From: Anaerolineae bacterium
GTDB taxonomy: Bacteria; Chloroflexota; Anaerolineae; JAADDB01
Direction of reading: 5' to 3'
Length of the DNA stretch: 40,216 nt
Assembly (NCBI GenBank): GCA_015486845.1
Contig: WFQU01000182.1
Span: forward strand, 1 to 40,216
The translations under genes and the position numbers were made by a program. Under the pieces are notes generated by a model. The model was not told the DNA's origin, did not search any database, and was given only the letters and a program-made list of their open reading frames with translations. Below are positions 1-40,216 of the stretch, in pieces; the stretch's first letter is position 1; the number at the start of each line of letters is the position of its first letter.

Positions 1-2
1 GC

Positions 3-2051
3 ACTGTGCCGGACGTCGCCATACCCGACAGCATCGAATCGCCGGCTTTTGTGCAACGGGGTGCGGCGGAACCATTCCAGCCCGCGGCACGGGAAGACTT
101 GGAGGAAGCAGCGCCGCCCCCCGCTGCCGCCGAGAACGTAGCGCCGCCAGCCCCTCCCGGCGAGGCCGATATCGAATCGCCGGAACGACATGCCACCGAT
201 GAAGATAGAATGCACGAAGTGGCTATGCTTCCTTCCGGCGTGATGGTGATGTTTTACACCGCAGAACAATTACGACAAGCGTTGCCTAAGATTCAGGCAT
301 TGAGCTGTCAGTTCGCCGAACCGGCGCCCGGTAGCACTTCATTGCCCGTGATGCTGCCCAAAGAAAAAGACGCTGCTAAAGCAGCGTTAGATCGGTTAGC
401 TAATATCCATGGTATCAAGGAAATCTCACCCATTATCCTGCGCAAAACATTTAACGACGTCGCCTCTTTTTTAATAGGCGCCCCAACGGTTAGAGAATCG
501 TTGGGGCTGAACGGAGAAGGTGAGATTATCGGTGTCGCCGACACCGGCTTGGACAAAGGCCAGGTGAATGACCTGCATCCTGATTTCGATCAGCGGGTGA
601 TCCGCATTTCCAGTTGGCCAGTATCACCACTATACTCTTTCTGGATCACAAATTCCAATGGGGATGACGGGCCGGCCGATCTATATAACGGCCATGGCAC
701 CCACGTCGCCGCTTCGGCGATGGGCAACGGCGAGGCGGCCATTGCGGCAGATTTACCTTCCCCGCCGCGGGGCGTTGCGCCGGCCGCTAAGCTGTTTTTT
801 CAGGCGATACAACAAAAAGTGCAGTGGAACGACCAATATGTCACGAATTATCAAAACCAATACCATCATCAGCCGGCGAAGGTCGGTCTTTTTGGCTTAC
901 CGCCCGATATCGAGGCGTTGTTGGACAAAGCTTATGCGCACGGCGTTCGCATTCACAATAATAGCTGGGGCGGTGGTACTTTCGGTGCTTACGATGCGTA
1001 TAGCGAGGGGATCGACCGCTTTGTTTGGAAACACCGCGATTTCTTAGTGCTGGTGGCAGCCGGTAATTACGGCCGGGACCACAACGGCGACGGACAAATC
1101 GACAATAACAGCATCATGCCGCCGGGTACTGCCAAGAATGTGATTACGGTGGGTGCCGCGGAGAGCAAGCGCCCCGATGTGGGCATTCGCACCAGTTGGG
1201 GACGTGCCTGGCCTCACTATTTTGCTAACACGGTTTCTCGCGACGACCCTGTAGCCAACAATCCCGCCGAAGTCGCCGCGTTTTCCGGACGCGGGCCCAC
1301 GCGGGACGGACGCATTAAGCCGGACTTGATCGCTCCTGGCACAAACATTGTCTCGGCCCGCTCGCGGGCGCTGCCGGCCACGGCCGTGGGGTGGGGACGC
1401 TATCCGCCATTACCGAGTGCTTACATGGTAGACGGTGGTACCAGCATGGCCACGCCGATGGTCAGCGGCGCAGCCGCGTTAGTGCGGCAGTTTCTACGCC
1501 GTCGTTACGCACTGGAAAGCCCGCCGGCAGATTTGTTGAAAGCGCTGCTCATTCACAGCAGCCAGTATGAACAAGACCCGCTATCGCCAGGCGATGGGCC
1601 ATCCGATTACGCACAGGGATGGGGACATATAAACCTTGGCCAAGTTTTGCGGCCACAATTTCCCCGGCAAGTACATTGGCGCTTGAGCCGAGCCGGTTTG
1701 CAAACCGGCGCAGTAGCTCGCTACTACTTTCCGCTATACCTGGATACGGTACCGTTACAGGTTACGCTGGCGTGGAGCGATTACCCGGCCCGGGCGAATC
1801 AGCCACACACATTGGTCAACGATTTAGATTTGATCGTTATCTCCCCGACCGGCAAAAGCTATCACGGCAACATCTTTCAGCCACCTTATAGCCAACGCCA
1901 CGACCGCGTGAACAATGTCGAGCAAGTGTTCATCCAGCGGCCGCTGCCGGGGCGGTATATCATCGCCGTGAGGGCTTTCAACGTCATGATGGGGCCACAG
2001 CCGTTTGCACTGGTGTATTCCGGTGCCACGCGACCGCCGGCCGGGGTGTGA
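3..2051 (+). CDS. S8 family subtilisin-like serine protease, 5'-truncated
   Basis: Secreted or surface serine endopeptidase of the subtilase family. The catalytic triad is visible, numbering from the GTG at 6: Asp179 in GVADTGLD, His230 in NGHGTHVA and Ser480 in GGTSMATPM. The oxyanion-hole Asn is N354 in AAGNYG. A C-terminal beta-sandwich (about residues 560-675, with VTLAWSDYPA and LVNDLDLIV) resembles the domain that follows the catalytic domain in KP-43-type alkaline proteases. Residues 60-165 look like an inhibitor-type propeptide and 20-60 are Pro/Ala-rich. The frame is open to the window edge and neither a ribosome site nor a signal peptide precedes the GTG at 6, so the true start, probably with a secretion signal, lies outside. 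The substrate is unknown. Confidence 0.9.
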   Translation, partial: TVPDVAIPDSIESPAFVQRGAAEPFQPAAREDLEEAAPPPAAAENVAPPAPPGEADIESPERHATDEDRMHEVAMLPSGVMVMFYTAEQLRQALPKIQALSCQFAEPAPGSTSLPVMLPKEKDAAKAALDRLANIHGIKEISPIILRKTFNDVASFLIGAPTVRESLGLNGEGEIIGVADTGLDKGQVNDLHPDFDQRVIRISSWPVSPLYSFWITNSNGDDGPADLYNGHGTHVAASAMGNGEAAIAADLPSPPRGVAPAAKLFFQAIQQKVQWNDQYVTNYQNQYHHQPAKVGLFGLPPDIEALLDKAYAHGVRIHNNSWGGGTFGAYDAYSEGIDRFVWKHRDFLVLVAAGNYGRDHNGDGQIDNNSIMPPGTAKNVITVGAAESKRPDVGIRTSWGRAWPHYFANTVSRDDPVANNPAEVAAFSGRGPTRDGRIKPDLIAPGTNIVSARSRALPATAVGWGRYPPLPSAYMVDGGTSMATPMVSGAAALVRQFLRRRYALESPPADLLKALLIHSSQYEQDPLSPGDGPSDYAQGWGHINLGQVLRPQFPRQVHWRLSRAGLQTGAVARYYFPLYLDTVPLQVTLAWSDYPARANQPHTLVNDLDLIVISPTGKSYHGNIFQPPYSQRHDRVNNVEQVFIQRPLPGRYIIAVRAFNVMMGPQPFALVYSGATRPPAGV

Positions 2052-2107
2052 GGATGTTTGCCGGCAACAATCACAAATTACCAGTCATACAGACACGACG
2101 CTCTGGC

Positions 2108-2136
2108 TTGTCCTGAACGCCGATTTATGATATGAA
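2108..2136 (+). promoter_or_regulatory. Putative sigma-70 promoter of the DUF4013 gene
   Basis: TTGTCC at 2108-2113 and TATGAA at 2131-2136 are separated by 17 bases, and TG at 2128-2129 makes an extended -10 box. It lies about 35 bases before the ribosome site of the gene at 2173. Each hexamer matches the consensus at four of six positions. Confidence 0.4.
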
Positions 2137-2172
2137 ATGCTTTGTCACAGCACGAATTGAAAAGGAGGAATC

Positions 2173-2976
2173 ATGGATTACGGACGCTCATTGACTTTCA
2201 TGTTTGAGGACCCAAATTGGATCGGGAAAATGCTCATCGGTGCACTACTTATTTTATTAGGGACCATCTTACTGCCTGTTTTGCTGATCGGCCTTGTATT
2301 ATTCTTGCCGCTCAGTGGTTATATGCTCAAGCTCGTGCGCCAAATAATGAATGGCGGAGGAGACGCTTTGCCGGAATGGGACAACTTCGGCGATCTGTTG
2401 GCGGAAGGTTTCAAATTAGCAGCGGCATGGTTTATTTATGGTATTCCCCTTCTTATTTTGGAAATACCATTACTGCTCAGCACACTCTTTACGAATGGCA
2501 ATCACGACGTATCCGTTTTTGGTGCCTTTGTTAGCAGCAGTTGTGGCTGTCTGGTCTTCATTTACAGCATCCTGTTGGCTTTGGTAGCCCCGATTATTCT
2601 CATTTTGCTGGCCAAAGAGAACCGTTTCGGCGCTGCTTTCGACTTCAACGCCATTTGGGACATCCTCAAAAGCCATCTGGGCGAAATAGTGATCATAGTA
2701 GTTATCGATCTTATTGCTGGGCTAGTGGCCGGTATCGTGGGGTCAATCCTGCTTCTCATAGGTCTCTTCTTCACCAGCTTTTGGGTGATACTGGTGGAAG
2801 CACATTTAGCCGGCCAATTAGGACGGCTGGCTTTTGCGCCGGCGGCAGCTTTGCCGGGGGAAGGGCAACCGTCCACTGCACCGCCGGCACCGCCCGCCGA
2901 GAAATTGCCCGGGGCCGAGCAACCGCCTGCTCCCGAACCACCGGAACCGCCCCGGCCGCCATCGGAAGACGCCTGA
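2173..2976 (+). CDS. DUF4013 domain-containing membrane protein
   Basis: Integral membrane protein of unknown biochemical role. The N-terminus has the order typical of DUF4013: an aromatic start followed by FEDPNWIGKMLIGALLIL, then a GYMLKLVRQ segment, then LPEWDNFGDLLAEGFKLA. Hydrophobic stretches suggest five or six membrane segments (about 17-45, 75-100, 115-145, 165-200). The last 50 residues are a Pro/Ala/Glu-rich tail, probably cytoplasmic and disordered. The ribosome site AAGGAGG at 2162-2168 lies four bases before the ATG, so the start is well fixed. It appears to be a single-gene unit: the tRNA promoter begins 31 bases after the stop. The family assignment rests on remembered motif order, not on a search. 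Confidence 0.8.
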   Translation: MDYGRSLTFMFEDPNWIGKMLIGALLILLGTILLPVLLIGLVLFLPLSGYMLKLVRQIMNGGGDALPEWDNFGDLLAEGFKLAAAWFIYGIPLLILEIPLLLSTLFTNGNHDVSVFGAFVSSSCGCLVFIYSILLALVAPIILILLAKENRFGAAFDFNAIWDILKSHLGEIVIIVVIDLIAGLVAGIVGSILLLIGLFFTSFWVILVEAHLAGQLGRLAFAPAAALPGEGQPSTAPPAPPAEKLPGAEQPPAPEPPEPPRPPSEDA

Positions 2977-3007
2977 CCGCCGCGCTTGCACTCGCGGCAG
3001 AATCAGT

Positions 3008-3036
3008 TTGACAAAAGCCCCGAGCTTCTGTAGAAT
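3008..3036 (+). promoter_or_regulatory. Near-consensus sigma-70 promoter for tRNA-Ala
   Basis: A perfect TTGACA (3008-3013) and TAGAAT (3031-3036) are spaced by 17 bases. The first tRNA-Ala begins 13 bases downstream, giving a leader of about five bases. This is one of the two best promoters in the window. Confidence 0.8.
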
Positions 3037-3048
3037 AGTCTCGAGCTT

Positions 3049-3121
<73 letters not shown>

Positions 3122-3245
3122 CTTTCTGGGGAAAGTGGGAGCATGCCAACCTCAAGCCAAGCACAATTGCGTCGTCGACGAAGTGTGCGATCGTTATATT
3201 GGTGCGGCAATGTTTGCACGCCAGGAGAGAGCAGTGTATTCGTCT

Positions 3246-3318
3246 GGGGCTGTAGCTCAGTTGGGAGAGCGCCACAATGGCATTGTGGAAGTCAGGGGTT
3301 CGAGTCCCCTCAGCTCCA
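3246..3318 (+). tRNA. tRNA-Ala, anticodon GGC
   Basis: A 73-nt cloverleaf almost identical to the tRNA-Ala 124 bases upstream, with the same G3-U70 acceptor stem. It differs mainly in the anticodon arm: CCACA/TGTGG with loop ATGGCAT, anticodon GGC, reading GCC and GCU. No convincing promoter is visible in the spacer, so it is probably co-transcribed from the promoter at 3008. CCA is not encoded. The two genes look like a tandem duplication that diverged in the anticodon. Confidence 0.95.
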
Positions 3319-3329
3319 CTACTATAAGC

Positions 3330-3358
3330 AAACGGTGGGCAGTAAATATCCACCGTTT
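3330..3358 (+). terminator. Hairpin after the tRNA-Ala pair
   Basis: A 9-bp perfect stem AAACGGTGG/CCACCGTTT with an 11-base loop, 11 bases after the second tRNA. There is no immediate U-run, but pyrimidine-rich runs follow at 3410-3436. It is a plausible end of the tRNA transcript. The rest of the gap before 3512 holds no recognisable gene. Confidence 0.4.
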
Positions 3359-3511
3359 AGCCATCCATCAGAGCGTGTTCTAAGAGGGGAGCCTTTCTCG
3401 TGTGTGGGTTTCTCTTTTTTCTTTTTCGCGTTTTTTAGCACTACTGACACGGAAAATTGGTCGGGACCGTAGTGTCCGGCCCCCCAGCATAATGACATAG
3501 GAGCGTGTAAG

Positions 3512-4435
3512 ATGACCATGCGAGCTGATTGGATTTGGATGAACGGCAAAATCATCCCCTGGGATGACGCAAAGGTGCATGTTTTTGCCCATGCGTTGCA
3601 CTACGGGAGTTCTGTCTTCGAAGGTATCCGCGCTTATGATACACCCCACGGTGCCGCCGTATTTCGCCTGCCGGAACATGTCGACCGGCTGTTCAATAGT
3701 TGTAAAATTATGCGCATGCCGGTGCCTTACGGCAAAGAAGAAATCTCGGAGGCCATTCTGGAAACGATCCGGCGCAATGAACTGCCTTCTGCTTACATCA
3801 GGCCGCTGGTTTTCCGGGGTTACGAGACGCTTGGCGTCGACCCGCGTGCCTGTCCCGTGGAAGTGATCGTCGGCTCGGTCTTTTGGGGCACCTATTTAGG
3901 ACCGGAAGCGCTGGAGAACGGTGTCGATGTAGGCGTGAGCTCTTGGCGACGCTACGCACCGGACACCGCTTCTTCCTTAGCTAAAATAGGCGGACAATAC
4001 GTGAATTCTGGGTTCACCGCGATGGAAGCCCACGACAAAGGATACAAAGAGGATATTGTGCTGGACGTTTACGGTTATGTCGCAGAAGGTAGCGGCGAGA
4101 ACGTCTACATGGTAAAAGATGGGACCTTGATTACGCCGCCTTTGCACAATTCTATTTTGCGTGGCATCACGCGTGATTCGGTGATGGTGTTAGCTAAAGA
4201 ATTGGGCTACGAAGTGCGCGAAGAAACCATGACTCGCGATATGCTTTATTTGGCCGACGAACTGTTTTTCTGCGGGACGGCGGCAGAACTAACGCCCATT
4301 CGCACCGTGGACGGCATCACCATTGGCGCCGGCAAACGAGGCCCTATAACTAAAGCAATCCAGGAACGGTTTTTCGCTATTGTTCACGGCCAAGCCGAAG
4401 ACGTCTACGGCTGGTTGACTTTCGCAAACAAATGA
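3512..4435 (+). CDS. ilvE: Branched-chain amino acid aminotransferase
   Basis: PLP-dependent class IV (fold type IV) transaminase. It interconverts leucine, isoleucine and valine with their 2-oxo acids using glutamate/2-oxoglutarate, the last step of branched-chain synthesis, in the cytosol. The 307-residue length is typical. Visible marks are HYGSSVFEGIRAY near residues 30-42, the PLP lysine K158 in SLAKIGGQY, the AEGSGENVY loop at 191-199, and FCGTAAELTPIR for phosphate binding. The order closely follows that of E. coli IlvE. An AGGAG at 3499-3503 sits eight bases before the ATG. It is followed after 21 bases by a cupin gene, with a shared terminator at 4828. No T-box or leader peptide for branched-chain control is evident. 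Confidence 0.95.
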   Translation: MTMRADWIWMNGKIIPWDDAKVHVFAHALHYGSSVFEGIRAYDTPHGAAVFRLPEHVDRLFNSCKIMRMPVPYGKEEISEAILETIRRNELPSAYIRPLVFRGYETLGVDPRACPVEVIVGSVFWGTYLGPEALENGVDVGVSSWRRYAPDTASSLAKIGGQYVNSGFTAMEAHDKGYKEDIVLDVYGYVAEGSGENVYMVKDGTLITPPLHNSILRGITRDSVMVLAKELGYEVREETMTRDMLYLADELFFCGTAAELTPIRTVDGITIGAGKRGPITKAIQERFFAIVHGQAEDVYGWLTFANK

Positions 4436-4456
4436 GGTAAAACGAGGAGTAGGGAA

Positions 4457-4792
4457 ATGGGCGCACAAGCAAAGATCATCAATCGGTCAAGCGTGGCAGC
4501 AGTAACAGTATTACCCGGCGTAGTGCGCCGCACATTAGGCAGCACGGACAAGCTCATGGTAGTAGAATTTCACGTGGCGGCTGGAGCCGTGGTGCCCGAA
4601 CATAATCATCCGCATGACCAGGCCGGGTATGTCGTTTCCGGCGAGATGGTCATGACGATCAACGGCAAGGAGGCATTGTGTCGCGCCGGTGACAGCTATC
4701 AGATTCCTGGTGGTGTCTTCCACGGCGTGCGCACGCTTAGTGACACCGTGATCATAGACGTTTTTTCGCCCCCTCGGGAGGAATATGCTTAG
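4457..4792 (+). CDS. Small single-domain cupin protein
   Basis: A 111-residue beta-barrel cupin. The metal-binding motif 1 is visible as PEHNHPHDQAGYVVSGE (two His, a further His and Glu in the usual spacing). Motif 2 lies around residues 75-90 as AGDSYQIPGGVFHGV. Such stand-alone cupins may be enzymes, sugar or metabolite binders, or regulators, so the function cannot be given. Ribosome site GAGGAG lies at about 4444-4449. It is probably the second gene of a two-gene unit with ilvE. Confidence 0.85.
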   Translation: MGAQAKIINRSSVAAVTVLPGVVRRTLGSTDKLMVVEFHVAAGAVVPEHNHPHDQAGYVVSGEMVMTINGKEALCRAGDSYQIPGGVFHGVRTLSDTVIIDVFSPPREEYA

Positions 4793-4827
4793 AGCGCTTT
4801 CTGTATGACATTGAGTCAGACCGGGTT

Positions 4828-4858
4828 AAGGCGAGGGGTGAACTCCCTCGCCTTTTTT
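4828..4858 (+). terminator. Rho-independent terminator of ilvE-cupin unit
   Basis: A perfect 10-bp stem AAGGCGAGGG/CCCTCGCCTT with a 7-base loop, followed by six T. It lies 35 bases after the cupin stop. Confidence 0.9.
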
Positions 4859-4892
4859 AATAGCGATCGGTAACTGCTCAGCACTGATTGAA

Positions 4893-4958
4893 TAGGGCGC
4901 AGATAAATCGACAACAATCAGTGTTTATCTACGCCATCTGCGTCCTGTTATCGGGAAA
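4893..4958. repeat. Family-4 repeat, partial copy A
   Basis: Contains GCAGATAAA, then TTTATCTACGCCATCTGCGTCC, which is nearly identical to 18659-18681. It is the most diverged and shortened of four copies of this family (others at 18183, 18599 and 34995). It lies in the leader of leuS. Confidence 0.65.
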
Positions 4959-5043
4959 CTAAGTAGTCACGGTGAGCGTGAATAATTCAGTGAGCCCGGG
5001 AGACCTAATCCCCCGGAGAATATCCGATGAGGAGCCAGAAATT

Positions 5044-7785
5044 ATGCGTATTGCTTATAATCCACAAGAAATTGAGAAGAAATGGCAACGAATCTGGAAT
5101 GAGCGCGGTTTGTATCGCAGCATCATCGATGAATCCAAGCAGAAGTTTTACTATCTGACAATGTTACCATACCCTTCCGGCGATCTACACATCGGGCACT
5201 GGTATGCCGTAACCCCTTCCGATGCGCAAGCACGTTTTTATCGCATGCAGGGCTACAATGTGCTTTTCCCCATGGGGTTCGATGCTTTTGGTCTGCCGGC
5301 GGAAAACGCGGCTATTCGCCGTGGCATTCACCCTTCCATCTGGACGCACAAAAACATCGATAACATGCGCCGCCAACTTCGCTCCATGGGTGCCATGTTC
5401 GATTGGGAACGGGAGATGGTCAGTTGCGAGCCGGAATATTACAAATGGAATCAGTGGTTCTTCCTCAAGATGTACGAAAAAGGGCTGGCTTATCGCAAAA
5501 AGGCGGCCGTCGATTTTTGTCCCAGTTGCAATACCACGCTAGCCCGGGAGCAAGTCATGGGCCCGGAGCGGGTCTGCGAGCGCTGTGGCACACCGGTCAT
5601 CAAGAAAGAATTGGAACAGTGGTTTTTCCGCATCACGGACTATGCCGATGAACTGCTCGATTTTTCCGGCCTGGAATGGCCGGAGCGGGTAAAAACGCTG
5701 CAGCGCAATTGGATCGGCCGCAGTGAAGGCGCCGAAGTGGTCTTTAAGAGCGAGCAAGGAGATCCTTTGGTGGTTTTCACCACCCGGCCGGACACGCTGT
5801 GGGGTGCCACGTTCATGGTTATGGCGCCAGAACACCCGCTGGTGGAAAAGTTGACCACTGCAGCGCAAAAAGAGGCGGTCCAGCGCTATGTCCGGAACGC
5901 CCAGCGCATGGCAGATATCGAACGGGAGTCCGCCGAGCGCGAGAAAACCGGCGTTTTCAGCGGCGCTTACGCCATCAACCCGGTCAACCACGAACGCATC
6001 CCTATTTGGGTCGCCGATTACGTGCTGATGACTTACGGAACCGGCGCGATCATGGCAGTGCCGGCCCACGATGAACGGGACTTTGCTTTCGCGACCCAAT
6101 ACGATTTGCCCATTCGTGTGGTCATTGCGCCAACGGATTGGGACGGACAGCCGCTATCGGAAGCGTACAGCGGCGAAGGCGTAATGATCAACTCTGGCGT
6201 TCTGGATGGCACGCCTACGCCGGCCGGCATCAAGAAAGTGGTGGCCTGGCTGGAAGAGAACGGCTTGGGTAAGCGCGCTGTCAATTACCGATTACACGAT
6301 TGGCTCATCAGCCGGCAGCGCTATTGGGGCACGCCGATCCCCATGATACATTGTCCGCATTGCGGCATCGTGCCGGTGCCAGAAGACCAGTTGCCGGTGG
6401 AACTACCCACTGACGTGACCTTCCGGGCGACCGGCGAGAACCCATTGACATACCACGAGGATTTCTTGCACGTGAAATGCCCGATTTGCGGCGGCGATGC
6501 GCGCCGGGAGACCGATACTATGGACACATTCATGGATTCCTCCTGGTACCACTATCGCTATTTGAGCCCTCATTACGACAAAGCGCCGTGGGATCCTGAA
6601 GAAGGCGCGTACTGGCTGCCGGTGGATCAGTACACCGGCGGCATTGAGCACGCCACCATGCATTTGCTCTACACCCGCTTTTTCACCAAAGCGCTGCGTG
6701 ATTTGGGAATTGTCAATTTCGACGAGCCGATGCTGCGGCTGTTCAACCAGGGCACTATTTTGGGCGAACCGCAGGACGGCGATTTCGTAGCTGTAAAAGG
6801 GCATTGGCAGGAAGACGCTTTCATGGCCGAGACCATTGATGTTCTTGTTCGACCAGAAAATGGCCGCTTGCAGCGTGAAACGCTACCTGTTTGTTTAGTC
6901 AATGAGGACACGGTGCGCGGCGAAGTTTGGCATCGCGATGAAGGCGGCATCAAAGTGCGGCTCTTAACGGGAGAAAACGAACGCATCGTTGTTGTCAACG
7001 CCAAGCATGCCACGATTCAAGTCGATGGTAAGACAGTCCGACTCATGGATATCAACATGCACCTGGAAGTGGAGAAAATGTCCAAGAGCAAAGGCAACGT
7101 AGTCGCCCCGGATATCTTAGTCGCCCAATATGGCGCCGACACGGTACGCGCTTATTTGATGTTCGCGTTCGACTGGGGTAGCGGCGGCCCGTGGAATTCT
7201 CGCGGCATCGAGGGCACGCATCGCTGGCTGAACCGGGTTTGGGCGATCATCATGGATGATACGCCGGTGGTCGGCGGTCGAGCCGACCCAGCGCTGGTGC
7301 GGCAGTTACGCCGCAAAACCCACCAGACGATTCGCAAAGTGACCCATGACGTGGAAGCATTCGCATTCAATACAGCTATCGCTGCTTTAATGGAACTGAC
7401 CAACCTGATGAAGAAATTGCAGGCTACGCCGGTGCGCGGTACGCCGGCTTGGACGGAAGCGGTGGAACGCATGATCTTGATGATGGCACCTTTCACGCCG
7501 CACATTGCCGAGGAAATGTGGCAGCAGACCGGCCACGCGTTCAGCGTGCACACGCAGGCCTGGCCAGCCTGGGACGAAGAAGCGGTCAAAGAAGAAATCA
7601 TGACGTTAGTCGTACAAGTCAACGGCAAGCTTCGCGATAAGATCAAAGTGCCGGTGGGCATCGACGCCGAAAAAGCTAAGGCGTTAGCGCTACAAAGCGA
7701 GGCCGTGCAACGCCATATCAGCGGCAAAACGATCCGCAAAATCATTTTCGCCGCCAATAAATTGGTGAACATTGTAGCTCAATAA
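5044..7785 (+). CDS. leuS: Leucyl-tRNA synthetase
   Basis: Class I aminoacyl-tRNA synthetase that charges tRNA-Leu. I place the start at the ATG at 5044 (MRIAYNPQEIEKKWQ), the family's usual beginning, with GAGGAG at 5029-5034 nine bases upstream. An in-frame GTG at 4972 would add 24 atypical residues. Numbering from 5044 (913 residues): HIGH at 49-52, a zinc ribbon CPSC...CERC near 155-180, the CP1 editing domain at about 220-410, a second zinc site CPHC...CPIC at 430-485, and KMSKS at 678-682. The C-terminal anticodon-binding domain ends with the VQVNGKLRDKI element. The segment between LFNQGTIL and KMSKS is about 107 residues, longer than in E. coli, so the leucine-specific insertion is enlarged. 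It is probably transcribed alone. Confidence 0.97.
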   Translation: MRIAYNPQEIEKKWQRIWNERGLYRSIIDESKQKFYYLTMLPYPSGDLHIGHWYAVTPSDAQARFYRMQGYNVLFPMGFDAFGLPAENAAIRRGIHPSIWTHKNIDNMRRQLRSMGAMFDWEREMVSCEPEYYKWNQWFFLKMYEKGLAYRKKAAVDFCPSCNTTLAREQVMGPERVCERCGTPVIKKELEQWFFRITDYADELLDFSGLEWPERVKTLQRNWIGRSEGAEVVFKSEQGDPLVVFTTRPDTLWGATFMVMAPEHPLVEKLTTAAQKEAVQRYVRNAQRMADIERESAEREKTGVFSGAYAINPVNHERIPIWVADYVLMTYGTGAIMAVPAHDERDFAFATQYDLPIRVVIAPTDWDGQPLSEAYSGEGVMINSGVLDGTPTPAGIKKVVAWLEENGLGKRAVNYRLHDWLISRQRYWGTPIPMIHCPHCGIVPVPEDQLPVELPTDVTFRATGENPLTYHEDFLHVKCPICGGDARRETDTMDTFMDSSWYHYRYLSPHYDKAPWDPEEGAYWLPVDQYTGGIEHATMHLLYTRFFTKALRDLGIVNFDEPMLRLFNQGTILGEPQDGDFVAVKGHWQEDAFMAETIDVLVRPENGRLQRETLPVCLVNEDTVRGEVWHRDEGGIKVRLLTGENERIVVVNAKHATIQVDGKTVRLMDINMHLEVEKMSKSKGNVVAPDILVAQYGADTVRAYLMFAFDWGSGGPWNSRGIEGTHRWLNRVWAIIMDDTPVVGGRADPALVRQLRRKTHQTIRKVTHDVEAFAFNTAIAALMELTNLMKKLQATPVRGTPAWTEAVERMILMMAPFTPHIAEEMWQQTGHAFSVHTQAWPAWDEEAVKEEIMTLVVQVNGKLRDKIKVPVGIDAEKAKALALQSEAVQRHISGKTIRKIIFAANKLVNIVAQ

Positions 7786-7799
7786 TCGTCTAACTAAAT

Positions 7800-7837
7800 A
7801 GAAGTTCAACTTCTCAAAGAAGTTGAACTTCTTCTTT
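7800..7837 (+). terminator. leuS terminator, copy 1 of the 33-bp double palindrome
   Basis: A perfect 15-bp stem AGAAGTTCAACTTCT/AGAAGTTGAACTTCT with loop CAA, then TCTTTG, beginning 15 bases after the leuS stop. Each arm is itself near-palindromic. The same unit recurs at 15514 and 34874. Confidence 0.75.
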
Positions 7838-7921
7838 GATAGTTGCGTGCAGCGCATGCCGGCTGTTTGATGCCGGGTCTGCACTCGTGCGCTGCGTTGT
7901 TCACCCCGCTGTCAACAGGAA

Positions 7922-8632
7922 ATGAAACCCGGCAGGTTGGAAATGACTGCTGATGATGCAACAAACAAAGTTGACTTAGCTGCTGCCGCTTTGCCGCGTT
8001 GGCTGGCCGCGTTGAGCCGGTTCGTGCGGCTATGGTTACGCTTGCTCTGTGCACTCGATGTCCGCGGGGAAGAAAATGCGACGCTGCAGCCGCCGTACAT
8101 CCTCGTTACCAATCACCTTTCCTGGCTGGACGTGGTCATCATGTTCGCTCTATTGCACCACAAAACGGCTATTTTCACGGCCGAGAAATGGCAGAATCAT
8201 CCGCTCATGCGGCCTTTATTCCGACGTTTGGGCCATGCGATTTTCGTGCAGCGAGGGGAAATCGACCGGCGGGCGTTGCAGGCGGCTTTGGATTGGCTGC
8301 AGCAAGGCGGTGCGCTCGGCATCGCGCCGGAAGGCACCCGCTCGCCGGCACACGCTTTGCAGGCAGGCAAAGAGGGAACAGCTTATTTGGCACGTCGCGC
8401 CGGAGTGCCAATTCTGCCCGTTGCCGGCTGGGGACAGGAAAAAGCGGTCGCAGCGTGGCGGCATGGACGCCGACCGGCCATTCACGTGCGCTACGGGACG
8501 CCATTCCGGCTCCCAGAGCCGGTGACAAAACAGCGGGCAGCGCAACTACAAGAGGATACAGAGATGATCATGCTGCACTTAGCCGCGTTGTTGCCACCCG
8601 CTTACCAGGGCGTTTACGGCGGGAAAGCGTAA
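7922..8632 (+). CDS. plsC: 1-acyl-sn-glycerol-3-phosphate acyltransferase family protein
   Basis: PlsC-type acyltransferase, which transfers a second acyl chain to lysophosphatidate to form phosphatidate at the membrane. The HX4D motif is in NHLSWLDVV (about residues 61-69), the glycerol-phosphate block is around FVQRGEIDRRAL, and EGTRSP follows near 137. The length of 236 residues is usual. The start is not certain: the ATG at 7922 has AGGA only one base upstream, and an in-frame ATG at 7943 would remove seven residues. It converges with the GH57 gene, with nine bases between the stops. A role with PlsY (23078) in glycerolipid synthesis is likely, but related enzymes acylate ornithine lipids or other acceptors. 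Confidence 0.88.
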   Translation: MKPGRLEMTADDATNKVDLAAAALPRWLAALSRFVRLWLRLLCALDVRGEENATLQPPYILVTNHLSWLDVVIMFALLHHKTAIFTAEKWQNHPLMRPLFRRLGHAIFVQRGEIDRRALQAALDWLQQGGALGIAPEGTRSPAHALQAGKEGTAYLARRAGVPILPVAGWGQEKAVAAWRHGRRPAIHVRYGTPFRLPEPVTKQRAAQLQEDTEMIMLHLAALLPPAYQGVYGGKA

Positions 8633-8641
8633 TTGCAAGCC

Positions 8642-10795
8642 TTACTTCTCTTCGGCTTGTCCCTGCTGTGGGATGGTGAGCTGTAATAGATACGGACGGC
8701 TATCCGGTACCGGCGAAAACAGACCATTATCTCCTTGCAAGCCACAGCGCACGCCAACGGTGTCTTCTAAGTTAATCTGCAATACATTCAACGGCAAGGC
8801 AATCTCGATAACACGACCAGAAGCAGCTAATGGCGGATGAATTTTAGTCTTGCGACCGTAATGCCAAAATTCTATCTGTCCGGCGCCACGAATGAGCAAA
8901 TTGCCCAGGTTTCCGCGGGCGCCAGTGAAGCTGGCAATCAATGTGCGCCGGCCAACCGGCTCGCCCAACTCGAAGCGCAAATAAATATTCTCGCGATTAT
9001 AGGCTAAACGCACGGTGTGCAACGGTGCATAGCTCAATTGCATCGTTCCCGTAGAAAGCCGGGGATGCAGCGCCACCGCGTCACGCCAGTAGAGGTTACC
9101 ATCAGCAGAGGCAGTCAACTTCGGTGTAGCAAAAGGCGTCACACGTTCGGCGATTTCTAAAGCGCGACCGCCACGATAGATGGGAGGGCGCAAGCGATCT
9201 GGCACGGGCCGGCCGATAGCCTGATACACGGCCGCTAAATTCTGCCGGAACAACTTGTCGAATATGGCATCTTGATCCGAGTTGTTGCGATGCGAATACC
9301 ACCAGAACCAATCACTACCCTCGGCGCTGTAAAGTGCTTCTCGCGCCGTGTCAATTTGTTCGGCCGAGGGAACATTATCGCCGTGTAATGCTTCTTCCAA
9401 ATCTTCCCTGGTTTGACGGAGCAAGTTCCAGGCTACGTTGTGTTCGGGATCACCAATCCAAGTGGTGAAATCGCCCATGATCCAGGAACCGCTGTCCAAA
9501 TGGGGCAGCTTGCTTTGCGTACCGTGCAAGTCTAAATATTCCGAGACCGTTACCGTTTGCAATTCCGGCGTTTGGCTCAAAATGCGATACAAGTCGTGTA
9601 AGAATGGGTCACCGTTTTGCTCGTAATATTCCCAACAGTTCTCGCCATCTAAAATGATGCTGACTAAGAACGGTCCCGGCTGCTTGTCTAAACGGTGACG
9701 GATATTGCGCAGGCGCACCACGAGATCTTCTGCCGCCTGATGATGTGGGTAATGCATGTATACAAACCCAATGTTGTCGGAGAGGCGGCGATCCCGGAAA
9801 ATGGCCGCTAAACCGTTATTTGCGCCGGGCAGTCGGTAAGCGCGATAAAGTTGCTCCGGGTTGCTAACTTGCTCCTGGCTATCCCGCTGGAAAGAAGTTT
9901 TCAAGCTGCGAGCTAAAATTCCTTCATCACTGGCGAACCAGTGCAGACCGGCGCTATCAAGAATCGGCAAAATCTCCGGTGCGACAGCGCCTTCGGATGG
10001 CCATAAACCGCGCGTGGGTTGTCCAAAAGTCTGGTGGTGAAAGTGCACTGCGCGTTGCACTTGGGCAACCGCATCTTCCGGTGCCACGAAAGCCGGCGTG
10101 GGCAATGATAGCCCTGGGGACGGTCGCAACGCGATATCACTGTTAATCAGCAACGGCAAAATAGGATGATAATAAGGGGAGGTACTGATTTCGATCTGAC
10201 GTTTTTGGGCCATTTCTCGCAGCGTTGGCACGACTAAGCCACACATTTGTAACTGTTTGGCCATGAGTTGCTCGAAATCGTCCTTGTCGAAATTACGCCC
10301 CTTTTGCACCAGTGTCTTCAGCACATTGTCTTGTGCCAACCACACTGGATCAGTCCAGGCTAAGTTGAACCAAGTAATGAGATCACGATAATCCTGATTG
10401 CTGAAACTATTACCATCTTGCAAAGCTGCTTGCCGACGGTCAATGAGCTCGCTATAACGGGGATAGCGCCGGGCGATGCGGTCCCAGTTGATGCTATAAC
10501 CTAAATTCAGAATTTGTTGTTTCTCTGCGGCGCTCCAACCATCCTGCCGGCCTAAATCCATCATCAGATCACTGGCTTCGCCACGAACGTAGCGTTCTAA
10601 CTGTTCTACCAGAACCGGGACGTAATTAAATGTCGCTTTAATGTCCGGATATTGGCGCAGGACTTCCAGTACATGCAAATAATCTTTGACAGCATGCATG
10701 CGTACCCACGGCAAAAAATAGCGATTTTGGGCCGGAATTCGATAATCCGGCTGGTGCATGTGCCAGACGAATGCGACATAAAGCGGATAGTTCAA
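8642..10795 (-). CDS. Glycoside hydrolase family 57 protein
   Basis: Retaining alpha-glucan-active enzyme of family GH57 (amylopullulanase, amylase or 4-alpha-glucanotransferase types), probably cytoplasmic because no signal peptide is seen. Conserved regions are visible: HMHQPDY at the N-terminus, LWPSEGAV with the expected catalytic Glu and, further on, LDGENCWEYY carrying the second acidic residue. The last 170 residues, with LHPRLSTGTMQLSYAP and IYLRFEL, form a beta-rich accessory domain. I choose the TTG at 10795 as the start (717 residues) because AGGAGGG lies seven bases before it. The frame can be read back to a GTG at 10846, but that extension is encoded by a palindromic repeat. A role in glycogen or maltodextrin turnover is inferred; the exact specificity cannot be read. 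Confidence 0.88.
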   Translation of the reverse strand: MNYPLYVAFVWHMHQPDYRIPAQNRYFLPWVRMHAVKDYLHVLEVLRQYPDIKATFNYVPVLVEQLERYVRGEASDLMMDLGRQDGWSAAEKQQILNLGYSINWDRIARRYPRYSELIDRRQAALQDGNSFSNQDYRDLITWFNLAWTDPVWLAQDNVLKTLVQKGRNFDKDDFEQLMAKQLQMCGLVVPTLREMAQKRQIEISTSPYYHPILPLLINSDIALRPSPGLSLPTPAFVAPEDAVAQVQRAVHFHHQTFGQPTRGLWPSEGAVAPEILPILDSAGLHWFASDEGILARSLKTSFQRDSQEQVSNPEQLYRAYRLPGANNGLAAIFRDRRLSDNIGFVYMHYPHHQAAEDLVVRLRNIRHRLDKQPGPFLVSIILDGENCWEYYEQNGDPFLHDLYRILSQTPELQTVTVSEYLDLHGTQSKLPHLDSGSWIMGDFTTWIGDPEHNVAWNLLRQTREDLEEALHGDNVPSAEQIDTAREALYSAEGSDWFWWYSHRNNSDQDAIFDKLFRQNLAAVYQAIGRPVPDRLRPPIYRGGRALEIAERVTPFATPKLTASADGNLYWRDAVALHPRLSTGTMQLSYAPLHTVRLAYNRENIYLRFELGEPVGRRTLIASFTGARGNLGNLLIRGAGQIEFWHYGRKTKIHPPLAASGRVIEIALPLNVLQINLEDTVGVRCGLQGDNGLFSPVPDSRPYLLQLTIPQQGQAEEK

Positions 10796-10893
10796 GGTAA
10801 TACCCTCCTCTGAAAGTTTCGCCCGGCGATTAGAAATCGCTGCCACAACTGCGAAACCTGCCTGCGCAGGTTGCAGGCTAATCGCCGTAGCAT
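10792..10893 (-). other. 33-codon open frame inside a palindromic repeat
   Basis: ATG at 10893 to TGA at 10792. It runs through the 64-bp palindrome (family 1) and ends with its TGA overlapping the TTG start of the GH57 gene. The product would be short, Arg-rich and basic. An AAGGAGG at about 10935-10941 is too far upstream to serve this ATG. It may be chance, because the frame is dictated by the repeat, but a coupled leader peptide is not excluded. Confidence 0.2.
10824..10887. repeat. 64-bp palindromic repeat (family 1), copy 1
   Basis: Outer arms CGGCGATTAG and CTAATCGCCG enclose an inner 7-bp hairpin AACCTGC-CTGC-GCAGGTT. It is identical to copy 2 over the 64 bases and is also found inverted at 34570. 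It lies immediately upstream of the GH57 ribosome site. Confidence 0.9.
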
Positions 10894-11364
10894 GACTTTG
10901 CCTAAGGCGATGTCTGGTCGAAAGATAATATCGCCTCCTTTTTCTCTTTCGAGGGCGCTGCCCTCGAGCTCCCGGCAGGGGAACCCCTACGGTTCCCCTC
11001 CAATCCTTCCGAAAAGCGTTCCACCGGCTAAGACGGTATAACGAATTAAATAGGTCATTGGTTGTTGCTTAGGCAAGCCGGTCACACAGGTAATACGAAT
11101 AATTTCTGTTCTCGGGCCTGGTTCACACGAGTGCATAGCATCAAACTGGTCCGAACTCGAGCCGCCAACGATATGTCAGAACTGGGCGCCGCCATTCTGT
11201 CGGCGGACAGCAGCGCGGCGGTAGGGAGTGACAGCCCGCAACAAACCGGCCACGGCGCAGCCAAGAACCTTTTTCAGGGGGTCTGGGGGTGTAACCAAGG
11301 GCATTGTCCTCGTCTACCCTCTCCTCCGGAAAATAGAACGCTGATCAACGCAGGCTGCTTCGCC
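10888..11364. other. Gene-free repeat-rich gap between GH57 and lysS
   Basis: No convincing coding region. It contains two strong hairpins, GAGGGC/GCCCTC (10951-10965) and GGGGAACC/GGTTCCCC (10978-10998). It also has an isolated AAGGAGG on the minus strand near 10938 that is followed by no ATG. The segment at about 11297-11335 recurs inverted at 34938-34970. A 133-codon plus-strand frame at 11062-11463 runs through repeats and has no ribosome site. Confidence 0.6.
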
Positions 11365-11428
11365 CGGCGATTAGAAATCGCTGCCACAACTGCGAAACCT
11401 GCCTGCGCAGGTTGCAGGCTAATCGCCG
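11365..11428. repeat. 64-bp palindromic repeat (family 1), copy 2
   Basis: Same outer arms and inner hairpin as copy 1. Similarity to the third copy (34570-34633, inverted) extends on both sides, to about 11341-11473, including GACTTTTAGTCGCTGG. It sits downstream of the lysS stop. Confidence 0.9.
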
Positions 11429-11532
11429 GAGGGCGATTTTGCAGACGTTGCCGTGACTTTTAGTCGCTGGGCCATCTGCGGTCATCAATCCACGCCAGGC
11501 CTACCGCCATAACATTGTATCTCGCCTTATTG

Positions 11533-13011
11533 TCATTTCTGGCGCAAATGGGGGAAGAGGATGACTTCTCTAATGGAACGCTGGTTGGTTAAGAGCATGG
11601 TGAGACGATCGATGCCCATACCAAAGCCGCCAGTAGGGGGCATGCCAAAGCGTAATGCCAGCACAAAATCATCATCGATAGGATGCGCCTCCTCGTCGCC
11701 GGCGGCAGCCATGGCGCGTTCCATGCGAAACCGCTCTTCTTGGTCCAGCGGATCATTAAGCTCGCTGAAGGCGTTGCAAATTTCCATGCCCCCGGCAAAG
11801 CCCTCGAAGCGTTCCACCATATCAACCCGTTCTGGAGACCGTTTCGCCAATGGCGAAATGTCCAGCGGGTAATCCACCAAGAAGGTAGGTTGGATGAGGT
11901 TCGGTTCAACGTAATGGCTCAGTAGTTTATCAATGAGCTTGCCGCGCGGCGTATCCGGCTTAACTTCGATGCCTCGTTCACGCATGATAGCCTCTAAAGC
12001 CGGCGCTTCGGAATATTGATCGTAATCGATGCTGCTGGCCCGCAAAATAGCTTCCCGCAACGGAAGGCGTGGCCAAGGCGGCGTAAAGTCAATTTCCCCA
12101 TCCTGATAAGGAATGCGCATCCTCCCGTGGACTTTTTGTACGACATAAGCAACCATTTCTTCTGTGCGCCGCATCACGCCCTGATAATCAGTGTACGCCT
12201 CGTAGAATTCCAACTGGGTGAATTCCGGATTATGTTTAAAGCTGACCCCCTCGTTGCGAAAATCACGACCAATTTCGTAAACGCGCTCGAAGCCTCCGAC
12301 GATAAGTCGTTTTAAATAAAGCTCGAAGGAAATACGCAGGTAGAGGGTCTGGTCGAGTTGGTTATGGTGTGTGACGAAAGGTTTGGCCGCTGCGCCGCCG
12401 TAAATGGGCTGTAGAATCGGCGTTTCCACTTCCAGAAAACCTTCGTTGTCCAAATATTCCCGCAAGCCACTGACAACGCGAGCCCGGATGCGGAATATTT
12501 CCCGTACGTCCGGGTTAGTCATGAGATCCAGATAACGGTAACGAAAACGCGTTTCATCTTCGGTCACACCGTGCCATTTATCCGGCATAGGATGCAGCGT
12601 TTTAGCTATGAGCTTGATTTCCTGGACGTTACAAGTGATTTCGCCGGCCTTAGTGCGGAAAATAGGGCCCTTGACCTGCAGGAAGTCGCCTAAATCAACA
12701 AGCTTGCGAAAGAGGTTGTTGTAAGCTTCCTCGCCCAGGTCATTGCGGCGCAAAAAAACCTGAATGCGCCCGCTGCTATCTTCGATGTGGCCGAAGCTGA
12801 TCTTACCCATGACCCGGCGCAGCACCAGCCGGCCGACGAGGATGACCGCCTGATCCGCGGCCAGTTCTCCTGCTTCGAAAGCAGCTATTGCTTGCTTCGC
12901 GGTATGCGTGCGCTGGTTGCGAGCTGGGTATGGATCGATGCCGGCCGCCCGAAGCAACGATAATTTCTCCCTGCGGCGTTGTTCCTGATCTGTGATTTCT
13001 TCCATGCTCAT
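11533..13011 (-). CDS. lysS: Lysyl-tRNA synthetase, class II
   Basis: Charges tRNA-Lys in the cytosol. The 492 residues match the bacterial class II enzyme: an OB-fold anticodon-binding domain (about 55-165, with VGRLVLRRVMGKISFGHIED), motif 1 near IDNEGFLEVETPIL-like sequence at 190-200, motif 2 at FRNEGVSFKHNPEFTQLE, and motif 3 at GFGMGIDRLTMLL near the C-terminus. The active-site segment GGMEICNAFSELNDP is intact. The ATG at 13011 has GGAG about 11 bases upstream, and a second ATG two codons in is also possible. It lies 71 bases after greA, and this greA-lysS order, frequent in bacteria, suggests one transcript. No clear terminator is visible after the stop; a repeat follows. Confidence 0.97.
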   Translation of the reverse strand: MSMEEITDQEQRRREKLSLLRAAGIDPYPARNQRTHTAKQAIAAFEAGELAADQAVILVGRLVLRRVMGKISFGHIEDSSGRIQVFLRRNDLGEEAYNNLFRKLVDLGDFLQVKGPIFRTKAGEITCNVQEIKLIAKTLHPMPDKWHGVTEDETRFRYRYLDLMTNPDVREIFRIRARVVSGLREYLDNEGFLEVETPILQPIYGGAAAKPFVTHHNQLDQTLYLRISFELYLKRLIVGGFERVYEIGRDFRNEGVSFKHNPEFTQLEFYEAYTDYQGVMRRTEEMVAYVVQKVHGRMRIPYQDGEIDFTPPWPRLPLREAILRASSIDYDQYSEAPALEAIMRERGIEVKPDTPRGKLIDKLLSHYVEPNLIQPTFLVDYPLDISPLAKRSPERVDMVERFEGFAGGMEICNAFSELNDPLDQEERFRMERAMAAAGDEEAHPIDDDFVLALRFGMPPTGGFGMGIDRLTMLLTNQRSIREVILFPHLRQK

Positions 13012-13082
13012 GGATGTTTAGTCTCCATTTGATTTCATTAGAGCGGAAGGCTTATCGGCGCGAGGCCAGGCCATCACACTTT

Positions 13083-13553
13083 TTATTCAATGGCAATGAT
13101 CTCGAATTCAAGCAGCCCGCCCGGTGTATCGGCTTGCACGATGTCGTTAACACTGTGATTCAACAGAGCCTGGCCGATGGGAGAAACGTTGGAAATGCGC
13201 CCGTGGAACGGGTCTGCCTCCGCTGAACCAACAATATGATAGGTCTCCGGTTCGAAATCTCCCTCGCGGACGGTTACGCGACTGCCTAACTGGACAGTTC
13301 CGTTACCCTGATTCTGGCGAATAATGACAGCATGAGCGATCTTATAATTCAGCTCTTGAATCTCGCCTTCCAGAAAACCCTGGGCCGATTTGGCCTCATC
13401 ATAACCGGCGTTCTCCGAGATGTCTCCATCCGCTTTAGCGTCATGGATTTGTTTAGCCACTTCTGGACGGCGTACATTAATGAGATAATCCAACCGTTCT
13501 TTTAGTTTTTGTAGTCCTTCTTCTGTCAGAAAAACTTGCTTGTTCCCCACCAT
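13083..13553 (-). CDS. greA: Transcription elongation factor GreA
   Basis: Binds the secondary channel of RNA polymerase and stimulates cleavage of backtracked RNA. The 156-residue length is typical. The N-terminal coiled coil spans about 1-75 and carries the tip acidic residues within AKADGDISENAGYDEAK. The C-terminal FKBP-like domain spans about 80-156, with VGSAEADPFHGRISNVSPIGQALL. It is the first gene of a greA-lysS unit. A terminator-like hairpin lies in its own leader (13617-13645), so expression may be attenuated. Confidence 0.96.
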   Translation of the reverse strand: MVGNKQVFLTEEGLQKLKERLDYLINVRRPEVAKQIHDAKADGDISENAGYDEAKSAQGFLEGEIQELNYKIAHAVIIRQNQGNGTVQLGSRVTVREGDFEPETYHIVGSAEADPFHGRISNVSPIGQALLNHSVNDIVQADTPGGLLEFEIIAIE

Positions 13554-13616
13554 TTTTGAATCCTTTTTGTTGCTCGACTAATGACATGCACCACTTCGTA
13601 TCGCTGCTGTAACAAT

Positions 13617-13645
13617 AAAAAGACTGAGAGCATTCCCTCAGTCTT
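13617..13645 (-). terminator. Terminator-like hairpin in the greA leader
   Basis: Read on the minus strand, AAGACTGAG and CTCAGTCTT form a 9-bp stem with an 8-base loop, and a run of five T (two of them in the stem) follows. It lies between a TATAAT box (13663-13668) and the greA ATG at 13553. It can only act on transcripts heading into greA because no other minus-strand gene precedes it. Confidence 0.7.
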
Positions 13646-13662
13646 AATGAGCTTTCTCGCTT

Positions 13663-13692
13663 ATTATACCCGTCAAAGGCATTTTTACCCAA
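13663..13692 (-). promoter_or_regulatory. Putative promoter of greA-lysS
   Basis: A perfect TATAAT at 13663-13668 on the minus strand has a weak TTGGGT 18 bases upstream (13687-13692). Transcription would start near 13655 and reach the leader hairpin within about 10 bases. Confidence 0.5.
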
Positions 13693-13778
13693 AAAACCTT
13701 TTTGCCCTTGACGGCTCCTTTTCATCAACCTTGTTTGCACATTCTGAATGCCTATGTTAGACTTTTCCTTTAGATACT

Positions 13779-13851
13779 GCCCCCGTAGCTCAGAGGAGAG
13801 AGCAGTGGTTTCCTAAACCATGTGTCGCAGGTTCGAATCCTGCCGGGGGCG
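13779..13851 (+). tRNA. tRNA-Arg, anticodon CCT
   Basis: A 73-nt cloverleaf: acceptor GCCCCCG/CGGGGGC, D arm GCTC/GAGC, anticodon stem GTGGT/ACCAT with loop TTCCTAA (anticodon CCT, reading AGG), T arm GCAGG/CCTGC with TTCGAAT, discriminator G. CCA is not encoded. A weak TTGCAC-17-TAGACT promoter may lie at 13735-13763. A strong terminator follows. Confidence 0.95.
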
Positions 13852-13861
13852 TTACCTGTAG

Positions 13862-13891
13862 GGGCATGACGCATAGCGTCATGCCCTTTTT
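13862..13891 (+). terminator. Rho-independent terminator of tRNA-Arg
   Basis: A perfect 11-bp stem GGGCATGACGC/GCGTCATGCCC with a 3-base loop and a five-T run, starting 10 bases after the tRNA. The right arm contains the stop codon of the convergent metallophosphoesterase gene (TGA at 13881-13879). Confidence 0.92.
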
Positions 13892-15327
13892 CCCCGGCCG
13901 AACAGTTTGCCTAATAGCCCAAAGCCAAGGCAGCCAGAGGGCGATGGTTGCGAAGGCGTCGGTTCCGGTGTTGGTGATGGTGACACGGGGGGGGCTGGCG
14001 ACACGTTAGCCCCAAAAGTGCAGAGCGCTGTTTGCCATGTTTCCCCATCTTGGTCGATCCGAACGTAAGTCAAGTAGCGTTGGTTAGCGTATTTCTGCGG
14101 GTGGGCGAACAGATCGCGCCAGGTTTCTTCGTCTGCCTGGCTAAAATCGCCGCGCCACACCCAAGTGCCGCTGTTGATATAGGTGGCGCCGCTGGCCAAA
14201 TGGAACACACCTGGTTGATGCGTGTGCCCGAAAACGACAATCTTTTCTTGCCCGTCCTGGCTTATGGCCTCAGCCTGTCTGACCAATGCATCATTGCTAC
14301 TCGCGACAAGTGCCTGGCCGATGACGAACGGATCGTCGAGATCAATGTCTTGTTCCTGCTTCTCGTCCAACCAGCCGGCGGCCGTCAAGGCTTGCCAAAC
14401 TTGTCGGTTGAACTGGCGGCGGAAACCGGCGTCGGCGGCATAACGCACGCCTTGCACTTTCATGTTCGCCCGGTTGGCACTTTCTAAGTCTGTCAAAAAG
14501 GCAGCAGTAGCCTTATCAGAAAGATGGGCATCAGCCGGGGTCAGACTGGGCAAGATGAGAATGGGAGCAGCAGCCAACAATTTCAGCAGTGTCTGGATGG
14601 CAAAAGGAAAATCGAATTTCAGACCGTACCAGATCAAGTTTACCACAGGGTGCACGCCATCGATCCAGGGATAACGCGCTTCAATGTCGTTGAAATATTC
14701 AATGACGAAACGGGAGCCGGGCAGTAATTCCAGCCGGGCAGGGTTTTCCGGATCGACAGGCCGGGCGAAATTAGCAAAACGGTCCACCTGTTCGGTATAT
14801 TGGTTGCCATGTTCGACATAAAGTCCATCCTGCTGATAGGCCACCGGCAAAAAGCGCAAGCAGTCCGCTTTGGAGCCCACTGCTTCCAGCCGCCGACGCA
14901 GCGCTTCCTGCATGGCTGGCCAGTACCATTCCGGATCATGGTTACCTTTAAGCACGGTTAGGGTACGCCGGGGAGCGCCTGGATCGAGAAATGCTTGTAA
15001 TGCCGAGAATAACCCCTCGTGGCCGGCCATGATATGCTTGAGTTTCAATATGGAACCAGCGGCGCTGTTGTCCTCATAGACCGTCGGCGGATAGCTCTTC
15101 CACGGCGAATAAGTCGGTGTCGCCGGTACTTGCAGCATTTCCAAGAAGTCGCCATCGATGATCAAGTGTATATCCCGCTTCTGTGCTTTGCTCTCGGCGT
15201 CAAGCTGTTGGATCAAGCCGTTAAATTCGGGATCGCTGGTAAAATCTTCCAGTGGGTTACCGCCGGGGCCATCATGGCCGGCGCCCAAATGTAAATCACT
15301 GACAACAATCGTGCTCTGTTTGTTCAT
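13879..15327 (-). CDS. Calcineurin-like metallophosphoesterase
   Basis: Dinuclear-metal phosphoesterase. All core motifs are visible: DLHLG near the N-terminus (Asp and His of metal site 1), the IDGDFLEML block in place of GDxxD, GNHDPEW, and the C-terminal GHTHQPG. The start at the ATG at 15327 (MNKQSTIVVSDLHLG, 482 residues) is preferred, with GGAGGAG five bases upstream. A read-back to 15372 would translate a repeat. The mid-region (about 200-330) is an uncommon insertion, and the last 40 residues are Pro/Ser-rich, ending in a short Gly/Lys/Arg tail. The substrate cannot be named. The sequence is too long for LpxH and lacks a signal peptide. Confidence 0.85.
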   Translation of the reverse strand: MNKQSTIVVSDLHLGAGHDGPGGNPLEDFTSDPEFNGLIQQLDAESKAQKRDIHLIIDGDFLEMLQVPATPTYSPWKSYPPTVYEDNSAAGSILKLKHIMAGHEGLFSALQAFLDPGAPRRTLTVLKGNHDPEWYWPAMQEALRRRLEAVGSKADCLRFLPVAYQQDGLYVEHGNQYTEQVDRFANFARPVDPENPARLELLPGSRFVIEYFNDIEARYPWIDGVHPVVNLIWYGLKFDFPFAIQTLLKLLAAAPILILPSLTPADAHLSDKATAAFLTDLESANRANMKVQGVRYAADAGFRRQFNRQVWQALTAAGWLDEKQEQDIDLDDPFVIGQALVASSNDALVRQAEAISQDGQEKIVVFGHTHQPGVFHLASGATYINSGTWVWRGDFSQADEETWRDLFAHPQKYANQRYLTYVRIDQDGETWQTALCTFGANVSPAPPVSPSPTPEPTPSQPSPSGCLGFGLLGKLFGRGKRA

Positions 15328-15340
15328 GATACTCCTCCGA

Positions 15341-15446
15341 AAATAAGACATCTCCCCTGGCCTACCGCCCAAAGGGGCGGTAAGCCTTTCCCTCCCCGAT
15401 ACGGGGAGGGAAAAAAGCTAAGCGCAGCGCAGCTTAGGGGGGAGGT
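15341..15446. repeat. Family-3 composite repeat, copy A
   Basis: The order is: AAATAAGAC, CTCCCC, a TACCGCCC hairpin pairing with GGGCGGTA, CCTCCCCG/CGGGGAGG, then AAGCTAAGCGCAGCGCAGCTTA. The same order recurs at 18480-18588 with scattered substitutions, and part of it at about 34790-34816. Its start overlaps the metallophosphoesterase ribosome-site region. Confidence 0.8.
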
Positions 15447-15513
15447 CACCCTCAAAATCAATTGACGCAGCGGCGCAAAGACGCAGAACGTCTTAAAAAA
15501 TCAGGCTCCCTTA

Positions 15514-15546
15514 AGAAGTTCAACTTCTTGAAGAAGTTGAACTTCT
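15514..15546. repeat. 33-bp double palindrome, copy 2, at the 3' end of the CCA fusion gene
   Basis: AGAAGTTCAACTTCTT and its complement, separated by one base. It is the exact reverse complement of copy 3 at 34874. It overlaps the stop codon of the gene at 15545 by two bases and may act as its transcription terminator or RNA 3' end stabiliser. Confidence 0.85.
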
Positions 15547-18157
15547 AATTTGTCGACCTGCCATGTTCCGGTTCAGCCAAGAGCGTCTGCAATAATTGTT
15601 CCTCTTCCTCGCGCGACCGAATTCCGCCGTCTAACCAGGCATCGCGCAGAGTGGCCAAAATATGACCCAAGTAAGGCCCCGGGTGCACGCCTAATTCCCG
15701 CAACCGATGCCCGTCCGTGTACGGTTTGACCTGTTGCAGTTGGCGCCGGTAAAGATCGATGCGCCGGCTAACGACCGGTTCGCTGGCTGCAATTTCTACC
15801 ACAAAAAGTGTTGCCGGCCGAAATGGGCGTAATAAAGCGGCAATCTGGCTATTCGGCAACGGTTCCGACTGCAATTTGGGCAGCTGCTTCTTGAGGCGGT
15901 CGACCTCCTGCAAAAGTGTTTTCGTCTTGCCGCGCAACAGCAACCGTTTTACCAAAGCGCGCGCTACGCTTGTTTCTTGGTGGAAAAGCAGCAGAGCAAA
16001 ATAAAGACGTTCAATGGCTTCCGGCGGCTGCTGATCAGCCAACCGCAGCCGTAGCTGCTGGAACCGTTGCTGGATCCAGGGATCACAGCACAAAGCCGGG
16101 TGCAATATTTCCAAAACGTGCAACTGATCCAGCCGCCGCAGTGCCAACTCTGGCGCTTGTTCTTGCAAAATAAGTTCCAGCTCGTGACGGATCCTGGCAC
16201 CGGTGACCCGTTTCAACAAACCCACTGCGTCTTTAATCAGCGCTTCCGTTTGTGCTTCCATGCGGAAATTGAATCGCTGCTCGAAACGAACGGCGCGGAG
16301 AATGCGAGTCGGATCTTCAACAAAACTCAGGCTGTGCAACACCCGGATTATGCCCTGCTGCAAATCCGCCTCGCCGCCGAAAAAGTCCAAGAGTTCTCCC
16401 CAATGCTTGCCGTCCATGCGAATAGCGAGGGTATTAATAGTGAAATCGCGACGCAGTAAGTCCAATTTGATGGAGCTCCGTTCCACCGTTGGCAAAGCGG
16501 TGGGATGTTCGTAAAATTCAGTGCGCGCAGTGACTAAATCGATAGTCTGTGGTAGGCCAGGGCCAGTTGGAAAATCGCTACCCCGTTCTTCTGGCGCCGG
16601 CAAAATCCATTTAGCGGTGCCAAAACGATGGTGCCGGCGGATGCGACCGCCGTAATGACGCACTAACTGTTCGGCCAGCGTGATGGCATCCTGCTCCACC
16701 ACCAAGTCCACATCGAAATTAGAACGTCCCAATAGCAAGTCGCGCACAAACCCACCCACTGCATACAGAGAGAGGTCTACTTTTTCCGCTTCTTGCCCGA
16801 TGCGTTGCAATAGTGCATAGAGTCCGGGCGGGAGCGTTTCTTCCATCCGCTGCGTAATTTCGGCGGCCCGGCTGCCGTTCATCGGTGTTTGCCATCCTTT
16901 GATCAGATCAGTGCGGGTAACAATGCCAATGATGTGATCATTAGTATCGACGACCGGAATCTGTCCCCAGCCGCTGGTGACGATGAGGCGGCGTAGCCGT
17001 GCTACCGAGGCGTCTGGCCGAATGGTAAAATGGCCAGCGTGCATATAGAGCTGCACCGGGCTATTGCCCAAGCCATGGTGTAATGCCCTATCCACTTGAC
17101 GTCTAGTAAGTATGCCCAACAACCGGCCCTTTTCGTCCACCACAGGAAAGCCCTCGAAACCATACTGGCGCATACGGTCGGCGGCTATCGCAATTTTCTC
17201 CGTTGGGTTGAGTGTTTGCACGCCGGCAGACATGATCTGGGCTACAGTGATGGCCGGTTGTACTTCCTGACGCAATTTTTGAATAAGCTGGCGTTTTATT
17301 TGTATCAGGTCACTGTTATCGACGACCGCGGCGGCGGCTCGAGGATGACCGCCGCCGCCCATTTGCCGGGCGATTTCGCCCACATCCACCGCATCATTGC
17401 TACTGCGCGCGACCAATTGAATGCGATCGCCAATTTTCACCAACAGGAAAAGTGCTGTCGGTTCAAAAAGGTTGCGCATTTTATGCGCCAAAGTCGATAT
17501 TTCGTCCACCATCTCCGGCGCTTCGGCTGTGGCGATAAGCAGCGTGTGCCCTTTCATGGTAATAATGTCGCTATTCTGGATGAGCAAGTCGTACAGGATC
17601 CGCTGTTGGGTGCTCAAAGGATGAATGAGAAAACGGCGGGCTATTTCCAGCCTGGCTTCGTGCGCCAAGAGCCAAGCCACGGCATTAGCGTCCCGGGCAG
17701 TACTGCTTTGATAAAGTAACATGCCGGTATCTTCGTAAATGCCCAAAAGGAAAAGTGTGGCTTCTATCGGTGTTACCGGCAGTCCCTGACTAATGATTTT
17801 CTCCACCAACAACGTGGTATTAGCGCCTACAGACTCGCCCTGGTATTGCCAATGAGCCGGCAAGTCAGCGTTCTTTGCGTGGTGGTCGATGACTAAGACA
17901 GGTGTTGTCTGCTTGACACCTCGTGGTGCCTGGAAAGATTGGGCGTCAACTAAAACAATCCGGTCGACAGCGCGCCGGGGCCACGTTTTTGCTTGCTCTA
18001 ATGGGAATGCTTCGCCGTACAGGGAAAGAAACGCCTGTAAATTGCGATTCAGATGGCGCGGCAACAAAGCTTCTGCCTCAGGAAATAGTTTCTTGGCAGC
18101 CACTAAGCTGGCTAAGGCATCAAAATCTGTGTGTTCATGGGTAAGAATGAGTTCCAT
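15545..18157 (-). CDS. DHH phosphoesterase-CBS-tRNA nucleotidyltransferase fusion
   Basis: An 870-residue protein with three modules. Residues 1-290 are a DHH/DHHA1 phosphoesterase: HEHTDFDALAS with D11 and D13, VLVIDHHAKN (DHH at 91-93), YEDTGML, and GGGGHPRAA at 267-275, as in nanoRNA/pAp phosphatases. Residues 305-420 are two CBS domains (IMSAGVQTL..., MHAGHFTIRP...), usually adenosine-ligand sensors. Residues 450-870 are a class II nucleotidyltransferase: GGFVRD at 468-473, the metal pair DVD at 482-484, DFTINTLAIRM, and VEDPTRILRAVRFEQRF. It would add CCA (or A, or CC) to tRNA 3' ends, while the DHH module removes short RNA or pAp. The fusion is known in several deep-branching bacteria; the link here is inferred. 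SD AGAGGAG lies 11 bases before the ATG. It is probably transcribed alone. Confidence 0.9.
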   Translation of the reverse strand: MELILTHEHTDFDALASLVAAKKLFPEAEALLPRHLNRNLQAFLSLYGEAFPLEQAKTWPRRAVDRIVLVDAQSFQAPRGVKQTTPVLVIDHHAKNADLPAHWQYQGESVGANTTLLVEKIISQGLPVTPIEATLFLLGIYEDTGMLLYQSSTARDANAVAWLLAHEARLEIARRFLIHPLSTQQRILYDLLIQNSDIITMKGHTLLIATAEAPEMVDEISTLAHKMRNLFEPTALFLLVKIGDRIQLVARSSNDAVDVGEIARQMGGGGHPRAAAAVVDNSDLIQIKRQLIQKLRQEVQPAITVAQIMSAGVQTLNPTEKIAIAADRMRQYGFEGFPVVDEKGRLLGILTRRQVDRALHHGLGNSPVQLYMHAGHFTIRPDASVARLRRLIVTSGWGQIPVVDTNDHIIGIVTRTDLIKGWQTPMNGSRAAEITQRMEETLPPGLYALLQRIGQEAEKVDLSLYAVGGFVRDLLLGRSNFDVDLVVEQDAITLAEQLVRHYGGRIRRHHRFGTAKWILPAPEERGSDFPTGPGLPQTIDLVTARTEFYEHPTALPTVERSSIKLDLLRRDFTINTLAIRMDGKHWGELLDFFGGEADLQQGIIRVLHSLSFVEDPTRILRAVRFEQRFNFRMEAQTEALIKDAVGLLKRVTGARIRHELELILQEQAPELALRRLDQLHVLEILHPALCCDPWIQQRFQQLRLRLADQQPPEAIERLYFALLLFHQETSVARALVKRLLLRGKTKTLLQEVDRLKKQLPKLQSEPLPNSQIAALLRPFRPATLFVVEIAASEPVVSRRIDLYRRQLQQVKPYTDGHRLRELGVHPGPYLGHILATLRDAWLDGGIRSREEEEQLLQTLLAEPEHGRSTN

Positions 18158-18182
18158 TTGAACGTATTCTCCTCTAAAAATA

Positions 18183-18268
18183 AAAATGGGACGCAGATCA
18201 ACGCAGGCTGCGCACGCAGATAAAAAACAGTGGTCAAAAAATTAGTAACAGATTCTCCCCTGAAAATA
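18183..18268. repeat. Family-4 repeat, copy B, directly upstream of the CCA fusion
   Basis: Read on the minus strand it starts TATTTTCAGGGGAGAATC and ends ATCTGCGTCCCATTTT, just before the SD of the gene starting at 18157. It matches copy D (34995-35081, plus strand) with about four differences in 85 bases. Confidence 0.9.
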
Positions 18269-18322
18269 GTCCCCATTGCGCCGGAGTAGAGTCTTTAGCC
18301 GGGGGGAACGCTACAAAACCGC

Positions 18323-18379
18323 CTAAAGGCTCGAGTCCAGCCATAGGTTTTCATCCGCTGTGGTGCGCCGTAGGCCCAT
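18323..18379 (-). other. SD-led mini-ORF of 18 codons
   Basis: ATG at 18379, TAG at 18323, preceded by AGAGGAG and a 5-base spacer TTATC. The product would be MGLRRTTADENLWLDSSL. Its first eleven residues match the second mini-ORF at 18465 at nine positions. It is either a short peptide gene or a relic of a duplicated gene start. No terminator follows. Confidence 0.35.
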
Positions 18380-18399
18380 GATAACTCCTCTGAAAATAG
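18348..18399. repeat. Gene-start module (family 5), copy 1
   Basis: A 52-bp unit containing (minus strand) TATTTTCAGAGGAG, TTATC, ATG and about 27 further bases. It is repeated at 18434-18486 with a handful of differences. The same leader form recurs before the metallophosphoesterase ATG. Confidence 0.8.
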
Positions 18400-18429
18400 A
18401 ACGCTGATTAACGCTGATACACGCTGATC

Positions 18430-18465
18430 TTAATTTTCATCCGCTGTGGTGTGCCGTAGGCTCAT
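18430..18465 (-). other. SD-led mini-ORF of 11 codons
   Basis: ATG at 18465, TAA at 18430, product MSLRHTTADEN, preceded by AAGAGAG and TTATC. It is a paralogue of the mini-ORF at 18379, cut short by a stop where the next repeat begins. Confidence 0.35.
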
Positions 18466-18486
18466 GATAACTCTCTTGAAAATAAG
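18434..18486. repeat. Gene-start module (family 5), copy 2
   Basis: Second copy of the unit at 18348-18399, in the same orientation. Between the two lies a short GCTGATTAACGCTGATACACGCTGATC stretch of iterated GCTGAT. Confidence 0.8.
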
Positions 18487-18588
18487 ACCTCTCCCCCGGC
18501 TTACCGTCCCTTTTGGGTGGTAAGCCTTCCCCTCCCCGTGTCGGGGAGGGGAGAAAGCTAAGCGCAGCGCAGCTTAGAGGAGGGTCTC
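18480..18588. repeat. Family-3 composite repeat, copy B
   Basis: Same block order and orientation as copy A at 15341-15446. The palindrome AAGCTAAGCGCAGCGCAGCTTA is unchanged, and the flanking CCTCCCC/GGGGAGG arms show compensated changes. Confidence 0.8.
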
Positions 18589-18598
18589 CCCTGAAAAT

Positions 18599-18690
18599 AA
18601 AATGGGACGCAGATCAACGCAGGCTGTGCACGCAGACAAAAAATCAGTGAAAATCAGCGTTTATCTACGCCATCTGCGTCCAATTGTCGG
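18599..18690. repeat. Family-4 repeat, copy C
   Basis: Starts like copy B (AATGGGACGCAGATCAACGCAGG) but ends like copy A (TTTATCTACGCCATCTGCGTCC). This shows that the family is a mosaic of sub-blocks. The remaining sequence to 18945 holds no further gene that I can support. Confidence 0.8.
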
Positions 18691-18945
18691 AAAAGCGAAG
18701 TCGTTACCCTTTTCCTTTACGCCTTGGGCCTCTTTGCGGCCTTGCGCCCAATTCTTTGTCAGTATACAAGAATTTAACCGATAAGATATTATACCGATTC
18801 CCGGTCAAATAGGGAATTAGCAGTGGAAAGCAAAAGATAAATCCGGTTGCCTCATTATGTCATATTTGCCAGCATCGTTCTCTTATCATACAATATTTGC
18901 AGTCCCACCCATGCATGTTCCCAAAGCAAAGAGAAAGGTCAGGAA

Positions 18946-21900
18946 ATGAGGACGCGATTGAAGAAATATATTCTTTTTCTATCGATAGCATTTGCTCTCT
19001 ATTCATTCACAGGCCCGGCTAACGTTTATGCTGCCGGACGAACTTCTTCTGAACCAACGGCCAGTGCCTGGAAAATCCAGTGGCGCGCCGATCGAGATCT
19101 GCACGACATTGTTGCACTTCCTGGCGGCACGATCTATGCCATTGGCAACCAGGGCGCTTTTTACAAATCAGTTGATGGCGGGCAACACTGGCATTACCAA
19201 AAAGTATGCTCCGCAAATTTAAATGCGGCTCTGTTCCGCACCGACGGCCACGGCTGGGTAGTAGGCGATCTCGGTGTTATTTTCCAGACCAGCAACGGCG
19301 GTGCGACCTGGACCGCCCAGCAAAGTAATACACAACATAATCTGCGGGATATTGCAGCGGACAACGCCGGCCATTTATGGGCTGTTGGTGATCACGGTGC
19401 TTTGCTCCATAGTGACGATGGCCAAACCTGGCTGGTCATGGCGCCGCCCACTATTTTCGCCCTGACGGCGGTCTATTTCTCCGATCAGGATCATGGCTGG
19501 ATCGTGGGCACCCACGGCGTTTTGTTGCGCACAGCAGATGCCGGCAGTAACTGGACAACGCAAAGCGGCAGCACGGCCTGGCTATATGACATTGCTTTTT
19601 CCAGCAGTGGGCAAGAAGGTTGGATCGTGGGCAACAGCGGGACCATTCTGCACAGCACGGATGCTGGCAGCAGTTGGCAGGCGGTAGCTAATCCTTCCAG
19701 CTACAATTTACGAGGGGTAGCAGCGGCCGGCCCGGGCAAAGCGTGGGTCGTCGGTGCTGGCGGATTCATTGCCGCGGTGGATGCTCAGGGTGTGCACCAA
19801 CATATAACGCCGGTACAAACAAATTTGACGGCTGCGACCGTCGGGGACGGAACGATTTGGTTTGCCGGAGCGTGGAACGCGATTCTGCGCAGCCAGGACG
19901 GAGGCACGAATTGGGACATGCCCAACGGCGGCGGCGTGTACGAATTCTTCGATGTCTCTTTTGCCGATAGCAAGCACGGCTGGGTTGTCGGACAACGTCA
20001 TCACCAGCAGAACGCCGAGAAACATTTGGGCATCATCTTTCACACGGATGATGGCGGTTATTCCTGGGAGATGCAACATTTCCCCGGCGAGAGCGGTGAA
20101 TTCGAGGGCGTTTCTTTTGCCGATGCCCAGCGCGGCGTGGTCACTGGTCGCTACGGCAAAGCGCTATACACGGAAGACGGCGGGCAGACCTGGCATACTC
20201 AAACGCTGCCGCCAGCGGCCAACTGGATTTACCGGGTAGAAATGGATCCGACCGGCAACGCCTGGGCCGGGGCCTCTTTCGGCCGCCTGTACCACACGAT
20301 GGATTTCGGCCACAACTGGGATTATTATTGTCTGCATTTTCCCTCGCCCGGCGAAGGGACTTGTATCAACAAATTCAATTTGACGGTGCGCGGCTTAGCA
20401 GCCGTGGGACAAAACGTGTGGCTCTTGGGCAAAGACGGACAAATGGAAGTAGGTACTGATGTGGGGGCCGGTCGTCTCAACACCCTCACTGCTGCGCCCG
20501 CCCAGGTTTACGAACATTGGTATCGGGTGCCTTTAATCTCGGGCCGTGCGTTTAACCATTTAAACAACGGCTATTTTCTCAATTTGAACGAAGGATGGGT
20601 AGTCGGCGTAGCCGGCGCGCTGTGGCACACTTTAGACGGCGGCCGTTCTAGCGGCGACTGGACCCTGATGACTCCAACAGACACGCTACCCCCCGCGTGG
20701 CGCATCGCCGACCTGTATGACGTACAATTCGCTAATAAGAAAACCGGCATTGTGGTAGGTGGTCAGTGCGATGATTACAGCCGGCCGGCTAATCCGGCGT
20801 CTGGCGACGACCATTTTTGGTGCGTTTATGCTTACAGCGATGATTATACATACGACCGAGCGTTCCTGGCCCGGACAAAGGATGGCGGTCGGAATTGGCA
20901 AACAGAAGTCATTCCTGGCGTGCCTATACTTTACGAAGTGTCCATGGTAGGAGATAATGCCGCCTGGGCCGTGGGCGCGGCCGGTGCCATTGTGCATTAT
21001 GCCGGCGAACCGTCGGCGCCGGTGGCTTATCAGATGAATACTGCACCAACCCTCGATGGTAATTTAAACGATTGGCCACACGTCGGCGTGCTCTCTGTCA
21101 CAGCTACGACAGCAGATAACGTGCAAGGGGTCGATGTGCCCTCTTCCACTGATTTGAGCGCGACTTTACGGACTGTTTGGCTGCCAGATCGACTGCTTCT
21201 TGGCATACACGTGAACGACGATCAAGTGGAAACCAGCGCGTCTAATTTTCTGAACGACGATAGTATCGAATTAGGCATTGACGGCGCCCATAATAATGTT
21301 GGGGGAGGCCATGACGATCATCTGTATCTGATCACCGCGGCCGGCGCTACATACGACTGGATGACACCCACCACGACAATTTCGGCCGCGGTACAGTGTG
21401 TTGCCGGTGGCTACGAGATAGAGCTAGCCATACCGGCTGCTCAAATTTTGGGACACAGCGGCACATTAAGCGCCGGTCAACAAATTGGATTCAGTCTGGC
21501 TTTACGCGACAACGACAACGGCGGCAAGATCGATAACATTATTGTGAAAGACGGCACAGATCCCGGCACACCCAGCGCCGAGTTCGGCACGATCACGTTA
21601 CGCGGTCGTCAACTCATCTTGCAGCGCGATTTGAACGACTTTTCGACCGTGCAAGATACATACATCGATCGTTATCATGCAACAACCAATTACTCACAGC
21701 AAGATGCTTCTCGTTTGCACTTGTTGCACTTAGCAGCCAATAACAGCTTAGGCGATATCGCTTCGGCTTTGTTCAAGTTCGACCTTTCCTTTTTGCCGCG
21801 CGAAACTGTGATTACAAAAGCCGATCTCGTGCTGCGGGTGGGAATACGACAAGGCAATGGGACACTGCATGCCGCACTGTACAAATTACTCCGGCCCTGG

Positions 21901-23004
21901 CAATTAGACGTGGTGCATTGGATTAATGCAACTTTAGACCAAAAATGGGAGCATCCTGGCGCTGATGGTTCAGCGGACCGAGCCATGACGCCGGTTTCAG
22001 TAATCGATATCGACCATCCCATCGACTGGTATCGCTGGAACGTGCAGCCATTAGCACAAGCCTGGGTGCGCAATCCGGCTGAGAATTACGGTTTCATTTT
22101 GCACGCTGCGCGCGGTGCGCCGGTAACCTATAAAGTGGTATCCAGCGAGTTTACGGACGACCCCACTAAGCGTCCTCGCTTGGAAGTCCAATACGATCTC
22201 TATCCAGTACCTACACCGACTGCCACCGCCACACCCACGGCAACGCCGACGCCGTTCGGCACGCCCACTGTGACGCCAACAGCTACCAATACCCCCACGG
22301 TAACGCCAACACCGACAGCGACTCCGACACCGTTGCCGCCGCCACTCACCTGGGAAGGCACGGCACAGGCCGATGCGTATATGAGCGGCTGGGCACCCAA
22401 TGAACACCCGACCGACGCGTTCTTAGCGGTAAAACACGGCGCACTGCGCACGCTTTTGCGCTTCGATCTCAGCGGCATTCCGGTCGGCGCACTCGTGAAG
22501 GATGCCACCATCACTTTGCGGGTCGCCGCGGCACCGAGCGCTCCAGATGCAACGCTCACCGGCTACGTGCTGCGCCAGCCGTGGAACGAAACGGAGGTCA
22601 CCTGGAATAGTCCACGCGCCGGGCGCGTGTGGCAGATCCCTGGCGCCGATGGCGCTGACGATCGGGCGCCAACGGTTGCGGCACAGGGCCAGGTCAGTTG
22701 CCGTTACTGCTCGGTCACATTAGATGCGACGGCAGCCGTAGCTGCCTGGTTGGCTGCCCCCAACGCAAATCACGGACTACAACTGCGCTCGTCCAGCTAT
22801 GACGAAATTCACTTCATGGATCGCACAGCCCTTGATCCGGCCTACCGGCCACACTTAGTAGTGCATTATGATCTACCGACGCCGACGCCAACCGTTACAC
22901 CGACCACGACGCCAACTGCCACATTAACTGCTACGCCAACGATGACGCCGACAGCCACACCAACGCCGGCGCTTTACTGGTTGCCGTTAATCACGACGCC
23001 TTGA
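18946..23004 (+). CDS. Large secreted YCF48/BNR-repeat protein with CBM9-like and DNRLRE domains
   Basis: An exported 1352-residue protein, start at the ATG at 18946 (AAAGG seven bases upstream). The open frame begins earlier, but those residues lack a signal. Signal peptide: RTRLKKY, a hydrophobic core, then VYAA before GRTS. About 30-690: repeated WxVGxxGxxxxSxDGGxxW units, as in YCF48/BNR beta-propellers, probably one or two propellers. About 695-890: a CBM9-like domain (LDGNLNDWPH, DDSIELGIDG). About 895-1085 and 1135-1310: two DNRLRE-type beta-sandwiches (DTYIDRYHATTNYS, LLRFDLSGIP). Thr-Pro linkers lie at 1086-1131 and 1311-1340. It ends YWLPLITTP, a form I associate with secreted Chloroflexota proteins. 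The likely role is surface adhesion or carbohydrate binding, with no enzymatic residues seen. No neighbour shares its transcript. Confidence 0.85.
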   Translation: MRTRLKKYILFLSIAFALYSFTGPANVYAAGRTSSEPTASAWKIQWRADRDLHDIVALPGGTIYAIGNQGAFYKSVDGGQHWHYQKVCSANLNAALFRTDGHGWVVGDLGVIFQTSNGGATWTAQQSNTQHNLRDIAADNAGHLWAVGDHGALLHSDDGQTWLVMAPPTIFALTAVYFSDQDHGWIVGTHGVLLRTADAGSNWTTQSGSTAWLYDIAFSSSGQEGWIVGNSGTILHSTDAGSSWQAVANPSSYNLRGVAAAGPGKAWVVGAGGFIAAVDAQGVHQHITPVQTNLTAATVGDGTIWFAGAWNAILRSQDGGTNWDMPNGGGVYEFFDVSFADSKHGWVVGQRHHQQNAEKHLGIIFHTDDGGYSWEMQHFPGESGEFEGVSFADAQRGVVTGRYGKALYTEDGGQTWHTQTLPPAANWIYRVEMDPTGNAWAGASFGRLYHTMDFGHNWDYYCLHFPSPGEGTCINKFNLTVRGLAAVGQNVWLLGKDGQMEVGTDVGAGRLNTLTAAPAQVYEHWYRVPLISGRAFNHLNNGYFLNLNEGWVVGVAGALWHTLDGGRSSGDWTLMTPTDTLPPAWRIADLYDVQFANKKTGIVVGGQCDDYSRPANPASGDDHFWCVYAYSDDYTYDRAFLARTKDGGRNWQTEVIPGVPILYEVSMVGDNAAWAVGAAGAIVHYAGEPSAPVAYQMNTAPTLDGNLNDWPHVGVLSVTATTADNVQGVDVPSSTDLSATLRTVWLPDRLLLGIHVNDDQVETSASNFLNDDSIELGIDGAHNNVGGGHDDHLYLITAAGATYDWMTPTTTISAAVQCVAGGYEIELAIPAAQILGHSGTLSAGQQIGFSLALRDNDNGGKIDNIIVKDGTDPGTPSAEFGTITLRGRQLILQRDLNDFSTVQDTYIDRYHATTNYSQQDASRLHLLHLAANNSLGDIASALFKFDLSFLPRETVITKADLVLRVGIRQGNGTLHAALYKLLRPWQLDVVHWINATLDQKWEHPGADGSADRAMTPVSVIDIDHPIDWYRWNVQPLAQAWVRNPAENYGFILHAARGAPVTYKVVSSEFTDDPTKRPRLEVQYDLYPVPTPTATATPTATPTPFGTPTVTPTATNTPTVTPTPTATPTPLPPPLTWEGTAQADAYMSGWAPNEHPTDAFLAVKHGALRTLLRFDLSGIPVGALVKDATITLRVAAAPSAPDATLTGYVLRQPWNETEVTWNSPRAGRVWQIPGADGADDRAPTVAAQGQVSCRYCSVTLDATAAVAAWLAAPNANHGLQLRSSSYDEIHFMDRTALDPAYRPHLVVHYDLPTPTPTVTPTTTPTATLTATPTMTPTATPTPALYWLPLITTP

Positions 23005-23030
23005 TTATGGATGCTATGGACTATGTATAA

Positions 23031-23065
23031 CAGGCGTTCCAGATTTTCAATACCTGGAACGCCTG
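23031..23065. terminator. Bidirectional hairpin between convergent genes
   Basis: A perfect 12-bp stem CAGGCGTTCCAG/CTGGAACGCCTG with an 11-base loop, between the stop at 23004 and the plsY stop at 23078. It lacks a clear U-run on either strand. Confidence 0.65.
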
Positions 23066-23077
23066 CTCACAAAGATA

Positions 23078-23692
23078 CTACCACAACGTAATGCGACGTT
23101 CTTCGCCGTGTAGGAGTCGCTTGATGTTGGGCAACAAGCTGGCGATGATCCAAACGGAGGCTAAAGCACCGTAGACGACGTGAGGAAGAGGTACCCACGG
23201 CCAACCCAATAGGTAGCCGATCAAAGCAACGATGAGCGTTCCCACACCAACTGTCATCGTTCCCACGGAAGCATAATGGGTCAAATAAAGCATTAAAATG
23301 GCCAGCAGCGCCACGAAAATGCCGATGCGCCAGTTAAGCGTCAGAATTACGCCACCCGTGGTAATGCCGCCGGCACCACCGTGAAAGTTTAGAAAACAAG
23401 ACCAGTTATGGCCAAAAACTGCCGTGGCGCCGGCTAATGCTGCGGCCCACTCGCCCCCTAAAAAATGGCGGGCAATGAGCACCGTCAAAATTCCCTTCAA
23501 CCCATCCGAAAGCACTGTTAAAATCGCCGGCGTAAGTCCAGCTGCGCGCCAAACATTCGTGCCGCCGGTGCGACCGCTGCCATGTTGGCGCACATCGACG
23601 CCAAACAATCTGCCGAATAGATAGCCCGGCGGAACAGAGCCCAGCAGATACCCTAAGATAATCGCCAATACGATACGCACAAGTGTAGACAT
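23078..23692 (-). CDS. plsY: Glycerol-3-phosphate acyltransferase PlsY
   Basis: Membrane enzyme that transfers an acyl group from acyl-phosphate to glycerol-3-phosphate, the first step of bacterial phospholipid synthesis. The 204 residues have about five membrane segments. PlsY loops are visible: GSVPPGYLFGRLFGVDVRQHGSGRTGGTNVWRAAG (motif 1, with the usual GATN replaced by GGTN), a DGLKG block, and GHNWSCFLNFHGGAGG in the third. It usually works with PlsX, which is not in this window, and then with PlsC (a member is at 7922). The 200-base gap before the next gene shows nothing I can name. Confidence 0.93.
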   Translation of the reverse strand: MSTLVRIVLAIILGYLLGSVPPGYLFGRLFGVDVRQHGSGRTGGTNVWRAAGLTPAILTVLSDGLKGILTVLIARHFLGGEWAAALAGATAVFGHNWSCFLNFHGGAGGITTGGVILTLNWRIGIFVALLAILMLYLTHYASVGTMTVGVGTLIVALIGYLLGWPWVPLPHVVYGALASVWIIASLLPNIKRLLHGEERRITLW

Positions 23693-23892
23693 GCTTTTTA
23701 CCCCACAACCATGATCTTGGCGACAGCAATGTCAACCGATAGTTGTCGCTCCACGAAATATAAAACGGTTACCTGATGGCGAAGATACGGTTCGATTGTG
23801 AAGTACCGGAATCGTGTCGTTGACTTGAGCCAATGCCCTCACTTTGTCCTACTAATAGTCACTGTGTGCCGTTACGGCATTGCCCAGGTCAG

Positions 23893-24948
23893 TTAGCGCA
23901 AATAAGTATGGGCGAAACGATCCTTGAAAGGTACCCGATCGCCATTACCTTCTTTATCCAAGTGAACGATACGTTCTTCCCGGCCGGAAAGGAGCAACTT
24001 GCTGGCTAAATAGACCGCCCGGAGTGCTTCCTCGCCGCTAATACGCGGCGGTGCCCCGTCCTGGACGGCACGCACGAAAGCGTTTAGCTCCACTGATAAA
24101 GGTTCTTGCCGGCGAATTTCGTATTTAATCCGCTGCCCTTCGCTCACGCCGATCAGCGCTACCAGCCCTTCCCATTGCCCATTAGTGTAATTATTTTCTA
24201 CAAAATAAAGCTCTTGCGTCAAATAATTAAGCAGAAACATGCCCCGCTCGCCGATGATGCTCAATTCTCTGGTCTTCTTCGGCGTGAGCCAGTTGATATC
24301 CAGCCCGCCGACTGTGCCGTTTTGGAATTTGAGCAGTGCCAAGAGAAGATCTTCGTGATACTCATGGATTTCCTGCTCGGTTTCGGCATACATCGTTTCA
24401 ATGGGGGCACCGATGAGGTGTTCCATGATGTTAAGTTCATGCGTGGCCAAATCGAAAACAACCCCTACATCCTCAATCCGTCCCGGCGAAGGGCCAACAC
24501 GCCGTGCGTAAATCTGGAAAACCCGGCCGATATGTCCCATTTCCAGCCGATGTTTCAGCTCCATCACAGCCGGATTGTAACGCTCGATATGCCCAACACT
24601 AAGTTTCACGCCCTGTTCGTTAGCTGCTTGGACGATCTTGCGTCCCTCTTCCACAGTGAGGGCGATGGGCTTCTCGACAAAACAATTGACTTCGTGGGCA
24701 ATAACATCCAACGCAACCGGCGCATGGGCTCGGGTAGGCACGGCCACGCTGATGACATCCAACTTCTCTCGGCCCAACATCTCTTTATAATCCGTGTACT
24801 GCTGGACGCCATACGTAGACGCCACCCGACTAACCCGTTCTGAATCCTGGTCAGCTACGGCGACCAGCTTTACGCCGGGCATGTTCGCATAAACCCGGGC
24901 GTGATTCTTACCCATGGAACCAACACCAATTACACCAGCTCGCATCAT
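23893..24948 (-). CDS. Gfo/Idh/MocA family NAD(P)-dependent sugar dehydrogenase
   Basis: Oxidoreductase of 351 residues starting at the ATG at 24948; the next codon is also ATG. Read-back to 25059 would overlap the upstream gene. The Rossmann motif GVIGVGSMGKNHA starts at residue 5. The family's EKP motif is in CFVEKPIAL, and the catalytic His lies in GHIERYNPAV or FDLATHELNI. The C-terminal alpha/beta domain follows. The neighbouring acyltransferase resembles the WlbB/WbpD type, so a UDP-acetamido-sugar 3-dehydrogenase (WlbA/WbpB/GnnA-like) feeding amino-sugar synthesis is the best guess. It is the last gene of a four-gene unit. Confidence 0.85.
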   Translation of the reverse strand: MMRAGVIGVGSMGKNHARVYANMPGVKLVAVADQDSERVSRVASTYGVQQYTDYKEMLGREKLDVISVAVPTRAHAPVALDVIAHEVNCFVEKPIALTVEEGRKIVQAANEQGVKLSVGHIERYNPAVMELKHRLEMGHIGRVFQIYARRVGPSPGRIEDVGVVFDLATHELNIMEHLIGAPIETMYAETEQEIHEYHEDLLLALLKFQNGTVGGLDINWLTPKKTRELSIIGERGMFLLNYLTQELYFVENNYTNGQWEGLVALIGVSEGQRIKYEIRRQEPLSVELNAFVRAVQDGAPPRISGEEALRAVYLASKLLLSGREERIVHLDKEGNGDRVPFKDRFAHTYLR

Positions 24949-24953
24949 GAGAA

Positions 24954-26069
24954 TTATTTCGCTCCGTTCATGTTTTTGGGCAACAAATCGATTTCTTTCC
25001 GGCAGCGGGGGCAATAACCGCGACGTCCATCCTCCGTAATCTGCAACCGTGCGCCGCAATCGCAGACATAGCCGATCAGCCGGGCCGGATTGCCGACCAC
25101 TAACCCGTGCGGGGGCACATCTTTTGTAACCACCGCGCCGGCGCCAACCATAGAAAAATCACCGATTGTGACGCCGGCGACTATCGTGCTGTTAGCACCC
25201 AGCGACGCGCCCCGGCGCACCAAGGTTGGCGTGACTACCCAGTCCTGTGCCGACTTCAACGAACCGTCCACATTGATCGCCCGCGGGCGCAAATCGTTAG
25301 TGAAACAGACATGCGGCCCCACAAAAACGCCATCTCCCAGCGTAACGCCGTGGAATACGGAAACATAGTTCTGGATTTTCACCCGGTCGCCGATCTGCAC
25401 GTCGTTATCTACATAAACCCCTTTGCCAAGAACAACCTCCTGGCCCAGGACAGCACCTTCCCGAACCTGGCAATCCTGCCAGATTTTGCTACCGGCGCCA
25501 ACTTTGGCTGCGGGCGAAACGGTGGCCGACGGGTGAATGTAGGGAGCGTTTCCCTCTTGGGGCGGCTCGTGGCCGGGAACATAGCCAGTCACCCGGGCGG
25601 GGACGCCGGTGACAATGGCATGCGGCGGCACATCATGGGTCACCACCGCGCCGGCGCCGACAATGGCACATTCGCCCACCGTGACCCCCGGCAAAATCGT
25701 CACGCCGGCCCCCAGCCAGGCATCCCGGCCGAGGACAATCTTCCCTTCTCGGGGGGGCATCAGGTCCGTCAAGTGGGAAAAATTGGCATCAGATGAAGTA
25801 ACCAGCGTGCAGCGGGGAGCGATAGCCACGCGGTCATTGATGATCACTTTCTGGCTACGATCTTCCAGAATCTCGGCAATGATCAGCCCCTCGCCGATGT
25901 AAACATCATGGCCAATGATAAAACCGCAGGCGCGAAAAAGCGCCCGGCGCATTTTATAGCCGGGAGCCCAAATCGCTATACTTTTCAACAGTCGCTTACG
26001 CCAGACAAACCAACGTTGGCGCCACGAGAGCGGCTCACTGCCCTTAACGTACAACGACTTCCCCCACAA
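24954..26069 (-). CDS. Double hexapeptide-repeat acyltransferase with zinc-ribbon tail
   Basis: A 371-residue protein carrying two left-handed beta-helix acyltransferase domains. Domain 1 (about 45-165) has [21 protein letters not shown] and [22 protein letters not shown], like WbbJ/maltose acetyltransferases. Domain 2 (about 175-340) has [41 protein letters not shown] and [25 protein letters not shown], close to WbpD/WlbB N-acetyltransferases. The C-terminus has CDCG...CPRC (about 342-362), a probable zinc ribbon. It would use acetyl-CoA to acetylate sugar O- or N-positions in the cytosol. The start is a TTG at 26069 without a clear ribosome site, so it is uncertain by some codons. The stop lies five bases before the dehydrogenase ATG. 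Confidence 0.85.
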
Positions 26070-26099
26070 AAGAGAATCGGATCGGAGGATTCCGGCGAC

Positions 26100-27122
26100 T
26101 TACCACTTTGCTTTTTGTTGCTGCCACAAACGATAAGCTGCTTCGCTAATCTTAAGCCATTGTGGATGATGAAGCAAACGGCTACGTCCGTAATTCACCA
26201 GATCTCCCCCAAACTTGGCCTTGAAATTCCGCACACCGTAAGGCCGGTCTGGGTGCCCGGCGCCACCGAAATCGAATAGCGTGTAGCCGTTATCATGCCC
26301 CCAGCGCAACACCTGCCAAACCAGAAAATCGTTGGGGCGGGCATTGCGCGCCGACCGCAGTGCGCCGGCGTACCAGTCCCAAATGCGTCCTTTATAAAGC
26401 AAAACCAGCCTCGCCCCGGCGGGCGTTCCGTCGGCCAAGATCGCCTGCCACCCCCGCAGCATCCCGCTTCCCATCAAATGGCGGAGCGCCGCCTGGAAAA
26501 GGGAAATATCCGCCACCGGCACGTGCGCCTCCCGGTAAACCTGCTCGATCAGCCGGTAAGCGGCCAACAACTCTTCCTGGCGGGATAACGGCTGTAGTTG
26601 CAGCAGCTTTTCGCCCCGCCGGACATTTTTGCGGGCGGTGCGGTTTAGCCGCCGCCAGATCTCCTCCTCCGCCGTGGCTAACGGGATAAGGAAGTTCAAA
26701 TGAGGCTCCCAGTCATAGCCGGCCTGCGTTAGCACATCCTGCCAGGGAGAAACATCGGTTTGGTGGCGCAGTTCGGTGAAAAGCGCCCGGCGGCCCATCC
26801 GGCGCCGGTAAGAGGCAAGCAAAGCAGCCAACGCCGTCTGGCCGCGCTCCCCTTCGTCGGCCAAGAAGCCGCCATAAGCGACTAAGCGGGTAGTCAGCAG
26901 CCGCAGCGGACCGCCGGCCAACGTGATTTCGGTCACTGGCAGCAAGGCGCCGATGGTGCTCTTTTCATCAACGGCGGCGAAAATATGTTGGCGGTAGCCG
27001 CGGGTGGCGGCGTAAACGGCGGCCATGGCCGGCGTGTGATAAACCATCCCGGCCGGGTGCTGATCCACATAAGCCTGCCATGGCTGCCGGGGCAAGTCGG
27101 TCACAATGCGCCATTCAGTCAT
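26100..27122 (-). CDS. FemAB-like / GNAT-fold peptidyl or acyl transferase
   Basis: A 340-residue protein of the FemX-FemAB/BioF2-like GNAT superfamily. Members use aminoacyl-tRNA or acyl-CoA to attach residues to lipid II, peptidoglycan or surface polymers. Marks are WRRLNRTARKNVRRGEKL near the middle, YTLFDFGGAGHPDRPYGVRNFKAKFGG near the C-terminus, and a preceding NDFLVWQVLRWGHDNG segment. The start at the ATG at 27122 overlaps the stop of the upstream gene (ATGACTGA), which indicates translational coupling. An earlier in-frame start at 27227 lies inside that gene and is rejected. The substrate is unknown. Confidence 0.82.
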   Translation of the reverse strand: MTEWRIVTDLPRQPWQAYVDQHPAGMVYHTPAMAAVYAATRGYRQHIFAAVDEKSTIGALLPVTEITLAGGPLRLLTTRLVAYGGFLADEGERGQTALAALLASYRRRMGRRALFTELRHQTDVSPWQDVLTQAGYDWEPHLNFLIPLATAEEEIWRRLNRTARKNVRRGEKLLQLQPLSRQEELLAAYRLIEQVYREAHVPVADISLFQAALRHLMGSGMLRGWQAILADGTPAGARLVLLYKGRIWDWYAGALRSARNARPNDFLVWQVLRWGHDNGYTLFDFGGAGHPDRPYGVRNFKAKFGGDLVNYGRSRLLHHPQWLKISEAAYRLWQQQKAKW

Positions 27123-28428
27123 GGTCGCATCCTGCGCCGATCCGGTCGAAATAATCCCACCAGGTAAAACTGTCCAAATCACCACTAACCGCCAGCGCCG
27201 AATGGAACCGGCGCGGCCATCTGCCAAAACGGAGCAATGATGCGTCGGTCGCCTCGATTTTGCGCAGCAGCGGCAGCCGGTCTAACGCTGCGAAATGCGT
27301 ATCCTCCAGGACAAGCCGATGTGCCGGGGTCGCTGCTTCCAGCCAGTAACCTTGTTCCCGCAGAAAAGCGACCAACTTCGGGGAGACAGATTCGCCCACG
27401 CCGATGGTCGGCCGGGCCGGGCCATCCACCCGGAAGGACCGCGCTTCGACCGTGCGCCAGCCGTCCGCCCATGCTTCTTGCGGCACGTTTGTGGTAACGT
27501 TTCGTCCGAACACGGTCACATCGTCCGCCGCTTGCACCGCAACTTGCCAGCCATCGTTTACCGACTCCAACCGAAATGTCGCTTCGCCGCGGCGTTGCCA
27601 CCAGGCTGTGATTTCTGATAGCGTGGCCAGCCAGATCGCTGGCCGGCGTTCCCGAGCCACAGTTAGCACCGCCCGCAACGCTTTCTCGGCAGCCCGGAAC
27701 CGTTCCGGGTGCAGTTGCAGGACGAAGAGCCCACCCTGTCGCACCGTTCCCTCGAGGATGTGCAGCCATGGCGCGGCCAGACGTTCGCCATCCGGCAAAT
27801 TAGCCCGCTCCAAGAGCATTTCATCATCCGGCAAGCTCACCGGCAAGCGCAGCAGGCCCTCTTCCCAAAAAGGGAGAGCCGGGTAACGGGCAGCATCCAG
27901 CGGGGCGTAAAAATCCAGCAGCAGTTGCCAGCTTTTCTCTTCTTTCGGTGGCAAATCCTGCCCCAGCGCCGCGTCCCAATAAATTGCCAAAGAACTATCG
28001 AAGGCAAGCCGGGCTCGGCGCACTGCCTCCACGGTGGCTTGGTTCCAACGTAAATAGGGCGCCCGAAAGCCGGAAAACAGGATGCCAGCGGCTCGCAGTC
28101 GCTCCGCAGCTTGCCGCAATTGCGCCACCTGCACTTCGAGGGGGCATAAGCTGTAATCGATGTGAACATCCCCATGAATGGCAATATCCACCCCGGCCGC
28201 GGCCAGCTCTTGCATGGCAGACGCATGGCGGGCGGCGATGCGTGCCGGCGTAGGGAAAGTAGGATGCGCCCCGAAAGGGCGCAAAGTGTCGATGTATTCC
28301 GTAAGTACTTGTTCCATTCTGTGGCTGGTTGGCCCCAAACGCCGGGTAATACTTGCCAATCGTCCTAACGCTTGCCCCGGCCCTTTAGACCGCAGCAAAT
28401 GATCTATATATGTAGCCAGATTCGCCAA
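27115..28428 (-). CDS. Polysaccharide deacetylase-like protein (NodB-fold)
   Basis: A 437-residue protein, start TTG at 28428 with AGGAAGG ten bases upstream. The N-terminal part has NodB-type motif 2, IHGDVHIDYS (about 84-93), and motif 3, GFRAPYLRW (about 119-127). LQLHPERF (about 238-245) supplies the late motif. The usual first motif (TFDDG) is not in its normal N-terminal place. A candidate Asp-rich block, SGDLDSFTWWDYF, sits at the very C-terminus (about 418-430). Whether it deacetylates sugars is therefore open. It is the first gene of the minus-strand unit that continues into FemAB-like, acyltransferase and dehydrogenase genes, so it is most likely part of surface polymer formation or modification. 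Confidence 0.7.
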   Translation of the reverse strand: MANLATYIDHLLRSKGPGQALGRLASITRRLGPTSHRMEQVLTEYIDTLRPFGAHPTFPTPARIAARHASAMQELAAAGVDIAIHGDVHIDYSLCPLEVQVAQLRQAAERLRAAGILFSGFRAPYLRWNQATVEAVRRARLAFDSSLAIYWDAALGQDLPPKEEKSWQLLLDFYAPLDAARYPALPFWEEGLLRLPVSLPDDEMLLERANLPDGERLAAPWLHILEGTVRQGGLFVLQLHPERFRAAEKALRAVLTVARERRPAIWLATLSEITAWWQRRGEATFRLESVNDGWQVAVQAADDVTVFGRNVTTNVPQEAWADGWRTVEARSFRVDGPARPTIGVGESVSPKLVAFLREQGYWLEAATPAHRLVLEDTHFAALDRLPLLRKIEATDASLLRFGRWPRRFHSALAVSGDLDSFTWWDYFDRIGAGCDHD

Positions 28429-28662
28429 ATGTCGTGAACCTTCCTAACCCGGATGAGCCAGAATTAATATTCTGACGCGGAATCGCTGAAACGCAGAGAA
28501 ATACATCAATGCAAGGGGTCCCAAAATGGGTCAGCCCAAAAAATCACGAATCATTTTGCATAGCGCTCTGATTCCATCGTGCGACCCAGCGCTAAAATGA
28601 TTTCTCCCTGCGTCTCTTGCGTCTTTGCGTCAAATCTTTGACGGTTACAATGATTCCGTTAC
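28429..28662. other. Intergenic stretch with imperfect inverted repeat
   Basis: Between ftsK and the deacetylase-like gene. It contains inverted arms at 28549-28567 and 28588-28602 (AATCATTTT-GCAT-AGCGCT versus AGCGCTAAAATGATT) and, on the minus strand, GCAAAGACGCAAGAGACGCA. No gene is recognisable. Confidence 0.55.
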
Positions 28663-28663
28663 C

Positions 28664-28682
28664 AAAAGCACCCAGCCGGTGC
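28664..28682 (-). terminator. Weak terminator after ftsK
   Basis: On the minus strand GCACC-GGCTG-GGTGC then TTTT, ten bases after the ftsK stop. The stem is only 5 bp. Confidence 0.35.
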
Positions 28683-28692
28683 GGCAACCGAC

Positions 28693-31215
28693 CTAATACC
28701 AGGGCGCGTCGTCGTCCCTGGCGCCCGCATCGCCCCGGCGTCGCGGCTGTTCCCGCCCCGGCGGATAGACCTCCCGCGCTCTACCGCCTACTTGCACCGG
28801 GCCGACGACACCGGCTTCCTCCATTTGATCCATCAGCCGCCCGGCCCTGGTATAGCCGACGCGCAGACGGCGTTGTAACAGCGATACAGAAGCGCGCCTT
28901 TCAGCCCGCACGACTTCAACCGCTTTGTCGAAAAGCACATCCTGATTTGGTTTGCTGGCTTCTTCTGCTTCAGCGATAAGCTCTTCCAGCAGCGGAGGTT
29001 GGTGCATAGCTGGCAGCGGGTTACCAGCGAGATCCGTTTGCCCCGCTACGGAATCGTTAGTTGGCTGGAGCTGTTGCCGCCAAAAGGTAACTAATTTGTT
29101 AATTTCCACATCAGAAACGAAGGCACCTTGCAGCCGTGCTAATTTGCTGGAAACTGGCGACATGAAGAGCATATCCCCGCGCCCCAACAGTTGTTCGGCA
29201 CCGGGCACGTCTAAGATCACCCGCGAGTCAATTTGGCTGGTCACATTGAAAGCAATGCGGGCCGGGAAATTCGCTTTGATGAGGCCGGTAACCACGTCGA
29301 CGCTGGGCCGCTGGGTGGCCATAACTAAGTGGATGCCGGTGGCGCGGGCCATTTGGGCCAAACGCACCAACAAGATTTCTACATCCGCCCCGGCAGCCAT
29401 CATCAAATCAGCCAATTCGTCGATGAAAATGACGATGTAAGGAATCTTTTCGTGTGGGAAAGCAGACTTTTGTGGGGCAGGTTCCCCTTCAACAGCCGAA
29501 GCACTGCCGCTGAGCACAGCTTGGGCGGCGGCTTTGGTTCGCTCTTCTTCTACCTGCTTGTTATAAGCTTCCAAATTGCGCACTTTGAGTCTATTCATCA
29601 GCCGATAGCGCTCTTCCATCTGCCGAACGGCCCATTTCATAATGCCAACTGCTTTCTCAACATCGGTCACAACGCTGCCGTAAAGGTGCGGAATGCCATT
29701 GTAGTTGACTAATTCTACCATTTTCGGGTCGATCATCACCATACGCAACGATTCTGGCGTGTGGGTGGTCAACAGGCAGGAAATGATGCTATTCACACAG
29801 ACCGATTTACCAGAACCGGTGGATCCGGCAATAAGCAAATGGGGCAGTTTAACCAGATCAGTCACGTAAGCGCTACCGCTCACATCCCGGCCTAATGTAA
29901 TTTTCAGGTTGCCTTTCTTTTGCTGGAATTGCTCCGATTCCAACATGCTGCGCAGGGAAACGGTGGATGTGACCCGATTCGGCACTTCCACGCCGACCAA
30001 CGCCCGGCCGGGAATCGGTGCTTCGATGCGAATCGGGGCGGCGGAGAGCGCCAGCGCCAAGTCTTTGGAAAGAGATTGAATCTTAGCGACTTTGATCTTA
30101 GTTCGCTTGATCTCGCCGGTCTTACGGTCAGTACGCTCGATATAACCCGGCTGGACGCCGTACTGGGTCACGGCCGGCCCGCGATTGGCCTCAACGACTT
30201 TGGCCGGCACGCCAAACGCGCTCAACGTTTCTTCAATGATGCGCGCCCTCTGCAAGATCTCTTCTTCACCAATTTCCGTTTCCGCTGTATCTTCGAATAC
30301 TTGGTCGATAACCGGCAAAGTCCAGGCAATACTGGGCAATTGAGTTGATCGTCGTTGGATAGGCTGATCGGTCGCCGACGTGGCTGGTCGGGCCGGGCGC
30401 TGGGTGGTAGGAGACGTAAGCAGTGCGTTAGGTTGTTCCGCTTCACCTAAAACATGCGCTGCCGATCTGGAAGCAGTCGCCGGCTTGCTATGGCCGGCGC
30501 CGTTGATAACGATATTGGTTGCCGATTCCGGCTCGCGCTGCCTCTTTTCTCGCCACCGCGCTAACAGCGACGGCTTTGACGATGACGTGGTGGTCCGTTG
30601 TGATTCGACCCTTGGCAGGGCCGCTTGGGCCGGTTTATTGGCGCGTGCTTCCTGCCACGCTGCAATCAGATCGCGGACGCCAATGCGGAAGGAAAACGCT
30701 AATAGCAAGAGCAACGCGACGACAACAAGAACCCAAAAGCCGGCTTGACCGATGTTAGCCGAGATGGAAGCGTACAGCCAGTTACCAACATCACCACCTT
30801 GGCCGGCCACGCCAGCGGCTACGGCGAGATAAAGCAACCAACCAGAAACCATGATCCAGAAATAGCGGGTGGGGAACGTATAAGTACGATCGTACGTGGA
30901 GCGCACCAACCAGAAACCCCAGGCGGCCAGCAGAAAAGGTAGCAAATAAGTGCCCATGCCACAGCATGGTAAAAGAATCTGGAGCCACCATTTGGTTATC
31001 TGCCCTTGATTCGGCGCCAACAGACTCAAGAAAGTGTAGGTGGCTATGATCAAGAGGAGCATACCCCAGAAGCGCTCGGAAAAGAGCCAAGCTAAATTAA
31101 TTTCTCGTTGTTTATTGGCCGTTTTGCGGCGGGTGGAACTGCTACGCGTGGTCCGCCTGGACGTAGTGGAGCGTTTTGCTCGAGAAGTTGTTTTCGTGTT
31201 TTTCCGTGTTGCCAT
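28693..31215 (-). CDS. ftsK: DNA translocase FtsK/SpoIIIE
   Basis: Septum-associated dsDNA pump that clears and resolves chromosomes at division. An 840-residue protein from the ATG at 31215 (ATAGGA eight bases upstream; read-back to 31437 gives non-homologous residues). Order: basic Ser/Thr/Arg-rich N-terminus (1-35), four hydrophobic segments (about 40-190), a Pro/Thr/Ser linker (about 200-310), and the RecA-like motor. The motor has the Walker A loop AGSTGSGKSVCVN, Walker B VIFIDELADLMM, and MATQRPSVDVVTG. The gamma winged helix follows at about 740-815 (KAVEVVRAERRASVSLLQRRLRVGYTRAGRLMDQME), which reads the orienting DNA motif. The tail is Arg/Asp-rich. The linker is short compared with E. 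coli FtsK. Confidence 0.97.
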   Translation of the reverse strand: MATRKNTKTTSRAKRSTTSRRTTRSSSTRRKTANKQREINLAWLFSERFWGMLLLIIATYTFLSLLAPNQGQITKWWLQILLPCCGMGTYLLPFLLAAWGFWLVRSTYDRTYTFPTRYFWIMVSGWLLYLAVAAGVAGQGGDVGNWLYASISANIGQAGFWVLVVVALLLLLAFSFRIGVRDLIAAWQEARANKPAQAALPRVESQRTTTSSSKPSLLARWREKRQREPESATNIVINGAGHSKPATASRSAAHVLGEAEQPNALLTSPTTQRPARPATSATDQPIQRRSTQLPSIAWTLPVIDQVFEDTAETEIGEEEILQRARIIEETLSAFGVPAKVVEANRGPAVTQYGVQPGYIERTDRKTGEIKRTKIKVAKIQSLSKDLALALSAAPIRIEAPIPGRALVGVEVPNRVTSTVSLRSMLESEQFQQKKGNLKITLGRDVSGSAYVTDLVKLPHLLIAGSTGSGKSVCVNSIISCLLTTHTPESLRMVMIDPKMVELVNYNGIPHLYGSVVTDVEKAVGIMKWAVRQMEERYRLMNRLKVRNLEAYNKQVEEERTKAAAQAVLSGSASAVEGEPAPQKSAFPHEKIPYIVIFIDELADLMMAAGADVEILLVRLAQMARATGIHLVMATQRPSVDVVTGLIKANFPARIAFNVTSQIDSRVILDVPGAEQLLGRGDMLFMSPVSSKLARLQGAFVSDVEINKLVTFWRQQLQPTNDSVAGQTDLAGNPLPAMHQPPLLEELIAEAEEASKPNQDVLFDKAVEVVRAERRASVSLLQRRLRVGYTRAGRLMDQMEEAGVVGPVQVGGRAREVYPPGREQPRRRGDAGARDDDAPWY

Positions 31216-31308
31216 AGCAATCCTATCGTCTTCATCCTGAATAAAAAGTCGGCATCGTTCACATAACCACAGGCATGGTAAATTGCTTCGAAGTCGTAGC
31301 CTAACCAC

Positions 31309-31337
31309 ATTATAGCATAGCCGATGGAGGAAAACAA
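31309..31337 (-). promoter_or_regulatory. Promoter of ftsK with extended -10
   Basis: Minus strand: TTGTTT (31337-31332), 17 bases, then TATAAT (31314-31309) preceded by TGC, giving an extended -10. The leader to the ATG at 31215 would be about 87 nt. Confidence 0.75.
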
Positions 31338-31593
31338 AGTGTGAACCAGGCCCAAGAACATCGATCTTTCGTATTGCCGGCGAAGTATATTTGAGATCAG
31401 CGTGTATCAGCGTTCTATTTTCTTTCTTGGGGACCAATCGGGCTACGTCGGGCAGAAGCCCGCTAAAGCGGGCCGTACAACACTATCCTCATTTACGGCT
31501 CGGCGCACTGCGCCGCAGTGCCAGAATTGACCCGGTTCAGTCACGATCGGCGCAAAATTGGCACAAATTTTCACCGAAAATGCAGTTTACCCC
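31338..31593. other. Divergent spacer between ftsK and the LacI-family gene
   Basis: Contains a short fragment of the GATCAGCGTGTATCAGCGTTC repeat (31390-31410) and a hairpin AGCCCGCTAAAGCGGGC (31456-31472), related to AGCCCGCTTCAGCGGGCT at 34770-34787. No gene is seen. Confidence 0.55.
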
Positions 31594-31622
31594 TTGACAT
31601 CCGAAACGTTTTGGATTATAAT
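31594..31622 (+). promoter_or_regulatory. Consensus promoter of the LacI-family gene
   Basis: A perfect TTGACA (31594-31599), 17-base spacer and a perfect TATAAT (31617-31622). The spacer contains operator O1 and the expected start site lies just before operator O2. Confidence 0.92.
31599..31614. promoter_or_regulatory. LacI-type operator O1
   Basis: ATCCGAAACGTTTTGG, with the AAACGTTT core typical of LacI/GalR-family sites (central CG). It occupies the promoter spacer between the -35 and -10 boxes, where bound repressor would exclude RNA polymerase. Confidence 0.85.
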
Positions 31623-31631
31623 AGAGCTGTT

Positions 31632-31647
31632 CCAAAACGTTTCGGAT
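31632..31647. promoter_or_regulatory. LacI-type operator O2
   Basis: CCAAAACGTTTCGGAT, the exact reverse complement of O1. Centre-to-centre spacing is 31 bp, about three helical turns, so two dimers would sit on the same DNA face. Confidence 0.85.
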
Positions 31648-31719
31648 AACACATTGAGTCGTCTTTTACATGACTCGCCATGTGTTCACAAGCATTACCT
31701 GATGAATCAGGAGTTCGTG

Positions 31720-32742
31720 ATGCCACCGCGATTGAAAGAGATTGCAGCACGCTTAGACCTATCGGTTACCACCGTTTCGCGCGCCCTGGCCGGCTATCCC
31801 GATGTCGCGGAGAAAACCAGGCAACGGGTGGTGCAAGCGGCGCAGGAAATGGGTTACGTGCCTAACGTGGCGGCTCAACGTTTGCAGCAGAAGCGGGCTA
31901 ATGCCATTGGCTTCATCATTCCTACTTTCGGTCCCCGGTTCTCCGATCCTTTTTTCAGCGAGCTCATCGCCGGCATTGGCAACGAAGCGGGTCGTCAAGG
32001 TTATGATCTTCTTATCTCCACCGTGCCGCCGGGAGAACGCGAAATCGAAATGTATCGCCAACAAACATTTAGCCATCGTGTGGACGGCATGATCTTGGTC
32101 CGAACCCGCCACCAAGACCCGCGTATCGCCTTCTTGGTCGAAAATAATTTCCCTTTTGTCGCTTTTGGCGGCAGCGACCAGAATTTAGATTTCCCTTTTG
32201 TGGACGTAGACGGCGTTTACGGTACCAGGTTAGCCGTGGAACACTTAGCGCATTTGGGGCATCGCCATATTGCTTATCTAAGTGGGCCGGATAATTTGCT
32301 ATTCAGCACGTTGCGGCGGCAAGGTTTTGCGGAGGCTATGGCTGACCAGGACCTCATCGTAGAGAAACAGTGGATTTTAGAGGGCGATTTGACCGAAAGC
32401 AGCGGCCACGCGTTGACAAAACAATTGTTAAACGGAACAGACCATCCCACAGCCGTTATCGCCGCCAATGATCTCATGGCGATGGGCGTTATGGCGGCTG
32501 CGCAGGCCCTTGGCATACAAATTGGGCAGGAACTATCCGTAGTAGGGTTCGACGACATTCCGTTAGCGGCTTATGCTAATCCGCCGCTCACAACCGTTCA
32601 CCAACCCATTTATCGCATTGCAACCATGGTAACGAGCATGCTAATTCAAGTTCTCAACGGTCACACTTTGGCGGAACGTAAAAAGTGGCTGCAACCTAAT
32701 TTAGTTGTGCGCCAGTCCACCGGCCCAGCGCCCGCGTTTTGA
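31720..32742 (+). CDS. LacI/GalR-family transcriptional regulator
   Basis: DNA-binding repressor, 340 residues from the ATG at 31720, with AGGAG seven bases upstream. In-frame codons back to 31558 lie over the promoter and operators and are rejected. The N-terminal helix-turn-helix is RLKEIAARLDLSVTTVSRALAGYPDVAEKTRQRV with the hinge helix at NVAAQRLQQKRA (about 47-58). The periplasmic-binding-like effector domain follows (about 60-335), with GFIIPTFGPRFSDPFF, YLSGPDNLLFSTLRRQGF, TAVIAANDLMAMGVM and the C-terminal GFDDIPLAAYANPPLTTV. The operators over its promoter point to autorepression. The adjacent ABC transporter, glycosyltransferase and phosphorylase are the likely regulon. The inducer is presumably the imported sugar. 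Confidence 0.93.
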   Translation: MPPRLKEIAARLDLSVTTVSRALAGYPDVAEKTRQRVVQAAQEMGYVPNVAAQRLQQKRANAIGFIIPTFGPRFSDPFFSELIAGIGNEAGRQGYDLLISTVPPGEREIEMYRQQTFSHRVDGMILVRTRHQDPRIAFLVENNFPFVAFGGSDQNLDFPFVDVDGVYGTRLAVEHLAHLGHRHIAYLSGPDNLLFSTLRRQGFAEAMADQDLIVEKQWILEGDLTESSGHALTKQLLNGTDHPTAVIAANDLMAMGVMAAAQALGIQIGQELSVVGFDDIPLAAYANPPLTTVHQPIYRIATMVTSMLIQVLNGHTLAERKKWLQPNLVVRQSTGPAPAF

Positions 32743-32768
32743 GGTCTTATCAAGCTTGTTGCGCCGAT

Positions 32769-32787
32769 CAAACTTCACGATAGTTTG
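32769..32787. promoter_or_regulatory. Inverted repeat in the regulator-importer gap
   Basis: CAAACT-TCACGAT-AGTTTG, 27 bases after the regulator stop. There is no U-run, so it may be a binding site rather than a terminator. No clear promoter is visible in the remaining gap before 32970. A GTAAGCGCTTCG at 32888 has a LacI-family-like core. Confidence 0.35.
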
Positions 32788-32969
32788 TGTAAATCAGTAT
32801 TGTGGCCCGATTAGATGTTTTTCCAATCACTGAAGTAGTTTTGGAGGTAATCAGAAAAGGGGGTGATGAACAACTAAAAGTAAGGGAAGTAAGCGCTTCG
32901 CGCATCGTAGCGTGTGGAACTTAAAGCAACGTTGGAGAAGGATTTTTCACAAAAGAGAGGAATATAACG

Positions 32970-34451
32970 ATGAAACGTAAAGTCGTGCTTTTGTTAGCTG
33001 TGTTGATTCTGGCAGCTTTGGCAGCGACAGCTTGTGCCAAGCCGACCCCAGAAAAAGTCGTGGTGACTAAAGAAGTCGTGGTGACGAAAGAGGTCCCGGT
33101 CAAAGAGGTTGTCACGAAAGAAGTAGAGAAAGTGGTCAAAGAAACTGTTGTCGTGCCGGCCACACCGGCCAAGAAAACAGTCATCGAATTCTGGACGACC
33201 GATAACGAGGCCAAACGGGTGGATGCTTACGAAGCGATTGCCGCCCGCTACATGAAAGCGCATCCGAATGTCGATTTGCGCATTGTTCCCATCGAAGAGG
33301 CCGGCGTTTCACAGCGCATCGCCACCGCACGGGCAGCTAATCGCATGCCGGCCATCGTGCGCATGGGCGTCGAGCGTGTTTCGACTTTCGCCGCCGACGG
33401 TCTTTTGGACGAGGACGCCGCCGTCAAAGTCATCAACAGCGTGGGCAAAGATGACTTCCGCGCCGGCCCATTGAAGATGGTCACCGATCCGGCAACGGGC
33501 AAGTACGCGGCCATACCTTATGACGGCTGGATCCAGGCCATTTGGTATCGCGCCGACATGTTCAAACAAGCAGGGCTCAAGCCGCCGGTGAGTTGGGACG
33601 ACATCAATGCCGCTTGTGACAAGCTGCCCGGCACCGGCAATTTGCTCTATGCATTGACGCTGCCGACTGACCCCGGCCAGAATTACCCGCAGCAGGTCTT
33701 CGAGCAATTTGCTATGTCCAACAACGCCTGGCCTTTCGACAAAGACGGCAAAGTGACCATGAACACGCCCGAAATGATCCAAACGCTGAAATTCTACACC
33801 AGCTTGCAACGCTGTGCTGTGCCCGGCCCGCAATACTGGCGCGGTGCTCGTGAAGCTTACGAATTGGATCAGTCCGGCATGCTCTTCTACAGCACCTACA
33901 TCATGGATGACCTGGTAGTGGGTTCTGGTAAATCAGGCGGCGGCAACATCCATATCGCCGTCCCTGATTTGGCCAAGAAGACCGGCTTCGCGCCGAAGAT
34001 GGTCGGGCCCAACGGTTCCGCTTCTTACGGCCAGTTAGTCACACTCGGCATCATGAAAGGCGCCGATCCAATCGCGCAGGATGTTGCCAAGTTCTTCCTG
34101 ACCGGCCAAAATTATCAGGACGTGCTTGCCCTTTCTCCTTTGGGCAAAGTGCCGGTATTGAAGAGCGCCGTGGACGGATGGCGGAAGTCCAGCAAGTACT
34201 TCCAGAGCTACTCTCCTGATACCATCGACCAGATTGCCAACGGCTACGAGACCATGCAGCGCTGGTTGTTCCGACCTGATTACGATGCAACCCATCGTGC
34301 CGTGATCGGTGATATCGAAGGACGTTTGCTCATTCCGCAAGTGATCAGCAATATCGCGTTGGAAGGCAGCATGACGCCGGCAGAAGGCGCACAATGGTTA
34401 CAAAAGCAAGTTGAAACCATGCTGAAAGAGCGCCAGAGCCAGAAGAAGTAA
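32970..34451 (+). CDS. Carbohydrate ABC transporter substrate-binding lipoprotein
   Basis: Extracellular sugar-binding protein (SBP family 1), 493 residues. A lipoprotein signal is visible: KRK, a Leu-rich core, then AATAC with the lipidated Cys at residue 22. A Val/Lys/Glu/Thr-rich spacer (about 28-62, repeated VVTKEV units) follows, a form frequent in Chloroflexota SBPs and likely to extend the protein from the membrane. The binding domain begins at VIEFWTTDNEAKRVDAYEAIAARYMKAHPN. GAGAGG is ten bases before the ATG. It is the first gene of the importer; a hairpin and a 650-base repeat region separate it from the permeases. The sugar is not readable from sequence. Confidence 0.93.
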   Translation: MKRKVVLLLAVLILAALAATACAKPTPEKVVVTKEVVVTKEVPVKEVVTKEVEKVVKETVVVPATPAKKTVIEFWTTDNEAKRVDAYEAIAARYMKAHPNVDLRIVPIEEAGVSQRIATARAANRMPAIVRMGVERVSTFAADGLLDEDAAVKVINSVGKDDFRAGPLKMVTDPATGKYAAIPYDGWIQAIWYRADMFKQAGLKPPVSWDDINAACDKLPGTGNLLYALTLPTDPGQNYPQQVFEQFAMSNNAWPFDKDGKVTMNTPEMIQTLKFYTSLQRCAVPGPQYWRGAREAYELDQSGMLFYSTYIMDDLVVGSGKSGGGNIHIAVPDLAKKTGFAPKMVGPNGSASYGQLVTLGIMKGADPIAQDVAKFFLTGQNYQDVLALSPLGKVPVLKSAVDGWRKSSKYFQSYSPDTIDQIANGYETMQRWLFRPDYDATHRAVIGDIEGRLLIPQVISNIALEGSMTPAEGAQWLQKQVETMLKERQSQKK

Positions 34452-34465
34452 GTAAAAGATGGTAG

Positions 34466-34500
34466 CACCCCGGCCGCTTCAAGACGACCGGGGTGTTTTA
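34466..34500 (+). terminator. Intra-operon terminator after the binding-protein gene
   Basis: CACCCCGG/CCGGGGTG, 8 bp plus internal pairs, followed by TTTTATCTT, 14 bases after the stop. It probably makes binding protein mRNA more abundant than permease mRNA. Confidence 0.75.
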
Positions 34501-34569
34501 TCTTAAAGTTCGTCAGTGCATTTCGGTCCAGCGACTAAAAGTCGCGGCAACATCTGCCAAATCGCCCTA

Positions 34570-34633
34570 CGGCGATTAGCTGGCAACCTGCGCAGGCAGG
34601 TTTCGCAGTTGTAGCAGCGATTTCTAATCGCCG
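34570..34633. repeat. 64-bp palindromic repeat (family 1), copy 3
   Basis: Inverted relative to copies 1 and 2. The arms CGGCGATTAG/CTAATCGCCG are intact and the interior differs at a few bases. Flanks at 34527-34569 (CCAGCGACTAAAAGTCGCGGCAACA) match the flank of copy 2 at 11437-11473. Confidence 0.9.
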
Positions 34634-34873
34634 GACAAGGCAGACTGCGTTGATCAGTGCGCATCAGTGTTAATCTGCGTTCTGTGAGGATGTTTCCGGG
34701 GCGCGCACGGAGCTCAAAGCTCCGTGCTACATGATGAGGCGCCCGCTGAAGGGGGCTTGGGGTGAGGCAGCCCGCTTCAGCGGGCTTAGGCTTACCGCCC
34801 AAAAGGGCGTTAAGCCAGGGGGGGGGAGAGCAACATCCCCCCAGAATTGGGGGCCGGGGGAACGCATTTGATT
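34634..34873. other. Gene-free mosaic of repeat fragments
   Basis: Includes a TTGATCAGTGCGCATCAGTGTTAATCTGCG block, GGAGCTCAAAGCTCC, an AGCCCGCTTCAGCGGGCT hairpin (34770-34787), a partial family-3 copy (34790-34816) and a run of nine G. No coding region is supported. Confidence 0.6.
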
Positions 34874-34906
34874 AGAAGTTCAACTTCTTCAAGAAGTTGA
34901 ACTTCT
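34874..34906. repeat. 33-bp double palindrome, copy 3
   Basis: Reverse complement of copy 2 (15514-15546), with no mismatch. Unlike the other two it does not abut a gene end. Confidence 0.88.
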
Positions 34907-34994
34907 GAAATAGGGCATCAGTGTTAATCGACGTTCTATTTTCCGGAGGAGAGGGTAGCCGAGGGCAATGCCCTCAGCCACCCTCCAGAGAAGT

Positions 34995-35081
34995 TTATTT
35001 TCAGGAGAGAATCTGTTACTAATTTTTTGACCATTGTTTTTTATCTGCGTGCGCAGCCTGTGTTTATCTGCGTCCCATTTT
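34995..35081. repeat. Family-4 repeat, copy D, directly upstream of the first permease gene
   Basis: About 85 bp almost identical (about four differences) to copy B in the opposite orientation. It ends 21 bases before the permease ATG. In both loci the unit starts TATTTTCAGG and ends at the leader of an unrelated gene. Confidence 0.9.
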
Positions 35082-35102
35082 ATGTGCAGAGAAGGATATT
35101 CC

Positions 35103-36065
35103 ATGACCGTTTCTACCTCCACATCTTCGCCTCCGCGCAAGCGGAACTGGCACTCGTTGCAGGCCAGCGAAACCCGTTTGGCGTGGGGACTCATCTCGCC
35201 GACCGCCATTATTGTTTTCGGCTTAGTGCTGTTTCCGGCCTTTTTCAGTATTTGGATTAGCTTTCATCAAGTGACACTCAGGAACTTGAACGATGTCTTT
35301 CATGCCCCTTTTATTGGGTTTGATAATTATCGATCTGTTTTCACTGATTTCGCCTTCAAGTATCACAATTTACTGAACATGGGCGCCGCTGTAACCAGTG
35401 TCGTTTACTCTTTCTTGGCTACGATTTTCACCGTGATAGTGGGCCTCATTGCCGCGCTATTGCTCAACAAACCTTTTCGCGGCCGCGGCCTATCCCGGGC
35501 GACATTCTTGTTCCCGTATGTGGCGCCCATCGTCAGCGTGGCATTCATCTGGCGCTGGCTGCTGGACCCTCGGCCTTCCGGCGTCCTCAATGACTTGCTG
35601 ATGCGTTTGAACCTCATTCACATGCCGAAAGCATATTTGGCCACTCGCGGCCTGGCGCTCGTGTTGGTTATTATCTTTGAAGCGTGGCGCTATTTCCCAT
35701 TTGCCATGTTGATGATTTTAGCCCGATTGCAAGCCATTGACAGTACGCTTTACGAAGCGGCAGACGTGGACGGCGCCAGCACGTGGTCTAAATTTCTCTA
35801 CATCACCATGCCGGAATTGCGTTACATCGTGGGCGCCATTTTCCTCCTGCGTCTGATCTGGACGTTCAACAAATTCGACGATATCTTTTTGTTGACAGGA
35901 GGCGGCTTCGGTACCAATGTGCTGCCGGTGCTCACCTACCAGTTCAGTTTCAAGATGTTCAATTTCGGCAAAGGCGCTGCTACTGCCATGATTCTGTTGC
36001 TGGCGCTGATCATTTTCCTGGCGGCCTACATTCTCGTCGTCATGAGAAACGTCGAAGAAGCGTGA
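35103..36065 (+). CDS. Sugar ABC transporter permease, MalF/UgpA type
   Basis: Inner-membrane permease of 320 residues from the ATG at 35103 (AAGGA seven bases upstream; read-back to 35034 is repeat). Six membrane segments are visible, starting with LAWGLISPTAIIVFGLVLFPAFFSIW. The EAA loop that docks on the ATPase is EAADVDGASTWSKFLYITMPELR (about 237-259). It forms a heterodimer with the product of the next gene, 16 bases downstream. The first 30 residues are Ser/Thr/Arg-rich and cytoplasmic. Confidence 0.93.
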   Translation: MTVSTSTSSPPRKRNWHSLQASETRLAWGLISPTAIIVFGLVLFPAFFSIWISFHQVTLRNLNDVFHAPFIGFDNYRSVFTDFAFKYHNLLNMGAAVTSVVYSFLATIFTVIVGLIAALLLNKPFRGRGLSRATFLFPYVAPIVSVAFIWRWLLDPRPSGVLNDLLMRLNLIHMPKAYLATRGLALVLVIIFEAWRYFPFAMLMILARLQAIDSTLYEAADVDGASTWSKFLYITMPELRYIVGAIFLLRLIWTFNKFDDIFLLTGGGFGTNVLPVLTYQFSFKMFNFGKGAATAMILLLALIIFLAAYILVVMRNVEEA

Positions 36066-36081
36066 AAAAGGAGAAACGACC

Positions 36082-36996
36082 ATGACCACTTATCAGGGCA
36101 GCACGGAAAAACGCACTTTTATCGATCATCTGGCCCACTGGATTACCTGGCCGCGCTTCATTTTTGCTGTCGCCATGTCATTCTTTTTGACCAGCATCCT
36201 GTTCCCGTTTTACTGGATGTTAGCTTCTTCTTTCAAGACCTATGCCGAAATCGGCGGCCGCCACCCGGTTTACATCCCCCATGCTCTGCGCTTGGACGCT
36301 TACGCCGAATTGTTCAATCCCAGCAACCCCAGTTTTTGGAATTTTGGTCACAACATCATCAACAGCCTCGAAGTTTCCATCCCTACAGCGCTCATCGCCG
36401 TGATCCTTTCCACGTTGGGCGCTTATGCCATTGCCCGGCTGCACTTCCGGGGCAAGAATCTGCTGCTAAACAGCGTTTTGGCCATTTACCTTTTCCCCGG
36501 CATCCTGTTGATCATCCCACTTTTCGCCATGTTATCACAAATTGGCGGTAAATTGGGCTTCAACGTGCAGGATAATTTAGGTGTGCTGGTCTTCACATAT
36601 TTGGCCCAAACACTGCCGGTGGCGCTCTACATGTTGACGAACTATTTTCGCACCATTCCCACCGAAATCGAACAGGCCGGCCTCATCGACGGCTGCACGC
36701 GGCTGGAAGTCATCTGGCGCATCACCATTCCGCTGGCCATCCCGGCGCTGATCTCGGTCTCCATTTACACGTTCATGATCGCCTGGAACGAATTTTTGTA
36801 CGCGTTGGTGTTCTTGAATTCCCGCACCATGTTCACCATTCCAATCCAGATCAACACGATCTTCAACGATCCCAGCCCGCGACCGAATGTGGTGATGGCG
36901 GCATCGACCATCGCATCCGTGCCGGTGATCATCCTGTTCTTAGCGCTGGAACGATTTCTGGAGAAAGGGCTATCGGCCGGGGGCGTCAAAGGTTAA
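36082..36996 (+). CDS. Sugar ABC transporter permease, MalG/UgpE type
   Basis: Second permease, 304 residues, AAGGAG ten bases before the ATG. The first membrane segment is FAVAMSFFLTSILFPFYWML. The EAA motif region is EQAGLIDGCTRLEVIWRITIPLAIP (about 193-217). It ends in a Gly-rich AGGVKG, usual for MalG homologues. The stop is three bases before the glycosyltransferase ATG, so the importer and that gene are tightly coupled. No ABC ATPase gene is present; a shared MsmK/UgpC-like ATPase elsewhere is expected. Confidence 0.93.
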   Translation: MTTYQGSTEKRTFIDHLAHWITWPRFIFAVAMSFFLTSILFPFYWMLASSFKTYAEIGGRHPVYIPHALRLDAYAELFNPSNPSFWNFGHNIINSLEVSIPTALIAVILSTLGAYAIARLHFRGKNLLLNSVLAIYLFPGILLIIPLFAMLSQIGGKLGFNVQDNLGVLVFTYLAQTLPVALYMLTNYFRTIPTEIEQAGLIDGCTRLEVIWRITIPLAIPALISVSIYTFMIAWNEFLYALVFLNSRTMFTIPIQINTIFNDPSPRPNVVMAASTIASVPVIILFLALERFLEKGLSAGGVKG

Positions 36997-36999
36997 GCC

Positions 37000-38235
37000 A
37001 TGCGCATCGGTTTCATATCTACCCGCTTGTGCGGCACCGATGGGGTGTCGCTGGAAACGGATAAATGGCGGCGCGTGCTGCAACGGATGGGGCACGAAAC
37101 GTTTTTCTGCGCCGGCGAATTGGGTGGCTATGCCCAAAATGGCACGCTCATTCCGTTATTGCATTTTGCCCATCCCCGGATCGTCGCGCTGAACCGGCGC
37201 GCTTTCGGTATCGGAGCGGAGCGCACCGGGAGCTTGTTGCGGGCCGACATCGAACAGGTTTCGGCGGAGCTTTGTCCGCCGTTGCGCCGCTTCATCCTGG
37301 AGAACCGGCTGAATCTGCTCATTATTGAAAACGCGCTGGCCATTCCCATGAATCTACCACTGGGCGCTTGTTTGGCCGGTCTCATTGGCGATTTGGAAAT
37401 CCCCGCCATCGCCCACAATCACGACTTTTTCTGGGAACGGGAACGGTTCCAGGGCACGCCGCTGCTGGATTTCCTGGAGACGTTTTTCCCGCCACAGCTC
37501 CCCAATCTGCGCCATGTGACCATTAACAGCATCGCCCAACGCAGATTGCTGGCCCGGCGCGGCATCGAGTCGTTGGTCATTCCCAATGTCCACGATTTTG
37601 CCCACCCGCCGGCGGGCCTGGACGACTACAACCGGGATTTTCGTGCCGCCATCGGCTTGGGACCGCAAGATTTGCTCATTTTGCAGCCAACCAGGGTCAT
37701 CCGGCGTAAAGGGATCGAGATGGCCCTGGAATTAACCAGCGCCCTCGGGCGCGAAAACGCCCACCTGATCATCACGCACAGCGCGACCGACGAAGGAAGA
37801 GCCTACTGGCACTGGCTGCAACACGAAGCCCGGATGCTGCAGGTCGATTTGCGCCTGGTGGACAATTTCATCGGCACCCGTCGCTCCCGGCGCAACGGCC
37901 ACAAAGTGTACACGCTGTGGGACGCGTACCCCCACGCCGATTTGGTGACGTACCCCAGCCTGTACGAAGGGTTCGGCAACGCGTTGTTAGAAGCGATCTA
38001 TTTCCGCCGGCCGGTGGTGGTCAATCGCTACCCTGTCTATAGCGCCGATATCAAGCCGGCCGGGTTTGAATTCGTCGAATTAGCAGGCTTCGTGGATAAT
38101 AGCCATGTTCGACAAATCAAGGAATTGTTGGACAATCTGGCCCGCGTGGCGGCCGTCGCGGAGAGAAATTACCGGGTAGCCCGACAACATTTCTCGTTCG
38201 AAATTCTGGCAGAGAAACTGACGCTGCTGCTGTAG
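37000..38235 (+). CDS. GT4-like glycosyltransferase
   Basis: A 411-residue GT-B glycosyltransferase. N-terminus: MRIGFISTRLCGTDGVSLET, a Gly/Thr/Asp nucleotide-side loop of this subgroup. The C-terminal donor-binding domain begins about 215 (LILQPTRVIRRKGIEMAL) and has the retaining-GT E-x7-E motif in YPSLYEGFGNALLEAI (about 320-335). Neighbours are sugar permeases on one side and a GH13_18 phosphorylase on the other. The product may be a small glucoside that the phosphorylase splits, such as a glucosylglycerate-type solute; this is inference. No ribosome site is expected beyond translational coupling. Confidence 0.82.
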   Translation: MRIGFISTRLCGTDGVSLETDKWRRVLQRMGHETFFCAGELGGYAQNGTLIPLLHFAHPRIVALNRRAFGIGAERTGSLLRADIEQVSAELCPPLRRFILENRLNLLIIENALAIPMNLPLGACLAGLIGDLEIPAIAHNHDFFWERERFQGTPLLDFLETFFPPQLPNLRHVTINSIAQRRLLARRGIESLVIPNVHDFAHPPAGLDDYNRDFRAAIGLGPQDLLILQPTRVIRRKGIEMALELTSALGRENAHLIITHSATDEGRAYWHWLQHEARMLQVDLRLVDNFIGTRRSRRNGHKVYTLWDAYPHADLVTYPSLYEGFGNALLEAIYFRRPVVVNRYPVYSADIKPAGFEFVELAGFVDNSHVRQIKELLDNLARVAAVAERNYRVARQHFSFEILAEKLTLLL

Positions 38236-38301
38236 AGCCTTTGCTGAGCAACAAGCTTGTCATTTCGTGCCCTTCCCGCGAGGAAGACCATAAAGATGTG
38301 A

Positions 38302-40131
38302 GTGTGGAAAATCGTTATGCTAACGAGTACGAAACAGCCAATTGTGCCCTTGTCCCGGCAGGTGGAGGACCGCTTGCGCCGGCATTTGACTTTTCTGTAC
38401 GGAGAGACGGAATCTGCGCCGTTATTAGAGCGCTTATTGGCCATGTTAGCCCGATTTCAGGCGCGTAATCCGCATCTATCGGATCGGAACAGGCCCTTGT
38501 CGCCGGCGAAACGGTTGACGGAACGCGACGCAATCTTAATTACCTACGGCGACCAATTCACCGAGCCAGGTCATGCACCGTTGCACACTTTGGCCGATTT
38601 CCTCCGGGAACATTTGGGGGATGCGCTGAGCGGCGTGCATATCCTGCCATTTTTTCCCTACTCATCCGACGACGGTTTTTCGGTCATCGATTACAAAAAA
38701 GTCAACCTGGCTTTGGGTGGCTGGCAGGAGATCGGCCGGATCGGCCAGCATTACCGGCTTATGTTCGATGCCGTTATCAACCATATTTCCCGGCAAAGTG
38801 ATTGGTTTCGCCGGTTTCGGGAAGGAGATGTGCGATACGCCGATTATTTCATTACTGCGTCGGCAGATACTGATTTGTCTACCGTTGTCCGGCCCCGGGC
38901 TTTGCCGTTGCTCACGCCAGTGGAAACCGCTTTCGGTAAGCGCTACGTTTGGACGACTTTTAGCGCTGACCAGATCGACTTGAATTTTCACACGCCGGTT
39001 GTCCTTTTAGATGTAACCGATGTCATTCTCTTCTATGTCGAACAAGGGGCGCAAATCATTCGCCTTGACGCCATCGCTTATCTTTGGAAAGAAATCGGTA
39101 CATCCTGCATCCATTTGCCGCAAACGCATGCTATTATCAAGTTTTGGCGGGCTGTTTTGGACGCGGTCGCGCCGGACGTGTTGTTGATCACGGAAACCAA
39201 TGTCCCGCAGCGGGAGAATATCAGCTATTTTGGGCGCTATCTGCCGGAAACGGGCAGCAGCGACGAAGCGCAATTGGTGTACAATTTCTCGTTGGCGCCG
39301 CTGACGTTACACACTTTCCATACGGGTGACGCAACACTGCTGAGCGACTGGGCCGGCGCTTTGCGGGCACCACTGCCCGGCACGACTTTCTTCAATTTTA
39401 TCGCTTCGCACGATGGCATCGGCGTGATGCCGGCTCAGGGTATTTTGAGCGATGCCGCCATCCAGGCGCTGGTGGATCGCACGCTGGCGCACGGCGGCAA
39501 AGTATCGTGCAAAGCGAATGCCGACGGCAGCCGCAGTGTGTACGAATTGAATATCACGTTGTACGATTTTCTCAACGACCCGGCGCGACCACAAGACGAA
39601 CTGGATGTGCAACGTTTTGTCGCCTCGCAGGCTATCCTGTTGGCGCTGGCCGGCGTACCCGGCATTTACGTCCACAGTCTGTTCGGCTCCCGCAATTGTC
39701 ATCGCTGCGCCGAAGAGAGCGGCCACCCCCGTTCGCTAAATCGCGAGAAGTTCCGCCGGGCTGATATCGAAGCGATGCTGGCCAATCCGTCGTCGCACCA
39801 GGCGCGTGTTTTCGCGGCGTATCACAAACTTTTGCGGCTGCGCCGTTCCCGGCCGGCATTTCACCCCGCGGGGGCACAGCGCGTCTTTTTCTGGCATCCC
39901 TCCGTTTTTTCGTTGCTCCGCCGAGCGAACCGGGGCGGAGATGCCGTGTTGTGTCTGACCAATGTTTCCTCGCACCCCGTGACTGTCCCTGTCGATTTGG
40001 CCGCTGCGGGGCTGTGCGACGGCCAACCCTGCCGGGACTTGTTAGACGGCGGCGTGTATGCGCCTCTTGCCGGCCGGTTAACCGTGCCATTGTCACCGTA
40101 TCAGACGGTTTGGTTGGTCGCGGCGCACTAA
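38302..40131 (+). CDS. GH13_18 sucrose-phosphorylase-like glycoside phosphorylase
   Basis: Alpha-retaining phosphorylase (or hydrolase) of GH13 subfamily 18, 609 residues from the GTG at 38302; an ATG at 38317 is an alternative. Visible: HILPFFPYSSDDGFSVIDY (about 113-131), nucleophile D256 in IIRLDAIAYLWKE, acid/base E298 in LLITETNVPQ, and the stabilising D371 in FIASHDGIG. Members use phosphate to split sucrose, glucosylglycerate, glucosylglycerol or sucrose-6-phosphate. The N-terminal extension (about 25-75) and the acceptor loops differ from plain sucrose phosphorylase, so glucosylglycerate phosphorylase is as likely. It lies 66 bases after the glycosyltransferase gene. It gives glucose-1-phosphate for central metabolism. 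Confidence 0.88.
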   Translation: MWKIVMLTSTKQPIVPLSRQVEDRLRRHLTFLYGETESAPLLERLLAMLARFQARNPHLSDRNRPLSPAKRLTERDAILITYGDQFTEPGHAPLHTLADFLREHLGDALSGVHILPFFPYSSDDGFSVIDYKKVNLALGGWQEIGRIGQHYRLMFDAVINHISRQSDWFRRFREGDVRYADYFITASADTDLSTVVRPRALPLLTPVETAFGKRYVWTTFSADQIDLNFHTPVVLLDVTDVILFYVEQGAQIIRLDAIAYLWKEIGTSCIHLPQTHAIIKFWRAVLDAVAPDVLLITETNVPQRENISYFGRYLPETGSSDEAQLVYNFSLAPLTLHTFHTGDATLLSDWAGALRAPLPGTTFFNFIASHDGIGVMPAQGILSDAAIQALVDRTLAHGGKVSCKANADGSRSVYELNITLYDFLNDPARPQDELDVQRFVASQAILLALAGVPGIYVHSLFGSRNCHRCAEESGHPRSLNREKFRRADIEAMLANPSSHQARVFAAYHKLLRLRRSRPAFHPAGAQRVFFWHPSVFSLLRRANRGGDAVLCLTNVSSHPVTVPVDLAAAGLCDGQPCRDLLDGGVYAPLAGRLTVPLSPYQTVWLVAAH

Positions 40132-40216
40132 TTGCGAAGGCCGGTCGCAGCCAATCCATCACGATCGACACGCATCGGCCGGCTAACTTCCGAACCTGTA
40201 CAATTTCTTCGCGGCC

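Follow-up and report, generated by a model that had tools for sequence, protein, structure and literature searches.

Upstream of a gene for a DHH/CBS/CCA-type nucleotidyltransferase fusion, the minus strand of an Anaerolineae contig carries two short open frames, each led by a Shine–Dalgarno (SD) sequence and both lying in an array of repeats. Are these genes for tiny peptides, the remains of a duplicated gene start, or by-products of the repeat itself? The window analysed here is the whole stretch of 40,216 nucleotides, contig C182 of a 3.28-Mb host genome (G000). Repeat copies were analysed in detail in a 1.07-Mb sample of stretches from that genome, the contigs being partly picked for carrying copies.

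Two short frames in a modular repeat array

Both SD-led frames of the first-pass annotation are real. Mini-ORF 1 reads ATG AGC CTA CGG CAC ACC ACA GCG GAT GAA AAT TAA (MSLRHTTADEN*) on the minus strand at 18465-18430, with its ATG 5 nt downstream of AAGAGAG; the ATG of mini-ORF 2 lies 5 nt downstream of AGAGGAG. The two units that contain them form a 51-nt direct repeat, 90% identical and spaced at 86 nt. The 37-nt unit, TTATCATGRGCCTRYGGCRCACCACAGCGGATGAAAA, occurs far beyond chance: at up to 3 mismatches, the host genome holds 128 copies and a reversed-pattern control gives 0.

The units belong to longer modules. A module starts directly after (R)GGAG, either with TTATCATG... (TCGGCATG... 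in diverged copies; the left-end junction can also be written GGAG/TTATCATGRGCC) or with another left end. Its middle is one of several interchangeable cargoes, and it closes with TATTTTCARRGGAG, of which the host genome contains 262 exact copies (reversed-pattern control, 0). Left ends differ between module types, the right-end motif is common to all, and in three genomes one and the same left core is joined to different, exchangeable cargo pieces. The array before the CCA-fusion gene runs from a CTGCG cargo through M4, M1, M2 and M3 to an 11-nt spacer and the ATG.

18586-18643, minus: upstream CTGCG cargo, ending in TATTTTCAGGGGAG (18599-18586); repeat D4
18471-18585, minus: module M4, 115 nt; three-hairpin cargo and right end TATTTTCAAGAGAG (18484-18471), which is the SD-like sequence before mini-ORF 1
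18385-18470, minus: module M1, 86 nt; left core TTATCATG..GATGAAAA, CAGCG/CTGCG cargo and right end TATTTTCAGAGGAG (18398-18385); repeat D3
18430-18465, minus: mini-ORF 1, translated MSLRHTTADEN*, inside M1; one of the 128 genome copies of the unit
18255-18384, minus: module M2, 130 nt; left core of M1, hairpin cargo (GGACTCGAGCCTTTAGGCGG / CCGGCTAAAGACTCTACTCC) and right end TATTTTCAGGGGAG (18268-18255)
18323-18379, minus: mini-ORF 2, translated MGLRRTTADENLWLDSSL*, inside M2; the 18-codon form, as in 24 of the 86 sampled copies
18169-18254, minus: module M3, 86 nt; AATCTGTTACTAATTTTTTGACC, CTGCG cargo and right end TATTTTTAGAGGAG (18182-18169); this end is also the SD for the CCA-fusion gene
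18155-18168, minus: gene-specific spacer AATACGTTCAA and ATG of the DHH/CBS/CCA-type nucleotidyltransferase fusion (ORF 18157-15545)
15346-15464, minus: M4-type module before the metallophosphoesterase gene; repeats D1 and D6
15325-15345, minus: module right end TATTTTCGGAGGAG, TATC and the metallophosphoesterase ATG (15327); Pfam Metallophos

The CCA-fusion ORF contains the Pfam domains DHH, DHHA1, CBS and PolyA_pol. The metallophosphoesterase gene had been proposed to share the leader form of the mini-ORFs; a module does end at its start, but one of the M4 type rather than a mini-ORF unit; it is 81% identical to M4 and followed by the spacer TATC (4 nt). Spacers of the form ...ATC-ATG precede 5 of 35 array genes versus 17 of 267 other SD genes, and the TATC spacer is not clearly above chance.

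M4 folds strongly (z = -6.2), and both M4 modules (18471-18585 and 15346-15464, minus) form three hairpins within an outer stem, cloverleaf-like. Strong hairpins in the left core or in M1 were considered and rejected on fold z-scores near 0. No Rfam family matches in 15200-19000. A third module array occupies 34937-35103 of the window on the plus strand, ending TATGTGCAGAGAAGG before an ORF that starts ATGACCGTTTCTACC at ~35103.

The unit extends beyond the host genome. With its GGAG, it is found in 12 copies in G003, a genome of the same family and another genus that has contigs in common with the Anaerolineae bacterium S014_12 records, and in 3 copies in G060 (Chloroflexi MAG, isolate G576). 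It is absent from two other genomes of the same family, and other families of the class carry weak relatives of it, one without the ATG. Many contigs of the host genome end inside or beside arrays (for example C6, C18, C44, C62, C75, C81 and C175), so the true copy number is probably above our count.

Coding potential of the frames

The 1.07-Mb sample contains 86 copies of the unit, 82 of them with the ATG. If the frames were tiny peptide genes, as had been suggested, synonymous changes should be in excess. They are not: across the 11 codons of the 86 copies, 9 of 32 distinct changes are synonymous, against 8.8±1.6 expected when the same mutation types are placed at random, and the other two frames of the unit give 7 of 29 and 8 of 30. 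Coding selection thus went undetected in 58 copies and then in all 86, although weak constraint could be missed because recently amplified copies carry few independent changes. The window pair had been described as differing by several base changes that keep the frame open and most residues the same. Both frames are open; over the shared 33 coding nucleotides there are just 2 differences (AGC/GGC and CAC/CGC), both residue-changing, so the pair shows no sign of synonymous constraint. The joined cargo determines both the length and the C-terminus: the frame has 11 codons in 39 copies, 18 in 24 and from 3 to 74 in the rest. The ATG has decayed in 4 of the 86 copies, and ATA or ACG takes its place in copies of a related genome.

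Might the mini-ORFs nevertheless function as leader peptides or upstream ORFs, controlling the genes downstream through translation coupling or attenuation, say, and have spread as regulatory cassettes? That 82 of 86 copies retain the ATG at ideal SD spacing, and that every unit points at a gene, which with few exceptions is on its own strand, would suit such a role. The absence of a synonymous excess, the two residue-changing differences in the window, the cargo-dependent C-termini and lengths, the ATA and ACG copies and the lack of a common function among the host genes all argue the other way, and we consider it improbable. The region around the ATG is as conserved as the rest of the unit, and given this equal conservation the unit may have a role in translation.

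The frames had alternatively been read as remains of a gene-start cassette. A repeat is indeed involved, and it does sit at gene starts; it was not seen to continue into a full-length protein in any copy. A source protein was sought and rejected: no conserved long ORF follows the frame in any of the 86 sampled copies or in the G003 and G060 copies. A decayed start of a real protein gene, copied along with its SD, would account for the gene-like succession of SD, spacer and ATG. However, at the occupied sites compared below, the left-border SD is the host gene's own, and we judge such an origin highly improbable. The resemblance to a gene start arises because the modules sit immediately 3' of real SDs and end in an SD of their own. 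Judged on sequence, the mini-ORFs are probably by-products of a dispersed, modular, non-coding repeat rather than peptide genes.

Shine–Dalgarno sequences at both module borders

In the 1.07-Mb sample, a third of the genome, 65 distinct ORFs have their start a short way past a module end; two of the genes that begin in this manner are the CCA-fusion and metallophosphoesterase genes of the window. Scaled up, this gives ~200 genes genome-wide, a figure that is probably too high because the sampled contigs were partly chosen for carrying copies. The spacer from module end to start codon has ordinary SD spacing, with a mode of 5-8 nt in a 0.74-Mb subset. The genes, named from reading their N-termini, include frr, gatB, tsaD, rpiB, purB and many unrelated others, and share no common function. 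Core copies share their strand with the next gene in 53 cases and face a gene on the opposite strand in 5, versus 407:335 for intergenic gaps in general. Some module ends have no recognizable gene start after them.

Both borders carry SD-like sequence. The left border of the 86 copies reads GGGAG in 43, AGGAG in 22 and GGTAG in 8, these last mainly or wholly following a single other type of repeat. Where the left flanks are unrelated, non-repeat sequence, exactly GGAG stands at the junction in 13 of 18 copies (the 13 counted by eye). At the right border, 34 of the 39 sampled M1 copies end in exactly TATTTTCAGAGGAG, whatever gene follows; this constancy across different genes indicates that the SD belongs to the module.

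To understand what a module does to a leader, we compared three orthologous leaders between G000 and G003, which belong to different genera and therefore align in short stretches only:

nuoD-nuoI, occupied in G003: nuoD stop, 34 nt ending CAGAGGAG, modules, AGGGCGAT-ATG, with the right end of the last module altered (CTTATACGAGGAG)
nuoD-nuoI, empty in G000: nuoD stop, 33 nt ending ACAGGAG (native GGAG), AAGTAAATAAAT-ATG
Response regulator after histidine kinase, occupied in G003: ...ACACAGAG, modules, ...CTTCAAAGGAG-TGATC-ATG
Response regulator after histidine kinase, empty in G000: ...GAGCAAAGGAG-CCATC-ATG
pyrH-frr, occupied in G000: ...CGCTTAGGGAG, modules, TATTTTCAGAGGAG-GAAAAGGGATC-ATG
pyrH-frr, empty in G003: ...CGCTACAAGGAG-AGAAAATC-ATG

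In all three, the array lies directly 3' of the native SD of the gene. As regards target-site duplication, GGAG is present on both sides at occupied sites and once at empty sites, and the right-hand GGAG, constant in M1, looks module-borne. For one more gene, 8 of the 9 spacer positions after the SD match between the two genomes, and G000 alone has a module. No orthologous gene start usable as an empty site was found among relatives of G060, and the leaders of CCA-fusion orthologs in other genera are uninformative at that distance. The secG start carries arrays in both G000 and G003 (L113 and L054); the two arrays are made of different modules, which suggests repeated use of this one gene start. 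Three G003 leaders (L171, L174 and L179), upstream of genes that have modules in G000, contain a dispersed leader repeat that is G003's own (gtcgagcctaaaacgtcattttcgccagac and similar).

We propose that a module would insert immediately 3' of the native SD of a gene (..GGAG/TTATCATG..). Its left end would bring an ATG 5 nt further on, leaving the former gene SD to lead an accidental frame of 11 to 18 codons, occasionally longer. Its right end, TATTTTCARRGGAG, would provide a new SD, correctly placed ahead of the spacer and start codon that belong to the gene. This new SD could in turn receive more modules on its 3' side, building head-to-tail arrays such as M4-M1-M2-M3 before the CCA-fusion gene. 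Copy number, module borders, orientation, the three occupied and empty sites and the lack of detectable coding selection are read directly from the DNA. Spacing and the essential nature of some of the genes suggest that the module SD drives their translation; any translation of the mini-ORFs would be incidental. We hold this account of repeat by-products and SD exchange, taken as a whole, with good confidence.

The mode of spread is a separate matter. The arrays could instead stem from recombination or template switching among intergenic repeats with SD motifs, selection preserving one SD per gene and the unit being neither mobile nor GGAG-targeting; in all but the mode of spread, this overlaps our account. 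The unlike left ends with their common right-end motif, the swapping of cargo behind one left core in three genomes and the fact that no transposase tied to the modules was found in the host genome are in keeping with it. Unrelated left flanks are nevertheless joined at exactly GGAG in those 13 of 18 copies, the native SD stands at the left border of the compared occupied sites, as expected from insertion, and five shared bases are short for homologous recombination. We regard this route as unlikely, though well short of negligible. Under insertion, our preferred reading, the modules would actively transpose, and GGAG itself would be targeted, as opposed to insertions elsewhere all being purged by selection. 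Tentatively, they may even represent an undescribed mobile element that targets an SD, takes it over and returns a built-in replacement, sitting inside operons and before essential genes and giving a leader frame to perhaps 200 mRNAs in a single genome.

Insertions between SD and start codon should normally silence a gene, and a repeat with its own SD would escape this. It could enter sites that other elements cannot, for example the inside of operons (pyrH-frr, nuoD-nuoI). If this is true, translation initiation has been rewired for a few per cent of the genes of a genome, and the modules offer a natural leader-swap series for testing the effect of SD context. For annotation, the lesson is that short frames recurring behind an SD in these genomes are not to be called as small proteins.

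Comparison with known repeats and mobile elements

IS200/IS605-type elements transpose as single strands, insert immediately 3' of a short, invariant target, do not clearly duplicate it and have a hairpin near their left end. The placement of the modules is similar, and single-strand transposition of this kind would fit the constant target on their 5' side and the small hairpin close to their left end; we identified no matching TnpA or right-end hairpin here. Terminal inverted repeats of the MITE type do not join the ends of M1 or M2, which contain internal GAAAAT/ATTTTC pairing only.

REP and BIME elements are palindromes tagged with GTAG or CGTC and associated with RAYT (Y1) transposases, and GTAG repeats have been reported from Chloroflexi (PMC3733652, PMC2817692, PMC3116915). 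Like the modules, they are intergenic mosaics present in many copies, with an invariant short tag beside a hairpin. The module tag, in contrast, is GGAG at gene starts: most of the 86 copies have GGAG at the left border, and not the GTAG or CGTC that adjoins a REP palindrome. The two Y1_Tnp loci of the host genome hold neither the core nor the right-end motif. We rejected a RAYT/REP origin, as these two Y1 genes go with another palindrome. In the window, a perfect palindrome (AGAAGTTCAACTTCTT-C-AAGAAGTTGAACTTCT, 15514-15546) occurs a short distance upstream of the metallophosphoesterase array. A closely similar palindrome flanks a Y1 (RAYT-like) transposase remnant on contig C73 of G000, so the window palindrome looks like that enzyme's own repeat.

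The TAACTGA direct repeats of Beggiatoaceae, tandem heptamers of 7 nt, overlap the ribosome-binding site and have little SD character (PMC4679880). Unlike the modules, they supply no SD and are not composite (PMC4679880). Among open-licence papers we found no repeat that enters at SDs with a substitute SD, nor an SD repeat from Chloroflexi; in both properties the modules appear novel among dispersed intergenic repeats, no such report having been found.

A similar architecture is that of the BOX, RUP and SPRITE repeats of Streptococcus pneumoniae, which the portion of the source consulted describes as modular, dispersed, apparently parasitic, non-autonomous and adjoining genes (PMC3049150). According to the same portion, some pneumococcal repeats create new open frames, including ones with the start codon inside the repeat, and the BOX-made frames lack good SDs; SD-specific insertion or SD replacement is not described there for BOX, RUP or SPRITE (PMC3049150). 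High-copy, modular, intergenic and, as their size suggests, non-autonomous, the modules fall by architecture into a BOX-like class, in a phylum different from that of the BOX host.
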